This document shows, in pieces, positions 1-64,000 of a DNA stretch of 64,000 nt. The notes under the pieces are model-generated. The model was not told the origin of the DNA and searched no databases. It saw only the letters and a list, made by a program, of their open reading frames with translations. Within the stretch, counting starts at the first letter, position 1, and each line of letters begins with the position of its first letter. Where the stretch lies: assembly GCA_937899415.1 (NCBI GenBank), contig CALBPI010000057.1:62001-126000 (forward strand). The letters are read 5' to 3'. Both the position numbers and the translations under genes were made by a program. The DNA is from an uncultured Gammaproteobacteria bacterium (lineage in GTDB: Bacteria > Pseudomonadota > Gammaproteobacteria > Steroidobacterales > Woeseiaceae).

Positions 1-329
1 CACGAATGGGCAACATCGAATCGATTGATGTTACTGCTGAGGGCGACACGGCACCCGCCAGCGCCACGGCACTGCACGGCGAGATGCGCATCCACGTGCC
101 CATGGCCGGGCTCATCGATGTCGGCAAGGAACTCGAACGTCTGGGCAAGCAGCTCGATAAGTCGCGCCAGGATTTGTCCCGAACGCGGGGTAAACTCGAC
201 AACCCGAGCTTCGTCGACCGGGCGCCGGCCGAGGTCGTGGCCACGGAACGGGCCCGTGCCGCAGAGCACGAACAGACGGTCTCGCGGCTCGAAGCACAGA
301 TCGCGGAGCTCGAATCGCTCGCAGATTGA
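1..329 (+). CDS. valS: Valine--tRNA ligase, C-terminal end (5' truncated)
   Basis: This is the C-terminal end of valyl-tRNA synthetase, which charges tRNA-Val in the cytoplasm. The reading frame is open from base 3 and continues off the left edge; the stop is TGA at 327-329. The visible ~108 residues include VPMAGLIDVGKELERLGKQL, then a heptad-rich stretch (KSRQDLSRTRGKLDN, FVDRAPAEVVATERARAAEHE, SRLEAQIAELESL). This is the C-terminal coiled-coil arm that grips tRNA in the ValS family. The ATG at base 6 is internal, not a start. The catalytic core lies outside the window. The next gene, a MoxR ATPase, is on the same strand 111 bases downstream. Confidence 0.93.
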   Translation, partial: RMGNIESIDVTAEGDTAPASATALHGEMRIHVPMAGLIDVGKELERLGKQLDKSRQDLSRTRGKLDNPSFVDRAPAEVVATERARAAEHEQTVSRLEAQIAELESLAD

Positions 330-440
330 GCCCCGGGGCACCAATCAGCCGGTAATGGGTCACATTCTGAGTGCGGCGTCCGTGCAAGGTGGCCGTGATT
401 TGGCCATGATGCGTGTTGGTACTGCCCCCGAGGGTCTCCT

Positions 441-1400
441 GTGACCGATCCCGTTTCGATTTCGAAAGCCACGCCTGAACAGGCGCGCGACGCGCTTGTC
501 GCCGCCCGTGACGCGCTCAACGGCATCATCCTGGGCAAGCCGCAGCAGATCGACCTGGCGATCACGTGCCTGCTCGCCCGCGGCCACCTGCTTATTGAAG
601 ACGTACCGGGCGTCGGCAAGACGACGATGGCGCGCGCACTGGCCGTCATCCTGGGCCTCGACTTTGCAAGGATCCAGTTTACTAGCGACCTGCTGCCTGC
701 CGACATCACCGGCTTGTCGATCTACCAGAAAGACGACGGCACGTTCCGCTTTCACCCGGGCCCCGTGTTTACCCAGATGCTGCTGGCCGACGAGATCAAC
801 CGCGCCACGCCGAAAGCGCAGAGTGCATTGCTCGAAGCCATGCAGGAGCGCCAGGTCACGATTGACGGCGAGCGCCGTCCGCTGCCCGAACCGTTCTTCG
901 TGGTGGCCACGCAGAACCCGACGGATCAGATTGGTACTTTTGAGCTGCCCGAATCACAGCTCGACCGCTTCCTCATGCGCGTTGAAATCGGCTATCCCGA
1001 CGGCGAAGCCGAGCGCCGCCTGCTCGACGGGGAAAACCCGGGCGCCTCACTCGACACCATCGAACCGGCACTGAGTGCCGCCGATATCGTCGCGCTTCAA
1101 AGCGAAGTGGCGGGCGTCACGGCCAACGCGCACCTGCTCGACTACTTGCAGGCGCTCGTCGCGCACACGCGCAACGCGCCCGAGTTCGTGACGGGCCTGT
1201 CGCCGCGCGCCTCAATCGCGCTCGCGAATGCCTCGCGCGCCTACGCGCTGCTCGCCGGGCGCAGTGTCGTGTACCCGGATGACCTGCAGGCTGTGTTCGC
1301 CGCCATCGCGGGCCACCGCCTCGTCGTGACCAGCGAGTTTGCACACCTGTCGCCCGCCGACCGCGCCGCGCATGTCCTCGACGCCGTGGCCATCCCTTAG
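441..1400 (+). CDS. MoxR-family AAA+ ATPase
   Basis: This is a 319-residue cytoplasmic AAA+ ATPase of the MoxR family, thought to act as a chaperone-like remodeler for maturation of partner proteins. Visible motifs are Walker A GVGKTT (about residue 60), Walker B MLLADEINRA (about 113-122), a sensor-1 region VVATQNP, and the MoxR-type arginine region SQLDRFLMRV. Its length is typical. The start is GTG at 441. The gene overlaps the DUF58 gene downstream, which is followed by a TgpA-like protein. MoxR / DUF58 / transglutaminase is a recurrent bacterial triad, so the ATPase probably acts on these membrane partners. The substrate cannot be read from sequence. No von Willebrand A-domain genes follow, unlike the longer MoxR operons. 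Confidence 0.93.
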   Translation: MTDPVSISKATPEQARDALVAARDALNGIILGKPQQIDLAITCLLARGHLLIEDVPGVGKTTMARALAVILGLDFARIQFTSDLLPADITGLSIYQKDDGTFRFHPGPVFTQMLLADEINRATPKAQSALLEAMQERQVTIDGERRPLPEPFFVVATQNPTDQIGTFELPESQLDRFLMRVEIGYPDGEAERRLLDGENPGASLDTIEPALSAADIVALQSEVAGVTANAHLLDYLQALVAHTRNAPEFVTGLSPRASIALANASRAYALLAGRSVVYPDDLQAVFAAIAGHRLVVTSEFAHLSPADRAAHVLDAVAIP

Positions 1401-2373
1401 GCCGCTTCGCGCCGGGTTCTACCGGCGCGTCGCGCGCTGGGTCCGCAAGCGGCAGGGTGAGGACACGCTGCCGCTCAAGCTGACCTCGCGTCGCCTCTAC
1501 ATCCTGCCCACGCCTGTTGGCACGACCTTCGGCATCGTGTGTTTCGCGATGCTGCTGGGCTCAATGAACTACAACAACTCGATGGGCTTCGCGCTCACGT
1601 TCCTGCTGGTTGCCACGGGCCTGGTTGCCATGCACCGTTGTCATCGCAATCTGGCGGGGCTCGAGGTGATCGCTGTGCATGCCGCCCCCGTGTACGCGGG
1701 CGAGTCGGCGCACTTCGATATCGAAGTGACGAACACGAGCGGCGGTGAACGTATCGAGCTTACGGGCCGAATCGGCGGCAACCGGGGCCGAGTCATCGAC
1801 GTCAAAGCCGGCAACACGTCACGTATCCGCATCGAGGTGCCCACGAAGCGCCGCGGCGCACTGGCCGTCGCGCGGATCTCACTCAATTCACGCTATCCGC
1901 TTGCCTTGCTCAATTGCTGGACCTGGCTGCACGTGGATACGCGCTGCACGGTGTGGCCGCGACCCGCAGACGATGCGCCGGCGCGACCCGTCGCGCCGAG
2001 CGCGGACGGCGGCCGCGCGGGCGAGCTCGGTGACGAAGACTTCTCGGGCTTGCGCGACTACCGCGAAGGCGACTCGCCGCGGCTTATCGCCTGGAAGCAT
2101 CTGGCGCGCAGCGACACGCTCGCCTCAAAACAGTTCTCGGGGGCCAGCGTGTCGACGCAATGGATCGACTACGACACCGCACCGGGCACCGACCCTGAGC
2201 GGCGCCTGTCCGTACTCGCGAGCTGGATCATTGCCGCCGAAGCCGCCGGCGACCGGTACGGCCTGACCTTGCCGGACAGCACACTGGCGCCCGCACGCGG
2301 CGCCGCGCATCGCGACCGCTGCCTCGATGCCCTTGCGCGGTTCGGCAGTCCGGAGTCAGACCATGCGGGCTGA
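1372..2373 (+). CDS. DUF58 domain-containing membrane protein
   Basis: A 333-residue DUF58 protein. Two hydrophobic segments near the N-terminus (around VGTTFGIVCFAMLLGSM and GFALTFLLVATGLVAM) anchor it in the inner membrane. The C-terminal half carries the family core, including GDSPRLIAWKHLARSDTLAS. I chose ATG 1372, which overlaps the end of moxR by 29 bases; a TTG at 1339 would add 11 residues without support. The stop overlaps the next gene by 11 bases, so the three genes are probably translated as a coupled unit. DUF58 proteins commonly accompany MoxR ATPases; their biochemical role is not established. Confidence 0.88.
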   Translation: MSSTPWPSLRPLRAGFYRRVARWVRKRQGEDTLPLKLTSRRLYILPTPVGTTFGIVCFAMLLGSMNYNNSMGFALTFLLVATGLVAMHRCHRNLAGLEVIAVHAAPVYAGESAHFDIEVTNTSGGERIELTGRIGGNRGRVIDVKAGNTSRIRIEVPTKRRGALAVARISLNSRYPLALLNCWTWLHVDTRCTVWPRPADDAPARPVAPSADGGRAGELGDEDFSGLRDYREGDSPRLIAWKHLARSDTLASKQFSGASVSTQWIDYDTAPGTDPERRLSVLASWIIAAEAAGDRYGLTLPDSTLAPARGAAHRDRCLDALARFGSPESDHAG

Positions 2374-4318
2374 CGGTCGACTCGCGCACAGCCTGCCGCT
2401 CATCGTTGGGGCGCTGCTCGCGGCGTTCCTGCCGCAGATCGCGACCAAGCCGCCCTGGATCACGCTGTTCCTCGTGACCTGCGCGGGCTATCGGCTGCTG
2501 GCCGAACGCCGTCGATTGCGCCTGACACCTGCATGGATTCGCACGATCCTCGGACTTGGCAGTTTCATTGCTGTGCTCCAGGTCTATGGCGGCATCAACG
2601 GTGTGGCGCCTGGCAGTGCGCTGCTGGCCGTAATGGCCGCACTCAAGCTGCTCGAAACGTATTCTCAGCGTGACCAGTTCGTGCTGCTCTTTATCTGCCT
2701 GTTCATGATCCTCGCAAGCTTCCTGCAAGGGCAGCACATCTGGTCCGTCGTGTACCTGTTTGGCGCCTTCGGGGTTACGCTCGCGGCCTGGAGTGCCGCC
2801 GCCCGTGACGGCGTGCCGCGCACCGGGCGCTGGTATGCGCGCGAGGCCGGCGTCGCCCTGAGTCTTGCCCTTCCCCTGCTGCTTGCGCTTTGGGTTCTGT
2901 TCCCGCGCGTGCCGGGGCCCTTTTGGGCCATTCCCACAGAATCGGGCAGCGCGAACACCGGGCTCTCAAACACGATGAGTCCTGGCGACATCTCCAATCT
3001 CAGCAAGTCCAATGCGCTCTCGTTCCGCGCGAGCTTCGAAGGTCCGACACCCGCGCCCTCGCAGCGTTACTGGCGCGCCATCGTCATGGACCGTTTTGAC
3101 GGTCGCAGTTGGGCGGCTAATGAGGACTGGGCTACGCCGGAGCCGAACACTGTCCTGCCGGGTGCGCCCGGGATTCGCTACACGGTGCGCATGGAGCCGA
3201 CAGACCAGCGCTGGATGTACGCGCTCGATATGCCAGTTTCGCGAGACGGTCGCGAGATGCTCATGACGCGATTCCAGACCCTCGAGAGCCGAAAGCCCAT
3301 CAACGAGCGCAAGGAATACACGGTCGTCTCGGTGCTCGACTACAAGACCAATACGCGGATGCAGCAGAAGCGCAATAGCTACAACACGCTTCTGCCCGAC
3401 GGCGTGAATCCGCGCGCCCGTGAATTCGCGACGCAATTGCGTGGTGAATCGGCGTCCATTGAAGACTTCGCAAACCGCGTGCTCAGCCACTTCCGCAATG
3501 AGCCCTTCTACTACACGCTGTCGCCGCCGCCTCTCGGTCGCGACTCCGTCGATGAGTTTGTGTTCGAAACACGTCGCGGCTTCTGCGAACACTACGCCTC
3601 GGCCTTTGCCTTCATGATGCGCGCCGCGGGCGTGCCCGCACGCATCGTCGCGGGCTACCAGGGCGGCGAAGTCAATCCGCTCGGCGGCTTCCTGACCGTG
3701 CGCCAGTCGGATGCGCACGCCTGGACCGAAATCTGGATCGCCAATCGCGGCTGGGTGCGCGTCGACCCCACAGCGGCCGTCGCGCCCCAACGCATCGAGC
3801 AGAATCTCGACAGCGCGCTGCGCGAGTCGGGCGAACGGGTGCCGGGCGCCTTCGACCTGCCCATCATGGAACGACTGCAAGTCGCCTGGGATCTTGTCAA
3901 CGCGCGATGGGACGAATGGGTCCTGGGATTTGGCCCCGAGACGCAGCGCAATTTCTTCGAATGGCTCGGGCTTGAGAACCCCGACTGGCGCGACTACATC
4001 GTGCTCCTCACGGTGAGCCTCATCAGCATCATGGCCGTGATCACGGGGCTTTTGTGGTGGCAGCAAAGACCGCCCACGCGAGATGCCGCGAGCCGGGCCT
4101 ACCGCGCGCTGCAACGCCGGACGGGGACGCGAACCTTGCGCGGAGAAGCGCCGCTGGCCTGGGCGCGGCGTGCGGGTGTCGCGCGGCCCACACAGGCGGC
4201 CCACATCGATGCCGCAGTAAAACTGTACCTGGCAGCGCGCTATGGGGATGAACAGGACGCCGTGCCGCGCCTGCGGCGCGCAATCCGATCATTGCCGCGC
4301 AAACGCGCGGAGGCTTAA
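2363..4318 (+). CDS. TgpA-like membrane transglutaminase/protease (DUF3488 + transglutaminase core)
   Basis: A 651-residue membrane protein of the TgpA type. The first ~180 residues hold several transmembrane segments (DUF3488). A periplasmic transglutaminase-like domain follows with the papain-type triad in place: Cys408 in GFCEHYA, His452 in SDAHAWTE and Asp468 in VDPTAAV. A further transmembrane helix (IVLLTVSLISIMAVITGLLW) precedes a cytoplasmic DUF4129-like tail. TgpA of Pseudomonas aeruginosa is an essential protein of this architecture; the natural substrate is unknown. The start is ATG 2363, inside the end of the DUF58 gene. The stop shares TTAA with the stop of the convergent MFS gene, leaving no room for a terminator. 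Confidence 0.93.
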   Translation: MRADGRLAHSLPLIVGALLAAFLPQIATKPPWITLFLVTCAGYRLLAERRRLRLTPAWIRTILGLGSFIAVLQVYGGINGVAPGSALLAVMAALKLLETYSQRDQFVLLFICLFMILASFLQGQHIWSVVYLFGAFGVTLAAWSAAARDGVPRTGRWYAREAGVALSLALPLLLALWVLFPRVPGPFWAIPTESGSANTGLSNTMSPGDISNLSKSNALSFRASFEGPTPAPSQRYWRAIVMDRFDGRSWAANEDWATPEPNTVLPGAPGIRYTVRMEPTDQRWMYALDMPVSRDGREMLMTRFQTLESRKPINERKEYTVVSVLDYKTNTRMQQKRNSYNTLLPDGVNPRAREFATQLRGESASIEDFANRVLSHFRNEPFYYTLSPPPLGRDSVDEFVFETRRGFCEHYASAFAFMMRAAGVPARIVAGYQGGEVNPLGGFLTVRQSDAHAWTEIWIANRGWVRVDPTAAVAPQRIEQNLDSALRESGERVPGAFDLPIMERLQVAWDLVNARWDEWVLGFGPETQRNFFEWLGLENPDWRDYIVLLTVSLISIMAVITGLLWWQQRPPTRDAASRAYRALQRRTGTRTLRGEAPLAWARRAGVARPTQAAHIDAAVKLYLAARYGDEQDAVPRLRRAIRSLPRKRAEA

Positions 4319-5580
4319 CGCGCAGGCTTGACGTCCGACACGTCGACGCGCGTGAGTACCATCACCCCGAGCACGAACAGCGGGATCAGCGCGAGCACCG
4401 ACACGCGCGGGTCATCACTGACAAGTGCAAGCAGGCCAATGAGCAGCGGTCCCAGAATCGCAGCGAACTTGCCCAGCATCGAATAGAAACCGAAGAACTC
4501 AGAAGCTTTCTCGGGCGGCACGAGGCGCGCGTACAGTGAGCGACTCATAGCCTGCACGCCACCCTGTACGAGCCCCACGCCAATCGCCATCGCGTAGTAC
4601 TGCCAGACCTCCTCGAGCACCAAACCCCAGAGCCCGATGAGCAGGTAGACGCTCACACCCATATAGATGGCGCGTTTGGGTCCAATGCGGTCACCCAGCC
4701 AGCCGAAGCCCAGGGTCGCCGGTACACCGATGATGTTCGTGATGAGCAGCGCCAGCATGAGGTCGTTCTGCTCGAAGCCCAGACGCAGGCCAAAATTCGT
4801 GGCCATGAGAAACAGCGTGTGCACGCCGTCGATGTAGAGCCAGTAGGCCAGCAGGAACAGGCCCAGGTTCTTGTACTTGCGCACCTCTCGGAAGGTCTTG
4901 ATGAGCGTGCGGTAGCCGTCGACGATGGCGCGCCCGAGCGACGGACCCTCGTTCTTTTGCTCCTTGACGAACAGCACGAGTGGAATTGTGAACACAAGCC
5001 ACCACACGGCCACGAGCGCAAACGCAATCTGTGTGGCCACGGCCGCGTTGGCCAGCCCGAAGGTCTCGGGCGACTGAACCATCCAGAGGTTAAACAGGAA
5101 CAGAAGCACACTCGCGCCGTAGCCCATGCTGAAGCCCAGCGCGGACACCTGCTCAAACTCGTCGGGTTTTGCCACGTTGACAATCAGTGAGTCGTAAAAC
5201 GTGTTGGCACCGTAGAAGCCGACGAGCGCGATGAGATACAGGCCCAGCGCCGCTTGCCACTGGCCCTGACCGACAAAATACAACGAACCTGTCGACGTGA
5301 GCGCGAGGCCCGTGAACACGATCTGGAACCGCTTGCGCGCACCCCCGGCGTCGGCGATGGCACCCAGCACCGGAGCCACGAAGGCAATGATCAGGCTGGC
5401 TGCCGCCGTGGTCAGCCCGCGGCGCGCAGTCACGAGCGACGCGTCAGTACATTCGGACCAGTAGTTACTCAGGAGCACCGGGTACAGCGTGGCAACCACC
5501 GACAGTGCAAACGCCGAGTTGGCGCAGTCATAAAGCACCCAGCCCAGAATGGGGCGTTTCTTCAGCAGTTTCAGGGCCAT
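4315..5580 (-). CDS. MFS transporter, UMF1/Atg22-like family
   Basis: A 421-residue inner-membrane protein with about 12 hydrophobic segments. The N-terminal GWVLYDCANSAFALSVVATL (residues 14-33) is the characteristic opening of the UMF1/Atg22-like group of the major facilitator superfamily, and the loop-like motif WLGDRIGPKRAIYMG (around residues 295-310) is the usual MFS signature. The solute is not predictable; fungal Atg22 relatives export amino acids, but bacterial members are uncharacterised. It is the last gene of the run psd-like / pssA / UDG / rimI / prfC / MFS, 24 bases after prfC. Its stop overlaps the tgpA stop by 4 bases. Confidence 0.88.
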   Translation of the reverse strand: MALKLLKKRPILGWVLYDCANSAFALSVVATLYPVLLSNYWSECTDASLVTARRGLTTAAASLIIAFVAPVLGAIADAGGARKRFQIVFTGLALTSTGSLYFVGQGQWQAALGLYLIALVGFYGANTFYDSLIVNVAKPDEFEQVSALGFSMGYGASVLLFLFNLWMVQSPETFGLANAAVATQIAFALVAVWWLVFTIPLVLFVKEQKNEGPSLGRAIVDGYRTLIKTFREVRKYKNLGLFLLAYWLYIDGVHTLFLMATNFGLRLGFEQNDLMLALLITNIIGVPATLGFGWLGDRIGPKRAIYMGVSVYLLIGLWGLVLEEVWQYYAMAIGVGLVQGGVQAMSRSLYARLVPPEKASEFFGFYSMLGKFAAILGPLLIGLLALVSDDPRVSVLALIPLFVLGVMVLTRVDVSDVKPAR

Positions 5581-5604
5581 GGCTGCGCTCCGTGTTGTGG
5601 GCGT

Positions 5605-7185
5605 CTAGAGCTCTCGCGTGGCCCGGAACGTGACGTCGGGCCAGCGCTCTTGGGTCAAGTCGAGATTGACGCGCGTGGGTGCAATATAGACGAGCGCCTC
5701 GCCGTGATCGATGGCCAGGTTGTCATGCGCCTTGCGCTTGAACTCGTCGAGCATCTTGGCGTCGTTACACTCGACCCAGCGCGCCGTGTGCACATTCACG
5801 GACTCGAAGCGGCACTCAACGTTGTACTCATCCCGAAGCCGCGCCGCGACGACATCGAACTGAAGCACGCCGACAGCGCCCAGAATCAGGTCGTTATTGC
5901 GCATCGGTCGGAACAACTGCGTGGCACCCTCTTCACACAACTGCGCGAGGCCCTTTTGCAGCGCCTTGAGTCGCAGCGGGTCGGCCAGCATGGCGCGACG
6001 GAAGATCTCGGGTGCAAAACTCGGGATGCCCGTGAAGTTCACCGTGTCGCCTTCGGAGAAGCTGTCGCCGATGTTGATCGTGCCGTGGTTGTGCAGGCCG
6101 ATGATGTCGCCGGCGACGGCGCTGTCAGCCTTGTGGCGATCGGCAGCCATGAACGTAATGGCCTCGGGAATCTTGATGTCCTTGCCGAGCCGCATGTGCC
6201 GCACCTTCATTCCGGGACGAAACCGGCCCGAGCACAGGCGCATGAACGCGATGTGATCACGATGACCTGGATCCATATTAGCCTGAATCTTGAACACGAA
6301 GCCCGTGAGCTTCTGCTCGTCAGGGTCCACGAGCCGCTCCTCGGCAGCGCGCGCCTGTGGCGGCGGCGCGCTGTCTACGAAGCCCGCGAGCAGCTCGCGG
6401 ACACCGAAGTTGGAGATCGCCGAACCAAAGTACACGGGCGTCTGTTGGGCCGCGAGATAGCTCTCACGATCAAACTCGGCGTACACACCACGCACGAGCT
6501 CGATCTCGTCGACATAGTCCTGCCAGTCATCGCCGAGCAATTCGCGCGCCGCATCGCTGTCGAGGCCGTCAATGGTCTCGGTCGTGCCCGCGCGCTCCTT
6601 GTCGGTCGCGTGGTAGGTGTAGATCCGGTCCTCGGCGAGGTGGTAGACGCCCTTGAGGCGGCTGCCCATGCCGATGGGCCAGGTGATGGGCGTGCAGGCG
6701 ATATCGAGTACGGACTCGATTTCGTCGAGCAACTCGATGGGCTCGCGGCCCTCGCGGTCGAGTTTGTTGATGAACGTCACGATGGGCGTGTCGCGCAAAC
6801 GACAGACTTCCATGAGCTTGATCGTGCGCTGCTCAACGCCCTTGGCACAGTCGATCACCATCATGGCCGAGTCGACCGCCGTGAGCGTGCGGTAGGTGTC
6901 TTCGGAGAAGTCCTCGTGGCCGGGTGTGTCGAGCAGATTGACGACGGTGTCACCAAACGGGAACTGCATGACCGACGAGGTCACGGAGATACCGCGCTCC
7001 TGTTCGAGCTTCATCCAGTCCGAGGTGGCGTGCCGGCTGGCCTTGCGGCCTTTGACCGTACCCGCAAGCTGAATGGCGCCGCCGAACAGCAACAGCTTTT
7101 CGGTCAGCGTCGTCTTACCGGCGTCGGGGTGAGAAATAATGGCAAAGGTCCGGCGCCTGCCGACCTCGGCTCCGATAGCGCTCAT
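5605..7185 (-). CDS. prfC: Peptide chain release factor 3 (RF3 GTPase)
   Basis: RF3 is the translational GTPase that recycles RF1 and RF2 from the ribosome after peptide release. The 526-residue length matches the family. The G1 motif [15 protein letters not shown] (about residues 18-32) is followed by [14 protein letters not shown] (G3) and NKLDREGR (G4). The RF3-type sequence WPIGMG and the C-terminal [20 protein letters not shown] separate it from EF-G. The start is ATG 7185. It lies 10 bases downstream of rimI and is probably cotranscribed with it. Confidence 0.97.
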
Positions 7186-7195
7186 CTGGGCTCCG

Positions 7196-7663
7196 CTACA
7201 GGGTCAGGGCGAGAACCAGCGCGTCCTCACGCCGGTTGTCGGCCGCGCGATAGTAGTCGCGGCGGCGGCCGATCGTAGCAAAGCCGATGCCTTTGTACAT
7301 GTTGATTGCCGCGAGGTTCGACGGTCGCACCTCGAGGAACATACGTTTCACGCGCGCCTTGCGTGCCTCGGTGATCAAATGCTGCAACAGCCCAAGCCCT
7401 GAGCCACGCCGCCGAAATGCAGGCGCCACGCACACGTTGAGCACGTGCGCTTCGCCGGCCGCCACGGACAGGATGCCGTAGCCCCGCAATTCGCCAGCCT
7501 GCTCGATGACGAGACACAGGTAACCCGCCAGCAGGCAATCGCGGAAAATACCCGTCGACCAGGGGTAGTCGTAGCTCTGCTGCTCGATGCGCGCCACGGC
7601 CTCAAGATCTTCATGGTTCATGGGCCGAACCGAGGGGACCAGAACGTCGCTGGCCGCACTCAC
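7196..7663 (-). CDS. rimI: Ribosomal protein S18-alanine N-acetyltransferase (RimI)
   Basis: A 155-residue GNAT acetyltransferase that acetylates the N-terminal alanine of ribosomal protein S18. Visible hallmarks are [25 protein letters not shown], the acetyl-CoA site [19 protein letters not shown] (R-R-x-G-x-G/A variant), and the RimI-type [18 protein letters not shown] followed by RRRDYYR near the end. The start is GTG at 7663, which overlaps the TGA of the upstream UDG gene (GTGA), consistent with coupling. UDG-rimI adjacency occurs in other proteobacteria. Confidence 0.94.
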
Positions 7664-8415
7664 GATGCAGACTCCAACAGCGCGCGCACGCGCTTCAGGT
7701 CCTCCCAGGCGCGCGCCTTTTGCGCAGGTTCTCGCAGCAGGTAGGCCGGGTGGTAGGTCACGACGAGCGGTACGTCGCGATCGGGCAATTGGTGGGTCTT
7801 GCCACGCATGCGACCCAGTGGCATATCAACCTGCAGCAGGCGTTGCGCGGCGATGCGGCCCACGGCGATCACGACGTCAGGCGCCACGGCTGTGAGCTGT
7901 TGTTCGAGGTAGTCATTGCAGGCGGTGACCTCATCGACACGCGGATCGCGATTACCCGGTGGTCGACACTTGATCGTGTTGGCGATGAACACAGTGTCAC
8001 GGTCGCAGCCGATCGCGCGCAACATCGCGTCCAGCATGTGTCCAGCACGCCCCACAAACGGCTCACCCGTGCGGTCCTCCTCAGCCCCCGGTGCTTCGCC
8101 GATCACCATGAGGCGCGCATCGCGCGGGCCAACGCCAAAAACAGACTGCGTACGCGTCTCGTGCAAACGGCACTGCGTGCAGCGCGCGACGGCCTGGCGC
8201 AACACCTGCCAGCGCAATTCCGTGTCGGCGGCTGCGGGCTCGGGCGCAGGCAACGTGGCTTCCGCCGTTACAGTAGCCTCAGTAATGGGCGCGGCGGGCT
8301 CTGGCGTCACAGCGACCTCGGCGACCGGCGCTGCGGCCTCGCGTGACACGAGGACATCGATGCCCATGGCCTCGAGATAGGCGCGTTGCTGCGCAGACAG
8401 ACCCTGCTCAGCCAC
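7660..8415 (-). CDS. Uracil-DNA glycosylase, family 4 (4Fe-4S)
   Basis: This removes uracil from DNA as the first step of base-excision repair. The protein is about 251 residues. It has a short N-terminal segment ([19 protein letters not shown]), an Ala/Pro/Glu-rich linker, and a family-4 UDG domain with the cluster-type [10 protein letters not shown], the active-site motif [20 protein letters not shown] and the C-terminal HPAYLLR. The frame is open further upstream, but that part is only a shadow of pssA. I chose GTG 8415, which overlaps the pssA stop by 8 bases. The GEAPG motif and clustered cysteines place it in family 4 rather than the Ung family. Confidence 0.9.
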
Positions 8416-9253
8416 GATCCGCCGGCTCCGAATCCGTATCCGGAGTCGTTTCCGTCGTCGCGTCGTGTTCGTCGTCCTGCGTCTCCTCGTCATCATCAAG
8501 TGTGGCGAGGCGGCTCGGGCGCCGTGCCATCCACCAGGTGAGCGGGCCCGAGAGGGCGTACACGAAGAACAACAGGAACAGGACCAGCGGCGGCTCGATT
8601 GAGATGAGCGCGATGATAAGTGGCACGAGCAACAGCGACGCAAATGACACCTTGCGGCCCAGGTTGATCGTCTTGAAGCTGTAGTAATGCAGGTTGCTGA
8701 CCATGGCCGCACCCGCCGCGGCCGTGATCACGAAACCGGACACGAGCCCGCCAAAACCGCTCAGACCATAATCAGCGCTGAGCCAGACAAAGGCTGCAAC
8801 CAGCGCCGCCGCCGATGGGCTCGGCAAACCCTGGAACCAGGCCTTGCCCAGCTTTGAAGGCACAGCGTTGAACCGTGCCAGCCGCAGTGCCGCGCACACA
8901 GCAAACAGAAATGCGACGAGCCAGCCAATGCGGCCCCAGGCGATCGAATACTCCGCCAGTCGTGCGACACCCCACTGGTACACCACCACGGCCGGCGCGA
9001 GGCCGAAGCTGACCATGTCGGAAAGGCTGTCGTACTCCTTGCCAAAGGTCGACTGAGTGCTCGTCATGCGGGCCACGCGACCGTCGGCGCCATCCATGAC
9101 CATGGCAACGAACACCGCGATACCGGCGCGCACAAAGTTGCCATCGATCGCAGCGACGATCGCGTAAAAACCCGCAAACAACGCGAGCGTTGTCAGCAAG
9201 TTGGGCAGCAGGTAAATCCCGCGCCCCCGTTGGCGCTCATTGCGGTCCGTCAT
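8408..9253 (-). CDS. pssA: CDP-diacylglycerol--serine O-phosphatidyltransferase
   Basis: A 281-residue integral membrane enzyme that joins serine to CDP-diacylglycerol to make phosphatidylserine. The CDP-alcohol phosphotransferase signature D-G-x2-A-R-x8-G-x3-D-x3-D is complete (DGADGRVARMTSTQSTFGKE then YDSLSDM). Multiple hydrophobic segments follow. The start YLLPNLLTTLALFAGFYAIV is typical of the small PssA type. I chose ATG 9253; the open frame extends upstream without support. The acidic tail (residues ~255-281, DDDEETQDDEHD) is unusual but low-complexity. The gene follows a PS-decarboxylase-like gene by 61 bases, forming a phosphatidylserine / phosphatidylethanolamine pair. Confidence 0.93.
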   Translation of the reverse strand: MTDRNERQRGRGIYLLPNLLTTLALFAGFYAIVAAIDGNFVRAGIAVFVAMVMDGADGRVARMTSTQSTFGKEYDSLSDMVSFGLAPAVVVYQWGVARLAEYSIAWGRIGWLVAFLFAVCAALRLARFNAVPSKLGKAWFQGLPSPSAAALVAAFVWLSADYGLSGFGGLVSGFVITAAAGAAMVSNLHYYSFKTINLGRKVSFASLLLVPLIIALISIEPPLVLFLLFFVYALSGPLTWWMARRPSRLATLDDDEETQDDEHDATTETTPDTDSEPADRG

Positions 9254-9314
9254 GGGCAAAGTGTGCCACGAAGCGCGGTCTAGCTGCGACCGATGCCGCA
9301 AGGCCTGCGCTGCG

Positions 9315-9959
9315 TCAGGCTCGGTCTGCCGACACCTTATTGTCGCGGCGCAACTCGGCCAGCTCCGTGACCGACGCAACAACGCTGTCGCCCACGTCGA
9401 CGCGCACGAGAACGTCGGCCGGCAGATAGAGCTCGCAGCGCCGCGCCAGCCTCACAAAGGCCGCGCGGTGGCCGTGACCGATCCGCTCGCCGTAACGCCG
9501 GAACGCACTGGGTACGCCCAGCCAGCCACCGCCCGAAAATGCCACCACGACATCGTCGCCGCCATCGCCCCGAATCCAGAGGCCGCCTCGCCCTGTCATC
9601 TTCGAGCCCTCACGCGCATTGTCACGCGGGTCGAGAATTTTGCCCTCGAGCGGTGCACGTACGGTGTAAGCGCCCATCGGGTCCACGCGGATGATGATGC
9701 GCATGGACTCGCGCTCTAGCAGCCCCGAGCGGCAGCGGCTGATATTGAGCACCTTGCCATCCACGGGCGCCAGCACCCCCAGCGGCAGCATGGGAATGTC
9801 ACGCTGAGGGTCCTGGAACAGCGCCAGCAGCAGGCCCATCGGGATCAGCATCGTAAGCGCCCAGGCGGGTCCTGCGAACTTGGCCAGCAGCAGCGCAATC
9901 GCGGCGCAGGCGGTAAAGGGCCAAAAGCCCTCGGCGGCAAAAGCGGAATGACGTCGCAT
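9315..9959 (-). CDS. Phosphatidylserine decarboxylase-like protein, catalytic residues missing
   Basis: A 214-residue membrane protein that aligns by eye with the short form of phosphatidylserine decarboxylase. Two N-terminal hydrophobic stretches are followed by [12 protein letters not shown] (family: FFRDPxR), [30 protein letters not shown] and [13 protein letters not shown]. In active enzymes the last segment reads roughly FIKFGSRVDVYLP and is cut between Gly and Ser to make the pyruvoyl cofactor; here that pair is Ala-Arg. The conserved His of the NVH-type motif is Tyr here (GAYTV). The protein therefore should not self-process or decarboxylate by the known mechanism. Position next to pssA keeps it in phospholipid metabolism, perhaps as a pseudoenzyme or regulator. 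No frame disruption is seen. Confidence 0.78.
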
Positions 9960-10005
9960 GCGCGCAGTCTAACCGCTTGGGGCCATGCGGTGACCCCTGC
10001 AGATC

Positions 10006-10011
10006 GTTACA
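10006..10011 (+). promoter_or_regulatory. Candidate -10 box for proS
   Basis: TACAAT lies 32 bases before the proS ATG, in the 84-base gap between divergent psd-like and proS genes. No convincing -35 box sits at 16-18 bases. This is a sequence-pattern call only. Confidence 0.4.
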
Positions 10012-10043
10012 ATGCGCGATCGTTTCACAGTCGGTCAGGCCCG

Positions 10044-11738
10044 ATGAAAGTCAGCGCCCTCAATCTCAAGACGCTCAAGGAAACTCCGGCCGAGGCCGAA
10101 GTGGTCAGCCACCAGCTCATGCTCCGCACGGGGATGATCCGGCGCCTGACGTCCGGCATCTTCACCTGGATGCCGATCGGCCTGCGCGTCGTGCGCAAGG
10201 TTGAAGCGATTGTGCGTGAAGAAATGAACGCGATCGGCGCGCTCGAGCTGCTCATGCCCGCCGTGCAACCCGCGGAGCTCTGGCGTGAGTCGGGTCGCTG
10301 GGACCAGTACGGCCCGCTGCTGCTGCGCATGCGCGATCGCCACGAGCGTGACTACTGTGTCGGTCCGACACACGAAGAGGTGATCACGGATGTGGCCCGC
10401 CGCGAGTTGCGCTCCTACCGCGACCTGCCGATCAGCTACTACCAGATCCAGACCAAATTTCGCGACGAGATCCGCCCGCGTTTCGGCGTGATGCGCTCGC
10501 GCGAGTTCATCATGAAGGACGCCTACTCGTTCGGACGCAACGCAGAAGAACTCGGGGCCAGCTACGACGCCATGGCCGGGGCCTACACGCGCGCGTTCGA
10601 GCGCATGGGGCTGACGTTCCGAAAGGTCGATGCCGACTCGGGTGAGATCGGCGGCAGCCGCTCGCAGGAGTTTCACGTGCTCGCGGACTCGGGCGAAGAC
10701 GCCATCGCGTTCTGCCCCGCCGATGACTACGCCGCCAACGTCGAAATGACGCCCGCGCCCGCCGCAGCGGATCGCCCAGAGGCGAGCACCGAACTTGCGC
10801 GCGTGGATACACCGGGCGCGAAGACGATCGAAGATGTGTGCAAGGCGCTGGACGTCACCGCAGACCGTATTGTGAAGACGCTGATCGTGGCCGGCGATGA
10901 AGGCCCCATCGCCTTCGCGCTGCGCGGTGATCATGAGCTCAACGCGGTCAAGGCCGCCAAGCTGCCCGGCGTCACCACGCCGCTGACCATGGCCGAGCCG
11001 GCAGAGATCGTGAAAGCCACGGGCGCACCGCCCGGCTCCGTCGGTCCCGTCGGGCTTGAGATCCCGCTGTTCGTCGACCACGCGGCAGCGGAACTCGCGG
11101 ACTTTGTTTGCGGCGCCAACGACAAGGGCGTGCACCTGACGGGCGTGAACTGGGGGCGGGACCTTCCCGCGCCGGATTCCGTGGACCTGCGCAACGTCGT
11201 CGCTGGCGACCCGTCGCCCACGGGTGCAGGCGCGCTGGAGATTGCGCGCGGCATCGAGGTGGGGCACATCTTCCAGCTTGGCACCAAGTACTCGGACGCC
11301 ATGGGCGCCACTGTGCAGGATGAGGACGGCTCGGCACTGACGGTCACCATGGGCTGTTACGGTATCGGCATCACGCGCATCGTGGCCGCGGCCATCGAAC
11401 AGAACCACGACGACGCCGGCATCATCTGGCCCGAGCCGCTGGCGCCATGGACAGTCATCCTTGTGCCCATTAATGCGCACAAGAGCGACGCCGTACGTGA
11501 GGCTTCGGACGCGCTCTACGCAGACCTGCTCGCGGCCGGCGTGGAAGTGCTCTACGACGACCGGGACGCGCGACCGGGTGCCAAGTTCGCCGACGCCGAG
11601 CTGCTTGGTATTCCGCACCGCATCACGATCGGTGACCGCGGGCTGGCAACGGGCGATTTCGAGTACCGCTACCGTCAGGCCGAAAACGCCGAGATGCTGA
11701 AGCGTGACGACGTTCTCAGGCGCGTTGGCGCCGCGTGA
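10044..11738 (+). CDS. proS: Proline--tRNA ligase (bacterial type with editing insert)
   Basis: A 564-residue class II aminoacyl-tRNA synthetase that charges tRNA-Pro. The class II motifs are visible as [16 protein letters not shown], the motif 2 region [27 protein letters not shown] and motif 3 [21 protein letters not shown]. Between them (about residues 225-385) lies the insertion domain that deacylates Ala-tRNA-Pro ([28 protein letters not shown]). This makes it the prokaryote-like form. I chose ATG 10044; the open frame extends 32 codons upstream without support. The stop is followed 14 bases later by a lytic transglycosylase gene. Confidence 0.97.
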
Positions 11739-11744
11739 CATAAT
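11736..11744 (+). promoter_or_regulatory. Extended -10 promoter element before the lytic transglycosylase gene
   Basis: TGACATAAT is a TGn-extended -10 element overlapping the proS stop. It ends 8 bases before the downstream ATG, so a transcript starting at normal spacing would begin at or next to the start codon. No clear -35 box is seen. Confidence 0.42.
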
Positions 11745-11752
11745 CTCGGGGG

Positions 11753-12322
11753 ATGTACCTCCGAGCCACACTGCTGTGCGTCGCGCTCTTGCTGGCCCCG
11801 GCCAGCCAGGGCGCAAAGCCCGCTGAGCCCGATCCGCAGCTCGCGGCGGCCTTGCGTGAGGCCGCACTGAACGCCAACACGTTCGACGACCGCTTCGACG
11901 CTGAAGTCTGGCTCAAGGACATGTCGACACGGCTGGGCAGCCGCGTACCCGACCCCGAAGAACGCATCCGCATCCTGCGTGGCGTGCACCGCGAGGCCCA
12001 GCGCGTGGACCTGCCGCCGGAACTCGTGCTCGCCGTCATCGACATCGAGAGCAACTTCGACCATTACGCGATTTCCTACGCGGGTGCCAGAGGTCTCATG
12101 CAAGTGATGCCGTTCTGGCTCGACGAGATCGGACGGCCTGACGACAGCCTCTTCGATATCGACACCAACCTGCGGATGGGCTGCACCATTCTGCGCCACT
12201 ACTACGACCGTGAACGCGGTGACCTGCACCGGGCGCTGGCGCGCTACAACGGCAGCCTGGGCAGCCGCAAATACTCGTCGAAGGTTCTGGAACGCCTGCG
12301 CACCCGCTGGCGCCGGCAGTAG
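11753..12322 (+). CDS. Exported lytic transglycosylase (SLT domain)
   Basis: A 189-residue peptidoglycan lytic transglycosylase that cuts the MurNAc-GlcNAc bond. An N-terminal signal peptide (YLRATLLCVALLLAPASQG) predicts export. The SLT domain occupies roughly residues 80-185. Its catalytic glutamate is in VIDIESNFDHYAISYAGARG, followed by LMQVMPFWLDEIG and the C-terminal ALARYNGSLGSRKYSSKVLE, matching the Slt/MltC-type fold. The protein is short, with only about 60 residues between the signal peptide and the catalytic domain. It is convergent with acyP, with 8 bases between the stops. Confidence 0.9.
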   Translation: MYLRATLLCVALLLAPASQGAKPAEPDPQLAAALREAALNANTFDDRFDAEVWLKDMSTRLGSRVPDPEERIRILRGVHREAQRVDLPPELVLAVIDIESNFDHYAISYAGARGLMQVMPFWLDEIGRPDDSLFDIDTNLRMGCTILRHYYDRERGDLHRALARYNGSLGSRKYSSKVLERLRTRWRRQ

Positions 12323-12330
12323 CAACGCGC

Positions 12331-12612
12331 CTAACGGTTGCCCGTCGTGAAGGCTGCGGGCAGTTCGGGCAAGGTCACTTCTTCTGCCGTAATCGCTTCA
12401 ACGCGGCTCAATGGCGAGCCCTGCCAGAGCCAGGATTCCAGCTCCGTGATTTTCTCTGCTTCGCCGACCGCGAGCACTTCGACGCGACCATCACGCAGGT
12501 TGATCGCGTGGCCGCGCAGACCCAGTGACTGGGCCACATCACGCGTGCTGGCACGAAAGAATACACCCTGAACCTTGCCGGCCAGGTGAAAGCGGCGTGC
12601 GATGGTGGCCAC
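12331..12612 (-). CDS. acyP: Acylphosphatase
   Basis: A 93-residue cytoplasmic enzyme that hydrolyses acyl phosphates. The signature is complete: FHLAGKVQGVFFRASTRDVA with the catalytic Arg, and LRGHAINLRDGRVEV with the catalytic Asn. I chose GTG 12612, giving a standard-length protein; the open frame upstream is out of family. It follows the lipoprotein gene by 16 bases on the same strand and may share its transcript. Confidence 0.93.
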   Translation of the reverse strand: MATIARRFHLAGKVQGVFFRASTRDVAQSLGLRGHAINLRDGRVEVLAVGEAEKITELESWLWQGSPLSRVEAITAEEVTLPELPAAFTTGNR

Positions 12613-12628
12613 GATTCGGTCAGCGGCC

Positions 12629-12955
12629 CTACTTGATGGGAACCGGTTGTTCGCGATTGGGCTCGGTACGCTGACGTTCAGAGGCTTCGCGCGCCTCCGT
12701 GGCCAACTGCTTGGCCAGGCCCGCATCGCGACGGGCCGCCGCGTAGGCGCGGCGCTCGAGATTGCTCTGGGCGCTCTTGAGCAGCAGCTTGGCTTCGACG
12801 AACTGCGTGGGCGCGTGTTTGGCCGCATCCACTTGTTCTGCGGCCGCAATAGCCAGCCGTGCGTCGGACATCTCCTGAACGGGTGGTGACGCACTGGTAC
12901 AGGCGGCGAGGATGCCGACCGCGCAGAGACACAAAATGAGGCGGTGCACACGCAT
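12629..12955 (-). CDS. DUF4398-type lipoprotein
   Basis: A 108-residue lipoprotein. The N-terminus MRVHRLILCLCAVGILAACT has a clear lipobox (LAAC, Cys19). The mature part is one charged helical hairpin (SDARLAIAAAEQVDAAKHAP, FVEAKLLLKSAQSNLERRAY, AAARRDAGLAKQLATEAREA), which matches the DUF4398 pattern of alanine-rich TPR-like helices. The family is envelope-associated with no established function. Nothing links it to acylphosphatase beyond proximity. Confidence 0.82.
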   Translation of the reverse strand: MRVHRLILCLCAVGILAACTSASPPVQEMSDARLAIAAAEQVDAAKHAPTQFVEAKLLLKSAQSNLERRAYAAARRDAGLAKQLATEAREASERQRTEPNREQPVPIK

Positions 12956-13028
12956 AATCCACCAAACGCTAGCAAGCGCCTGACTGGGCCGTCAAGCCAG
13001 AGAGCGGCCTGCCAAGCACCCGACGAAC

Positions 13029-13037
13029 TGGCATACT
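13029..13037 (+). promoter_or_regulatory. Extended -10 promoter element for wrbA-DUF2069
   Basis: TGGCATACT matches the TGn-extended -10 pattern and lies 27 bases before the WrbA-family ATG. The same nonamer occurs before the HEAT-kinase gene, and TGGCATAAT before metG. Confidence 0.42.
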
Positions 13038-13064
13038 GGCGCGCCCCGATTCAGGCACCGAGAC

Positions 13065-13661
13065 ATGCAGGACATTCTCGTTCTTTACTATTCGCTGCAC
13101 GGCTCAACCGAGGCGCTGGCGCGCGAGATCTGCCGCGGCATCGACGCAAGCGGCGTCGCCGAGGCGCGCTTGCGCACCGTTCCGGGCGTTTCCGCCAAGA
13201 GCGAGGCGTCCGAGCCCCCGGTCCCCGAGGACGGCCCGCCTTACGTCAGCCGCGAAGACCTCGCGGAGTGCGCCGGGCTGGTACTGGGCAGTCCAACCCG
13301 GTTTGGCAACATGGCCGCGCCCGTCAAGTACTTCCTCGATGGCACCAGTGGCGAGTGGCTCTCGGGCGCGCTGTCCGGAAAACCCTGCGGTGTCTTTACC
13401 TCGAGCAACGCCATGCACGGCGGCCAGGAATCCACGCTCATCACGATGGCCATCCCACTGCTCCACCACGGCATGATCTGGTGTGGCGTGCCTTACAGCG
13501 AGAAAGCACTGTCGACGACGACGCGTGGCGGCACGCCTTACGGCCCCACCCAGGTTGCCGGCGACGATAGCGCGGGCGTGCTCGACGCCGATGAGGCCAC
13601 CATTGCCCGCGCCTTTGGCGCGCGTATCGCCGATATCGCCCACCGCCTCGCCCGCAGATGA
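13065..13661 (+). CDS. wrbA: WrbA-family NAD(P)H:quinone oxidoreductase (flavodoxin fold)
   Basis: A 198-residue flavoprotein that carries out two-electron reduction of quinones. The FMN phosphate loop is in LVLYYSLHGSTEALAREI (about residues 5-22). The family motifs GSPTRFGNMAAPVKYFLDGT (about 76-95) and TSSNAMHGGQESTLITMAIP (about 113-132) are present, and the length equals that of E. coli WrbA. The middle insert (VSAKSEASEPPVPEDGPPYV) is family-typical. The gene overlaps the DUF2069 gene by 4 bases (ATGA). wrbA-DUF2069 pairing is common in Gammaproteobacteria. Confidence 0.9.
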   Translation: MQDILVLYYSLHGSTEALAREICRGIDASGVAEARLRTVPGVSAKSEASEPPVPEDGPPYVSREDLAECAGLVLGSPTRFGNMAAPVKYFLDGTSGEWLSGALSGKPCGVFTSSNAMHGGQESTLITMAIPLLHHGMIWCGVPYSEKALSTTTRGGTPYGPTQVAGDDSAGVLDADEATIARAFGARIADIAHRLARR

Positions 13662-14017
13662 TTGGGACGCTCGCAGCACGACGACGCGTCGGTCTCGGCG
13701 GCTGGTTGCTGCTGGCGCTCGTGACCCTGGCCTGGTTGTGGCAGGCGCGCGGCTCTCTGGCGTGGTGGGCCTGGCCTGTGGTGTTTGCGCCGTTCGTCGC
13801 GCTATTGCCGGGCCTGTTGACACCAACCCGCAACGCCTGGCTGCTCGCGCTGCTCGCCACCATTGGCTACGCGTCGGTGGGCTTTATGGACGCGATCGCG
13901 AACCCCGGCGCGGCGGGATTCGCCTATGTGCTTGCGGGCGCGAGCCTCGCGGCCTTCTTCGCCATCATCCCCGCGGTCCGTACGCTGCCCGCACCACCGC
14001 GCGACGACGCCCCCTAA
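13658..14017 (+). CDS. DUF2069 inner-membrane protein
   Basis: A 119-residue protein with four hydrophobic segments (around GWLLLALVTLAWLWQ, AWPVVFAPFVALLPGLL, AWLLALLATIGYASVGFMDA and AGASLAAFFAIIPAV). It matches the DUF2069 family in size, topology and position after a WrbA gene. The start codon overlaps the wrbA stop, so expression is probably coupled. Function is unknown. Confidence 0.85.
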   Translation: MIGTLAARRRVGLGGWLLLALVTLAWLWQARGSLAWWAWPVVFAPFVALLPGLLTPTRNAWLLALLATIGYASVGFMDAIANPGAAGFAYVLAGASLAAFFAIIPAVRTLPAPPRDDAP

Positions 14018-14018
14018 A

Positions 14019-14059
14019 CCCTCTCCAGACCCTTTCCAGACCCCTTCTAGACCCCTTCG
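14019..14059. repeat. 11-bp tandem repeat, three copies plus a partial
   Basis: CCCTCTCCAGA, CCCTTTCCAGA and CCCCTTCTAGA are three near-identical 11-base units in a row, followed by the partial CCCCTTCGG. The array starts directly after the DUF2069 stop and runs through the stop codon of hda on the other strand. It has no inverted symmetry to suggest a terminator. Confidence 0.75.
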
Positions 14060-14736
14060 GCGCGCAACACGTCGCGAACAAACGGCACGGTGAGCCGCCG
14101 GTTTGCGGCCAGTGAGCGGGCGTCGAGCAGCTGCAGCCAGTCAAACAGGACGGCGAGATCGCGCGGCAGACGCAGCGCCAGATATCGCGCCGTCTCGTCC
14201 GGGAGCCGCAGACCACGCGCCTCGGCACGCATCTTGAGCGCCTCGAGCTGACCCGCGTCACCGGGTGGCTGCAATCGAAACAGAGACAATGCGCTCAAAC
14301 GGCTTTCGAGGTCGGCAAGCTCAAAGCCCGCGTCGGCCGGCCTGGCGGGCGCACTGATAATGAGCCGCCCGCCTTGTTCGAGCATGCGTTCGTAGAGCAC
14401 AAGCAATGCGCGTTCCCAATCCGCGTCGCCGGCGATCGTCTCGATGTCATCGAGACAGATGACCGCGTCAGCAGGCAAACCGTCGACGGCCGTGGCTGGC
14501 AGGCCCATGCGCAACGGCAGGTAGAGCGCGTGTCCGGCGGGTTGCGACGCCACCGCCGCCTGCAACAGATGGCTGCGGCCACTGCCGCGCGCGCCCGACA
14601 GCCAGACACCTGGCGCCGCGGGCGCGTTGAGCGCGGCTACGGCCGCGCCATTGGGTCCGGCGTAGTACGTATCAAACCGCGCCTCGACGTCGAGACCGAT
14701 GTCGAGGGGCAGCTGCCCCGTGGACTCAGGCGTCAT
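14047..14736 (-). CDS. hda: DnaA regulatory inactivator Hda homologue
   Basis: A 229-residue AAA+ protein related to DnaA. In E. coli, Hda binds the sliding clamp and stimulates hydrolysis of DnaA-ATP after initiation. The N-terminus GQLPLDIGL (residues 7-15) fits the clamp-binding motif Q-L-x-L-x-hydrophobic. The nucleotide loop is GARGSGRSHLLQA, a Hda-type variant. VICLDDIETIAGD is the Walker B region, and the arginine-finger/sensor segment is ADLESRLSALSLFRL. I chose ATG 14736; the frame upstream is a shadow of the PerM gene, which it overlaps by 11 bases. Confidence 0.9.
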   Translation of the reverse strand: MTPESTGQLPLDIGLDVEARFDTYYAGPNGAAVAALNAPAAPGVWLSGARGSGRSHLLQAAVASQPAGHALYLPLRMGLPATAVDGLPADAVICLDDIETIAGDADWERALLVLYERMLEQGGRLIISAPARPADAGFELADLESRLSALSLFRLQPPGDAGQLEALKMRAEARGLRLPDETARYLALRLPRDLAVLFDWLQLLDARSLAANRRLTVPFVRDVLRAEGV

Positions 14737-15823
14737 TGCGCTGCCTGGGCTCGCGCGCCTCGAGGAAGGACTCGGCTTCCGGGTGATCGCGCAGATATCG
14801 GTTATAGGCGAAGCGCACGAACACAGCGATGGCGGCGGCTGCCGGCAGCGCCAGCAGGACGCCGAAGAAACCGAACAGGAGGCCAAACGCCATCACCGCG
14901 AAAATAACGAGCACGGGGTGCAAGCCAATGCGGTCGCCCACGAGCTTGGGTGTCAGCACCGAGCCCTCGATGAACTGCGCCACCGAGAACACAACCACCA
15001 CGAGGCCGAGCTGCAGCAGACCGCCGCCGTCGGGCGAATTGAACGCCGTGAGGCTGGCCAGCCCAATGCCGAAGATGAAACCGAGGTAGGGCACAAAGCT
15101 CACAAGCCCCGCGACGACGCCGATGGCCAGCGCGAATTTGAGCCCGATGAGCATGAGACCGCCCGAGTACATGACGGCCAGCCCGAACATGACGAGCAAC
15201 TGCCCGCGCAGAAATGCGCCCAGCGTTTCGTCCGTCTCGCGCGCCAGCGTAAACACGGCGTCGCGGTTTCGTGCGGGCACGAGTGCGCCCAGCCGCGCGA
15301 TGATGAGGTCCCAGTCGCGCAACAGGTAGAAGGTCAGTACGGGGATCAGAAACAGGTTGATGATGCCCGTCAGCAGCGCACCACCCGAACGGGTCAGCTG
15401 GCTCAGCAGCGTACCGCCGAGGCTCGCAGCATCGGCGCCGTAGCGCTCGATAAGGGCGGCGAGTCCAACGTCGGCGTCGTCGGTGCCCTCACCCAGCAAG
15501 CCCGCAACGTGCGGCCAGACCTGGTTCTCGAGCAGCTCGACGTAGCGCGGCAGCACTTCCAGCAGCGCACCAATCTGCGAGTTGACCAGCGGGATCAGCA
15601 ACAGGATGAGCCCGCCAAGGACGACGAATGTAAGCAGGAACACCACAAGTACGGCCAGTGATCGGGGCAAGCGCATTTTCTGCAGCCGGTCTGCCAACGG
15701 GTCACCGATGTAGGCAAGCAGACCTGCAGCCACGAAGGGCGTCAGCACGGGCGCCAGCAGGTACAGGAGGTAGCCTGTCGCGCCCAGGGCGCCCAGCGTG
15801 AGCAGTTTCTGATCGTTGGTCAT
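14726..15823 (-). CDS. AI-2E family transporter (PerM/YdgG type)
   Basis: A 365-residue polytopic inner-membrane protein of the AI-2E transporter family. The N-terminus LYLLAPVLTPFVAAGLLAYIGDPLADRLQ is the family's typical opening, and the C-terminal half contains VSFVPYLGFIFGIGLA and QFIEGSVLTPKLVGDRIGLH. About eight hydrophobic segments are present. Family members have been linked to autoinducer-2 export or Na+/H+ antiport; the solute here is unknown. The start ATG 15823 overlaps the stop of the CDP-alcohol phosphotransferase gene by 4 bases. Confidence 0.9.
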   Translation of the reverse strand: MTNDQKLLTLGALGATGYLLYLLAPVLTPFVAAGLLAYIGDPLADRLQKMRLPRSLAVLVVFLLTFVVLGGLILLLIPLVNSQIGALLEVLPRYVELLENQVWPHVAGLLGEGTDDADVGLAALIERYGADAASLGGTLLSQLTRSGGALLTGIINLFLIPVLTFYLLRDWDLIIARLGALVPARNRDAVFTLARETDETLGAFLRGQLLVMFGLAVMYSGGLMLIGLKFALAIGVVAGLVSFVPYLGFIFGIGLASLTAFNSPDGGGLLQLGLVVVVFSVAQFIEGSVLTPKLVGDRIGLHPVLVIFAVMAFGLLFGFFGVLLALPAAAAIAVFVRFAYNRYLRDHPEAESFLEAREPRQRNDA

Positions 15824-16392
15824 GCGTTGTGCTCCCCGGCCCTGCGCGTCCACTCGAGCATGTAGCCGAGCGTACTCACGAGCATCGTCGTGATGAGTGC
15901 CGCCATCAGTGCCGGCAGTACCAGAGGCGCGAGCGTTGACGTCAGAATGCTGGACGCCAGCTCCGGATACGCCGCATCCAGCAGCGCCAGAAAGACGTAG
16001 GCGAGCATTAGCACGGTGTTGAGCTTGCTCACCAGGCTCGGCTTGCCTTCGAGATCGCCATAGAGAAAGTGATAGGCAATCGCGCCACCCATGATGGTCA
16101 GGTCACGCAACACAACCAGCGCCGCGAGCCACCAGGGTGTCACACCCACCAGGGCCATCACGATGAACGTACCGATGAGCAGGAGTTTGTCGGCGATGGG
16201 ATCGAGGATGGCGCCGATCTGGGTGCGCCAGTCGAATCGCCGCGCAAGCCAGCCATCGATGCCGTCGGAAAAGCCGGCCACGAAAAACAGACTGACCCCG
16301 AGCGTGAAGCGCTCGCTCTCGATGGAGGCCACCACCATCGGCACCAGCGCAATGCGCGCCAGCGAAATCAGATTGGGAATCCAGCGCAGCAC
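15820..16392 (-). CDS. CDP-alcohol phosphatidyltransferase, PgsA-like
   Basis: A 190-residue membrane enzyme with a complete CDP-alcohol phosphotransferase signature: DGIDGWLARRFDWRTQIGAI then LDPIADKLL (D-G-x2-A-R-x8-G-x3-D-x3-D). The opening RWIPNLISLARIALVPMVV is like PgsA, which makes phosphatidylglycerol phosphate. It may be the housekeeping PgsA or a paralogue; the location in the DUF2066 / PerM / Hda run is typical of a gammaproteobacterial paralogue rather than the uvrC-linked pgsA. The start is ATG 16392, 2 bases after the DUF2066 gene. Confidence 0.87.
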   Translation of the reverse strand: MLRWIPNLISLARIALVPMVVASIESERFTLGVSLFFVAGFSDGIDGWLARRFDWRTQIGAILDPIADKLLLIGTFIVMALVGVTPWWLAALVVLRDLTIMGGAIAYHFLYGDLEGKPSLVSKLNTVLMLAYVFLALLDAAYPELASSILTSTLAPLVLPALMAALITTMLVSTLGYMLEWTRRAGEHNA

Positions 16393-16394
16393 GC

Positions 16395-17675
16395 CTAGTC
16401 CCCGACGCCTCCCGCTGGCCGAAGCCGATAGAACAAATCGGCCTCCTCAAAGGCCGGCGGTGGCAGCGTGCCCGGCACAGTCACGATGGATTGGCGCGGC
16501 ACCGTATCGTCGGGGCCCACGGTCACGCTCGGTGGCATCGAACCCGCAATCTCGCCAAGCGTCACGGGCGCTTCGGGACTGCCCAGGACTACGTCCCCGG
16601 CGCGGCCTGCAAACGGCACGGCTCGCAGCGGGGGATCGACCCGTTCGAGCACGGTGCCCTCAAGCAGGCGCGCCAGGCGGTCGCGACCTGCCAGCGCGTC
16701 GACAGACACCAGCACCTGGTCGCCGCGCATAGCAAGGACACGGACGTCCTCGACGAGGCTGCGGCCCACCAGGAAGTTCACGAGCCGCGCGTAGTCCGCG
16801 AGGCCATCCACTGCGACCACTGAAATGCGCACATCGGCCGAGCCTTCGGGGCTCGACGCGAATTGCGACATGAGCCGGCCGCCGACGCGCGCAAACGCGA
16901 GGTTCACGTCACCCGCAAACCGGGATTCGTTCTCACCGAAGACCCAGGTCCAGCGGATCGACGATGGATTGCGCGAGCTCACCCGCCCGATGAGGATGCT
17001 CTCGACGTCATAGCGCGCGGACGCCGCAACGATCACGTCGCTGAAGCCGCCCCAGATGTCGGAAGGGGTCACGCTGGCCAGGTCGGTCTCGTCGTAGCGC
17101 GGCAGCATCACCGGGATGCCAAATCGCTGCGCGGCGTCGGCGACGGCCGCGCCGTAGGCCGCTGTCGGCGGCAGCTGCGGCTCGGCGGGCGTCGCACCGG
17201 CCTCGACGAGTGGCACCTGGGGTGCGTTCTCAACCGGCACGGGCTCAGGCTCGGGCGGCTCGAAACTGTCGAGCAGCAGACGATTGCCGCGCCCGTCTTC
17301 GACGGCAAGCCACACCAGCGTGGTCGGTCGTTCCTCACCCCAGACGGGGATGCGCTGTGCGCGGAGCATGGTGGTCAGGGCGCGGCCGTCAAAGGTCACG
17401 ACCAACGAGTCCGCCTCGCCTTCACGCCAGCCTTGCACCCACTGCTGTGGCTGCTCAAATACGGCCTGCGCCTGCGCACGCGATTCGAACGGCACAATCC
17501 GCGCAATGACGGCATCAAGTGCAGCTGCATAGGCCTGCTCGCGCGCCTCGTCCGCCGTGGACGCGATGTCGCGCAGGAATGGAACTTCGGCTGTAAACAG
17601 GTCGACGGGCGCCGCAGCCGACGGCGTCGCCGTCAGCAGCAGGATGGCCGCCAGGCCCCCAAGCCAGAATCGCAT
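16395..17675 (-). CDS. DUF2066 exported protein
   Basis: A 426-residue protein with a signal peptide (RFWLGGLAAILLLTATPSAAA). The DUF2066 pattern follows from about residue 25: DLFTAEVPFLRDIASTADEA, then AYAAALDAVIARIVPFESRA and VTFDGRALTTMLRAQRIPVW. The remainder is mixed alpha/beta with no catalytic motif. I prefer ATG 17675 because a GGGG Shine-Dalgarno-like run sits 6 bases upstream. An in-frame ATG at 17687 would add four residues. It is divergent from purM and probably heads the operon with pgsA-like, perM and hda. Function is unknown. Confidence 0.84.
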   Translation of the reverse strand: MRFWLGGLAAILLLTATPSAAAPVDLFTAEVPFLRDIASTADEAREQAYAAALDAVIARIVPFESRAQAQAVFEQPQQWVQGWREGEADSLVVTFDGRALTTMLRAQRIPVWGEERPTTLVWLAVEDGRGNRLLLDSFEPPEPEPVPVENAPQVPLVEAGATPAEPQLPPTAAYGAAVADAAQRFGIPVMLPRYDETDLASVTPSDIWGGFSDVIVAASARYDVESILIGRVSSRNPSSIRWTWVFGENESRFAGDVNLAFARVGGRLMSQFASSPEGSADVRISVVAVDGLADYARLVNFLVGRSLVEDVRVLAMRGDQVLVSVDALAGRDRLARLLEGTVLERVDPPLRAVPFAGRAGDVVLGSPEAPVTLGEIAGSMPPSVTVGPDDTVPRQSIVTVPGTLPPPAFEEADLFYRLRPAGGVGD

Positions 17676-17693
17676 CGTGAACCCCATCTCGTA

Positions 17694-17703
17694 ATTATAT
17701 ACT
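17694..17703. promoter_or_regulatory. Overlapping divergent -10 boxes for purM (+) and the DUF2066 operon (-)
   Basis: On the plus strand TATACT occupies 17698-17703, ending 6 bases before the purM ATG. On the minus strand a perfect TATAAT occupies 17694-17699, ending 6 bases before an ATG at 17687 and 18 bases before the preferred DUF2066 start at 17675. The two boxes share two bases, so polymerase binding should be mutually exclusive. At standard spacing the purM transcript would start on its ATG. No strong -35 boxes are visible. Confidence 0.5.
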
Positions 17704-17709
17704 TCGCGC

Positions 17710-18747
17710 ATGAGTGAGGCAGAAGGTGAACGCGGTCTGACCTACCGCGACGCCGGCGTGGACATCGACGCCGGCACTGCGCTGGTCGACCGTATCGGCC
17801 AGCAGGTGGCCCGGACACGGCGGGACGGCGTTCTGACGGGCCTCGGCGGGTTCGGCGGCCTGTTTGCGCTGGACCTGGCGCGCTTTCCCGAGCCTGTCCT
17901 CGTGTCGGGCACTGACGGCGTGGGCACGAAGCTCATGCTCGCGCGCGAACTCGACCGCCACGACAGTATCGGCATCGATCTGGTTGCGATGTGTGTGAAT
18001 GACATTGTCGTCACAGGCGCTGAACCGCTCTTTTTCCTCGACTACTACGCGACGGGCCAGCTCGATGTGAGCGCCGCCGCTGGGGTCATCGGCGGCATCG
18101 CCACAGGCTGCGAACAGGCCGGCTGCGCGCTCATTGGCGGCGAAACGGCGGAAATGCCGGGCATGTACGCCGGCAGCGACTACGACCTCGCAGGCTTCGC
18201 CGTGGGCGCGGTCTCACGCCCGAAGCTCATCGACGGCGGCGACGTCGGCGCCGGCGACCGCGTGCTCGGGCTCGCCTCGAGCGGGCCGCATTCCAACGGT
18301 TACTCGCTGATCCGCGCGGTGCGCGATCGCGCCAACGCCGACCTGGCCCAGCCATTGGGTGGCGGCACCCTGGGGGACGCCCTGCTCGCACCGACACGCA
18401 TTTATGTGAAGCCCCTGCTGGCCCTGTTCGACCAGGCGCGACCGCTGGCTCTGGCGCACATCACGGGCGGCGGTCTTACCGAAAACCTGCCGCGTGTACT
18501 GCCCGACGGGCTCGGTGTCGAGCTCGATGCGGCCGCATGGCCGCGACCCGACGTCTTCGATTGGTTGCAGCGCGAGGGCGGGATCGCCGACGACGAGATG
18601 TGGCGCACCTTCAATTGCGGCATCGGCATGTGCCTCGTGGTTCGCGCCGATGACACAGCTGCCGCACGCGCCGTTCTCGAAGCCAACGGCGAAGCCGTCT
18701 ACGATATCGGGCGCGTTGTCCCGCGTCCGGGCGTCCACATCGCATGA
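17710..18747 (+). CDS. purM: Phosphoribosylformylglycinamidine cyclo-ligase (AIR synthetase)
   Basis: PurM closes the imidazole ring of AIR in purine synthesis, using ATP. The 345-residue length is standard. The opening [20 protein letters not shown], the nucleotide-binding region [19 protein letters not shown], and [36 protein letters not shown] and [16 protein letters not shown] are all family signatures. The start ATG 17710 has no Shine-Dalgarno sequence and sits 6 bases after a -10 box. It overlaps purN by 4 bases (ATGA). Confidence 0.97.
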
Positions 18748-19412
18748 GCTCGGGCCAGCGCTGTAACATCACGGTCCTGATTTCGGGCGGTGGTACGAAC
18801 CTGCAGGCGCTTATTGACGCCGCACGCTCGCCCGTCAATCCCTACCGCGTAGCGCACGTGATTTCCGACAAGCCCGAGGCCTACGGGCTGACACGCGCCA
18901 AAGACGCAGGCATCGACACCACCGTTGTTGCGCGTCACAAGGGTGAGGATCGAAGTGTCTTTGACGCGCGCCTCGCCGACGCCGTTGACACCACGGGCGC
19001 TGACCTTGTGATCCTGGCGGGGTTCATGCGCATTATCGGTGGCCGACTCGTCAGCGACTACGCAGGCCGCATGCTCAACATTCACCCGGCATTGCTGCCG
19101 CTCTACAAGGGTCTGCACACGCACCAGCGCTGCCTGGATGCCGGCGACCTCGTGCACGGTACGACGGTGCATTTCGTCACGGCAGAGCTCGACGACGGCC
19201 CTTCGGTATTGCAGGCGGAACTCGACGTTCAGGTCGATGACACGGTGGACTCACTGAACACGCGTGTGCAGGCGCTCGAGCACCAGATCTACCCCATGGC
19301 TGCGCGCTGGTTTGCCGAAGGCCGGTTGCAGCTGGATGGTGCGGTGGTGCGCCTCGACGGCGTCGCGCTCAAGCGCCCCGTGCGCGTGACCGCTGACAGC
19401 CTCGTCGCCTGA
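18744..19412 (+). CDS. purN: Phosphoribosylglycinamide formyltransferase
   Basis: PurN transfers a formyl group from 10-formyltetrahydrofolate to GAR in purine synthesis. The 222-residue protein shows the GAR loop [35 protein letters not shown], the catalytic region [20 protein letters not shown] with Asn and His, and [16 protein letters not shown] with the catalytic Asp. The gene is translationally coupled to purM and ends 6 bases before the convergent dcd stop. Confidence 0.97.
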
Positions 19413-19418
19413 CCCGCG

Positions 19419-19985
19419 TCAGGCGCGCGGGACGGTGACGCCCGTCTGGCCCTGATACTTGCCGCCGCGGTCCGCGTAGGACACGGCACAGTCTTCATCG
19501 GACTCGAAAAACAGCATTTGCGCGACACCTTCGTTAGCGTAGATTCGCGCGGGCAACGGGGTGGTGTTCGAAAACTCAAGCGTGACGTGACCCTCCCACT
19601 CGGGTTCCAGCGGCGTCACGTTAACGATGATGCCGCAGCGGGCATAGGTCGACTTGCCCAGGCACACGGTCAGCACGTTGCGCGGAATCTTGAAGTACTC
19701 GACGGTACGCGCCAGTGCGAACGAGTTGGGCGGAATGATGCAGGTGTCATCATTCATGTCGACAAAGCTCGCGTCATCGAACTCCTTGGGGTCGACGATC
19801 GTCGAGTGCACGTTGGTGAACACCTTGAACTCGGGCGCGCAGCGTACGTCGTAGCCGTAGCTCGAGACGCCGTAAGACACGAGGCGCCTGCCGTCGGATT
19901 CACGGACCTGGCCGGCTTCGAACGGCGAGATCATGTCGTGTTCCTGCGCCATGCGCGTGATCCAGCGGTCGGATTTGATGCTCAT
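19419..19985 (-). CDS. dcd: dCTP deaminase
   Basis: Dcd converts dCTP to dUTP, feeding dTTP synthesis through dUTPase. The 188-residue length is standard. Key segments are [40 protein letters not shown], the catalytic Glu in [19 protein letters not shown], and the C-terminal [19 protein letters not shown]. The start ATG 19985 shares one base with the mrp stop (TGATG). dcd-mrp linkage is also found in Pseudomonas. Confidence 0.97.
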
Positions 19986-21067
19986 CAGGTGTCCTCGACG
20001 ACAATTTCAGGAAAGACGTGGCTCGAGTCGCGGCGGCCTGCGGCCAGGGCGGCGCCCGCGGCGATGGCAACCGTGCGGTAGGCGCGCGCAGCGGCCCCAT
20101 CGGGGTCCGACACCACACTGGGTCGACCGCTGTCCGCAGCCTCGCGAATATCCATGGCCAGGGGCAGCTCGCCCAGCAACTGCGTGCCTGCCTCGGCGGC
20201 CAGTCGCTCGCCACCGCCCTCACCAAACAGCGACGTGACGTCGCCGCAAGCCGGGCAGACGTACACGCTCATATTCTCAACGATGCCCAGGACGGGCACG
20301 GAGACCTTGCGGAACATCTCCAGACCCTTGCGGGCGTCGGTGAGCGCCAGGTCCTGAGGCGTAGTGACAATCACGGCACCCGCCACGGGGACCGTCTGTG
20401 ACAGGGTGAGCTGGATGTCGCCCGTGCCGGGCGGCATGTCCACGACCAGTACGTCGAGGTCACCCCAGCGTGTCTGGCGCAGCAGCTGATTCAGTGCCGA
20501 AGTCACCATGGGGCCACGCCAGACGGTGGGCGCCGCCTCGTCGACGAGAAATCCGATCGACATGACCTCCACACCGTGCGCCACAAGCGGCTTCAGCGTT
20601 TTCTCATCGGCCGCCTCGGGCGCCGCACCGACGAGCCCCATGAGGCGTGGCATCGACGGGCCGTAAATGTCGGCGTCGAGCAGTCCCACGCGCGCGCCCT
20701 CGGCGGCCAGCGCGAGCGCCACGTTGGCGGCCGTCGTCGACTTGCCCACACCGCCTTTGCCCGAAGCCACCGCGATGATGTTGCGCAGGCCCGGCAACGG
20801 CTTGAGCCGTCGCTGCACCCCAAATACGGGCATGTCGAGCGCGATGTCGAGCGGTTCGGGCAGGACACCACCGCACGCTGCCGCTGCTTCCTTCACTGCG
20901 CGTTCGAGTTCGAACCAGAGGCTCCGGCACGGAAAGGGCAGCCGAATGATCGGTGCGCCCGAATCGTCGTAGCGAAGCGCGTTGAGTGCCGCCAGTGTCA
21001 GGTCCGTGCCGGGCACGGTCACGTCGCCGAGCGCCGCGGCCAGCGATGGGTCGTATGTGGTCGTCAT
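19985..21067 (-). CDS. mrp: Mrp/ApbC-family iron-sulfur cluster carrier ATPase
   Basis: A 360-residue P-loop ATPase that carries and transfers 4Fe-4S clusters. A short MIP18/DUF59-like N-terminal domain (to about residue 80) precedes the deviant Walker [19 protein letters not shown] (about 100-117), [14 protein letters not shown] and [16 protein letters not shown]. The cluster-binding CxxC is in [20 protein letters not shown] chose ATG 21067; the longer open frame upstream is unsupported. In E. coli, mrp and metG are divergent neighbours. Here about 5 kb with a kinase and two PilT-like genes separates them. Confidence 0.95.
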
Positions 21068-21135
21068 GAGCAGGTGGGTGCCCCTTGAGGCAGGGCGTGA
21101 GTGTATCTGAATTGCGAAGCCCGTCACATTTCAGT

Positions 21136-21189
21136 AGCCAGCCTCCGGGGGAGTGTGACGCACCCCGCATTCCCGCGGGGTCGGTGGCT
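21136..21189. other. Structured intergenic segment with nested inverted repeats
   Basis: In the 259-base gap between divergent mrp and the HEAT-kinase gene, ACCCCGC (21162-21168) and GCGGGGT (21175-21181) form a perfect 7-bp stem with a 6-base loop. AGCCA (21136-21140) and TGGCT (21185-21189) can pair outside it. There is no downstream T-run. It could be a protein-binding site or the 5' part of the mrp transcript. A second imperfect GC-rich inverted repeat lies at 21230-21249. Confidence 0.45.
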
Positions 21190-21195
21190 GCGTTA

Positions 21196-21204
21196 TGGCA
21201 TACT
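21196..21204 (+). promoter_or_regulatory. Extended -10 promoter element for the HEAT-kinase / PilT cassette
   Basis: TGGCATACT is identical to the element before wrbA. A start about 7 bases downstream would give a leader of roughly 115 bases that includes the imperfect inverted repeat at 21230-21249. Confidence 0.42.
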
Positions 21205-21326
21205 CACGTGCGCACTGTAAGGATATGTTCCCGCACCCCTGTGGGCGGGATTTTGGGCGATCTCGGAGCACTAAAAGATACTTAGCTGCACGGCCGCGAT
21301 GGACTGTGCCGCGACACTGAGCACGA

Positions 21327-23729
21327 ATGAAGTTTCTGAGCGCCTACAAGGCCGACAGGCTCATCGAGCAGTTGATGTCTGAGGAAGACATCTACTCGCC
21401 GAAAGCCGAAAAGGCCTCCGACAAGCTACGCAGGCTCGGTCCCGGGGCAATCCCGCGGATCACCGATGCGTTGGCCGGTGCCGACAAGAAACACACGATG
21501 GCGCTTGTCGATATTCTGAGCGAGCTCGCCACGACCCAGACCCTCATGGCATTTGTGCCTGGTTTGTCCGACGGCGACCAACGAGTCGTTTCGGGTACAG
21601 CCTGGGCCCTGTCGTCGAGCCAGAAGGTTGAGCCGACGGCCGTGCTCAAATTGCTCGACGAAGACGAAGTGTCGCCCGCTGCGGTCCTCGAGATCGTCAA
21701 CACGCATAAAGACCGGCTTTCTGTGCCCGCGCTGCTGTCGCGCGCCTACGAACTCGAGCCCAATGAGCAGTCGGTGCTGTTTCGCATCATCGGCGGCGTC
21801 GTCAGGGAAGAACACGTACCCGATCTCCTCGCCCGCCTGACGGGCAAGGACCCGATGGTTCGCATCCACATCATCGACATGCTGTCGCGATTTGACCGTC
21901 CCGATGTCTCCGCAGCGCTCGAAGGCCAGCTGCGCAGCAACCACAAGATGATCCGCCAGTCCGCGCTCACAGCACTGGCACGCCAAAAGAGCGCGAGCAA
22001 CATAAGGCTCATATGCTCGCTGCTGCTCGACGCCGACGTCGACGTCCAGAACAAGGCCGTCGACGTGATCGTCAAGCTCAACCATAAAGACACGATCAAG
22101 CACCTGATTCCCGCGCTCAAGGACGAAAACGAATACGCCCGGCGCGCGGCAGTCGAGGTGCTCAACGAGATCGGAACACCCGATTCCATCAAGGATCTGC
22201 TCAACGCCGTTCGCGACGATGACTGGTGGGTACGTGCGCGCGCCGCCGACGCCCTGGCAGACATTGGCGGTCCGCGCGTGGTCAAGGCCGTGATGAAACT
22301 GGTTAAGGATGACGACCAGGAAATTCGCCGCGCGGCCGTTGAAATCCTGAACGCCACTAAAGACCCGCAGGCCATCGACCACCTCATCTCGGCCACCAAG
22401 GACGACGACTGGTGGGTGCGCGAGCGCGCCGTTGATGCGCTGGCAGAAATCGGCGACACACGTGCCGTGCCTGTACTGTCCGGCATGCTCGGCAAGCACG
22501 ACAAATCGGACCCGACCGTTATTCGCGCGCTGGGCAAACTCGGCGCCACAGACATCGTGCCCAAGCTCAAGCCCATGCTGGCCAAGGGTGGCCGCGAAGT
22601 GCGCGTCGAGGCCATGAAAGCCATGGCGATGCTCGTCAGCGAAAAAGAGCTGCCGGCCGTGCGCGATGAGCTGTTGCGCATCCAGGACGGCGGCGACAAG
22701 GCGCTGGCTGAGGCGGCCGACATCGCACTCGAGACACTACAGACCCGGTTCTCGGACGTCGTACGCGAACAGGACCGCAAGGCCGCAAAGCTGTCCGAGG
22801 GACAGGCTGCCACACTGCTTATCGACGAAGAGGAAGCCCGCCAGGTTATCGAGCGCGTCGAAGCCGAGACGGCCGCGGCGCAGGGCCCGCTCGACATCTC
22901 GACCCTCAACGAGGGCGACATGCTCGAAAACCGCTACCGCTTCGTGAAGCGTATCGGTAAGGGCGCCTTCGGCACTGTGCTGCTCATGGAAGACACGGTT
23001 GTCGGCGAGCAACTCATCCTCAAGTTCCTGAACCCCAACGTTTCCTCCGACGAGGAAATGATGAAACGCTTCGTGCACGAACTGAAGTTCTCGCGCCGGA
23101 TCACGCACCCAAACGTCATCCGTATCTACGATTTTCTGCACATCCAGGGCAACTACGCGATCTCGATGGAATATTTCGAGTCGCACACACTGGGCGCTGA
23201 GATCGCGGCCGAGAAACCCATGGATTTCGCCAAAGCGCTGCGCTTCGCCAAGGATATTGCCACCGGCATGACCGTCGCCCACACCGCGGGCGTCATCCAC
23301 CGCGACTTGAAGCCGGCCAACATCCTCATTGACGACACGGGCCTGCTCAAGATCGTGGACTTCGGTGTGGCGGCTGCAGCGAAGAGCGGCGACACGCAGC
23401 TTACCAAGACGGGTTACGTCATCGGCTCGCCCAAGTACATGGCGCCCGAGCAGATCCTCGGCAAAAAGGTCGAGGAAACGGCCGATATCTACAGCCTCGG
23501 CGTCATCCTCTACGAGATGATCACGGGCACCCCGCCCTACACGCGCGGCGACCACATGTCGGTCATGTACCAACACGTGCAGGGCAAGGCGGCAGGCTGT
23601 CAGGAACTCAACGACAAGATCCCGGACGACCTGGCCACCCTCGTTGGCCAGCTTATGACGGTCGACAAGGACAAGCGCCCGCAGTCCATGCACGACGTCC
23701 GCGAGGCGCTGGAGGCCATCCAGGTCTAG
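21327..23729 (+). CDS. HEAT-repeat / serine-threonine protein kinase fusion
   Basis: An 800-residue, apparently cytosolic protein. Residues ~1-480 are tandem HEAT (PBS-lyase type) repeats; two copies contain the same DDDWWVR motif (about residues 298 and 360). A short linker leads to a complete Hanks-type kinase domain (about 535-798). It has the Gly loop IGKGAFGTV, Lys566 in LILKFLN, HRDLKPAN with Asp660, DFG with Asp678 and GSPKYMAPEQIL. All catalytic residues are present, so it should phosphorylate Ser/Thr. There is no transmembrane segment. The kinase is C-terminal, unlike many bacterial kinases with N-terminal catalytic domains and external sensors. Two PilT-family ATPase genes follow on the same strand, so pilus retraction motors are likely partners or targets. 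The start is ATG 21327. Confidence 0.93.
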   Translation: MKFLSAYKADRLIEQLMSEEDIYSPKAEKASDKLRRLGPGAIPRITDALAGADKKHTMALVDILSELATTQTLMAFVPGLSDGDQRVVSGTAWALSSSQKVEPTAVLKLLDEDEVSPAAVLEIVNTHKDRLSVPALLSRAYELEPNEQSVLFRIIGGVVREEHVPDLLARLTGKDPMVRIHIIDMLSRFDRPDVSAALEGQLRSNHKMIRQSALTALARQKSASNIRLICSLLLDADVDVQNKAVDVIVKLNHKDTIKHLIPALKDENEYARRAAVEVLNEIGTPDSIKDLLNAVRDDDWWVRARAADALADIGGPRVVKAVMKLVKDDDQEIRRAAVEILNATKDPQAIDHLISATKDDDWWVRERAVDALAEIGDTRAVPVLSGMLGKHDKSDPTVIRALGKLGATDIVPKLKPMLAKGGREVRVEAMKAMAMLVSEKELPAVRDELLRIQDGGDKALAEAADIALETLQTRFSDVVREQDRKAAKLSEGQAATLLIDEEEARQVIERVEAETAAAQGPLDISTLNEGDMLENRYRFVKRIGKGAFGTVLLMEDTVVGEQLILKFLNPNVSSDEEMMKRFVHELKFSRRITHPNVIRIYDFLHIQGNYAISMEYFESHTLGAEIAAEKPMDFAKALRFAKDIATGMTVAHTAGVIHRDLKPANILIDDTGLLKIVDFGVAAAAKSGDTQLTKTGYVIGSPKYMAPEQILGKKVEETADIYSLGVILYEMITGTPPYTRGDHMSVMYQHVQGKAAGCQELNDKIPDDLATLVGQLMTVDKDKRPQSMHDVREALEAIQV

Positions 23730-23733
23730 GCAC

Positions 23734-23759
23734 CCCGGTCTGCGCCGGGTTCTCATTTT
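23734..23759 (+). terminator. Weak stem-loop with T-rich tail after the kinase gene
   Basis: CCCGG (23734-23738) pairs with CCGGG (23745-23749) around a 6-base loop and is followed by TTCTCATTTT. The stem is only 5 bp, so it may attenuate rather than fully stop transcription into pilT. It falls in the 81-base gap before the first ATPase gene. Confidence 0.45.
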
Positions 23760-23810
23760 GCGTATTCAGCACTTGCGCAGCGCGTGCAGGTGGTTGATAT
23801 TCGGGCCGCT

Positions 23811-24905
23811 ATGGCACGAATCGACGCCTTTTTGAAGCTGGGCCTGGCCCAGGGCTGTTCCGACGTCCACCTGGCTGTCGGGGTACCGCCCATGCTGCGC
23901 ATGAACGGCGATCTCATGCCGATCAAGTTCCGCGACCTGGCCGACCACGAGCTCAACAATTACGTGGCCGAGATTCTGACCCAGTCGCAGCAGGCCGCGT
24001 TTGATGAAGGCAACGACCTCGACTTCTCCTATGTCACCGAAGACGGCGGCCGTTTCCGCGTCAACCTGTTCCGCAAGGACACGGGCGTCGGCGCCGTTTT
24101 CCGGAGCATTCCAAGCGAGATTCCGACACTCGAGAGCCTGGACCTGCCGCCCGTCATCGAGACCTTCCTCGACCACCACCAGGGCATGGTGCTCGTGACG
24201 GGTTCAACGGGTACGGGCAAGTCCACAACGCTCGCGGCCATGATCAACCACCTGAACATGACGCGGAATCTCAACATCATCAGTCTTGAGGACCCGATCG
24301 AGTTTGTGCACCCGAGCCGCAAGGCACAGGTCATTCAGCGCGAGCTCAACACACATGTGAAGAGCTTTGCGGGCGGCGTTCGCGCGGCCATGCGCGAAGA
24401 CCCCGACGTCATTCTCGTCGGCGAAATGCGAGACACAGAAACCATTTCGATGGCGATGACCGCGGCCGAAACGGGTCACCTCGTGCTGGGAACCCTGCAC
24501 ACGACCTCCGCCGTCAAGACCATTGACCGAGTCATCGACGCGTTGCCCGGCGAATTGCGTGAACTGACCAAGGGCTTCCTGTCACAGAGCCTCTACGCCG
24601 TCATCACTCAGGTGCTCGTCAAGACACCGGGCGGTCAGGGCCGACGCGGCATCCAGGAAATCCTCGTCAACACGAAGGCTGTTGCCAACCTGATCCTCAC
24701 GGACCAGACGCACCAGATCAACGCACAGATTCAAACGGGTATGGACGTCGGCATGCAGACCATGGACCAGGCACTGCTCGCTGCCATCGAGAAGCGCCAG
24801 GTCGATCCCGATGACGCGTTCCGCTACGCCGCAGACAAACGCAAGATCCAGCGCTACGTGCCCGACACCTCGATCCTGCCCAAGCTCGATATGGCGCGCG
24901 GTTAA
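23811..24905 (+). CDS. PilT-family type IV pilus retraction ATPase, copy 1
   Basis: A 364-residue hexameric secretion-type ATPase expected to drive pilus retraction at the inner membrane. The N-terminal domain (GCSDVHLAVGVPPMLRMNGD) is PilT-like. The core carries Walker A TGSTGTGKSTTLAAM, an Asp box/Walker B pair (LEDPIEFVH and DVILVGEMRDTETI) and the His box GHLVLGTLHTTSAVKTIDRV. The C-terminal motif that reads AIRNLIRE in classical PilT is AVANLILTD here, so it is a divergent paralogue. The charged C-terminus (KRKIQRYVPDTSILPKLD) extends beyond classical PilT. I chose ATG 23811; a GTG at 23784 would add nine residues. It does not look like PilU. Confidence 0.92.
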   Translation: MARIDAFLKLGLAQGCSDVHLAVGVPPMLRMNGDLMPIKFRDLADHELNNYVAEILTQSQQAAFDEGNDLDFSYVTEDGGRFRVNLFRKDTGVGAVFRSIPSEIPTLESLDLPPVIETFLDHHQGMVLVTGSTGTGKSTTLAAMINHLNMTRNLNIISLEDPIEFVHPSRKAQVIQRELNTHVKSFAGGVRAAMREDPDVILVGEMRDTETISMAMTAAETGHLVLGTLHTTSAVKTIDRVIDALPGELRELTKGFLSQSLYAVITQVLVKTPGGQGRRGIQEILVNTKAVANLILTDQTHQINAQIQTGMDVGMQTMDQALLAAIEKRQVDPDDAFRYAADKRKIQRYVPDTSILPKLDMARG

Positions 24906-24909
24906 GCGG

Positions 24910-25995
24910 ATGGCAACTGCTGAAGAACGCACACCGCGACGTATTGACGCCTTCCTCGACGAGGTCATGCGCGCCGACGGGTCCGACCTGCACTTCATGG
25001 CGGGCGATCCCGCCCGGATCCGTGTCCATGGAGAGCTGCGTTCGCTGCCCGGCGACGAACTGAACCAGGCGCAGGTTTCCGACGCACTCTACGAAATCAT
25101 GTCGCCGGCCATCCGGCGCGAGTTCGAGGCCAACGATTCAGCGGATTTCGCCTACGAGATTCCCAACCGGGCCCGGTTCCGCGTCAACGTGCTGCGCCAG
25201 CTCAACGGCATGGGCGCCGTGTTCCGAACGATCCCGACCAAGGTCCTCACGATCGAGGACCTTGACTTGCCCGACGCCGTCGAGCGCCTCTGCCGGCAGC
25301 CATCGGGCATGATCCTTGTCACGGGCAAGACGGGCTCGGGTAAGTCGACCACGCTCGCGGCCATGATCAACGAGCTCAATGACCGCATCAAAGGTCACAT
25401 CCTCACCATTGAGGACCCCATCGAATTCGTCCACCACCGCAAGGGCTGCCTGATCAGCCAGCGCGAGATTGGGCGCCACAGCCCGAGCTTCGCCGATTCG
25501 CTGCACTCGGCCATGCGAGAAGACCCCGATGTCATTCTCGTGGGCGAGATGCGCGATCTCGAGACGATCCAGATCGCCGTCACTGCGGCCGAGATGGGCA
25601 TCCTCGTGATGGGGACGCTGCACACCAACGGTGCCGCGCCCACCATCGACCGCATTATCAACTCCTTCCCGCACGACAAGCAGGGTCAGATTCGCACGAT
25701 GCTGTCGACCTCGTTGCGCGGTGTGATTTCACAGCAGCTGATCCCGACCAAGGGCAAATCGGGCCGTGTCGCAGCGCTGGAGATCATGGTCAACACACCC
25801 GCCATTTCGAACCTGATTCGACAGGGCAAAATCGACCAGCTCGAGAACGCGATCCAGTCGGGTGGCGCCCAGGGCATGCGCACGATGGACTCCGCACTCA
25901 TGGACCTCTACGACCGTGCCATGATCACGGGCCAGAACGCCTACGAGGCGGCCATCAACAAGCAACGCTTCATCCCGATCAAGGACAAGCAATAG
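24910..25995 (+). CDS. pilT: PilT-family type IV pilus retraction ATPase, copy 2
   Basis: A 361-residue ATPase of the same family, starting 4 bases after copy 1. It has GSDLHFMAGDPARIRVHGEL, Walker A TGKTGSGKSTTLAAM, IEDPIEFVHH, DVILVGEMRDLETI and MGTLHTNGAAPTIDRI. The C-terminal AISNLIRQGKIDQLENAIQSG is close to the classical PilT AIRNLIRE motif, so this copy is nearer to canonical PilT. Both Walker motifs are intact. Two PilT-like copies rather than a pilT-pilU pair, directly behind a kinase, suggest a specialised motor pair. The frame is open upstream, but ATG 24910 gives the family N-terminus. Confidence 0.92.
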   Translation: MATAEERTPRRIDAFLDEVMRADGSDLHFMAGDPARIRVHGELRSLPGDELNQAQVSDALYEIMSPAIRREFEANDSADFAYEIPNRARFRVNVLRQLNGMGAVFRTIPTKVLTIEDLDLPDAVERLCRQPSGMILVTGKTGSGKSTTLAAMINELNDRIKGHILTIEDPIEFVHHRKGCLISQREIGRHSPSFADSLHSAMREDPDVILVGEMRDLETIQIAVTAAEMGILVMGTLHTNGAAPTIDRIINSFPHDKQGQIRTMLSTSLRGVISQQLIPTKGKSGRVAALEIMVNTPAISNLIRQGKIDQLENAIQSGGAQGMRTMDSALMDLYDRAMITGQNAYEAAINKQRFIPIKDKQ

Positions 25996-26004
25996 GCGAG
26001 CGCG

Positions 26005-26013
26005 TGGCATAAT
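26005..26013 (+). promoter_or_regulatory. Extended -10 promoter element for metG
   Basis: TGGCATAAT lies 29 bases before the metG ATG and 9 bases after the second PilT gene's stop. It is one mismatch from the elements before wrbA and the HEAT-kinase gene. No clear -35 box is seen. Confidence 0.48.
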
Positions 26014-26042
26014 GCGCCGAGTTTTTGAGCCTCGACGCTTTC

Positions 26043-28061
26043 ATGCCTTCAGACACCCACAACGCGTCCCGTCGCATCCTCGTATCCAGCGCCCTGCCGT
26101 ACGCCAACGGCGATATCCACCTGGGCCATCTCGTCGAGTACATCCAGGCCGATATCTGGGTTCGTTTTCAGCGCCTGCTCGGCCACGAGGTGTACTTCGT
26201 ATGCGCGAGCGACGCACACGGCACGCCCATCATGATCCGGGCCCGCAAGGACGGCGTCGAACCGGAAGCCGTCGTCGCTCACTACCAGCAGGCGCACGTC
26301 ACGGACTTCGCCGCGTTCGGCGTCGTATTCGATAACTTCAACTCGACGCACGCCGACGAGAACCGCGAGCTCGTCTACGACATCTACGGCAAGCTCACCG
26401 ACGCCGGGCACATCTACACCAAGACCATCAACCAGGCCTACGACGAGGCCGAGAAGATGTTTCTGCCCGACCGCTTCGTGCGCGGCACCTGCCCCGTGTG
26501 CAGCACCGAGGACCAGTACGGTGATGCCTGCGAGAGTTGCGGCAGCACCTACACGCCCGCGGACCTCAAGGATCCCGTCTCGGTGCTGTCGGGTGAAGCG
26601 CCCGTGTGGCGCGACAGCGAGCACTACTTTTTCAAGCTCGGCGAGTTTGAAGCCTTCCTCAAGGACTGGCTCGACGGCGCCGGGCTCGACGACAGCGTGC
26701 GCAAGAAGCTCAGCGAGTGGTTCGAGGCCGGACTGCAGGACTGGGACATCTCGCGTGACGCGCCCTACTTCGGCTTCGAGATTCCAGGCGCCGAGGGCAA
26801 ATACTTCTACGTCTGGCTCGACGCACCCGTGGGCTACTTCGGCAGCTTCAAGGCGCTCTGCGAGCGCGAGGGCAGGGACTTCGCGCCCTGGCTCGCGCCC
26901 GATACCGATACGGAGCTCTACCACTTCATCGGCAAGGACATCGTCTACTTCCATTCGCTGTTCTGGCCGGCCGTGCTGCAAGGGGCGGGGATGCGCACGC
27001 CCACGAGCGTGTTCGCGCACGGCTTCCTCACGGTTGACGGCAAGAAGATGTCCAAGTCGCGCGGCACCTTTATCAAGGGCCGCACCTACCTCGACCACCT
27101 CGACCCTGAGTACCTGCGTTACTACTACGCCGCGAAGCTCGGCCCGGGTATCGACGACATCGACTTAAACCTCGAGGATTTTGTCAGTCGCGTGAACGCT
27201 GATCTCGTCGGCAAGCTTGTGAATATCGCGAGCCGCTGTGCGGGCTTCGTGCACAAGAACAACGACGGCAAGCTCGCCGATGTGCTGCCCGACCCCGAGC
27301 TTTACCAGTCCTTCGCCGACGCGGGCGACACGATCGCGGGTCATTTCGACCGTCGCGAGTACTCGAAAGCCATCCGCGAGATCATGGCGCTGGCCGATCG
27401 GGCCAACCAGTACATCGACGCCAACAAACCCTGGCAGATGGTCAAGGACGAGGCGCTGCGCGACGCGGTACCGGGAGTCTGCACGCAAGGGCTGAACCTG
27501 TTCCGCGCGCTGGCCGTCTATCTCGCGCCCGTATTGCCAGCTCTGGCCGACAAAGCCCGCGAGTTGTTTGGTGAAGACACGTGGCAGTGGGACAGTGCCG
27601 CAGCGCCACTCACGGGCACGCCGATCACGAAATTCAAACCCATGCTCACACGCATTGACGACAAGCAGGTGGCCAAGATGGTCGACGCTTCGAAAGACAG
27701 CGACACGCCGGCGCCCGCCGCTGCCAGCGACGAAGACACGATCGGCATCGACGACTTCATGGCCGTCGACCTGCGCGTCGCCCGCATCGTCAAGGCCGAG
27801 CATGTTGAAGGTGCCAACAAGCTGATCCGCGTGCAGCTCGATGTCGGCGCGCTTGGCCAGCGTCAGGTGTTCGCGGGCATCAAGTCGGCCTACGACCCGG
27901 CCGCGCTCGAAGGCCGACTCACGGTCATGGTGGCCAACCTCGCGCCGCGCAAGATGCGTTTCGGTCTGAGCGAAGGCATGGTGCTCGCGGCGGGCGACGG
28001 CAAGGGCATCTTCCTGCTCTCGCCCGACGACGGCGCCGCGCCAGGCATGCGCGTCAAGTAA
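26043..28061 (+). CDS. metG: Methionine--tRNA ligase with C-terminal tRNA-binding domain
   Basis: A 672-residue class I synthetase that charges initiator and elongator tRNA-Met. The HIGH-like motif is in [19 protein letters not shown], the zinc knuckle is [19 protein letters not shown], and the KMSKS loop is in [13 protein letters not shown]. After a short linker (about residues 545-567) comes the EMAP/Trbp111-like OB domain ([20 protein letters not shown] to the C-terminus), which improves tRNA binding. I chose ATG 26043; a TTG at 26025 is less likely. rnfA follows 15 bases after the stop, so the Rnf operon may be read from the metG promoter. Confidence 0.97.
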
Positions 28062-28076
28062 GCCGGGGCGGCCGCG

Positions 28077-28658
28077 ATGCGCGAGTGGCTGCTCATCCTC
28101 ATCGGCACCGTACTGGTGAACAACTTTGTGCTCACGCGCTTCCTGGGCCTGTGCCCGTTCTTTGGCGCGACGCGCCAGCTCGACACGGCCACGGGCTTGT
28201 CGGTGGCCACAGCCTTTGTGCTCACGTTGGCCTCGGCGGCCAGCTACCTGGCCGAGGTGTACCTGCTCGCGCCGCTCGGGCTCACCTACCTGCGCACACT
28301 CACCTTCATCCTGATCATCGCCTCGCTCGTGCAGTTCGCCGAGCTCATGATCCGGAGCATGAGCCCACTGCTTGAGCAGATGCTCGGTATCTACCTGCCG
28401 CTCATTACGACCAACTGCGCCGTTCTCGGTGTCGCGCTGCTCAACATCCAGACCGCCGAGAGTTTTTTCGAGTCCGTCTGGTACGGCTTCGGCGCGGCAG
28501 CGGGCTTCGGTCTCGTGACCGTGTTGTTCGCCGCGCTGCGTGAGCGCATAGAGACGCCCGAGGTGCCGGTCGCCCTGCGGGGATCGGCCATCGCACTCAT
28601 CACGGCCGGCATCATGTCGATCGCGTTCCTGGGCTTCGCGGGCTTGGGACAGACCTGA
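28077..28658 (+). CDS. rsxA: Rnf/Rsx electron transport complex subunit A
   Basis: A 193-residue inner-membrane subunit with about six transmembrane helices. The N-terminal [23 protein letters not shown] and the internal [20 protein letters not shown] are family signatures shared with NqrE. The symmetrical cysteines in LGLCPF and TTNCAV match those that hold the membrane-embedded 2Fe-2S centre in Rnf/Nqr. The stop shares one base with the rsxB start. Confidence 0.95.
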
Positions 28659-29179
28659 TGGATATCGTCTCTGCCATCGCCGTGCTCGCGGGGATTGCGC
28701 TTGTGGCCGGTCTCGCGTTAACGCTGGCCGCGCGCACCCTTAAGCGCGATGCCGACGATGTCGTCGAGCGTATCAACGCCGAGTTGCCGCAAACACAGTG
28801 CGCGCAGTGCAGCTTTCCGGGTTGCCGGCCCTACGCGGAGGCCATCGCGCAGGGTGAGGTCGGCATTAACCGCTGTCCACCCGGCGGCGACGCCACAATC
28901 GCAGCACTCGCGCGGCTACTCGACCGCGACATCATCGCGCTCGATGCGTCGTTGCCGCCGCCCGCACCGCCTGGCGTAGCCATCATCGACGAGGAACGCT
29001 GCATCGGTTGCGCACGCTGCCTGCCCGCCTGCCCCGTCGATGCGATCGTGGGCGCCCATCAATTCATGCACACCGTGGTCGAAGATCTCTGCACGGGCTG
29101 CGAGCTCTGCATCGCACCCTGCCCCGTCGACTGCATCGAGATGGTCGCGACCGATGACGACTCGGAGCGCGCCGCATGA
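28658..29179 (+). CDS. rsxB: Rnf/Rsx electron transport complex subunit B (ferredoxin-like)
   Basis: A 173-residue iron-sulfur subunit. An N-terminal membrane anchor (VSAIAVLAGIALVAGLALTL) is followed by the 4Fe-4S domain CAQCSFPGCRPYAEAIAQGE ... NRCPPGG. Two ferredoxin-type clusters come next (CIGCARCLPACPVDAI and CTGCELCIAPCPVDCI). It passes electrons between the soluble and membrane parts of the complex. The start overlaps the rsxA stop (TGATG), and the end overlaps rsxC (ATGA). Confidence 0.95.
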   Translation: MDIVSAIAVLAGIALVAGLALTLAARTLKRDADDVVERINAELPQTQCAQCSFPGCRPYAEAIAQGEVGINRCPPGGDATIAALARLLDRDIIALDASLPPPAPPGVAIIDEERCIGCARCLPACPVDAIVGAHQFMHTVVEDLCTGCELCIAPCPVDCIEMVATDDDSERAA

Positions 29180-30699
29180 CGAGCGCACCGACAGAAAACC
29201 TGCACCGCCTGCCCGGCGGTTTGCGCCTGCCCGGCTTTAAGGCACAGTCGGCGACGGGCGAGATTCGCGACGTGCCGATTCCCAAAACGCTGGTCCTGCC
29301 CGTGCGCCAGCACGCGGGCAGCGCGGCACAGCCCATCGTTTCTGTCGGCGACCGCGTCATGCGCGGCCAGCCGATCGCGCGCGCCGAGGGTGACTTCAGT
29401 ACCGGCGTGCACGCCTCGAGCTCGGGCACCGTCGTCGCCATCGAGTCGCGTCCGATACCGGGGCGCGAGGCGGTCGAGGCGGCCTGCATCATCATCGAGA
29501 CCGATGGCCGCGACGAACTTTGGGACGCGCTCGCACCCATCGCCAATCCGCTCGCCGCTACACCGGATGCTTTGCTCGAGGCCATTGGCAAGGCGGGTAT
29601 CGTCGGACTCGGGGGCGCGGCGTTTCCGACGCTTGCAAAACTCCGGCATGCCGTCGACGCCGGCGTCGACACGCTCATTCTGAATGGCGTGGAGTGCGAG
29701 CCCTACATCAGCTGCGATGATGCGCTGATGCGCAATCAGCCGGTCGAGATTCTGTTCGGAACGCGCATCATGCTCACGGCTCTGGGCCTGCGCCAATGCG
29801 CGATCGGTATCGAGTCAGACAAGCCTGAAGCCTGGGCCGCGTTCACCGAAGCGGCCAGTATCGAAGGCGACGACCGCGTGCAGCTCGTCGCCATCCCCAC
29901 GGTGTACCCGTCGGGCGGCGAGGACCAGCTTGTCTACCTGCTCACGGGTCGCGAGGTGCCCAGTGGCGGCTTCCCGAGCGACGTCGGTGCGCTCGTGCAC
30001 AACGTCGGCACCGCCGCCGCCGTGGCCGACCTCGCCCTCACGGGCACGCCGCTCATTTCGCGCATCGTCACGGTCACGGGTGAAGGCATTACCAAACCCG
30101 GCAACTACCGCGTGCGGCTCGGCACGCCCATCGCCGATGTCGCCGCTTTCGCGGGCGGCTACACGGAACATGCCAAGCGCCTGATCATGGGTGGCCCGAT
30201 GACGGGTGTCGCGCTCACAGACGATGCGCTGCCCGTGACCAAGGCCTGCAACTGCCTCATCGCCACGGGCCCGGCCGTGCGCACCTCATTTGAGCCCGAG
30301 CGTCCCTGCATTCGCTGCGGCGAGTGCGCGCGCATCTGTCCCGTGCGCCTGCAGCCGCAGCAACTGCTGCGGGCACATCGCTATGGCGCGGGTGACACGC
30401 TCGACGGTCTTGGGCTCATCGACTGCATCGAGTGCGGCTGCTGCGACCTCGTGTGTCCCAGCCACATTCCGCTCACACAGAGCTTCCGCGACGCCAAGCT
30501 CGCGCGGCGCATCGATGTCTACGAACGCGAGCGCGCCGAACGCGCGCGCGAACGCTTCGAACGGCGCCAGGAACGTGAGCAGACGCGCGCCGACGCGCAG
30601 GCAGCGGAAACCAAACGGCTCAAGCAAGGCGCCAACCCCGACGCCATCGCCGAAATCCTCGCGCGCAAACGCGGCGCACCCGACGGGGACGACGACTGA
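29176..30699 (+). CDS. rsxC: Rnf/Rsx electron transport complex subunit C
   Basis: A 507-residue peripheral subunit that binds NADH, FMN and two 4Fe-4S clusters. Motifs include LPVRQHAGSAAQPIVSVGDR, the FMN/NADH loop GLGGAAFPTLAKLRH, GVECEPYISCDD and IMGGPMTG. The clusters are CIRCGECARICPVRLQPQQL and CIECGCCDLVCPSHIPL. The charged C-terminal tail (YERERAERARERFERRQERE) is short; E. coli RsxC carries a much longer Ala/Lys-rich repeat region here. Confidence 0.95.
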   Translation: MTSAPTENLHRLPGGLRLPGFKAQSATGEIRDVPIPKTLVLPVRQHAGSAAQPIVSVGDRVMRGQPIARAEGDFSTGVHASSSGTVVAIESRPIPGREAVEAACIIIETDGRDELWDALAPIANPLAATPDALLEAIGKAGIVGLGGAAFPTLAKLRHAVDAGVDTLILNGVECEPYISCDDALMRNQPVEILFGTRIMLTALGLRQCAIGIESDKPEAWAAFTEAASIEGDDRVQLVAIPTVYPSGGEDQLVYLLTGREVPSGGFPSDVGALVHNVGTAAAVADLALTGTPLISRIVTVTGEGITKPGNYRVRLGTPIADVAAFAGGYTEHAKRLIMGGPMTGVALTDDALPVTKACNCLIATGPAVRTSFEPERPCIRCGECARICPVRLQPQQLLRAHRYGAGDTLDGLGLIDCIECGCCDLVCPSHIPLTQSFRDAKLARRIDVYERERAERARERFERRQEREQTRADAQAAETKRLKQGANPDAIAEILARKRGAPDGDDD

Positions 30700-31739
30700 T
30701 GCGCTTCGAGCCCGCCCTCTCGCCTTACCTGCGCCCCGAAACGGGCGTGGGCGCTGTGATGCGCGAGGTGTCGCTGGCGCTCGTGCCCGCGGCCGTCATC
30801 TACTTCTTCTTCTTCGGCTTTGGCATCCTCTTCAACATCGCGCTCTGCATCGCCGCCTGCGTGGGGTTCGAGGCGCTGGCACTTCGGCTGCGGGGCCTGC
30901 CCGTCGTAACCACGCTCAGCGACTGCAGTGCCATACTGACTGGCGTCCTGATCGCCTTCGCGCTACCGACCTACCTGCCGGTTTGGGTCACGATCTCCGC
31001 CTGCGGCGCAGCCGTCCTGCTTGCCAAGCACGTCTACGGCGGCATCGGCTTCAACCCGTTCAACCCCGCCATGCTCGGCTACGCGTTTGTGCTTATCGCC
31101 TTCCCCGTCGCCATGAGCAGCTGGCTGCCGCCCGCGATCGGCGACCTCGACTACGTTCGACCCCGTGTCTTCGAGCGCCTCACCTACCTGTTCACGGGCA
31201 GCTGGCCCGCCGGGCTCGAGCTCGACGCGATTACACGCGCGACACCACTCGACCTCGTGCGCACGGCAGTGCGCGACCAGCTCATGCTCGAAGAGCTGCG
31301 CTCCGCGAGCCCGATGTTCGGCGACTTCGGCGGCCGCGGCTGGGAATGGATCGGCTCCTTCATCGCACTGGGCGGCGGCTGGCTGCTTTACCGCGGCATC
31401 ATCCGCTGGCACATCCCCGTCGCGGTGCTGGCGGGCATGCTGATCCCGGCCACGCTCGACAGCGTTTTTACGGGCGGCGCCAGCGGCGGACCCGGGTTCC
31501 ACCTGTTCAGTGGCGCGACGCTGTTGGCGGCATTTTTTATCGCAACGGACCCCGTCTCTGCGGCGACGAGTCCACGCGGCCGGCTCATCTATGGCTTTGG
31601 CATCGGTTTCATCGCCTGGGTCATTCGCAAGTGGGGTGGCTACCCCGACGGTATCGCGTTTGCCGTGTTGCTTATGAACGCGGCCGTGCCGCTCATCGAC
31701 CACTTCACGGCACCGAGGATTTTGGGCCGTGAACGCTGA
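30699..31739 (+). CDS. rsxD: Rnf/Rsx electron transport complex subunit D
   Basis: A 346-residue membrane subunit related to NqrB. The covalent-FMN site is in HLFSGATLLAAFFIATDPVS, where the Thr of SGAT is the expected attachment residue. About nine hydrophobic segments are visible, including HVYGGIGFNPFNPAMLGYAF, a family hallmark. The start ATG shares one base with the rsxC stop. The end overlaps rsxG by 11 bases. Confidence 0.94.
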   Translation: MRFEPALSPYLRPETGVGAVMREVSLALVPAAVIYFFFFGFGILFNIALCIAACVGFEALALRLRGLPVVTTLSDCSAILTGVLIAFALPTYLPVWVTISACGAAVLLAKHVYGGIGFNPFNPAMLGYAFVLIAFPVAMSSWLPPAIGDLDYVRPRVFERLTYLFTGSWPAGLELDAITRATPLDLVRTAVRDQLMLEELRSASPMFGDFGGRGWEWIGSFIALGGGWLLYRGIIRWHIPVAVLAGMLIPATLDSVFTGGASGGPGFHLFSGATLLAAFFIATDPVSAATSPRGRLIYGFGIGFIAWVIRKWGGYPDGIAFAVLLMNAAVPLIDHFTAPRILGRER

Positions 31740-32337
31740 TCGCGGCAGCGTTGTGAGCGGCACGCTCAAGCTCGGCCTGTTTGCGGCCATTGCAGCCGCG
31801 ATCGTGGCGGGCGGCTGGCGACTCACGGGCGAACGCATTGCCGCCAACACGCACGCGGCCCGACTCGCGCAGTTTGAAAGCGTGCTGGGCGTAACGGTGT
31901 TCGACACACTCGACTACGACGCACCGGCCATTGTCGAGCCCCCGCACCGACTACCCGGCGACGCGCCCGCGCGCATCTACGAAGCCCTCGACAACGGCGT
32001 GCGTGTGGCGCGCGTGTTTGAGGTGCAGGCCGCGGGCTACGGTGGCCCCATCGTACTGCTCGTCGGTATCGATGCGGCATTCGTGGTGACCGGTGTGCGC
32101 GTTGTGAACCACACGGAAACGCCGGGCCTCGGCACGAACATTGAACGCGAGCGCTCCGACTGGATCACGAGCTTCGACGGGCGCAGCCTCGATGCTGATG
32201 ATGGCAGCGTGTGGGCACTCAAGCGTGATGGCGGTGTTTTCGATGCATTCACAGGCGCCACCATCACGCCGCGCGCCGTCGTCGAGGCGGTCCACGAGAC
32301 GCTGCTCTACGCACAATCGATGGATGCCGCACCATGA
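31729..32337 (+). CDS. rsxG: Rnf/Rsx electron transport complex subunit G
   Basis: A 202-residue subunit with one N-terminal transmembrane helix (LKLGLFAAIAAAIVAGGWRL) and a periplasmic FMN-binding domain. The covalent FMN motif is FTGATITPRAVVEAVHET near the C-terminus, and NHTETPGLGTNIER is the other family marker. The start is GTG 31729, inside the end of rsxD. The end overlaps rsxE by 4 bases. Confidence 0.93.
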   Translation: MNADRGSVVSGTLKLGLFAAIAAAIVAGGWRLTGERIAANTHAARLAQFESVLGVTVFDTLDYDAPAIVEPPHRLPGDAPARIYEALDNGVRVARVFEVQAAGYGGPIVLLVGIDAAFVVTGVRVVNHTETPGLGTNIERERSDWITSFDGRSLDADDGSVWALKRDGGVFDAFTGATITPRAVVEAVHETLLYAQSMDAAP

Positions 32338-32984
32338 ACACGATCTGGCGCGACGGACTCTGGCACAACAACCCGGGCATCGTGCAACTGCTCGGCTTGT
32401 GCCCGCTGCTCGCCGTCACGAACACGGCTGTGAACGCGCTGGGCCTGGCCATTGCGACGCTCTTCGTGCTCACGGCCAGCAACACGATCGTGTCGATCAC
32501 GCGTCGCGCGCTGCAACCCGAGATCCGTATCCCCGCCTATGTGCTCATTATCGCGGCGCTGGTAACGGCCACCGAGCTCGCATTCCACGCCTACGCGCCC
32601 ACGCTGCACGCGCGCCTGGGCATCTTCCTGCCGCTCATCGTGACCAACTGCGCCATAGTCGCGCGTGCCGAAGCGTTCGCGTCGCGACAACCCGTCGGGC
32701 GTGCGTTTGCCGACGGTCTCGCCCACGGACTCGGTTTCGGCTGGGTGCTCGTCATCGTCGGTGCGCTGCGCGAACTCGTGGGCCACGGCACGCTGTTCCG
32801 TGACCTTGGCACGCTGATCCCGGGCGCGGGCAACGAGGGCCTCACTATCGTCGATGGCGGCTTGCTCATCGCACTGCTGCCACCGGGTGCCTTTTTCGCG
32901 CTGGCGGCTGTGCTCGTCGCACGCAACGTCATCGCCAGCCGCCGAGGCCAGGACAACCCGGAGCTTGCGCGTGAACAAAGCTAA
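32334..32984 (+). CDS. rsxE: Rnf/Rsx electron transport complex subunit E
   Basis: A 216-residue membrane subunit related to NqrD and to RsxA. The opening LWHNNPGIVQLLGLCPLLAV and the mirror motif LGIFLPLIVTNCAIVARAEA carry the two conserved cysteines. The C-terminal helix PGAFFALAAVLVARNVIA completes about six transmembrane segments. It is the last intact gene of the complex. The nth remnant begins inside its 3' end, at GTG 32971. Confidence 0.94.
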   Translation: MNTIWRDGLWHNNPGIVQLLGLCPLLAVTNTAVNALGLAIATLFVLTASNTIVSITRRALQPEIRIPAYVLIIAALVTATELAFHAYAPTLHARLGIFLPLIVTNCAIVARAEAFASRQPVGRAFADGLAHGLGFGWVLVIVGALRELVGHGTLFRDLGTLIPGAGNEGLTIVDGGLLIALLPPGAFFALAAVLVARNVIASRRGQDNPELAREQS

Positions 32985-33614
32985 GCGCATGGCCATGTTT
33001 GATACCCGTGGCGTGCGGCGAATCTCAAGCCGGCGACCGAGCTCGAGTACGACCACCCGTTCGAGCTGCTCATCGCCGTGATCCTCTCCGCACAGGCCAC
33101 CGACGTGAGCATGAAGCAGGCAACGCAGAAGCTGTTCCCCGTGGCCAATACGCCCGAGGCCATCGCGGCGCTCGGCGTCAAAGGGATCACACCATTCATC
33201 CGGCACATCGGTCTGTTCAACTAGAAAGCCAAACATGTCATCCAGACCTGCGAGATTCTTGTCGCCGAGCACGGCAACCAAGTCCCCCGTAAGCGCGACG
33301 GCCTTCAGGCGCTCTCCGGTGTGGGCCGCAAGACGGCCAACGTCGTGCTCAACACCACGTTTGACGAGCCTGCGATGGCCGTCGACGCGCACAACTTCCG
33401 GGTCTCCAACCGGACCGGCATCGCCTGGGGCAAGAACGTGCTCGAGGTCGAGAAGCGCCTCATGCGCCTCGTGCCTGATGAATTCCTCGTCGACGCCCAT
33501 CACTGGCTGATCCTGCGCGGCCGCTGCGTCTGCCAGGCGCGCAATCCAGAGTGCTAGCGCTGCACGCTCACCGAATGGTGCGAATTCCGTAAGAGGACGC
33601 CCCGCCCCGAATAG
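32971..33614 (+). pseudogene. nth: Endonuclease III (nth), disrupted by a frameshift and two amber stops
   Basis: This is a recognisable but broken endonuclease III. The start GTG gives NKAKRMAMFDT like E. coli Nth. A frameshift near 33005-33012 (5 bases where 3 are expected) then moves the frame. The rest reads RAANLKPATELEYDHPFELL, LLIAVILSAQATDVSMKQAT, and so on. TAG at 33222-33224 interrupts after HIGLFN, and TAG at 33555-33557 sits between the second and third cluster cysteines. The helix-hairpin-helix GVGRKTANVVLNT with the catalytic Lys, the Asp of AVDAHNFRV and all four cluster cysteines are kept, so decay looks recent. The location after rnfE is the normal one. TAG ends several intact genes here, so recoding is unlikely. 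Confidence 0.9.
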
Positions 33615-33652
33615 GCTCCCGAATCACCGCTTGCGCCCTCGACTGCGAATCA

Positions 33653-33668
33653 ATACTGTATACAGTAT
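33653..33668. promoter_or_regulatory. Perfect 16-bp palindrome, likely operator of the GntR regulator
   Basis: ATACTGTATACAGTAT is a perfect palindrome whose last two bases are the first two of the regulator's start codon (ATG 33667). The core TGTATACA fits the T-G-T-n-n-A-C-A type sites bound by FadR/FCD-subfamily GntR proteins. Binding here would block transcription or translation of the regulator and the coupled hydrolase, so autoregulation is the simplest reading. Confidence 0.75.
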
Positions 33669-34329
33669 GCAGATTGCGACTCAGAGCATTAGCGTCGCCG
33701 CCGCCGACGCCATCCGCGCGATGATCGTCGACGGGACGCTCGCCGACGGCAACCGCATCAACGAGGTGCACCTGGCGAAAGCGCTGGAGGTCAGCCGCAC
33801 GCCTTTGCGCGAGGGCCTCATGCGACTGGTCACTGAAGGCGTGGTCACGACCGAGCCGCGACGCGGCTTTTTCGTCAAGCCGATGACGCTGGACGACTTT
33901 CTCGAGCTCTACGCGATCCGACCGATACTCGACCCAGCCGCCCTGACGATGGCGGGCCTGCCCGAGGCGAAATCCCTGGACCAACTCGAACGCATCAACG
34001 ATGCCATGCTGAGCGCGCGCAGCCCGTCACGCGCCATCGATCTCGACGATCAATGGCATCGCGAGCTGCTCGGGCATTGCCCGAATTCTGTTCTGCTCGA
34101 TCTCATCGACCAGATCATCGGCCGCACACGCTGTTACGAGCACGCCCTCTTCCGGGAGACAGACAACGTCTGGAAGGCTGGCGATGAACACGCACGAATC
34201 ATAGCCGCGCTACGAGACGGCGACCTTGATGCCGCCTGCGCGGAACTCAAACGAAATCTGCAATCAGGGTCCGAGCCCATCGTGAACTGGCTGCAGCAAC
34301 GCACCACAGACTCAGGAGCACAGAAATGA
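33667..34329 (+). CDS. GntR-family transcriptional regulator, FCD (FadR/VanR) subfamily
   Basis: A 220-residue one-component regulator. The winged helix-turn-helix spans about residues 10-75 (INEVHLAKALEVSRTPLREG, RLVTEGVVTTEPRRGFFV). The all-helical FCD ligand domain follows (YAIRPILDPAALTMAG, DQWHRELLGHCPNSVLLDLI, GDEHARIIAALRDGDLDAA). The three His/Asp positions typical of a metal-bound carboxylate pocket are suggested by DDQWHREL and DEHARI; the ligand is unknown. I chose ATG 33667, which overlaps the palindrome; the 12 codons upstream are unlikely to be used. It overlaps the next gene by 4 bases, so the regulator probably controls that serine hydrolase. Confidence 0.9.
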   Translation: MQIATQSISVAAADAIRAMIVDGTLADGNRINEVHLAKALEVSRTPLREGLMRLVTEGVVTTEPRRGFFVKPMTLDDFLELYAIRPILDPAALTMAGLPEAKSLDQLERINDAMLSARSPSRAIDLDDQWHRELLGHCPNSVLLDLIDQIIGRTRCYEHALFRETDNVWKAGDEHARIIAALRDGDLDAACAELKRNLQSGSEPIVNWLQQRTTDSGAQK

Positions 34330-36134
34330 CTCGATCACGCATCGTCGGCACGCTGGCTATGGCATGGGCAACCATGACAATCACAACCAGCGGCTTCGCG
34401 CAGGAGACCGAATCGAACCTCGGAATCTGGGAAGGCCTCTGGGTGGCCGACGCCGAATTTGGCCCGCGTCTGGGTGGACCGGTGACGCTACATCGTGCCG
34501 GCGACGACTGGATCGCCGAGGTTCAGGGCGAGCGGGCGCGTGTCACGCTGGCTCGGCAACGGGACGGCACGACGCAATGGCGCTTCGCGGTGAGCGATCT
34601 GGGACATTTTGTTGGCTACCAGGTTGCGGGCGAACGCGACGTCACAGGCCACTGGTTCCAGCCACCCGGTGTCATTCACAACTACCCGACGGCGACGCCG
34701 GTCGCGCTCGCGCCAGCAGGCGACGGCGTGCTCAGCGGCACCATCTCACCCCTGCGCGATGTCGTGTCTCTGAACATTCCACTGACACCGGATCCCGATG
34801 ACGCGAAGCCGGGCGAAGATCGTTACCGGACCTTCCTGCGAAACCCGCAACGCAATCTCGGAATGTGGTTTCGTATTGAGTCGGCCATCGCGGATGGCCA
34901 AGGCATCGCCTTCTTCAACGCGGACGGCGAACAATTGGCATACGCAACGAATATTGAAGCCGGACAGCGATTCACGATGCTGATCCCTCGTACGGGTATG
35001 ACGATGGACTTCTCGCGCCGCGCCCGAAATGACGCCCCAGGGTTTTTTGCGCAACGCACACCCGCGGCGGTCGCAGCTCTGGTGCGGCCCGCGGCGCTCG
35101 ACGATGGCTGGCAAACCGCCGCGCCGGCCACATCGGGGCTTGATGAGCAGTTGCTGCTCGACATGCTCAACGACATTCGCGCCTTTGAGCCTGAGCAGCT
35201 GCGCGCACCCTACATCCACGCCTTGCTCATCGCGCACCGTGGTCGGCTCGTGTTCGAGTCTTACTTCCACGGCTACCACCGTGAGCGTACCCACGATTCA
35301 CGTTCGGCAGGCAAGTCGCTGGGTTCGGTGCTGCTAGGCGCCGCCATCCGCACCGGCGCGATAGACAGCGTCGATGCGCCTGTCTACGACTTCTACGGCG
35401 GCGTTGACGCCTTCGCCAATCCGGACCCGCGCAAGGCGCGCATGACCCTGCGCCACCTCGTGACGATGTCACCAGGTTTCGACTGCGACGATGACGACTA
35501 CGAGGGATCGCCCGGCAATGAGGACCGCATGCAAAGCCAGAGCGAGCAACCCGACTGGTACCGCTACACGCTGGACTTGCCCATGCGCGCAGAACCCGGG
35601 TCCGCCGATATCTACTGCACCGCGGGCATCAACCTGCTTGGCGGCGCGATCAGCAAAGCAACCAGCCGCAGTCTGCCGCGGTTCTTCCACGAACAGATCG
35701 CGGAACCGCTGCAGATGGGTCACTACCACATGAACCTGTCGCCTATGGAGCGAGGCTATCTTGGCGGTGGCATTCGCCTGCGCCCGCGTGACTTCATGAA
35801 GCTCGGTCAGCTCTACCTCGACGGCGGCGTCTGGAACGGGCATCGCGTGGTCTCCGCGGACTGGGTGCGCGCGTCGGCGGCCGCCCAAAGTTCGCTTTAC
35901 AGCGAAGGCGACTACGGATTCGGCTGGTGGCGTCGAGACTTTCGCGTCGGAGACCGAATCATCCCGACCTACCAGGCCGCCGGCAATGGCGGGCAGATGC
36001 TATTCGTGGTGCCCGAGCTGGACCTTGTGGTGATGTTCAACGCCGGCAACTACAGCGACGGCCGCACGCGCGGGGCGTTCCGGGACCGCTACATGCAGGG
36101 CGGGATCCTGCCGGCCGCTATCGCCGCGGAGTAG
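34326..36134 (+). CDS. Exported serine hydrolase, beta-lactamase class C fold, with extra N-terminal domain
   Basis: A 602-residue protein with a signal peptide (residues 1-25, ending near SGFAQ). The C-terminal ~330 residues form a class-C beta-lactamase / penicillin-binding-type domain: nucleophile Ser327 in S-A-G-K (SxxK), YCTAGINLLGGAI at the Y-x-N position (here Y-C-T), and AAGNGGQMLFVVPELDLVVM at the H/K-x-G strand. Residues ~28-270 are a beta-rich region I do not recognise (LGIWEGLWVADAEFG, GHFVGYQVAGERDVTGHWFQ). The substrate could be a peptide, ester or amide; beta-lactam resistance should not be assumed. It is coupled to the GntR gene (ATGA). Confidence 0.86.
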   Translation: MTRSRIVGTLAMAWATMTITTSGFAQETESNLGIWEGLWVADAEFGPRLGGPVTLHRAGDDWIAEVQGERARVTLARQRDGTTQWRFAVSDLGHFVGYQVAGERDVTGHWFQPPGVIHNYPTATPVALAPAGDGVLSGTISPLRDVVSLNIPLTPDPDDAKPGEDRYRTFLRNPQRNLGMWFRIESAIADGQGIAFFNADGEQLAYATNIEAGQRFTMLIPRTGMTMDFSRRARNDAPGFFAQRTPAAVAALVRPAALDDGWQTAAPATSGLDEQLLLDMLNDIRAFEPEQLRAPYIHALLIAHRGRLVFESYFHGYHRERTHDSRSAGKSLGSVLLGAAIRTGAIDSVDAPVYDFYGGVDAFANPDPRKARMTLRHLVTMSPGFDCDDDDYEGSPGNEDRMQSQSEQPDWYRYTLDLPMRAEPGSADIYCTAGINLLGGAISKATSRSLPRFFHEQIAEPLQMGHYHMNLSPMERGYLGGGIRLRPRDFMKLGQLYLDGGVWNGHRVVSADWVRASAAAQSSLYSEGDYGFGWWRRDFRVGDRIIPTYQAAGNGGQMLFVVPELDLVVMFNAGNYSDGRTRGAFRDRYMQGGILPAAIAAE

Positions 36135-36165
36135 CGGCACGCCCTTCGGCCAGTGGCCCGCGATA

Positions 36166-36174
36166 TGGGATAAT
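36166..36174 (+). promoter_or_regulatory. Extended -10 promoter element for the DUF1841 gene
   Basis: TGGGATAAT ends 6 bases before the ATG at 36181, with CGCGGG between. A transcript with standard spacing would start at the start codon, so the mRNA may be leaderless. Confidence 0.45.
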
Positions 36175-36180
36175 CGCGGG

Positions 36181-36603
36181 ATGCTGTTTGGAAACGATCG
36201 CAACGAGTTGCGACGCATGTACGTGCAGGCCTGGCGCCTGAAACGCGCGGGCCAGCCCATGTCGGCACTCGAGTCGCAAATCGCAGAAGTGGTTGGCGAG
36301 CACCCCGAGTACCACGCCATGCTCGTCGACGACGCCGTGGAAGCAGACTTCGCGCCCGAAGGTGGCGAGAGCAATCCGTTTCTGCACATGGGTATGCACC
36401 TTGCGATCCGCGAACAGGTATCGACCAATCGTCCCGTCGGGATCCGCGATGTACACGCGCAGCTCGCGGGCAAACTCGGCGGGCCGCACGAGGCCGAGCA
36501 CGCCATGCTCGAATGTCTGGGTGAGGCGCTCTGGCGCGCGCAGCGCGACAACACGATGCCCGACGAGCTGGCCTACCTTGAGAGCCTGAACCGACTGCTT
36601 TAG
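36181..36603 (+). CDS. DUF1841 family protein
   Basis: A 140-residue soluble protein. The sequence from FGNDRNELRRMYVQAWRLKR through ESNPFLHMGMHLAIREQVST and HEAEHAMLECLGEALWRAQR to the C-terminus matches the DUF1841 family of proteobacterial proteins. The conserved His/Glu residues (HMGMH, HEAEH) could bind a metal, but this is inference. There is no signal peptide. The FMN glutamate-synthase-like gene follows 9 bases later. Function is unknown. Confidence 0.85.
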   Translation: MLFGNDRNELRRMYVQAWRLKRAGQPMSALESQIAEVVGEHPEYHAMLVDDAVEADFAPEGGESNPFLHMGMHLAIREQVSTNRPVGIRDVHAQLAGKLGGPHEAEHAMLECLGEALWRAQRDNTMPDELAYLESLNRLL

Positions 36604-36612
36604 GTTTCTCTC

Positions 36613-38097
36613 ATGCCGGACGCTGTATCACGTATGACCAACGTCCTCGACACCTTAGGCAGCCTGCTGCTGCTCGTCTTTGGCGCTTTTGTGCTTTGGA
36701 TCGTCGTGCTCTACATCATCGACGTCACGCAGACCAAGCACGCGATTCGCCGCAATTTCCCCGTGATCGGGCGCCTGCGCTATCGCTTCGAACACCTTGG
36801 TCAGTTTTTCCGGCAGTACTTCTACGCGCTCGACCGCGAGGAAATGCCGTTCAACCGCGAACAGCGCAGCTGGGTTTACCGCGCAGCCAAGGGCGAAGAC
36901 AACACCGTCGCCTTCGGTTCGACGCTGCAGACCGACCGCGTCGGCACGCCGATGCTCGTCAACAGCCCCTACCCCGTGCTGGACCAGGACGCCGAGCCCA
37001 TCGCCGCCATCACCGTCGGGCCGCAGTGTCGCGAACCCTTCACGACGTCCTCGATCTTCAATGTATCGGCCATGAGTTACGGCGCCATCTCAAAGCCGGC
37101 TGTGCGCGCGCTGTCGATGGGGGCCGCCAAGGCCGGCATCTGGCTCAACACGGGTGAAGGCGGCCTGTCGCCGTTCCACCTCGAGGGCGGCGCCGACATC
37201 GTGTTTCAGATTGGTACGGCCAAGTACGGCGTTCGCGACGCGGAAGGCCGCTTCGACGCCGACAAGTTTCGCGAGGTCATGGCCAACGCGACCGTGCGCA
37301 TGTGCGAGATCAAGCTCGCCCAGGGCGCCAAGCCCGGCAAGGGCGGCATCCTGCCGGGCGCGAAAGTCTCGCAGCAGGTCAGCACGATTCGCGGTATCGC
37401 CGTGGGCGAGGACTCCATCAGCCCCAACCGCCATCCGGAGATCAGCAATGACGAGGAGCTGCTCGACTTCATCGCCCTGCTTCGCGAGACAGGCGGCAAA
37501 CCGGTTGGCATCAAGATCGTGGTCGGCAACCCGGGCGCCTTCGAGGCGCTCCTGCGTCGCATCACCGCGCGCGGCGTGGACTCGGCGCCCGATTTCGTCA
37601 CCGTCGACTCTGGCGATGGGGGTACGGGCGCGGCACCGCTTTCGCTCATCGACAACATGGGACTGACGATCGAGCAGTCGCTGCCGTCAGTGGTCAACCT
37701 GTTAGAAAAGCACGGGCTGCGCGAGCGCGTCAAAGTGGTCGCCAGCGGCAAGCTCATCAACCCTGTCGATGTCGCCTGGGCACTTTGCGCGGGCGCCGAC
37801 TTCGTCCAGTCCGCGCGCGGTTTCATGTTGTCACTGGGCTGCATCCAGGCCATGCAGTGCAACAAGAACACCTGCCCCACCGGTATTACGACGCACGACA
37901 GGAAACTCCAGCGCGGTCTTGTGGCCGCCAATAAAGCCAAGCGGGTGGCCCGCTACGCCCGTGGCATGCACAAGGAGCTCGAGGTCATCGCGCATTCCTG
38001 TGGTGTGCAGCAGCCGCGCGGCCTCAACCGCCATCACTGCGCCATCGTGCAGGAAGATGGCGTAGCCGTGGAGCTCAAATCGCTGTACGCGGGCTGA
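36613..38097 (+). CDS. FMN-binding glutamate synthase family protein (membrane-anchored)
   Basis: A 494-residue protein. The N-terminal segment LLLLVFGAFVLWIVVLYIID (about residues 15-34) anchors it in the membrane. The rest is a GltB/GltS-like FMN TIM barrel: ISKPAVRALSMGAAKAGIWL, NTGEGGLSPFHLEGGADIVF, KLAQGAKPGKGGILPGAKVS and TVDSGDGGTGAAPLSLIDNM. The 3Fe-4S-type cysteine cluster lies in GCIQAMQCNKNTCPTGITTH. No glutaminase domain or small subunit is next to it, so it is not a classical GOGAT; the in vivo reaction is unknown. The stop lies 3 bases from the convergent deacetylase stop. Confidence 0.88.
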   Translation: MPDAVSRMTNVLDTLGSLLLLVFGAFVLWIVVLYIIDVTQTKHAIRRNFPVIGRLRYRFEHLGQFFRQYFYALDREEMPFNREQRSWVYRAAKGEDNTVAFGSTLQTDRVGTPMLVNSPYPVLDQDAEPIAAITVGPQCREPFTTSSIFNVSAMSYGAISKPAVRALSMGAAKAGIWLNTGEGGLSPFHLEGGADIVFQIGTAKYGVRDAEGRFDADKFREVMANATVRMCEIKLAQGAKPGKGGILPGAKVSQQVSTIRGIAVGEDSISPNRHPEISNDEELLDFIALLRETGGKPVGIKIVVGNPGAFEALLRRITARGVDSAPDFVTVDSGDGGTGAAPLSLIDNMGLTIEQSLPSVVNLLEKHGLRERVKVVASGKLINPVDVAWALCAGADFVQSARGFMLSLGCIQAMQCNKNTCPTGITTHDRKLQRGLVAANKAKRVARYARGMHKELEVIAHSCGVQQPRGLNRHHCAIVQEDGVAVELKSLYAG

Positions 38098-38100
38098 GCT

Positions 38101-39873
38101 TCAGTCGGCGCGCTGCTCACGCGCGAGGTCGATGACCGCCGCATCGACCCAGTACAAATCCTGGTTGCTCGTGTAGAACAGGAAGCGACCGTCGCGCGTC
38201 ACGAACGGGCAAAATTCCTGGCCCGACGTATTGACGCCGTTCCCCAACGCGATGGCATTTGACCATTGGCCGTCATCACTGCGGAACGAGACGTAAATGT
38301 CGCTGCTGCCCGCACCCGAGCGCCGCGTCGAGCTGAACAGAACGTAGCTGCCATCGGGCGCAACAAACGGATCACCCTCGTAGGCGCGCGTGTTGGCGCC
38401 GCCCTCGAGACGCACGGGTGTCGCGAAGCCATCGCCTTCCGGCGTCGCCGTGTAGATATCGAAGTCTCTCTCCCGACGATTGGAGGAAAACACGAGCGTG
38501 CCGTCGTCAGTAAAGGACACGAAGTACTCATCCGCATCGGTTTGCACGGGGGCCTCGAGGTAAACCGGCTCCGACCAGCCGTCTCGCGTGCGCCGCAGAT
38601 AACCGATGTCGTGCGTCACGTCGTTGGGCCCGCCGTCCTGGAGCCCCGTCGAGATGAAATAGAGTCGTGTCCGGTCGCGAGACAGGTACGGGTCGCTGAA
38701 GGAATGGACAGGGTGCGTCAGCACCAGTTCGGGATCGGTCCAGCCATCGCGCGTGTAGCGCATGCCGTAAAACTCACCGCGCGACCCCGCCCTCGCGACG
38801 CCGAAGTAGAGCTCCCGGCCATCCGCGGAAAAGGTCTGTCCGTACTCGAATCGGTCGTCTAGTGACACGACACCGGGCGCGAACTTCTGAGGCTGCACAC
38901 CGGGTGCTGACTCGTCGAGGTAGCTGCCCGGCGCAAGACCGACAAGACCGCGCTCGACGAGCAATGCGCGCAGTTCCGACTCGCTCTCATAGGGGTGAAT
39001 GAGCTCGCGGTAGGCCACACCTTGCGTCGCCGCAATCGCTGCGACGCGGCCCTGCCCCAGCAACAAGGTGTCGGGAACCACGTCGGCGATGGAATCAGCG
39101 TAGGCCTCGGTCGCAGGCACGATATCCCAGCCCTCGGCACGCAAGGCGGCCACGAGGTCATCGACAAACAATGCGGCGAGATCATTCTCGTGCAACAAAA
39201 TGACGTGCACGGGAGAGCGGCCCAATGCGCGCTGCGCGATGCCGTCGTAGAATTCCACGGCCGCCATGAGCACCTCGACATAAACGTTACGCCAGGCATC
39301 GAGATCGATCGGCCGCTTCGCCTTCACAGCTTCGTCGAACAGGAATTGCAGGTAGTAGTCGTAATTGTCGACCGTGACGTAGCCGTTGCTCAGGGACAAC
39401 TCAGCCAGACCCGCACGAATCGCATCGCGACGTTCACGCGTATTGCCTTCGTGCAGGAAGGGAAAGCGGAAGAACGGAACGACGTTGTCATAGCCCGCAA
39501 GCCCACGTTGCGCCTTGGCGATGTCGGCCACAAACGTCTCAGCATCGGTGCGATTGGCTGAAGCGTGCACGTGCGAGTGGTTGGCAAGCGTGTGCCCTGC
39601 GTCGGTGTAACGCCGCAGTCGTGCGGCACCGGCCTCACCGCGCTTTTCGAGGTTGCCCGTCGTGGCAAAGAACATCGCTTCCTCGACGCCGCCCGCTGCC
39701 AGCGACTCGATCAGCAGTGTGGTGCGCTGCTCCGCGCTCATGAATGCACCTGCCGGACGCGGCGCGTCGTCGAACGTGATGGTGATGCGCCGAGCAGGCT
39801 CAGCGGCCACGGCAGAGGCCGCAAGAAGCAGGGTTGCCGACGGAAGAACCAGCCGGCGGGCAAGTGATTTCAT
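38101..39873 (-). CDS. Exported polysaccharide deacetylase fused to PD40/TolB-like propeller repeats
   Basis: A 590-residue exported protein with signal peptide KSLARRLVLPSATLLLAASAVAA. Residues ~28-290 are a carbohydrate esterase 4 (NodB) deacetylase. Motif 1 is TFDDAP (Asp35, Asp36), motif 2 is HSHVH (His99 and His103, the metal site), and motif 3 is FRFPFL. Residues ~340-585 hold repeated PD40-type strands (LYFGVARAGSRGEFYGMRYT, DPYLSRDRTRLYFIST, LVFSSNRRERDFDIYTATPE, YVLFSSTRRSGAGSSDIYVS) expected to form a beta-propeller. The fusion is not one I recognise as standard; the propeller may bind glycan or a partner. I chose ATG 39873, which gives the signal peptide. Confidence 0.86.
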   Translation of the reverse strand: MKSLARRLVLPSATLLLAASAVAAEPARRITITFDDAPRPAGAFMSAEQRTTLLIESLAAGGVEEAMFFATTGNLEKRGEAGAARLRRYTDAGHTLANHSHVHASANRTDAETFVADIAKAQRGLAGYDNVVPFFRFPFLHEGNTRERRDAIRAGLAELSLSNGYVTVDNYDYYLQFLFDEAVKAKRPIDLDAWRNVYVEVLMAAVEFYDGIAQRALGRSPVHVILLHENDLAALFVDDLVAALRAEGWDIVPATEAYADSIADVVPDTLLLGQGRVAAIAATQGVAYRELIHPYESESELRALLVERGLVGLAPGSYLDESAPGVQPQKFAPGVVSLDDRFEYGQTFSADGRELYFGVARAGSRGEFYGMRYTRDGWTDPELVLTHPVHSFSDPYLSRDRTRLYFISTGLQDGGPNDVTHDIGYLRRTRDGWSEPVYLEAPVQTDADEYFVSFTDDGTLVFSSNRRERDFDIYTATPEGDGFATPVRLEGGANTRAYEGDPFVAPDGSYVLFSSTRRSGAGSSDIYVSFRSDDGQWSNAIALGNGVNTSGQEFCPFVTRDGRFLFYTSNQDLYWVDAAVIDLAREQRAD

Positions 39874-40074
39874 TAAAACCTCCACGCCAGCGCATCGGCT
39901 GTCGCACGCTCGTCGAATACGGGTGCAGGCACGGCAACATCCCGGTGTTATTCGCAACGAACGACCCAGTGCCGGGGGGCTTTCGGAGCGATCCGGGATG
40001 TTGTCGAGCCACATTATTCTGGCATAAGCAGGCGTACGCGGTCACGGCGACGTCTGCGTTATGCTGTCTGCGAC

Positions 40075-40090
40075 GCGGGTGGGGACCCGC
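40075..40090 (+). other. Leader hairpin before the DUF4287 gene
   Basis: GCGGGT (40075-40080) and ACCCGC (40085-40090) form a 6-bp stem with a GGGG loop, followed closely by a GGGGGG Shine-Dalgarno run and the ATG at 40107. A TATGCT -10-like box sits at 40060-40065. The hairpin could modulate ribosome access. Confidence 0.4.
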
Positions 40091-40106
40091 AACGGGGGGA
40101 CACGCT

Positions 40107-40661
40107 ATGGCCACACTCGAACAGCATCATCAGACGATGCTCAACAACATTCCCGAGAAAACGGGCAAGACGCTCGCGCAGTGGCTCAAGATCCTCAAGG
40201 CTGAAGACTTCGAGAAGCACGGCCAGATCGTCAAGTTTCTCAAGACCAAGCACGGCGTCACGCACGGCTTTGCGAATCTCATCGCGTCGGAGTCACGCGC
40301 CGCCAAGCCCGGCAAAGTCGGGGACACCGATCTCGTTGCCGCGCAGTATGCCGGTAAGAAGGCGCATTTGAAGCCTATTCACGACGCGGTGGTCAAATAT
40401 GCGAATTCGCTCGGCAAAGACGTTGAGATCCTGCCCCGCAAAACCAGCGTGAGTCTGCGGCGCAAGAAGCAGTTTGCCCTCATCACGCCCGCGACCCAGA
40501 CGCGCGTCGATCTTGGGCTGGCCCTAAAAGGCGAGCCGGTGACCGATCGCCTCGAGGCCGGCAACGCCATGACGAGCCACAAGGTCCGGCTCGAGAACGC
40601 GAAATCCGTCGACGCTGAGCTGAAGCGCTGGCTCAAGCAGGCCTACGCCGCGGCCGGTTGA
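40107..40661 (+). CDS. DUF4287 / DUF5655 domain protein
   Basis: A 184-residue soluble protein. The N-terminal ~70 residues (LEQHHQTMLNNIPEKTGKTL, KTKHGVTHGFANLIASES) match DUF4287. The C-terminal ~110 residues (IHDAVVKYANSLGKDVEILP, SLRRKKQFALITPATQTRVD, ELKRWLKQAYAAAG) match DUF5655, which looks like the YdhG/DUF1801-type nucleic-acid or surface-binding fold. I chose ATG 40107 because of the strong purine-rich run upstream; the frame is open further upstream but without support. Function is unknown. Confidence 0.8.
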   Translation: MATLEQHHQTMLNNIPEKTGKTLAQWLKILKAEDFEKHGQIVKFLKTKHGVTHGFANLIASESRAAKPGKVGDTDLVAAQYAGKKAHLKPIHDAVVKYANSLGKDVEILPRKTSVSLRRKKQFALITPATQTRVDLGLALKGEPVTDRLEAGNAMTSHKVRLENAKSVDAELKRWLKQAYAAAG

Positions 40662-40668
40662 GTGCCCA

Positions 40669-41361
40669 TTAGTCTGACAGCGCCCAATCCACGGCTGCCT
40701 GGGCGTGGATCATGGTGGTGTCGTAGAGCGGCACGGGGCAGTCCTCGGGCGACACCAGCATGCCGATTTCTGTGCAACCGGCGATGACGCCCTGCGTGCC
40801 ATCAGCGGCAAGCGCATCAATGATGCGGCGGTAGTCGGCCCGCGAGTCGGGGTTGATGACGCCCTGACAGAGCTCATCAAAGATGACCTCATGAACGAGG
40901 TCCATGTCACCCGAGTTGGGCACATCGACGGTGAGCCCCTGCGCCTCGAGCCGGCCTCGGTAGAACATTTCGGCCATCGTGAACCGGGTGCCCAGCAAGG
41001 CCACACGGTCGAGGCCGTCTGCGCGAATGCGCTCGGCCGTCGCATCAGCCAAGTGCAGCAGCGGGATGTCAATCGCTTCAGCAATAGCGCCCGCGACCTT
41101 GTGCATCGTATTCGTGCAGATCAACAGCACATCGGCGCCGGCGCGCTCGATGGCACGCGCATCGTCAGCGAGCTGCGCGCCCGCCGCGTGCCAGTCGCCT
41201 GACCGCTGCAGCGCTTCGATCTCTGCGAAGTCGACACTGACCATGGCGATGGGCGCTGAATGAAAGCCACCACGCCGCTCCCGCGTGGCCTCGTTGATGA
41301 GTCGGTAGTAGAGCGTCGTGCTCTCCCAGCTCATGCCTCCCAGAAGACCGATGGTCTTCAC
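40669..41361 (-). CDS. Aspartate/glutamate racemase family protein
   Basis: A 230-residue enzyme of the Asp/Glu/hydantoin racemase superfamily, which uses two cysteines to invert an amino acid alpha-carbon. The N-terminal KTIGLLGGMSWESTTLYYRL is a signature. The two catalytic cysteines are in LLICTNTMHKV and VIAGCTEIGML, both present. It resembles YgeA/RacX-type broad-specificity racemases more than MurI. It begins 3 bases after the lpd stop and may be cotranscribed with the pyruvate dehydrogenase genes. The preferred substrate is not predictable. Confidence 0.88.
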   Translation of the reverse strand: MKTIGLLGGMSWESTTLYYRLINEATRERRGGFHSAPIAMVSVDFAEIEALQRSGDWHAAGAQLADDARAIERAGADVLLICTNTMHKVAGAIAEAIDIPLLHLADATAERIRADGLDRVALLGTRFTMAEMFYRGRLEAQGLTVDVPNSGDMDLVHEVIFDELCQGVINPDSRADYRRIIDALAADGTQGVIAGCTEIGMLVSPEDCPVPLYDTTMIHAQAAVDWALSD

Positions 41362-41364
41362 AAC

Positions 41365-42780
41365 TCAGGCGCGCTTTTTCTTCTTCGGGATGTAGAGGTC
41401 TGTGAGCGTGCCTTCGAAGGCTTCGGCCGCCATGGCCACAGTCTCCGATAGCGTCGGGTGCGCGTGGATGGTCAGGCCGATATCAGCGGCGTCAGCATCC
41501 ATTTCGATGGCCATACCGATCTCAGTAATCAGGTCGCCCGCGCTCGTACCGACGATGCCGCCGCCAACCACGCGCCCGGTATCGGGGTCGAAGAGGATCT
41601 TCGTGAAGCCCTCGTCGCGACCCATGGCCAGCGAGCGCCCACTGGCGGCCCACGGGAAGCGGCCCTTCTCGACCTTGATGCCCTGCGCCTTCGCTTCGGT
41701 CTCCGTGAGACCGACCCACGCGACCTCGGGATCCGTGTAGGCCACCGAAGGAATGACACGCGCATCGAACGCGACCTTGTGACCGGCCGCGACTTCGGCG
41801 GCCACCTTGGCTTCATGCGTTGCCTTGTGCGCGAGCATGGGCTGACCCACGATGTCCCCGATCGCGAAGATGTGCGGCACGTTGGTGCGCATTTGCTTGT
41901 CGACGTTGATGAAGCCGCGCTCGTCCACGGCGACACCGGCCGCCTCGGCGTTGATGACTTTGCCGTTGGGCTTGCGGCCGACGGCCACGAGCACACGGCC
42001 GAATGTGGCGCTGTCCGTCTTGCCATCGGCCGTCTCGAAACTGACTTCGATACCTGCGTCGCTGGCCGTCATGCCGGCCATCTTTGTGTTCAGTCGAATC
42101 GCCTCGAATCGCGCCTCGAGCCGTTTCTGCAGCGGCTTGACCAGATCGATGTCGGCACCGGGCATGAGCTGCCCCGTAAGCTCGACCACCGTTACGGGAA
42201 CGCCCATCGTGGCGTACACGGAACCGAGCTCGAGACCGATGATGCCGCCACCGACCACGAGCAGGCTCTCGGGCAGCGGGTCCAGCTCCAGAGCGCCCGT
42301 CGAATCGACAATGCGCGGATCATCGGGCAAGCCCGGCAAGGCGATGGGTTCAGAACCTGCTGCAATGACGCATTGCTTGAATTCAACCTGCTGCGTATCG
42401 CCTTCGTGCTCGATGGCTAGCGTGTTCGGACCTATAAACGTGCCCGTACCGTGAATCACCGTGACCTTGCGCTGCTTGGCGAGACCCGCGATGCCGCCCA
42501 CGAGGCGGTCTACGACACCCTGCTTCCAGCCGTTGACCTTGCCCGCATCGATCTCGGGCTTGCCGAAGGTGATGCCGTGGTGGCCCATATCCTCAGCTTC
42601 ATCGATGACCTTGGCCGCGTGCAGCAGTGCCTTCGACGGAATGCAGCCGACGTTGAGGCAGACGCCACCGAGCGTGGGCCAGCGCTCGACGAGCGCGACG
42701 TTGAGCCCGAGGTCAGCCGCGCGAAATGCCGCCGTGTAGCCGCCCGGACCGGAACCGAGCACGAGAAGATCGTAAGTCAT
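41365..42780 (-). CDS. lpdA: Dihydrolipoyl dehydrogenase (E3)
   Basis: E3 reoxidises dihydrolipoamide of the pyruvate dehydrogenase complex with NAD+. The 471-residue protein has the FAD motif LVLGSGPGGYTAAFRAADLG, the redox disulfide CLNVGCIPSKALLHAAK, the NAD motif LVVGGGIIGLELGSVYATMG and the C-terminal catalytic His in IHAHPTLSETV. The Ala/Lys-rich end (YIPKKKKRA) is basic. It lies 22 bases after aceF, as expected for the third gene of the complex. Confidence 0.97.
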   Translation of the reverse strand: MTYDLLVLGSGPGGYTAAFRAADLGLNVALVERWPTLGGVCLNVGCIPSKALLHAAKVIDEAEDMGHHGITFGKPEIDAGKVNGWKQGVVDRLVGGIAGLAKQRKVTVIHGTGTFIGPNTLAIEHEGDTQQVEFKQCVIAAGSEPIALPGLPDDPRIVDSTGALELDPLPESLLVVGGGIIGLELGSVYATMGVPVTVVELTGQLMPGADIDLVKPLQKRLEARFEAIRLNTKMAGMTASDAGIEVSFETADGKTDSATFGRVLVAVGRKPNGKVINAEAAGVAVDERGFINVDKQMRTNVPHIFAIGDIVGQPMLAHKATHEAKVAAEVAAGHKVAFDARVIPSVAYTDPEVAWVGLTETEAKAQGIKVEKGRFPWAASGRSLAMGRDEGFTKILFDPDTGRVVGGGIVGTSAGDLITEIGMAIEMDADAADIGLTIHAHPTLSETVAMAAEAFEGTLTDLYIPKKKKRA

Positions 42781-42802
42781 GAACGTGTCCTGCTTGAGTC
42801 GA

Positions 42803-44458
42803 TTAAGGAATCGCCTGCATGAGCCCGTCGACGTCCGACAGGCACTGACCCAGGTAAGTGGTAAAACGCACGGCCAGAGCGCCGTCGATGACGCGGTGGT
42901 CGTAAGACAACGACAACGGCAGCATCAGGCGCGGCTGGAACTGCTCGCCATCCCAGACAGGCTGCATGCCGTGACGCGACACGCCCAGAATGGCCACCTC
43001 TGGGGCATTGACGATGGGCGTAAACGCCGTACCGCCGATGCCACCCAGGCTCGAGATCGTAAAGCTCGCGCCCTGCATCTCCTTGGCCGTGAGTTTGCCG
43101 TCGCGCGCCTTTGCCGACAGATCCGCCAGCGCGTCCGCGAGCTCGTAGACATCCTTCTTGTCAGCGTCATGAATCACCGGTACGACGAGACCGTCGTCGG
43201 TGTCCGCAGCGAAGCCTATGTGGCAGTACTGCTTCATGACGAGGCCGTCGCCGGCCGCATTCAGTGACGAATTGAGTTTCGGGTACTCGCCCAGTGCCTG
43301 AACGACCGCGCGCATGACAAAGGCGAGTGGCGTGAGCTTGATGCCGCGCTCAGCTGCTTTCGTCTTGAGCGTCTTGCGGCGCGCTTCCATATCCGTGATG
43401 TCGGCCAGGTCGTGCTGCGTAACGTGCGGCAGGTTGATCCAGCTCGCCTGCAGACGCGGGCCCGAGATCTTCTGGATGCGCGTGAGCGGCTGCTCCGTGA
43501 CCTCACCGTAACGCGTGAAGTCGACCTTGGGCGTTGCGGGCAATGCGCCACCGCCAGCCGCAGGCGCCGCGCCGCCTTTGAGGGCTTGCTTAACCCAGCC
43601 TTTGACGTCGTCGGCCACGATGCGACCTTTGCGGCCCGTGCCGTTGACGCGACCGAGGTCGACACCGAGTTCGCGTGCGAGACGTCGTACTGACGGACTG
43701 GCGTGGGCTTTCGAGAAGCCGGCCTCATCGATGGCGCCCGTCGATGCCGCCGCGGGCTTCGCTTCAGGCGCAGGCGCCGGTGCCGGTTCAGGCTTGGGTT
43801 CGGGTGCCGCCGCAGGCGCAGGCGTGCTCGCGCGCGCCGTCGCCGGCTTCTCGGGTGCCGCCGCCGCGGCCACCACACCGCCGGCAAGCCGCACGATGGG
43901 CGCGCCTTCCTTGACCTGGTCGCCGACGTTGACGAGGACTTCATCGACTTTGCCCGCGTGCGTCGAGGGCACATCCATGGAGGCCTTGTCGGTCTCGAGC
44001 GTGATCAGCGGATCGTCGACATCGATTTCGTCGCCGACGCTGACCTCAACCTCGATGACGTCGACCGCATCGAAGTCGCCGATATCCGGCACGACCACGA
44101 CGACAGGTTCGGACGCCGCAGCTGCGGGCGCCGGCGCTTCAGGCTCAGGCTCGGCCGCAGGCTCCGGCGCAGCTTCCGCCGCGGGCGCAGGCTCGGGCGC
44201 TGCCTCAGCGGCACCGCCCGCCGCGCGCATCGTTGCGATCACGGTGCCTTCGCTGACCTTGTCGCCGACGCCGACCGTGACCTCGACGATCTCGCCGCCT
44301 TGCTCCGCCGGCACGTCCATCGATGCCTTATCCGTCTCGAGCGTGATGATGCCGTCTTCGACCTCGACCGTGTCTCCGGCCGCGACGAGCACCTCGATCA
44401 CCTCGACGTCATCAAAATCGCCGATGTCGGGTACGCGGATATCAATCGTGTCCGTCAT
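42803..44458 (-). CDS. aceF: Pyruvate dehydrogenase E2, dihydrolipoamide acetyltransferase
   Basis: A 551-residue core subunit of the pyruvate dehydrogenase complex. It has two lipoyl domains (each with ETDKASMDVP, the lipoylated Lys in DKA) at about residues 5-75 and 118-190, separated by Ala/Pro/Glu-rich linkers. A peripheral-subunit-binding domain follows (ASPSVRRLARELGVDLGRVN), then the catalytic domain ending with SYDHRVIDGALAVRF, which contains the HxxxDG active-site motif. E. coli AceF has three lipoyl domains; two is a common alternative. The linkers give long shadow ORFs on the other strand. Confidence 0.97.
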   Translation of the reverse strand: MTDTIDIRVPDIGDFDDVEVIEVLVAAGDTVEVEDGIITLETDKASMDVPAEQGGEIVEVTVGVGDKVSEGTVIATMRAAGGAAEAAPEPAPAAEAAPEPAAEPEPEAPAPAAAASEPVVVVVPDIGDFDAVDVIEVEVSVGDEIDVDDPLITLETDKASMDVPSTHAGKVDEVLVNVGDQVKEGAPIVRLAGGVVAAAAAPEKPATARASTPAPAAAPEPKPEPAPAPAPEAKPAAASTGAIDEAGFSKAHASPSVRRLARELGVDLGRVNGTGRKGRIVADDVKGWVKQALKGGAAPAAGGGALPATPKVDFTRYGEVTEQPLTRIQKISGPRLQASWINLPHVTQHDLADITDMEARRKTLKTKAAERGIKLTPLAFVMRAVVQALGEYPKLNSSLNAAGDGLVMKQYCHIGFAADTDDGLVVPVIHDADKKDVYELADALADLSAKARDGKLTAKEMQGASFTISSLGGIGGTAFTPIVNAPEVAILGVSRHGMQPVWDGEQFQPRLMLPLSLSYDHRVIDGALAVRFTTYLGQCLSDVDGLMQAIP

Positions 44459-44471
44459 GACCGCGCTCCGC

Positions 44472-47138
44472 CTACAACGTCACCGGATCGGGACGATCCG
44501 GGTCGATGCCGTACTTCTCGATGGCCTCGGCCACCGTCGACTGGTCGAGTGCGCCCTCGTCGGCCAGCGCCTTGAGCGTCGTGACGACGATGTAGCGCCG
44601 GTCGACTTCGAAGAACTCGCGCAAGGCCTTGCGCGAGTCACTGCGACCAAAGCCGTCGGTGCCGAGCGAGATGAATGTGCCCGGGATCCAGCGCTGGATC
44701 TGATCAGGCACAATTTTCATGTAGTCGGTGGCGGCAACGAAGGGGCCACTGCGACCGGCCAGCGCCGTGTCGAGGTAGCTCTTGCGTGGCTCGTCGTCGG
44801 GGTGAAGCTGGTTCCAGCGTTCGACCTCAAGGCACTCGCGACGCAGCTCGTTGTAGCTCGTCACACTCCAGACGTCGGACGGAATCCTGAAGTCGGCCTC
44901 GAGCATCTCGGCCGCGGCCAGTACCTCGCGCAGGATCGTACCGCTGCCGAACAGCTGCGCACGCACCTTGCCGTTGCCGCCATGGCGCAGTGGGTAAATG
45001 CCGTTGAGGATGCCTTCGTGCACGCCTTCGGGCATCTCGGGCTGCACGTAGTTCTCGTTCATCGTGGTGATGTAGTAGAAGACGTTTTCCTGCTCGGCAA
45101 ACATGCGCCGCAGGCCATCCTGGATGATCACCGCGAGCTCGTAGGCGTAGGCCGGGTCGTAGGCGCGGCAGTTCGGAATCGTCGACATGAGCACGTGCGA
45201 GTGCCCGTCCTGGTGCTGCAGGCCTTCACCAGACAACGTCGTGCGCCCGGCCGTGCCACCAATCATGAAACCGCGCGCCTGCATGTCACCGCCGGCCCAG
45301 ATGAAGTCGCCGATGCGCTGGTAGCCGAACATCGAGTAGTAGATGTAGAACGGGATCATGGGCAGGCCGTGGTTCGAGTACGAGGTACCCGCCGCGAGCC
45401 ACGAGCAGAACGCACCGCCTTCATTAATACCTTCCTCGAGGATCTGACCCTTCTTGTCCTCTTTGTAGAACATGAGCTGGTCCGCATCCTGCGGGGTGTA
45501 GAGCTGGCCCTTCGAAGAGTAGATACCGATCTGGCGGAACATGCCCTCCATACCGAAGGTGCGCGCCTCGTCGGGCACGATCGGCACGATGTACTTGCCG
45601 ATCTTCTTGTCCTTCACGAGCGTCGTCAGCATGCGCACGAACGCCATGGTCGTGGACTGCTCGCGCTCGCCGGAACCTTGCACCTGATTTTTGAACACGG
45701 CCAGTGACGGCACCTCAAGCTTGGGTGCCTCAGTGCGACGCCGCGGCAAAGAGCCGCCGAGCTTCGCGCGGCGGTCCATGAGGTATTCCATCTCGACGCT
45801 GCCCTTCTCGGGGCGGCAGTAGGGCACCTCCTCGAGCTCAGCGTCCGACACGGGGATGTTGAAGCGGTCGCGGAATTCGCGGAGCGCTTCGGTATCGAGC
45901 TTCTTCTGCTGGTGCGTGATGTTCGCACCCTCGCCGCCCGCCTCGCCCAGACCGAAACCTTTGACGGTTTTGGCCAGGATGACCGTCGGCTGGCCTTTGT
46001 GGTTTACAGCCTTCTCGTAAGCCGAGTAGACCTTGATGGGGTCGTGGCCACCGCGGTTAAGACGCCAGATGTCCTCGTCGGACATGTTGGCCACAAGCGC
46101 CTTGAGCTCTTCGACCTTGCCGAAGAAATTTTCGCGCGTGTAGGCGCCGCCCTTGTTCTTGTAGTTCTGGTATTCGCCGTCGACGGTTTCTTCCATCACG
46201 CGGCGCAGCAGGCCCTGCGTGTCGCGTGCGAGCAGCGGATCCCAGCGCGAGCCCCAGACGACCTTGAGCACATTCCAGCCTGCGCCCCCGAATGCCGCTT
46301 CGAGCTCCTGGATGATCTTGCCGTTGCCGCGAACCGGCCCGTCGAGTCGCTGCAGGTTGCAGTTGATGACGAATACGAGGTTATCGAGGCCCTCGCGCAC
46401 GGGCATCGTGATCGCGCCCAGAGACTCGGGCTCGTCGGTTTCACCGTCGCCAAGGAAGCACCAGACCTTGCGGTCCGTCGCCGGGATGAGCTCGCGGTTC
46501 TCCAGGTAGCGCATGAAGCGCGCCTGGTAGATCGCCATCATCGGGCCAAGACCCATCGATACGGTCGGGAATTGCCAGAACTCTGGCATGAGCCAGGGGT
46601 GTGGGTAGCTACTCAGGCCGCCGCCACCGACTTCCATGCGGAAGCGATTGAGCTGGTCTTCACTGAGACGGCCCTCGAGGTAGGCGCGCGCATAGATGCC
46701 CGGCGACGAATGGCCCTGGATGAAGACCAGGTCGCCGTCCTGCGCTTCGGTGTTGCCGCGCCAGAAGTGGTTGAAGCCCACCTCGTAGAGCGTGGCCGAA
46801 GAGGCGTATGACGCGATGTGCCCGCCGTACTCGGAGTTCTCGCGGTTGGCCTGCACGACCATGGCCATCGCATTCCAGCGCAGGTACGACTCCAGCCGGC
46901 GTTCGATCGAACGGTCACCAGGGTACTCGGGCTGCTGGCCGACAGAGATCGTATTGAGGTAGGCGGTGTTCGGACTGTAGGGCAAATACGCCCCCGAACG
47001 CCGTGCGAAGTCGATCATCTTGTCGAGCAGGAAATGGGCCCGCTCCGGGCCTTCCGTCTTGAGCACCGAGTCGATTGACTCGAGCCATTCGCGGGTCTCA
47101 ATCGGATCCGCGTCATCGAAGCGGCTGTGTTCCGCCAT
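44472..47138 (-). CDS. aceE: Pyruvate dehydrogenase E1 (homodimeric type)
   Basis: An 888-residue thiamine diphosphate enzyme that decarboxylates pyruvate and acetylates the E2 lipoyl group. The length matches E. coli AceE. Recognisable regions are ESYLRWNAMAMVVQANRENS, GHIASYASSATLYEVGFNHF, the ThDP motif GDGETDEPESLGAI through VINCNLQRLDGPV, and the C-terminal GTDGFGRSDSRKALREFFEV. The start ATG 47138 follows a TATAAT at 47172-47177. It is the first gene of the aceE-aceF-lpd-racemase run and is divergent from an M17 aminopeptidase. Confidence 0.97.
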   Translation of the reverse strand: MAEHSRFDDADPIETREWLESIDSVLKTEGPERAHFLLDKMIDFARRSGAYLPYSPNTAYLNTISVGQQPEYPGDRSIERRLESYLRWNAMAMVVQANRENSEYGGHIASYASSATLYEVGFNHFWRGNTEAQDGDLVFIQGHSSPGIYARAYLEGRLSEDQLNRFRMEVGGGGLSSYPHPWLMPEFWQFPTVSMGLGPMMAIYQARFMRYLENRELIPATDRKVWCFLGDGETDEPESLGAITMPVREGLDNLVFVINCNLQRLDGPVRGNGKIIQELEAAFGGAGWNVLKVVWGSRWDPLLARDTQGLLRRVMEETVDGEYQNYKNKGGAYTRENFFGKVEELKALVANMSDEDIWRLNRGGHDPIKVYSAYEKAVNHKGQPTVILAKTVKGFGLGEAGGEGANITHQQKKLDTEALREFRDRFNIPVSDAELEEVPYCRPEKGSVEMEYLMDRRAKLGGSLPRRRTEAPKLEVPSLAVFKNQVQGSGEREQSTTMAFVRMLTTLVKDKKIGKYIVPIVPDEARTFGMEGMFRQIGIYSSKGQLYTPQDADQLMFYKEDKKGQILEEGINEGGAFCSWLAAGTSYSNHGLPMIPFYIYYSMFGYQRIGDFIWAGGDMQARGFMIGGTAGRTTLSGEGLQHQDGHSHVLMSTIPNCRAYDPAYAYELAVIIQDGLRRMFAEQENVFYYITTMNENYVQPEMPEGVHEGILNGIYPLRHGGNGKVRAQLFGSGTILREVLAAAEMLEADFRIPSDVWSVTSYNELRRECLEVERWNQLHPDDEPRKSYLDTALAGRSGPFVAATDYMKIVPDQIQRWIPGTFISLGTDGFGRSDSRKALREFFEVDRRYIVVTTLKALADEGALDQSTVAEAIEKYGIDPDRPDPVTL

Positions 47139-47171
47139 TGTTCTTTTTCCGCCGTCCCAAACGAAGCGGCG

Positions 47172-47177
47172 ATTATA
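47172..47177 (-). promoter_or_regulatory. Consensus -10 box for aceE
   Basis: On the minus strand this reads TATAAT, a perfect -10 hexamer, 33 bases before the aceE start. The predicted leader is about 27 bases. No good -35 match is seen at normal spacing, and no PdhR-like site is obvious. Confidence 0.5.
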
Positions 47178-47228
47178 CCTGAGCGCGCGCTGCTGCTACG
47201 ATGGCGCGTCACGTTGCGGGAGAAACTA

Positions 47229-48743
47229 GTGTCCGATACCAAGGCCCTGCTGCCGAAGCTTCCGGACCCCAAACTAACGAGCTCGCGCGCCCAGCCCGAC
47301 GTTCGCCGACTGGCCCGCTACGACGCCGTGATCGTGCTGCACCAGCGGCGTGGCAAACTCACAGATCTCGAGATTTCCGGCGCCGATGCGCTGGCGGCGG
47401 TTGCTGCACGTACGGGCAACGCCAATCAGGTCCTCGCCGCCGTCCCGGGGGCACCCGCGACCCCGCTTGCGGCCTGTCGTATTGACCGCGATGCCGCAGC
47501 CTTCGATCGCGATACGGCCTGTCGAAAAACCATCAAGGCCCTGGCCGCCGCCAGCGCCCGGTCTATCGCTGTCGTCGTGGACCGCAAATCGCTCAAAGAT
47601 CACTCGGCCGCCGTGTCCTCAATGGTGACGGCGCTCATGCTCGCTGACTTCCGCATGCCCAAATTCGGCAAGCAGCCCAAGCGGCTCGCGCCGCTGGCCA
47701 TCACCGTTTTTGAGCCCAAAAAGACCAACCTGGCCGCGACCAGGGCCACGGCGCGCGGCAACTGCCTGGCCCGTTGGCTCACGGCGATGCCGCCCAACAA
47801 GCTCGACGCGCTGGGCTACCGTGCCGTCGCTGAAGCACTCGCCAAGCAGCACCGCTGGCAGTACCGCTATCATTCGGCCGCGACGCTCAAGCGCCGCGGC
47901 GCAGGCGCGTTCACGGCCGTCGCCCAGGGCAACGAAACCAACGACGCCGGCATCGTCGAGCTGCGCTACCGCCCGAAGACAGGCAAGAAGCGCCCCAAAG
48001 TGGCGCTCGTCGGCAAAGGCATCATTTTCGATACGGGCGGCACCAATCTGAAGCCGTTCGAAGGCATGCTGGGCATGCACGTCGACATGGGCGGCAGTGC
48101 CGTGGCCATCGCCACCCTTGCGACGCTCTCGGAGCTCGGCGTGGCCTGGGACATCGACGCCTGGCTCGGTATCACCGAAAACCGAACCGGCCCGCAGGCC
48201 TATAAGCCGCAGGACGTCGTCACGGCGCTCAATGGCAAGACGATCCAGACGATTCACACCGACGCCGAGGGGCGCATGGTGCTGGCCGACACGCTGACGC
48301 TTGCGGGCCGCGCCAAGCCCGACTGCATCCTCGATTTCGCGACACTGACGGGTGCGGCCATCAATGCCGTGACCACGCGCTACGGCGCCATCTTCACGAA
48401 CCGTCCATCGCTACATCCCACGCTCAAGACGGCGGGCGCCGACAGCGGCGAACGGGTGTGGCCCTTCCCGATTGGTGCCGCGTTCATTGAATCGCTCGAC
48501 AGCGAAACCGCTGACATCAAGCAGTGTGCGCCCGGCGGTGGCGGTGACCACATCCTCGCGGCCACCTTCCTCAACGAATTCGTGCCACCCGATGTGCCCT
48601 GGGTGCACCTCGACCTGTCTGCCTGCGAACACAAGGGTGGTCTGGGCGCCGCGCCCACGGACATCACGGGCTTTGGTGTGCGCTACGCCACTGAGCTTTT
48701 GACGGGCCACCTGCGGGAGGTCACAGCCGCGCCCAAAGGTTGA
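47229..48743 (+). CDS. M17 leucyl aminopeptidase family protein
   Basis: A 504-residue two-metal aminopeptidase that removes N-terminal residues from peptides in the cytoplasm. The metal and catalytic motifs are present: [20 protein letters not shown] (DTGG replaces the commoner DSGG), and [18 protein letters not shown] (family: NTDAEGRL; first Asn is His here, metal-binding Asp and Glu kept). [20 protein letters not shown] follows. The N-terminal ~165 residues are a less conserved regulatory domain. I chose GTG 47229 because a GGGAG ribosome-binding site sits just upstream. It is more divergent than PepA itself. The stop overlaps a possible TTG start of rnt. Confidence 0.88.
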
Positions 48744-48766
48744 GCGCGTCTCTGACACCCATCGCC

Positions 48767-49396
48767 ATGCGCGACCGATTCCGGGGCTTTTTGCCTGTCG
48801 TCGTAGACGTTGAAACAGGCGGTTTCAACGCGGCGACCGATGCGTTGCTCGAGATCGCGGCCGTCAGCGTGCAATTCGATGAGGATGGCCAGCTTACGCG
48901 CAACGAGACCTGGCGCTATCACGTCAAGCCGTTTCCGGGTGCCAACATGGAACCCGCATCACTGGCTGTGAATGGCATTGACCCGGACCATCCGCTGCGA
49001 CCCGCCATCGATGAACGCGATGCGCTGCAGCGCGTCTTTCGCGAGGTCCGCGCAGCCGTCAAAGCGCACGAATGCACGCGCGCCGTGCTTGTCGGGCACA
49101 ACGCTTTTTTTGACCTGAGCTTCCTGAATGCCGCCGTGGCTCGCGCGGGCATCAAGCGCAACCCGTTTCACCCCTTCTCATGCTTTGACACAGCCACATT
49201 GGGCGGCGTCGCGTTTGGGCAAACGGTGTTGTCGCGGGCCGTGCAGATCGCGGCCATCGAATGGGATGAATCGCAGGCGCATTCTGCCGCCTACGATGCC
49301 GAGCGCACCGCAGACCTCTTCTGCGAAATCGTGAACCGGTTTGAGCCTGTCTACCGGACAGTCGTCGACAAGCCGACCGCCGAAGACGGGCTCTAG
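48767..49396 (+). CDS. rnt: Ribonuclease T
   Basis: A 209-residue DEDDh 3'-5' exoribonuclease that trims the 3' ends of tRNA and other stable RNAs. The three exonuclease motifs are [20 protein letters not shown] (Exo I: D, E), [16 protein letters not shown] (Exo II: D) and [14 protein letters not shown] (Exo III: H, D). The opening [20 protein letters not shown] is diagnostic for RNase T. I chose ATG 48767. It is convergent with grxD, 10 bases apart. Confidence 0.95.
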
Positions 49397-49406
49397 ACCA
49401 GCGCGA

Positions 49407-49727
49407 TCAGGCTTCTGCAGTGGCTTCCTCGAGCAGCGGCTTCAGCTCACCACTCTTGTACATGTCGATCACAATATCGGCGCCACCAATGAGCTCGCCG
49501 TTGACGTAGAGCTGCGGGAACGTGGGCCAGTTCGAGTAGGTCTTGAGACTCTGGCGGACCTCTTCGTCCTCGAAGATATTGAAGTAGGCGAACTCGGTAC
49601 CGCAGGCCTTGAGCGCGGCGACTGCCTGCGACGAAAAGCCGCACTGCGGGAAATCGGGGGTGCCCTTGATGTAGATCAGGACGGGGTGGGCGTCGAGCTG
49701 GCCCTTGATGCGTTCGTTAATATCCAT
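49407..49727 (-). CDS. grxD: Monothiol glutaredoxin (Grx4 type)
   Basis: A 106-residue CGFS-type glutaredoxin that binds and delivers 2Fe-2S clusters with glutathione. The sequence YIKGTPDFPQCGFSSQAVAA contains the CGFS active site. NWPTFPQLYVNGELIGGADI is the glutathione-binding signature. The length and order match E. coli GrxD. It lies 20 bases after the small lipoprotein gene and is probably cotranscribed with it and the DUF1289 gene. Confidence 0.96.
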   Translation of the reverse strand: MDINERIKGQLDAHPVLIYIKGTPDFPQCGFSSQAVAALKACGTEFAYFNIFEDEEVRQSLKTYSNWPTFPQLYVNGELIGGADIVIDMYKSGELKPLLEEATAEA

Positions 49728-49747
49728 GTCGATGTCCTGTCTGAGGC

Positions 49748-49900
49748 TCAGACGTAGAGCTGGGTGCTGGGGACGCGGGTTTCAAGGCCAGCCGTCTCGG
49801 GGTCTTTCTTCTTACCCCCCGTGAGCAAGGCCGTACATCCGGAGGCGCCAACGACGAGCAGCACCGCGGCGGCGCAGGCGGCAAGCAATCGGCGCATCAT
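49748..49900 (-). CDS. Very small lipoprotein
   Basis: A 50-residue protein, MMRRLLAACAAAVLLVVGAS followed by GCTALLTGGKKKDPETAGLE. The signal peptide ends in a lipobox (GASGC, Cys at about residue 22), so the mature part is under 30 residues. I chose ATG 49900; ATG 49897 is equally possible. It overlaps the DUF1289 gene by 4 bases and precedes grxD by 20 bases. I do not recognise a named family. Confidence 0.65.
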   Translation of the reverse strand: MMRRLLAACAAAVLLVVGASGCTALLTGGKKKDPETAGLETRVPSTQLYV

Positions 49901-50082
49901 ACGGCCTGGTTCTGCTGGGCCGAGCGCTCGGCAACGTTGGCGAGCACGACCCGCTTCTCGTCGTCGCTCATCATGGTCCAGTCGATGATTTCGTTGAGCG
50001 AACGGTAACAACCCATGCACACGTCGTGCTCGTCGAGCGTGCAGATCGAGATGCAGGGTGATTGCGGTTTGGATGCCGTCAT
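49897..50082 (-). CDS. DUF1289 small cysteine-rich protein
   Basis: A 61-residue protein, TASKPQSPCISICTLDEHDV then CMGCYRSLNEIIDWTMMSDD. The four cysteines in the pattern P-C-x3-C-x8-C-x2-C and the RSLNEI-W segment are the DUF1289 signature. It probably binds iron-sulfur or zinc, but this is inference from the cysteine spacing. I chose ATG 50082. It is divergent from nadC (45-base gap) and leads the run with the lipoprotein and grxD, which fits an Fe-S link. Confidence 0.88.
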   Translation of the reverse strand: MTASKPQSPCISICTLDEHDVCMGCYRSLNEIIDWTMMSDDEKRVVLANVAERSAQQNQAV

Positions 50083-50127
50083 GAGAGCGACGATAATGCC
50101 GGTCTGACTGATGCGCAAGGACCGACT

Positions 50128-51018
50128 GTGCGAGTTTCCCGATTCAATGCCCACATCACGCCTGAACGACTGGCCAAGGACCGCAACAAGGCGGTCCATC
50201 GCGCGCTAAAGGAGGACGTCGGCAAGGGCGACGTCACCGCCGCGCTCGTCTCGGCAACCGAGCTTGCGCGCGCCACGGTCGTCGTTCGCGAGGATGCCGT
50301 GCTCTGCGGCCGCGACTGGTTCGACGCCGTGTTTGCCGAGCTGGACAGCGACGTCACTATCGACTGGGCTGCCGCCGATGGCGATGCGCTCGAGGCCGAC
50401 CAGGTCGTGTGTCGATTGTCGGGCCCTGCGCGTGCGCTGCTCACGGGTGAGCGCACGGCGCTCAATTTCTTGCAGACGCTATCCGGAACGGCAACCGTCG
50501 CGCGCCGGTACAGCGATGCGCTGGCGGACACGGGCTGCCGGGTGCTCGATACGCGCAAAACGATTCCCGGCTTGCGCCTCGCGCAGAAGTACGCGGCCCG
50601 CACCGGCGGCGCCGTAAACCACCGTATCGGCCTGTTCGACGCCATTCTCATCAAGGAAAATCACATCGCCTCGGCAGGCTCGATCGCCGACGCCGTCCGC
50701 GCTGCGCGAGCCTCAAGCCCCGCGCTGCCCGTGGAAATCGAGGTCGAGTCGCTGGCCGAGCTTGAGCGCGCCCTGGACGCGGGTGTCGAACGCGTGCTGC
50801 TCGACAACTTCTCGCTGTGCGATCTGGAGCAGGCTGTGGCCATCAATCGCGCGGCCGATGAATCGGCGGAGCTCGAAGCGTCGGGCGGCGTGGAGTTCGA
50901 TGACCTGGCGGGCATCGCGGCAACGGGCGTGGACTATATCTCGACGGGGGCGCTGACCAAACACCTGCGCGCGACCGACTTTTCCATGCGCTTCGCGTTT
51001 GAGCGCAAGGGCAGTTAA
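50128..51018 (+). CDS. nadC: Nicotinate-nucleotide pyrophosphorylase (carboxylating)
   Basis: NadC converts quinolinate and PRPP to nicotinate mononucleotide in de novo NAD synthesis. The 296-residue protein has the family's ALKEDVGKGDVTAALV, ERTALNFLQTLSGTATVARR, the basic PRPP/quinolinate pocket DTRKTIPGLRLAQKYAARTG then GGAVNHRIGLFDAILIKENH, and the C-terminal GVDYISTGALTKH. I chose GTG 50128 with an AAGGA upstream; the frame extends another 22 codons upstream. Its stop shares TTAA with the convergent GGDEF-EAL gene. Confidence 0.94.
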   Translation: MRVSRFNAHITPERLAKDRNKAVHRALKEDVGKGDVTAALVSATELARATVVVREDAVLCGRDWFDAVFAELDSDVTIDWAAADGDALEADQVVCRLSGPARALLTGERTALNFLQTLSGTATVARRYSDALADTGCRVLDTRKTIPGLRLAQKYAARTGGAVNHRIGLFDAILIKENHIASAGSIADAVRAARASSPALPVEIEVESLAELERALDAGVERVLLDNFSLCDLEQAVAINRAADESAELEASGGVEFDDLAGIAATGVDYISTGALTKHLRATDFSMRFAFERKGS

Positions 51019-53690
51019 AGGCCGATGGCTTCCTGGAGCTTCTGCGGCTCGGCGACGCCGTAGCCCTGCGCGTAGTCGATACCCATGCCGCGAAGCATGG
51101 TGATGATCTCGGGGTTCTCGGCGAATTCCGCGATCGTCTGCTTGCCCGTTAAGTGCCCGATCTCATTGATCGAGCGCACCATCTCGCGGTCGATGGGATC
51201 GTGCAGGATTTCCTTTACGAAGCTGCCGTCGATCTTGAGAAAGTCGACAGGGAAGTGCTTCAGGTAGCCGAACGACGACAAACCGGTGCCGAAGTCGTCG
51301 AGCGCGAACTTGCAGCCCAGCTCCTTGAGCGCGTTGATGAAGCGGTTGGCCTGCGAGTAGCTCGCAATGGCTGCCGTTTCCGTGATCTCGAAGCAGATCT
51401 TGTCGGGTGAGATGCCGCTTGTCTGCAGTTGCTCGATGACGAAGGGCAGGAATTTCTCGTCACCCAGGCTCTGGCCCGAGAGGTTGATCGAGCACAGCGA
51501 GAGGCGCGCGCGTTCATCGGCTTCTGAGACTAGCCAACGCAGCGCATTGCGGATCACCCAACGATCGATGTTGGGCGTGATCCCGTAGCGTTCCGCGGCA
51601 CCAATGAACAGCTCAGGTGAGACCAGGGCACCGTTCTCATCACGCATGCGCACGAGCAGCTCGTAGTGCGCGCCCTGGTCGACATCCTGCAGCGGCAGGA
51701 TGGTTTGGCGGAACAGCTCGAAGCGGTCTTCCTCGAGTGCGGTGTTAATGCGCGCGGCCCACTGCATTTCGCGGCGGCGGCGCATCATGTCGATGTCGTT
51801 CTCGTGGTAGCCGTGGACGCGGTTGCGACCACCGTCCTTGGCCGCGGCACAGGCGCTGTCGGCAGCCGACAGCACACTGGCCACGTCCTCGGACTCGCCC
51901 CCCGTGAGCGGTACGATGCCGACACTGGCCGTGAGCCGGAAGCTGCGCTCGTCCCACTGGAAACGGAACTCGCCGATGGCTTCGCGCAGCATGTCGGCCG
52001 TGGTCATGGCCTCCTCGATGGTGCAGCTCTCGAGCAGGATGCCGAATTCATCCCCGCCCAGGCGCGCCAGCGAATCGCGCCAGCGGATTTTAGACTTGAG
52101 CAGCTTGCCGAGCTCTTCAAGCAGCTTGTCGCCGGCACTGTGACCACAGGTGTCGTTGATGATCTTGAACTGGTCGAGGTCGAGGTGACAGACCACGTAG
52201 CTGGTCTCTCTCGACTCCGAACTCTTGAGCGCGCGTTCCACGCGGCGCTCGAACTCACGGCGGTTGACGAGCCCCGTGAGCACGTCGTGGCTCGCGTGGT
52301 AGGAGAGCTTGCGGTTGAGCTCACGCGCCTCGCTCACGTCGTGGAAGACGAGCACGCCGCCCGTAATCACGGAATGGCCGTCACGAATCGGTGAGGCTGT
52401 GCTCTCGATGTAGAGTTCGTTGCCGTCGCGGCGGATCAGCAGCGTCGGCCGGTTCGACTTGACGGACTTGTTGCGGCGCACGGCCACAGCCAGCGGGTTT
52501 TCGAGCGGCTCGCAGGTTTCCTCGTGGAACGCGCGGAAAATCTCGTCGAGCGGCCGGCCCGTCGCGTCGTCGACCTTCCAGCCCGTGAGCTCTTCGGCCA
52601 CGGGATTGATGTACTCGACAATGTTGGTTTCATCGGTCGTAATCACGCCGTCACCGATGGACTGCAACGTGATCTGCGCCGATTCCTTCTCGCGGAACAG
52701 CGCCTCTTCGTAGAGCTTGCGTTCGTTGATGTCGACCTCGACACCCACAAGCCGGCGCAGACGGCCGTTGTCGTCGAGGACCGCCTTGGCCTGGCTCGTG
52801 ACCCAGTGCCAGTCGCCGTTGCAGTGGCGCATGCGGTGCACGCTTCTAAACAGCGGGCTGCGGCCCTCGAGGTGGTCGCGCATTTTGGACTGCACCGAGG
52901 ACATGTCTTCGGGGTGCACGAGCCGGTACCAGTCGGGCGTGATGTCGTCGACATCGACGTCATAGCCCAGCATTTCTTTCCAGCGCCGCGAGAAGCGGAT
53001 CTTCTTCGTATCGCCGTCGAAGTCCCAGACGCCGTCGTTGGCCGTCTCTCGGTAGAGCGCATCGCGCTCGCGCATGTCGGCCAGCAGTGTTTCGATGCCG
53101 GCGCGCCCCAGACCTGCGCCGAGGTTCGCCGCCAGCAGCTTGAGCAACAGGCTCAGATCGGCCGGCCAGCGTTCGCAGGGGTTTTCGTTGACGAGCCCGA
53201 GCACGGCGACGAGCGGTGCGGGCTCCGAGGCAACGTCCGACTGCGTGGTGATACCCACGAGCAGACAACTGCCAAAGTGAATCTCAGAGAGTGCGCGCGC
53301 GGCATTCGCCAGGCTGCCTTTGACGGTGGCCGAGTCGTGAAACTCGACGACGCGCAGCTCACCGAGCCGCGCCGTCATCGCAGGCCATTCGCTGAGCGCC
53401 CGGCCCTCGAGCACCTGCGGGCGCACCTTGGTAAAGCCGGCCGTGGCAGCCGCCACGCGGGCAACCGTGTCGTCTTCAGGATCGATGAGCGCCGCAAAGG
53501 CGGCATCGCAGCCCGTGGCGTCTCGCAGCAACTGGATGGGAATTTCGAGGCGCGCCGGATCGGCGATATCTGGTGAGAGGAAGGCAACCGCGATCTGCGT
53601 GTACAGCGCATCTACGCCGGGCTGATGCGCCGCCGTCCGGGATGCGAGAGCAGGCGAAATGCTGCTCGGGCCGTCTTCCCTTCCCGTCAT
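51015..53690 (-). CDS. PAS-PAS-GGDEF-EAL cyclic di-GMP signalling protein
   Basis: An 891-residue cytosolic protein with no obvious transmembrane segment. An N-terminal GAF-like region (about 20-200) precedes two PAS domains with a PAC segment (about 215-330 and 340-460). The GGDEF domain has GGDEF at residues 545-549 and an inhibitory RxxD five residues upstream (RWRDSLARLGGDEF). The EAL domain has Glu677 in YELLVRM (ELL variant), INLSGQSLGDEKF, ICFEITETAAI, LDDFGTGLSSFGYLKHFP and KIDGSFV. Both catalytic halves look intact, so it could make and degrade c-di-GMP in response to a PAS/GAF signal. The start is ATG 53690. Confidence 0.92.
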   Translation of the reverse strand: MTGREDGPSSISPALASRTAAHQPGVDALYTQIAVAFLSPDIADPARLEIPIQLLRDATGCDAAFAALIDPEDDTVARVAAATAGFTKVRPQVLEGRALSEWPAMTARLGELRVVEFHDSATVKGSLANAARALSEIHFGSCLLVGITTQSDVASEPAPLVAVLGLVNENPCERWPADLSLLLKLLAANLGAGLGRAGIETLLADMRERDALYRETANDGVWDFDGDTKKIRFSRRWKEMLGYDVDVDDITPDWYRLVHPEDMSSVQSKMRDHLEGRSPLFRSVHRMRHCNGDWHWVTSQAKAVLDDNGRLRRLVGVEVDINERKLYEEALFREKESAQITLQSIGDGVITTDETNIVEYINPVAEELTGWKVDDATGRPLDEIFRAFHEETCEPLENPLAVAVRRNKSVKSNRPTLLIRRDGNELYIESTASPIRDGHSVITGGVLVFHDVSEARELNRKLSYHASHDVLTGLVNRREFERRVERALKSSESRETSYVVCHLDLDQFKIINDTCGHSAGDKLLEELGKLLKSKIRWRDSLARLGGDEFGILLESCTIEEAMTTADMLREAIGEFRFQWDERSFRLTASVGIVPLTGGESEDVASVLSAADSACAAAKDGGRNRVHGYHENDIDMMRRRREMQWAARINTALEEDRFELFRQTILPLQDVDQGAHYELLVRMRDENGALVSPELFIGAAERYGITPNIDRWVIRNALRWLVSEADERARLSLCSINLSGQSLGDEKFLPFVIEQLQTSGISPDKICFEITETAAIASYSQANRFINALKELGCKFALDDFGTGLSSFGYLKHFPVDFLKIDGSFVKEILHDPIDREMVRSINEIGHLTGKQTIAEFAENPEIITMLRGMGIDYAQGYGVAEPQKLQEAIGL

Positions 53691-54046
53691 GTTCTAGCCG
53701 GCCTGAACCGGCGAATTATTCGTCATGGTCTATGCCCGGCTCGCGTTCCGTACGGCGCCATGTTGCTCTGTCATCGGCTTTGCATTCTGGCACGGTTCTT
53801 AAAGAAAACAAGCTAAGCGAATGAATAATCAGGGGGTGATGGGATTATGTCCAATCTTGGATCGGCCAGTATGCGGTTTCACTTGCCCACTCGCCCATGC
53901 TCGCCCACCCCATTTACGCGCCGCTTACATCCGGAAGCGGCCTGATCTGAACGAACTTGAGGCAAAGAGTCGGAGTATACGAGTGACAATCGTCGTGCAG
54001 AGATCGAAAAGCGATGCGGGCTCACATGTCAGACCGGGCAGCGGTA
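53691..54046. other. 356-base intergenic region, no supported gene
   Basis: This gap lies upstream of the GGDEF-EAL gene (-) and after the end of the exported hypothetical gene (-). It is less GC-rich than the genes around it (for example 53801-53860). GCCGG/CCGGC at 53697-53712 can form a short stem. An 88-codon open frame on the plus strand (53821-54087) has no family resemblance. The gap should contain the GGDEF-EAL promoter, but I see no convincing -35/-10 pair. Confidence 0.5.
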
Positions 54047-54670
54047 CTAGTCCCACACGACGATCATCGAGCCGCGTTCCTTGTTGAATTCATCAACAAC
54101 AAGGTGTGCAACACCGCCAGTCTCGCTGGCCGTCAGCATCATCTGCATGAATGCCTGTGGGTTCTCCTTTCGTATCGACTCGTGGCCGTACCACTCGACG
54201 ATGCAATTCTTCGTTCTGCATTCGACGAGCGTGGGCGAACTTCCATAGAACTCCATAGCGGTCTGAAGTCTTTCGCGGAGCTCTTCCTGTTTCGCGGGCG
54301 CCCAGTCCGGGTCAACGGTTTCCTCTCTTACTGTCGAAATCGCTTCATCGATCGTCATGCCCGCAAAAACCGGAACCTCTGGTCTGGGAACCAGGCCTGC
54401 AATCCGATTCGGTGGTTCCAATTTCGGTGCACTGGCCTCGATAACAGGCTCTGATAGACGCTCGGTTTGCGATAGCGTTTGAATACGATCGTCGGCGGGA
54501 GTCTGCTCCAAGCGCCCGTTCGGTTTGGAAGGCTCGGCAAGCGGCGTCGACATCGATTCCCGACGTTGCTCAGCGACTTCAGCCTGATGTATTCGCGACC
54601 CGAGCAGAAAGCTCACAGACGCAGTAGCAGTCAGCAGCAATACCCAACCGGCGCTTGTTGATATTCTCAT
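54047..54670 (-). CDS. Single-pass exported hypothetical protein
   Basis: A 207-residue protein with one N-terminal hydrophobic segment (AGWVLLLTATASVSFLLGSR), best read as a membrane anchor. A low-complexity Pro/Glu-rich stretch leads to a C-terminal domain (about residues 95-207) containing LVECRTKNCIVEWYGHES, a cysteine pair likely to form a disulfide. I have the impression of similar C-x-x-x-x-C envelope proteins in other Gammaproteobacteria, but I cannot name a family. I chose ATG 54670. It is followed upstream on the same strand by a serine hydrolase gene ending 16 bases before. Confidence 0.65.
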   Translation of the reverse strand: MRISTSAGWVLLLTATASVSFLLGSRIHQAEVAEQRRESMSTPLAEPSKPNGRLEQTPADDRIQTLSQTERLSEPVIEASAPKLEPPNRIAGLVPRPEVPVFAGMTIDEAISTVREETVDPDWAPAKQEELRERLQTAMEFYGSSPTLVECRTKNCIVEWYGHESIRKENPQAFMQMMLTASETGGVAHLVVDEFNKERGSMIVVWD

Positions 54671-54686
54671 GGCAGCAACAACGGGA

Positions 54687-56135
54687 TCATGTCTGGTCAA
54701 ACGCGCGCAGGACCTCGCGCGTCAAGTCCCAGCGATTAAATCCCTGCCGCCCGTAGTCGAGCCCGCGCCGGACGATGACAAGCTCGTGCGAGGGCACGAC
54801 GATGACGTACTGACCTCGGTTGCCGGCCGTGGCGAAGGCGTCCTTGGGCACGTCATCGCGGCTGTCGGGTACGAGCCAGAACTGCCCACCGTAGTCGTTG
54901 CCCCGGCTGGCCGCCGCGGGCGCGGGCGTGGTCACGAAGTCGATCCAGTCCTCCGAGATGAGACGCTCGCCCTGCCACACACCGCGTTGCTGGTAGAGCA
55001 GCCCGAAGCGCGCGAGGTCGCGGGCGTTGGTGTAGACCTGGCTCGAGAGGATGAAGTCGCCGAAGCGGTCGGTGGAAAGCAGCGTCGAGCGCATGCCCAG
55101 ACGGTCCAGCAGCGACGTACGCGGGAAAGTCGCATAGTCGTCGCCCAGCTCGCGCTTCATCGCGGCCACGGCCAGCAGTGTGTCGTAGTTCTCGTAGTCC
55201 CAGTGCGTGCCCGGCGTGCGGATGAGCCCGCGTCGGCGTGCGCCTTCGTTGGAGCTCGCGCCGGCCCAATAGGCAAGCCCGGAACCCGTTGCATACTCCA
55301 TGCGGAAGCTGTCCACAGGGTAGAGGCCGCTGGCCATCTGCAGCACGTGGCGCAGCGTGATGGCATCGCGGGGCTCTTCCTCCGCATCGCCTGTTTCGGG
55401 CAGCCAGTCGAGGCCCAGCGATGCATCGAGCTCGAGGCGTCCGGCGTCAACGAGCTGGCCGATGAGCGTTACCGCGATGCTTTTGGCGGTGGACCAGGTG
55501 CGTGTGCGCGTCGTGGCATCGAAGCCCGGCGCGTAGCGCTCGTGGATGATCTGACCGCGGTGGACGATGAGCAGGCTGACCGTGTCCTGCTCGGGCGTGG
55601 GGCGATTGAAGGCCCAGTCGCTGGCCGCCTGCAGGGCGTCGGCGTCGATAGACGTAGGCAGCGGCTGCGCCGTGACCACGTCGCCAATAGGCCAGGCGGT
55701 GTCGGCCGGGTCGTTGTCCGGATAAGGCAGCGTCAGTTCGGGCAGATATGCAATGTCCTCAGCGCCCTGGTTGGGCGCCATCACGACGCAACCGATGCCC
55801 TCGCGGAAGGCCGCGCGCACGACAGGACCAGAAGACGGTCCACCAACGGCCACAGCCATGCGTTCGACATCGATGTCGTACTCGCCGGCGCGGGCGCTGC
55901 CAACTGCGTCCTCGAGGTACGCCAGCTCCTGCGCGAAGACCTGGTTTAGCGAGCGGCGCGAGGTGAACAGCCCGTTGCACATCAGCACGGCCTGTACGCC
56001 GTTGCGGATCAAGTGGCGGTTGGCGGCGAAGTAGTCGAAATCGCTGGCCGACGTACTGGCCGCAGCGACCAGCAGCAGAGTCATCGCGAGCCTTGGCACC
56101 ATTTCGCTCCCCAGAATCTTGGCAAGGGTTCGCAT
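54687..56135 (-). CDS. Exported serine hydrolase, beta-lactamase class C fold
   Basis: A 482-residue protein with a signal peptide (around VPRLAMTLLLVAAASTSAS). The active site is Ser215-T-A-K218 in RTRTWSTAKSIAVTLIG, the Y-x-N motif is DYENYDTLLAVAA, and the third motif region is AGNRGQYVIVVPSHELVIVR. The first ~150 residues are an extra N-terminal segment including RNGVQAVLMCNGLFTSRRSL, typical of the 6-aminohexanoate-dimer hydrolase / EstB-like group. It is not a close relative of the other serine hydrolase in the window, although both end in the same class-C fold. The substrate is unknown. Confidence 0.88.
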   Translation of the reverse strand: MRTLAKILGSEMVPRLAMTLLLVAAASTSASDFDYFAANRHLIRNGVQAVLMCNGLFTSRRSLNQVFAQELAYLEDAVGSARAGEYDIDVERMAVAVGGPSSGPVVRAAFREGIGCVVMAPNQGAEDIAYLPELTLPYPDNDPADTAWPIGDVVTAQPLPTSIDADALQAASDWAFNRPTPEQDTVSLLIVHRGQIIHERYAPGFDATTRTRTWSTAKSIAVTLIGQLVDAGRLELDASLGLDWLPETGDAEEEPRDAITLRHVLQMASGLYPVDSFRMEYATGSGLAYWAGASSNEGARRRGLIRTPGTHWDYENYDTLLAVAAMKRELGDDYATFPRTSLLDRLGMRSTLLSTDRFGDFILSSQVYTNARDLARFGLLYQQRGVWQGERLISEDWIDFVTTPAPAAASRGNDYGGQFWLVPDSRDDVPKDAFATAGNRGQYVIVVPSHELVIVRRGLDYGRQGFNRWDLTREVLRAFDQT

Positions 56136-56272
56136 TCTCGATGCATCGGGTGCTCACCGCAAACCAGCCGCCGCCAAACGGTTAAGCCGGCGGCCAAACG
56201 ATCAATCTGCGCGCAGTGAATGTGCACATTTGCGGGTGCCATGTCGTGGCACCCCATGAAACGATGTGAAAG

Positions 56273-56908
56273 ATGGCGGCGAAGATCACTCCAATCCCTG
56301 ACGGCCCCCTCGTTATAGAGGAGGCACCGCCCATCGTGGGTGATGGCGGAACACCGATGGCAAAGGGTGGGCGTGGCCCGCTGTGTCGGTGCGGCGCCTC
56401 GAAAATGAAGCCATGGTGCGATGGCAGCCACAAGGCCGCGGGCTTTTCGAGTGCGCCTACGGACGCGACGCTTCGCGATCAGCCGCTGCGCTACCCGGCG
56501 ACCACCGAGGAAACTCGCGTGAGCATCTCCTACACGCCCGTGCTCTGTTCCCACGCCGCGGAGTGCTCCAGATTGGCAGCGAGCGTTTTTGATCCGACGC
56601 GTGATCCCTGGATCAAGCCAGACGAAGGCAGCCTCGAATCGATAAGAGACGTCATGGCCGCCTGCCCGTCGGGGGCCTTGAGTCTTTCTCTCGACGGCGC
56701 TCCGCACGAGCATACGACAAGCCGTGAGAGCGAGATCCGGATCGAACCCAATGGGCCCTACAGAGTGACCAACGTGACCCTAGAGGCGCCCTTCACCATT
56801 TCGGGTGCTACAGAGAAGAAATACGTGTTGTGCCGTTGCGGGCAGTCCAACAACAAACCGTTTTGCGACGGCACACACCATGACATCGCTTGGCGTGACG
56901 GCAGCTGA
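56273..56908 (+). CDS. Iron-sulfur protein with two CDGSH domains flanking a Fer4_19 domain
   Basis: A 211-residue soluble protein. The first CDGSH domain (about residues 35-60) has CRCGASKMKPWCDGSH, and the second (about 180-205) has CRCGQSNNKPFCDGTHH. Each supplies the three Cys and one His that bind a 2Fe-2S cluster. Between them, SISYTPVLCSHAAECSRLAA through DPWIKPDEGSLESIRDVMAA to CPSGALSLS matches the Fer4_19 (PF06902) 4Fe-4S-type domain. The protein may thus hold three clusters for electron transfer or redox sensing. The electron partner is not encoded next to it. Confidence 0.88.
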   Translation: MAAKITPIPDGPLVIEEAPPIVGDGGTPMAKGGRGPLCRCGASKMKPWCDGSHKAAGFSSAPTDATLRDQPLRYPATTEETRVSISYTPVLCSHAAECSRLAASVFDPTRDPWIKPDEGSLESIRDVMAACPSGALSLSLDGAPHEHTTSRESEIRIEPNGPYRVTNVTLEAPFTISGATEKKYVLCRCGQSNNKPFCDGTHHDIAWRDGS

Positions 56909-56990
56909 GGTCGTCTCGCCGAGAGAACGCCCCTAGCGTGGTCGTCGGCACGCCGCCCCACGTCGAGGCGGCGTGTCGACGGATACGCCG

Positions 56991-57668
56991 CTACGGGATG
57001 CGGAACACTGCCACGGCCGACGGATAGCCCAAGGGCTGACCTTCGATGCCGACGTGCGGCGTGCCGGACCCCGGGTCTTCGGGCGTGAGCAGCTGGCGCG
57101 CCAATTGGCGCTTGTCGCCGGAAGCAGCCGGACCGTGTCCGAAGACAAACAGCCAGATCTGCGAACCCGGAGACGGCTCAAAGCTGCGCAGGCTGCCCTG
57201 GAAGTTGGCAAGACTGCGGCTGCGCACGATCGCGCCGTCCATTCGTCCGAATACGGCGAGCGGATTGAGGAACTCGCCGGACGCGTCGGGCGTGAAGAAG
57301 TCGGCAAGCCCGCAGGGCGTTGCGTAGCCGATCGGTTCCGGCACCGGTATTGGTGCCGTTTCAGGCGTCAGCGGGAAGTTCGCACAAGCCTCAGGCTTGT
57401 CGATGTACACCCACCAGACGGTGTACGGATTTCCGGCGGTCAGGCCGCGTACACGCATCGACGAGTACATGCCAAACGGCGTTGCGCACAGGCTGGCCCG
57501 GCCACGTGCCTCATTTCCGATGAGCGCTTGCTCCCAGAAGTCCACAACGGGCTGCGAATCACAATACCAACCCCAGGCGTTGTATCGGTCCGTTGCAGCG
57601 CCTGAGTCGCCAGCCGACGCTGCATTTGCAACGCCCAGCAGCAACGCAACAAGAATCAGGTGTTTCAT
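56991..57668 (-). CDS. Secreted hypothetical protein with conserved-looking cysteines
   Basis: A 225-residue protein with a signal peptide (KHLILVALLLGVANAASA). The mature part begins DRYNAWGWYCDSQPVVDFWE and has four cysteines (WYCDS, SLCAT, EACAN, TPCGL) that could form two disulfides. The C-terminal half contains GSQIWLFVFGHGPAASGDKR and PHVGIEGQPLGYPSAVAVFR. I do not recognise the family. I chose ATG 57668 for the signal peptide. It is convergent with the CDGSH gene, 82 bases away. Confidence 0.65.
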   Translation of the reverse strand: MKHLILVALLLGVANAASAGDSGAATDRYNAWGWYCDSQPVVDFWEQALIGNEARGRASLCATPFGMYSSMRVRGLTAGNPYTVWWVYIDKPEACANFPLTPETAPIPVPEPIGYATPCGLADFFTPDASGEFLNPLAVFGRMDGAIVRSRSLANFQGSLRSFEPSPGSQIWLFVFGHGPAASGDKRQLARQLLTPEDPGSGTPHVGIEGQPLGYPSAVAVFRIP

Positions 57669-57820
57669 ATTCAGTCTCCCTTTCAACGATGATGTGTGTC
57701 TGCACACTCAGACCCCGCAAACAGCGTCACGCGGGGCGACTGAAAGGTCCTGAAAAAAGGCCGAAAGTTCTGTGAAACCGTTGCGAATGCGCAGCGCTGG
57801 GCGGCTGCGCGCGATTCTGC

Positions 57821-59650
57821 TCAGTCGGGAATGATCGCGACGTCGTAGCGTTTCAGCCAGGCCGAGAGTGCCCCGTCAGCCAGCAGTGACGCCCATGCGG
57901 GATCACGACGTACGCAGTCCGGACAGACGAAACCCTGGTCCGCCGATGTCCACAGGCGCTCGACCGCTTTGTCCGGTGCGCCCGCCAGAAGCAAGAGCAC
58001 AGACTCGCGATAGGCGACTTCGCCATCGACCAGTCCCTCGGCGTCACGCTCTCCAGTGATGCCGGTCAGGATATTGATGGCGCGCTCCGGCGTGTCGCTC
58101 ATCACCGCCAGCAATGCGGTGCAGAATCGGGAATACAGATCAGCGGGGAATCGGCGACGGGTTTCTGAAGCGATCCGCTCAGCACTGGAGATATCGCCGA
58201 GGCGAAAGAGCGCATAGGCGCGCTGGAAATTGAAAAATGGGGCGTCAAACGGAGGCTGCGTATCGATGTAACGCTGCCACTTCGTGACATAGAGATAGAT
58301 GTTAGGCGTTTCGCCGGTTTCGGCGACCAGAACTAGCGGATCCAGTGCCAGAGCGCGGTCCATGGCCGCCTCCGAGGCGCTAAGGTCGCCGACATAGTTC
58401 TGAAGGTACGACTGCGTCGACCACAGTGCCGCGATGTCTGGCGACTCAGCGGTCGCCTGTGTCGCGACATCCAGCGCACGTTGGACCTCGCCCATGGCGG
58501 CCATCGCCGAGGTCTTGACCTTGATCGCCTGTGGGTAATTAGGACGCAGCTCTAGCACTCGGTCGGCTGCCGCAATTGCAGATGTCAGAGACGAATCACC
58601 GAGTCCGCAGGCCCAAGACTCGACCCAGGCAGCCCAGGCAAATGCCATCCAGCCGCGCACGAACGTCGGCGTGTTCTCGACCACTGGCCGAATATCTGCC
58701 GTGAGCTGCGGGTTGCACTGCTCTTGTTCCAAAGCCGCCATGACGGAAGCGTAGGTCTCGAAGTCTCTGAGATCATCAGGAAACCCGCTCGGCGCCGGCC
58801 CGACAATGTGGCCGGGCAGACGCTCCAGCGCGCGCTCGACGATGAGGTCGCGAAGCGCGAGGAATTCCGCCGTCGTCGTTGTATCGACGCTCGCGGGCAG
58901 GGAGAACACACCCAACGAGAAGCGGTTGCCCTGATCGACCTGCCACAGCCAGATTTGTACGCGGTCGGCCGCACCGCCAGGTACGGTAGAGATATCGCCG
59001 GTGACGAGCCAGTCGATCGCATTCTCGCGCGAGACATCCAGTTGGCTTCGGGTCGATGACTCGGTACCTATGCCACGTATTGAAAGCGCATCCATCTCAT
59101 CAAGCCGCAGTCGCAGCGCCTCCGTCAGCAGGGTAGCGCCCGAGCGTGAACGGTTGGCCGCCGGCGCGATTTCCGTCACGGCGATGAGGTTCGTCGCACC
59201 CTCCGCTGGCGCCCATGGCTTGCGAAGTGTGATTCCGACTGCGACAACGGCGAGGATGCCAATGATGACGATGATGCGGTTCAGGCTCGGTGCGCGGCGC
59301 GAGCCGCCGGATCGCGGAACGATCTGAGACGTGACTTCCGCATCGAATATGAAGCCGCGCTTGGGCACTGTCTTGATGAGCGTCCGGTCGTGATCACCGC
59401 AGGCGCGCCGGATCTCGGCAATACACTGCGTCAGCGAATCCTCGGTGACGACGGTGTCGGACCAGACGTTTGAGAGCAACTCCGATCTGCTGAGAAGCCG
59501 ACCGGGGTGGTCCAGCATGTAGCGCAGCACGGCGAGCGTCTTCGGCCGAAGCCGCTCCGTCGAGCCACGACCGGACAGCGCTCCCAATTGCTCGTCGAGC
59601 TCATAGCCAGCAAAGCGCCAGCAGACTGCAGATTGATTCGGCTCGGTCAT
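57821..59650 (-). CDS. CadC-like membrane transcriptional regulator with periplasmic TPR region
   Basis: A 609-residue one-component regulator. Residues ~10-105 are an OmpR/ToxR-type winged helix (LRPKTLAVLRYMLDHPGRLL, VVTEDSLTQCIAEIRRACGD, LIKTVPKRGFIFDA). A transmembrane helix (NRIIVIIGILAVVAVGITLR, about 125-144) leads to a ~460-residue region that starts with a TolB/adenylate-cyclase-accessory-like fold and continues as TPR helices (FVRGWMAFAWAAWVESWACG, ADRVLELRPNYPQAIKVKTS, SEAAMDRALALDPLVLVAET). It lies 98 bases after the multicopper oxidase operon on the same strand and could regulate it, but no operator is visible. Confidence 0.86.
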   Translation of the reverse strand: MTEPNQSAVCWRFAGYELDEQLGALSGRGSTERLRPKTLAVLRYMLDHPGRLLSRSELLSNVWSDTVVTEDSLTQCIAEIRRACGDHDRTLIKTVPKRGFIFDAEVTSQIVPRSGGSRRAPSLNRIIVIIGILAVVAVGITLRKPWAPAEGATNLIAVTEIAPAANRSRSGATLLTEALRLRLDEMDALSIRGIGTESSTRSQLDVSRENAIDWLVTGDISTVPGGAADRVQIWLWQVDQGNRFSLGVFSLPASVDTTTTAEFLALRDLIVERALERLPGHIVGPAPSGFPDDLRDFETYASVMAALEQEQCNPQLTADIRPVVENTPTFVRGWMAFAWAAWVESWACGLGDSSLTSAIAAADRVLELRPNYPQAIKVKTSAMAAMGEVQRALDVATQATAESPDIAALWSTQSYLQNYVGDLSASEAAMDRALALDPLVLVAETGETPNIYLYVTKWQRYIDTQPPFDAPFFNFQRAYALFRLGDISSAERIASETRRRFPADLYSRFCTALLAVMSDTPERAINILTGITGERDAEGLVDGEVAYRESVLLLLAGAPDKAVERLWTSADQGFVCPDCVRRDPAWASLLADGALSAWLKRYDVAIIPD

Positions 59651-59748
59651 CTCGACGGGATGTTCCCCAGGTATCGAAACGGCCCGGGCGGGCTACTTGG
59701 GGCATAGCATTACCGACTTCAGGTCAGATTCATAGCGCAAGCTCACCC

Positions 59749-60213
59749 CTAGAACTTGAAGCCAATCAGGAAACCGATGACCACCGAATCATCTTCGCCA
59801 TCCGCGATGTCGTAGGACAGCGTTGTCGCAAACGTCATCTCGTCGAGCTCCCACTCGTAGTAGCCCCCAACCCGGAAGGCGCCCACATCCTCCGCCTCGC
59901 CCCATTCGAACCCCGGGCCAACCTGGAGCACCAGGTGCCGCGACAGGTGAATGTCAGCGACAGCGAACAGCGAAGTGGCGCCCACATCACCCTCCGCGCG
60001 TTCAATGACGAAGCCGAGACCAAGGCGCTCGTCCAGAGCGTATTCATAATCAATGCCGTAGGTGAACCCGACGTCGCCCTCGTCAACGAGCTCAGTTGCC
60101 CCCAGCAACAGGGACACGTGATGCGGCGATTCCGCCTGGGCAGCCGCCGGCAGCGCACTGGCCGCGACGAGACACACACCCAACGGCCACAGACTGGAGC
60201 GCCCGCCCATCAC
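59749..60213 (-). CDS. Small outer-membrane beta-barrel protein
   Basis: A 154-residue protein with a signal peptide (GGRSSLWPLGVCLVAASALP, cleavage near AAAQA). The mature part is alternating amphipathic strands (HHVSLLLGATELVDEGDVGF, GLGFVIERAEGDVGATSLFA, HLVLQVGPGFEWGEAEDVGA, AFRVGGYYEWELDEMTFATT) ending in VVIGFLIGFKF. The terminal Phe is the usual outer-membrane insertion signal. About eight strands fit the length. It overlaps the helical periplasmic gene by 4 bases (ATGA) and is probably the last gene of the multicopper oxidase operon. Confidence 0.75.
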   Translation of the reverse strand: MMGGRSSLWPLGVCLVAASALPAAAQAESPHHVSLLLGATELVDEGDVGFTYGIDYEYALDERLGLGFVIERAEGDVGATSLFAVADIHLSRHLVLQVGPGFEWGEAEDVGAFRVGGYYEWELDEMTFATTLSYDIADGEDDSVVIGFLIGFKF

Positions 60214-60722
60214 CGACGCATCGCATCAATTGACCGTTTGCGTGCGGATGCCTCATTGCGTAAGAGCTTCTTGAACGCACGCATCTGGGTAGCTGACAAG
60301 ATTCGATCCGCCGCATCCTCCGTGTCGTCCATGAGATCATCCATGTCATCGTTCAGCTGTTTTGCATCGCGATAGCTCAGTCGAATGTCTGGCCGCTCGT
60401 AGTCGGCATTGATGCCGTAGGTCATGAGCAATCTGCGTTGATCGGCAAGTGTTTTGGCGATCAACTGTTCAAGCTGGACGGCCTCCTCTCGATCCAGCGT
60501 CACATCCTTCCTGAGCGCGTACATGATGTCCGTCGGCGTGGGCAGAAACCCGGACGTCTTGACCGAACCTCGAGGCCTTGGCGGCGGTGGGGGTGCCTGA
60601 GCCGCGAGTACAGGCGACAGCGCCGTCAGGCTGCTGCCGACCGCGAGTATCTTAAGGATCGCGCGCCGGGACGGTCGTTCCCGCAACCGAATCGCATCAT
60701 CATTCTCAGGTCTGGTGCTCAT
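60210..60722 (-). CDS. Twin-arginine-type exported helical protein (Spy/CpxP-like features)
   Basis: A 170-residue protein. An Arg-Arg-containing signal (SRRAILKILAVGSSLTALSP, ending near VLAAQA) could use the Tat pathway, though the full S-R-R-x-F-L-K consensus is not met (RRAILK). After a Pro-rich linker (PPPPPRPRG), the mature part is charged helix, with VTLDREEAVQLEQLIAKTLA and AADRILSATQMRAFKKLLRN. The LSATQ segment resembles the LTxxQ motif of Spy/CpxP/ZraP periplasmic proteins, which bind unfolded proteins or metals; this similarity is weak. It lies 20 bases after the porin gene. I chose ATG 60722. Confidence 0.62.
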   Translation of the reverse strand: MSTRPENDDAIRLRERPSRRAILKILAVGSSLTALSPVLAAQAPPPPPRPRGSVKTSGFLPTPTDIMYALRKDVTLDREEAVQLEQLIAKTLADQRRLLMTYGINADYERPDIRLSYRDAKQLNDDMDDLMDDTEDAADRILSATQMRAFKKLLRNEASARKRSIDAMRR

Positions 60723-60742
60723 CGAAGTCTCCCGCAATGTGA

Positions 60743-62203
60743 TCAAAAATCGATAGTCGCCACCGCGTTCAATCGCGTGCCATCGCCCTCGCTGCCATCA
60801 AACGTCTCCTGGGCCGCATAGCTGAGCTCGAGCCCGAGCGTGATGTCGCGTTGTGGCGTCCAGAACAGGTTCATTCGGTAGCGCTCTCCACTCTCGAAGG
60901 CACTGCCCAAAGAGCCATCGGGCGCGTCCAGGTCGACGGCGCTGGCGACAAACGTGGAGCGCCAGTCTTCTGACCACCAGTGTTGGTAACCGATGTAGCC
61001 GCCCAGTATTTCGGTCGCTTCGACCGAGCCATCCGCACTGATCACCCCCTCAAGCCCCGCGCCCGCAAAGACCGAGAAGTAGTGCGTAAAGCCCTCGCCC
61101 CCGGACAACCCGAAGACGATGTTGTCGCGATCCGCGAACCAGGGTGTGTTGATTCGCCCCGTCACATTCAAACCACCCGCGAAGGTGTCGTCTTCATCGG
61201 AGTCCAAACGTAACGCGAGCGCCGCCACCCTGACGCGCCCCCAATCGCGGTTCGCTTCAACGAAGCCCGTGACGTTGGGCACCGCATCCGAGGCAAACAG
61301 GTCTTGGGTATCGGTCAGGTCGCCCGCAGGATTCTCGACCCCGAAACCGTATCTCCAGACACCCTCGGTTCCGACGTCCTTTACCCAACGAAGGCCGGGG
61401 TTTCTGAGAACGGGTTGACCCAACGGCGGCCCGAAATCGACGGTTTCCGGACTAGCTGCAATATCCGTAAATTGCGACCACCACTGCCCGACATAGAAGT
61501 TGCCGACCTGCGCGGCCACGTGACGAATGCGCACTTCGTAGTTGTTGATGAACTCGTCGCCGCCTCCGAAAAAATCGAACTCGAGAAACGCTCTGAGCTC
61601 ACCGACAGGAACGGGCCGTCGGTAATCAATGTTGAAGCGGCTGTTGCGTACGTGGAATCGAGACTGACTAGCGCTGTCCTCGGGTGTTCCGTCCAGCGGG
61701 ATGCGTCGATGATTGACGACATCCTGGAATCCAAGGCTGTCAAAGTCGAAGCTCCCTTCGGCGCGGACGAATCCGCCCAGGCGCACGGATGCCTGCGAGT
61801 CCGGAATCTTGATCGCGCCCTCGAAGTCGCCCGCGGTGATGATCGCGGCATCGGGGAAGCGGCCCAGTGGCTGCTCAGGATCCACGAGCAGTATGTCGAT
61901 GGCATCGTCTTCCTGATCGGGCGCCGGGGCTCCAATAGCGTCAGCCTCGGTCTGCATCGCGACCCGCGACAACGCCGCCCGCAGCGCCTCGATTTCAGTG
62001 GCCTGTTGCGCGACTACCGCCGCGAGCGCCTCCACTTGATCCGCCAACTCGGACACCTCGTCGGCTTGGGCCGGCACCTGGGCGCCCATCATAAGCACTG
62101 CCGCAACCAGGGAGAGACCTCGATAATGGCGAAGTTCACCAGGCGCGACCTGTGCGCCACGGGTCACGGCCTGTGGTTCATCCATGCTCATGAAGACGCC
62201 CAC
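60743..62203 (-). CDS. DcaP-like trimeric outer-membrane porin
   Basis: A 486-residue protein with a signal peptide (LSLVAAVLMMGAQVPAQA). A coiled coil follows (EVSELADQVEALAAVVAQQA, ATEIEALRAALSRV), as in DcaP-type porins. The barrel opens with IKIPDSQASVRLGGFVRAEG and continues with strands such as NSRFNIDYRRPVPVGELRAF, YVGQWWSQFTDIAASPETVD and NLFWTPQRDITLGLELSYAA. It ends in TIDF, with a terminal aromatic. DcaP relatives take up dicarboxylates and aromatic acids. The ATG at 62203 is directly beside the multicopper oxidase stop; ATG 62191 is an alternative. Confidence 0.82.
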   Translation of the reverse strand: MGVFMSMDEPQAVTRGAQVAPGELRHYRGLSLVAAVLMMGAQVPAQADEVSELADQVEALAAVVAQQATEIEALRAALSRVAMQTEADAIGAPAPDQEDDAIDILLVDPEQPLGRFPDAAIITAGDFEGAIKIPDSQASVRLGGFVRAEGSFDFDSLGFQDVVNHRRIPLDGTPEDSASQSRFHVRNSRFNIDYRRPVPVGELRAFLEFDFFGGGDEFINNYEVRIRHVAAQVGNFYVGQWWSQFTDIAASPETVDFGPPLGQPVLRNPGLRWVKDVGTEGVWRYGFGVENPAGDLTDTQDLFASDAVPNVTGFVEANRDWGRVRVAALALRLDSDEDDTFAGGLNVTGRINTPWFADRDNIVFGLSGGEGFTHYFSVFAGAGLEGVISADGSVEATEILGGYIGYQHWWSEDWRSTFVASAVDLDAPDGSLGSAFESGERYRMNLFWTPQRDITLGLELSYAAQETFDGSEGDGTRLNAVATIDF

Positions 62204-64000
62204 TTAATGGCCGTGCGCGCTGTGGTCGCCGCCACCCGGGACAGCGGGCATGACGACCTCGAGCACTTGCATCATTCCGAAGTCCTCGTGGTCAAGAATG
62301 TGACAGTGCAAGACGAACGTACCGATATAGCGCCGATAGTGCGTTCGAACCGTGACCACATAGGGCGCGCCAAAAAGATTGGTCGGCAGAAACACGGTGT
62401 CTTTCCACTGGCCTGACAGACCCGCATAGACGGAGCCGGAATCAAACTTACTGACATCGACCCCGGTATCGGGATCGATGATGCTGACAATCTGGATCGG
62501 ATTGACGTGCTTGTGGAACGGGTGCCCCTCCGTGAACGCGGCCAGCGTCCATTCCTCAATGTTGCCCAGTGTGAGCGTTCTATCGACGCGCCCGGCCACG
62601 AATTCGTCCGGTTCTATGAGTTTCGGCAATTTGCCGGGTGCGAGCTCAAGCTCGCCGACGACGAATTCATTCTTGGGGGCGTCCTCGACAATGAACGTGT
62701 CGAAGCCCAGCGTTTGGTAGTTGTCGACTTCCCGCTCCAACAGCGACTCATGTGCCGTAAAGGCCGTGAGTCGCATGTCGTCTGCTGCCAGCTCGTCCGC
62801 CACGCGCGTGCGAATGGACTCGGGCATATGCGTCCGTGCGGCGTCGACGAGAAACGACTGGATGTGTGCTTTGGGGCTCTCGACTTTGAGTGCATCGGGA
62901 GAGCCGCCCACACGCACGAATCCGAGCAGCTGGCGCTGCTTCTCCTGCATCCGGATGTTCTCGTTCTTGGGCGCATCGTTGTCGATGATGCAGTACAAGC
63001 CCGGTTCCGGAAACGCGACCAACACATCGTCACGGTATCCCGGGTGCAGCATGGTGCGTTTTTGCACGTTGATCCGCGATCGGGTCAGTCCATCCAATGC
63101 GATCGACAGCTGCTCTACTTCCGCCCCACCGCACAGGTCACCAACATAAGCATCTCGCTGGCCAACATCGCCCGCGCTGTATTTGAGATCGCTTTTGTCG
63201 CCCGTGAATCGGCGAAAACTCACAGAGATCGAACCGCTGACGCCAGCCTGAATAAAGCGCCAGCGCTCAATGTCTCCGGCGGTGACACCCTCGATCGTCG
63301 GGATGACGCGCCCGTTGATCGCTGTATGCCGACCTGAGACCTCCCATCGAATCCGAACGTCGGGAATGCCTGACGGCGTATCGAAGTTCTCGAACATGCC
63401 GAACTGGTTGTAGCCCTCAACCATACCGACATCGCCTTCATCGCATATCCAGAAGCCCGCTTCGTCGGTCTTGATGTCGATCGAGCCGTCGCTCTGCCGG
63501 GGACCGCAGGCGTAGGCGATTTGTGTCAACGTCATGATGCGTTCGCCGATGGGTGCGCCATCGGGCGTCCGCAACAGCGTGTCGATGTCCCCTGTGTGAT
63601 CCGGCCCAGGCAATCGCTCGCCGCGAATTATTAAGGGACCGCCCATGCCGCTGCTGACCTGAAGCGCGGTGGAACCGTGGGTATGCGGGTGATACCAGAA
63701 CGTGCCCGCCGGGTGATCCGCAGGAATGTTGTATTCGTGCGTAAAGTCGGCGCCAGGACGGAGGCTGAGCAGCACGTTGTCGGAATTGCCGGCAGGGCTC
63801 ACCCACAGCCCATGGACATGCATGTTCGTGGTGTTGAAGCAATGCGGGATGTTGATGTCGCCGTGGTCGATACAGGACGGATCGTCGGCCGGCAGGTCGT
63901 TTTTGAGATTGAACAGAAACGTATCGCCGGGCCGCAGGTAAATCGCGGGCGGCACAAAGGGCACCTCCGGATCAACGCCCACGCCCTGGTAACTGCGGAG
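62204..64000 (-). CDS. Multicopper oxidase (5' end beyond the window)
   Basis: At least 598 residues of a three-domain laccase-type oxidase that couples substrate oxidation to reduction of O2 to water. The frame runs off the right edge; the methionine at 63982 is not the true start, because LRSYQG lies in frame before it. Copper motifs are all present: NMHVHGLWVSP, TFWYHPHTHGS, EGHPFHKHVNPIQIV and VLHCHILDHEDFGMMQVLE, with the T1 Cys and an axial Met ten residues later. The C-terminus is His-rich (GGGDHSAHGH). A large central insertion (about 300 residues between the second and third motif) is typical of the CueO/CotA-type middle domain. The substrate could be Cu(I), Mn(II), Fe(II) or a phenol. 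Confidence 0.9.
   Translation of the reverse strand, partial: LRSYQGVGVDPEVPFVPPAIYLRPGDTFLFNLKNDLPADDPSCIDHGDINIPHCFNTTNMHVHGLWVSPAGNSDNVLLSLRPGADFTHEYNIPADHPAGTFWYHPHTHGSTALQVSSGMGGPLIIRGERLPGPDHTGDIDTLLRTPDGAPIGERIMTLTQIAYACGPRQSDGSIDIKTDEAGFWICDEGDVGMVEGYNQFGMFENFDTPSGIPDVRIRWEVSGRHTAINGRVIPTIEGVTAGDIERWRFIQAGVSGSISVSFRRFTGDKSDLKYSAGDVGQRDAYVGDLCGGAEVEQLSIALDGLTRSRINVQKRTMLHPGYRDDVLVAFPEPGLYCIIDNDAPKNENIRMQEKQRQLLGFVRVGGSPDALKVESPKAHIQSFLVDAARTHMPESIRTRVADELAADDMRLTAFTAHESLLEREVDNYQTLGFDTFIVEDAPKNEFVVGELELAPGKLPKLIEPDEFVAGRVDRTLTLGNIEEWTLAAFTEGHPFHKHVNPIQIVSIIDPDTGVDVSKFDSGSVYAGLSGQWKDTVFLPTNLFGAPYVVTVRTHYRRYIGTFVLHCHILDHEDFGMMQVLEVVMPAVPGGGDHSAHGH

Follow-up and report, generated by a model that had tools for sequence, protein, structure and literature searches.

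A conserved gene unit of a HEAT-repeat Ser/Thr kinase and two PilT-family ATPases in Gammaproteobacteria

The timing of type IV pilus retraction has largely been studied through PilT and PilU, chemosensory systems and second messengers. In a 64,000-nucleotide stretch of an uncultured Woeseiaceae genome (hereafter, the window), a first-pass annotation made from the sequence alone singled out a Ser/Thr kinase gene followed by two genes for PilT-type ATPases, and read the three as a cassette inserted between mrp and metG that could place retraction motors under phosphorylation control. Are these genes a unit, how did they come to lie at this site, and does the kinase act on the motors?

The open reading frames and their spacing are as described there. 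All three genes lie on the plus strand: a HEAT-repeat, Hanks-type Ser/Thr kinase of 800 residues (positions 21327..23729) and two PilT-family ATPases of 364 and 361 residues, which we call pT1 (23811..24905) and pT2 (24910..25995), with a spacing of 4 nt between the pT1 stop (24905) and the pT2 ATG (24910). This triad is flanked on one side by the divergent mrp/apbC gene for an Fe-S carrier ATPase (19985..21127, minus strand; identified by PF10609 and synteny) and on the other by metG (26043..28061, plus strand; identified by a nucleotide match to E. coli metG), which starts 47 nt past pT2. The E. coli counterparts of these two flanking genes are indeed divergent and directly adjacent, with nothing between them. 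The further statement that the window holds no other pilus genes stands for T2SSE/PilT-type ATPases, the scope that was checked; the genome's other six lie on other contigs.

The proposed extended -10 element of the unit's own found no support, as its best candidate (TGG-CATACT at 21196-21204) has only 4/6 matches, and a sigma-70 scan of 20900-26200 returned no promoter-like site. A terminator scan placed two terminator-like hairpins between the kinase and pT1 (23734..23792, plus strand) and one after pT2 (26000..26017, plus strand; GCGCGTGGCATAATGCGC with a T-rich tail), and counted five such hairpins in the region where chance would give 3.5. The gap that holds the pair is 81 nt long, which is above the usual for this operon (across triads, medians of about 9 nt from kinase to pT1 and 17 nt from pT1 to pT2, both measured to the first aligned residue); attenuation is a possible role for the pair, as is chance.

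The kinase and its two motor paralogues

The kinase has strong Pfam matches to HEAT_2 (E value 2.6e-77) and Pkinase (2.4e-54), and its AlphaFold model (built on a 16-sequence alignment, with a pTM of 0.48 and low-confidence loops in the kinase-domain part) comprises a HEAT solenoid at roughly residues 1-475 and a kinase fold at roughly 530-798, joined by a disordered linker. The catalytic Lys, Glu, HRD Asp, Asn, DFG Asp and APE Glu that define Hanks-type kinases are all there, as K566, E585, D660, N665, D678 and E708, and are present in 60/60 alignable orthologues. The best Foldseek matches of the model are PknA, PknB and Stk1, with which it shares the fold, the catalytic residues and a conserved activation-loop Thr. 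Unlike them, it has no visible membrane segment or PASTA domain, but a long N-terminal HEAT solenoid and a tie to pilus-type motors. Inspection of the sequence and the model revealed no membrane helix, and the kinase is apparently cytosolic. The architecture is not in itself a sufficient marker of the triad: two HEAT-kinase paralogues in family f146 (loci L193 and L194; 28-29% identity) sit beside a clpB-like gene, in a neighbourhood that lacks PilT-type genes, and form a sister kinase subfamily in another context.

Both ATPases are T2SSE proteins in Pfam and score well above the cut-off of TIGR01420, the NCBIfam model of PilT/PilU type 4a motors (416 bits for pT1 and 442 for pT2, against 319.1). 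Among solved structures, the nearest to them is that of a twitching-motility PilT, chain 3jvu, which we take to be P. aeruginosa PilT, and the Walker A, Asp box, Walker B and His box motifs are conserved in the 61 pT1 and 58 pT2 sequences compared. In a joint tree of the PilT family, however, they form two clades of their own (support 100 for pT1 and 98 for pT2), separate from each other and from the grouping that holds 3jvu and the PilT of the pilT-pilU locus; nor do they group with PilU, as both fall on the PilT side with a support of 100. The canonical PilT motif AIRNLIRE is altered in both, though related, with a consensus of AVANLIRxGK in pT2 and AIAxLIxxDKTHQ in pT1. By these sequence criteria, pT1 and pT2 are dedicated paralogues and stand apart from PilT as well as from PilU.

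A tandem of adjacent PilT-family ATPases with intact Walker A, Walker B, Asp and His boxes recalls the canonical retraction pair of type IVa pili, in which PilU works only with PilT (PMC6762196). The pT1-pT2 pair differs from it in comprising two clades outside PilT and PilU, and in having a kinase gene fixed to it while the genome's pilT-pilU genes lie elsewhere. Besides these, the genome encodes PilM and a PilQ that scores over its cut-off, together with three PilB/GspE-type ATPases and several secretins. At the canonical pilus locus, which is separate from the triad (L046, 6320-9640), the three PilT-family genes are pilT, pilU and a third, PilU-like gene that is also found in relatives and in many distant genomes. 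One study, whose main text is silent on kinases, reports the twitching genes PilTIJU from every one of its Woeseiaceae MAGs (PMC12175321).

The motors might serve another type IV filament machine, such as an MSHA-like pilus or a type II secretion-like system, and not the main type IVa pilus. The three PilB/GspE-type ATPases and several secretins imply more than one machine in the cell, and pT1 and pT2 do lie outside the PilT clade; even so, we regard this as quite unlikely, given that both score as type 4a motors, that a twitching-motility PilT is the solved structure closest to them and that PilM is strong in 41/44 kinase genomes of the class survey described below. That last count is only weakly informative on co-occurrence with pili, since the class background is itself high (315/370).

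Linkage and age of the unit

We surveyed an even sample of 370 gammaproteobacterial genomes (in the GTDB sense), and found the kinase in 46 of them, two of which carry the 28-29% paralogues, and pT1 in 42, spread over 24 families. The pT1 calls score at least 429 bits and are set off by a clear gap from the next matches, at 352 bits or less. All 42 pT1 genomes carry the kinase (hypergeometric p of about 4e-51, ignoring relatedness), and the remaining two kinase genomes (G178 and G282) are fragmented, with a contig ending within the triad in both. Chance neighbourhood of kinase and motors is rejected by this class-wide co-occurrence. In the five families of mixed presence (f49, f99, f103, f116 and f119), kinase and pT1 are present or absent together. 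A phylum-wide search of 397 genomes, a sample that favours other lineages, returned only the window's genome.

The three genes also stay linked at different sites. Outside the window's order, kinase-pT1-pT2 is intact at 33/35 loci, none of which has mrp or dcd nearby and one of which has metG. In the two exceptions, both from family f17, the kinase stands by itself and pT1-pT2 is found on a separate contig; as both parts are retained, the functional linkage has outlived the gene linkage. Elsewhere in the class the unit is found after glyA-nrdR-rib-nusB-thiL-pgpA in some families, after metG-rnf-nth in genome G129, and at other sites (metG and rnf were named by match to the window's genes; the other names, including nth, are our assumption from reading the sequences). 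In G129 (family f119, locus L174), only one short ORF separates the module from metG-rnf-nth, at the opposite end of the block that the window's triad precedes, a position that hints at a local rearrangement or at a site preferred by the module. The two checks that the first-pass annotation had proposed, co-occurrence of the three genes and their presence as a unit at different loci, thus both came out in its favour: kinase-pT1-pT2 is a real, fixed unit that is old and, in parts of the class, widespread.

A comparison of the three protein trees, likewise proposed there, found them similar. Over 59 triads, patristic distances correlate at 0.89 for kinase and pT1, 0.68 for kinase and pT2 and 0.62 for pT1 and pT2, and none of 2000 permutations reached values as high. 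Such agreement is expected of co-inherited genes and is by itself no proof of interaction. The window's order forms one clade in both the kinase and the pT1 trees.

The adjacency of mrp and metG in E. coli, and the presence of the unit at several different loci in the class, would be in keeping with a mobile cassette recently acquired at this site. Among 20 relatives of the window's genome, 18 carry the kinase; the other two have small genomes (1.6-1.8 Mb) with no PilT-family match at 1e-50. The site is the same in 18/18 of the kinase-bearing relatives as far as their contigs reach, with dcd-mrp to one side of the kinase and pT1-pT2-metG to its other, and the same arrangement occurs in MAGs labelled Woeseia/Woeseiaceae, Steroidobacteraceae, Chromatiales or Gammaproteobacteria and in Thioalkalivibrio sp. 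XN8. A few loci deviate from this gene order, among them L075, with no mrp or metG match, and L116, where dcd is inverted. The patchy presence at the site among close relatives that would mark a mobile cassette was not seen, and phage carriage was rejected, as a kinase search of viral contigs gave no match. A recent acquisition is therefore unsupported: the mrp-triad-metG arrangement is ancestral in the whole order, which is what the first-pass annotation itself had named as fatal to its cassette reading, and together with the single clade of the order in the kinase and pT1 trees and the lack of a viral-contig match this leaves the recent cassette highly improbable. The E. coli adjacency still suggests that the triad did enter, long ago, and the simplest history, a likely one, has a single early insertion at the root of the order.

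Partner genes and the case for phosphorylation control

An open search of the neighbouring genes, and not a test fixed beforehand, brought up recurrent partners at the 33 intact loci outside the window's order. A DUF6812-like gene lies directly upstream at 28 of them, a PP2C gene upstream at eight and an FHA-GAF-HD gene upstream at six, while an FHA or cyclase-FHA gene follows downstream at 23, either adjoining the triad or within one to two genes. The DUF6812 assignment is weak (25.5 bits against a Pfam cut-off of 27.1, with no match for a second member). The gene itself is found in 31 of the 370 class genomes, all of which carry the kinase, and is directly upstream in 30 of these. Since phosphothreonine is the ligand of FHA domains and PP2C enzymes act as Ser/Thr phosphatases, such neighbours are to be expected around a phosphorylation pathway, and their presence beside the triad outside the window's order fits phosphorylation control.

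In the window's order, a profile search of the relatives found no DUF6812-like gene, although the same profile matches 31 class genomes and so is able to detect it, and no FHA or PP2C gene adjoins the window's copy of the triad. The locus thus does not display the full pathway, which counts against phosphorylation control of the motors, as does the fact that co-expression by itself could account for a conserved gene order. Outside the window, but on the same contig (L221, contig C57, at about 14.8-18.6 kb), there is a separate kinase-PP2C-FHA cluster, some 65 kb from the triad and flanked by radA- and alr-like genes; it encodes an FHA protein with 32% identity to the triad-linked FHA proteins.

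Two known systems resemble this arrangement in part. In type VI secretion, the kinase PpkA, the PP2C phosphatase PppA and Fha make up a phosphothreonine pathway, and there too a kinase is encoded with PP2C and FHA genes beside the motor genes of a large machine; in the triad, by contrast, the motors are of the PilT type, and FHA and PP2C are optional and absent beside the window's copy. In Sulfolobus, the FHA protein ArnA, ArnB, the kinases ArnC and ArnD and PP2A regulate archaellum expression (PMC4307647), another case of a type IV filament that is controlled through Ser/Thr phosphorylation and an FHA protein. That network acts on expression, whereas the triad kinase is in an operon with the motor ATPases themselves. 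We found no published description of the triad in the open-access literature, an absence that is weak evidence.

The shared operon could also have another job, in which kinase and motors are co-expressed for one machine but the kinase acts on an FHA, FHA-GAF-HD or other pilus or secretion component and not on the motors. As partners in phosphorylation, the FHA and HD-domain neighbours are the more obvious candidates, and positions with a Ser or Thr specific to pT1 or pT2 are few. Kinase-pT1-pT2 nevertheless persists without FHA or DUF6812-like neighbours, both in the window's order and elsewhere, and we consider this alternative rather unlikely. One of the few specific positions is Thr267 of pT2, in a column with Thr or Ser in 98% of pT2 sequences and a consensus of Glu in PilT, Gln in pT1 and Leu in PilU. 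Judged from this one alignment column, the replacement of Glu by Thr makes Thr267 an attractive candidate for a phospho-switch site.

We propose, as the best-supported reading, that the triad is an ancient operon, inherited vertically, which places an accessory pair of retraction-type motors of type IV pili under phosphorylation control; we judge the chances of this reading to be evenly balanced. The kinase would be held in place by its HEAT solenoid and would phosphorylate pT1, pT2 or an adaptor on Ser/Thr, with pT2 Thr267, where canonical PilT has Glu, as a candidate phosphosite; FHA proteins would read the mark and PP2C would remove it. At the base of the pilus, phosphorylation would then act as an on-off switch for the additional motors, as a supplement to canonical PilT and PilU. 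The phosphorylation control first guessed at from the window gains more support from these findings than the window alone could give. The stronger form of the proposal, in which a widely conserved, dedicated Ser/Thr pathway acts directly on retraction-type motors and the HEAT-repeat kinase switches pT1-pT2, for example through Thr267, we put forward tentatively, as a possibility with the balance somewhat against it.

With the kinase locked to its own motor pair in 24 sampled families, direct phosphorylation control of a pilus motor becomes testable, the more so as phospho-reader and phosphatase genes lie near the triad in many of them. The triad also gives a likely context to two clades of PilT paralogues that family models name only as PilT/PilU, and to the DUF6812-like proteins, for which a function may follow from the kinase.
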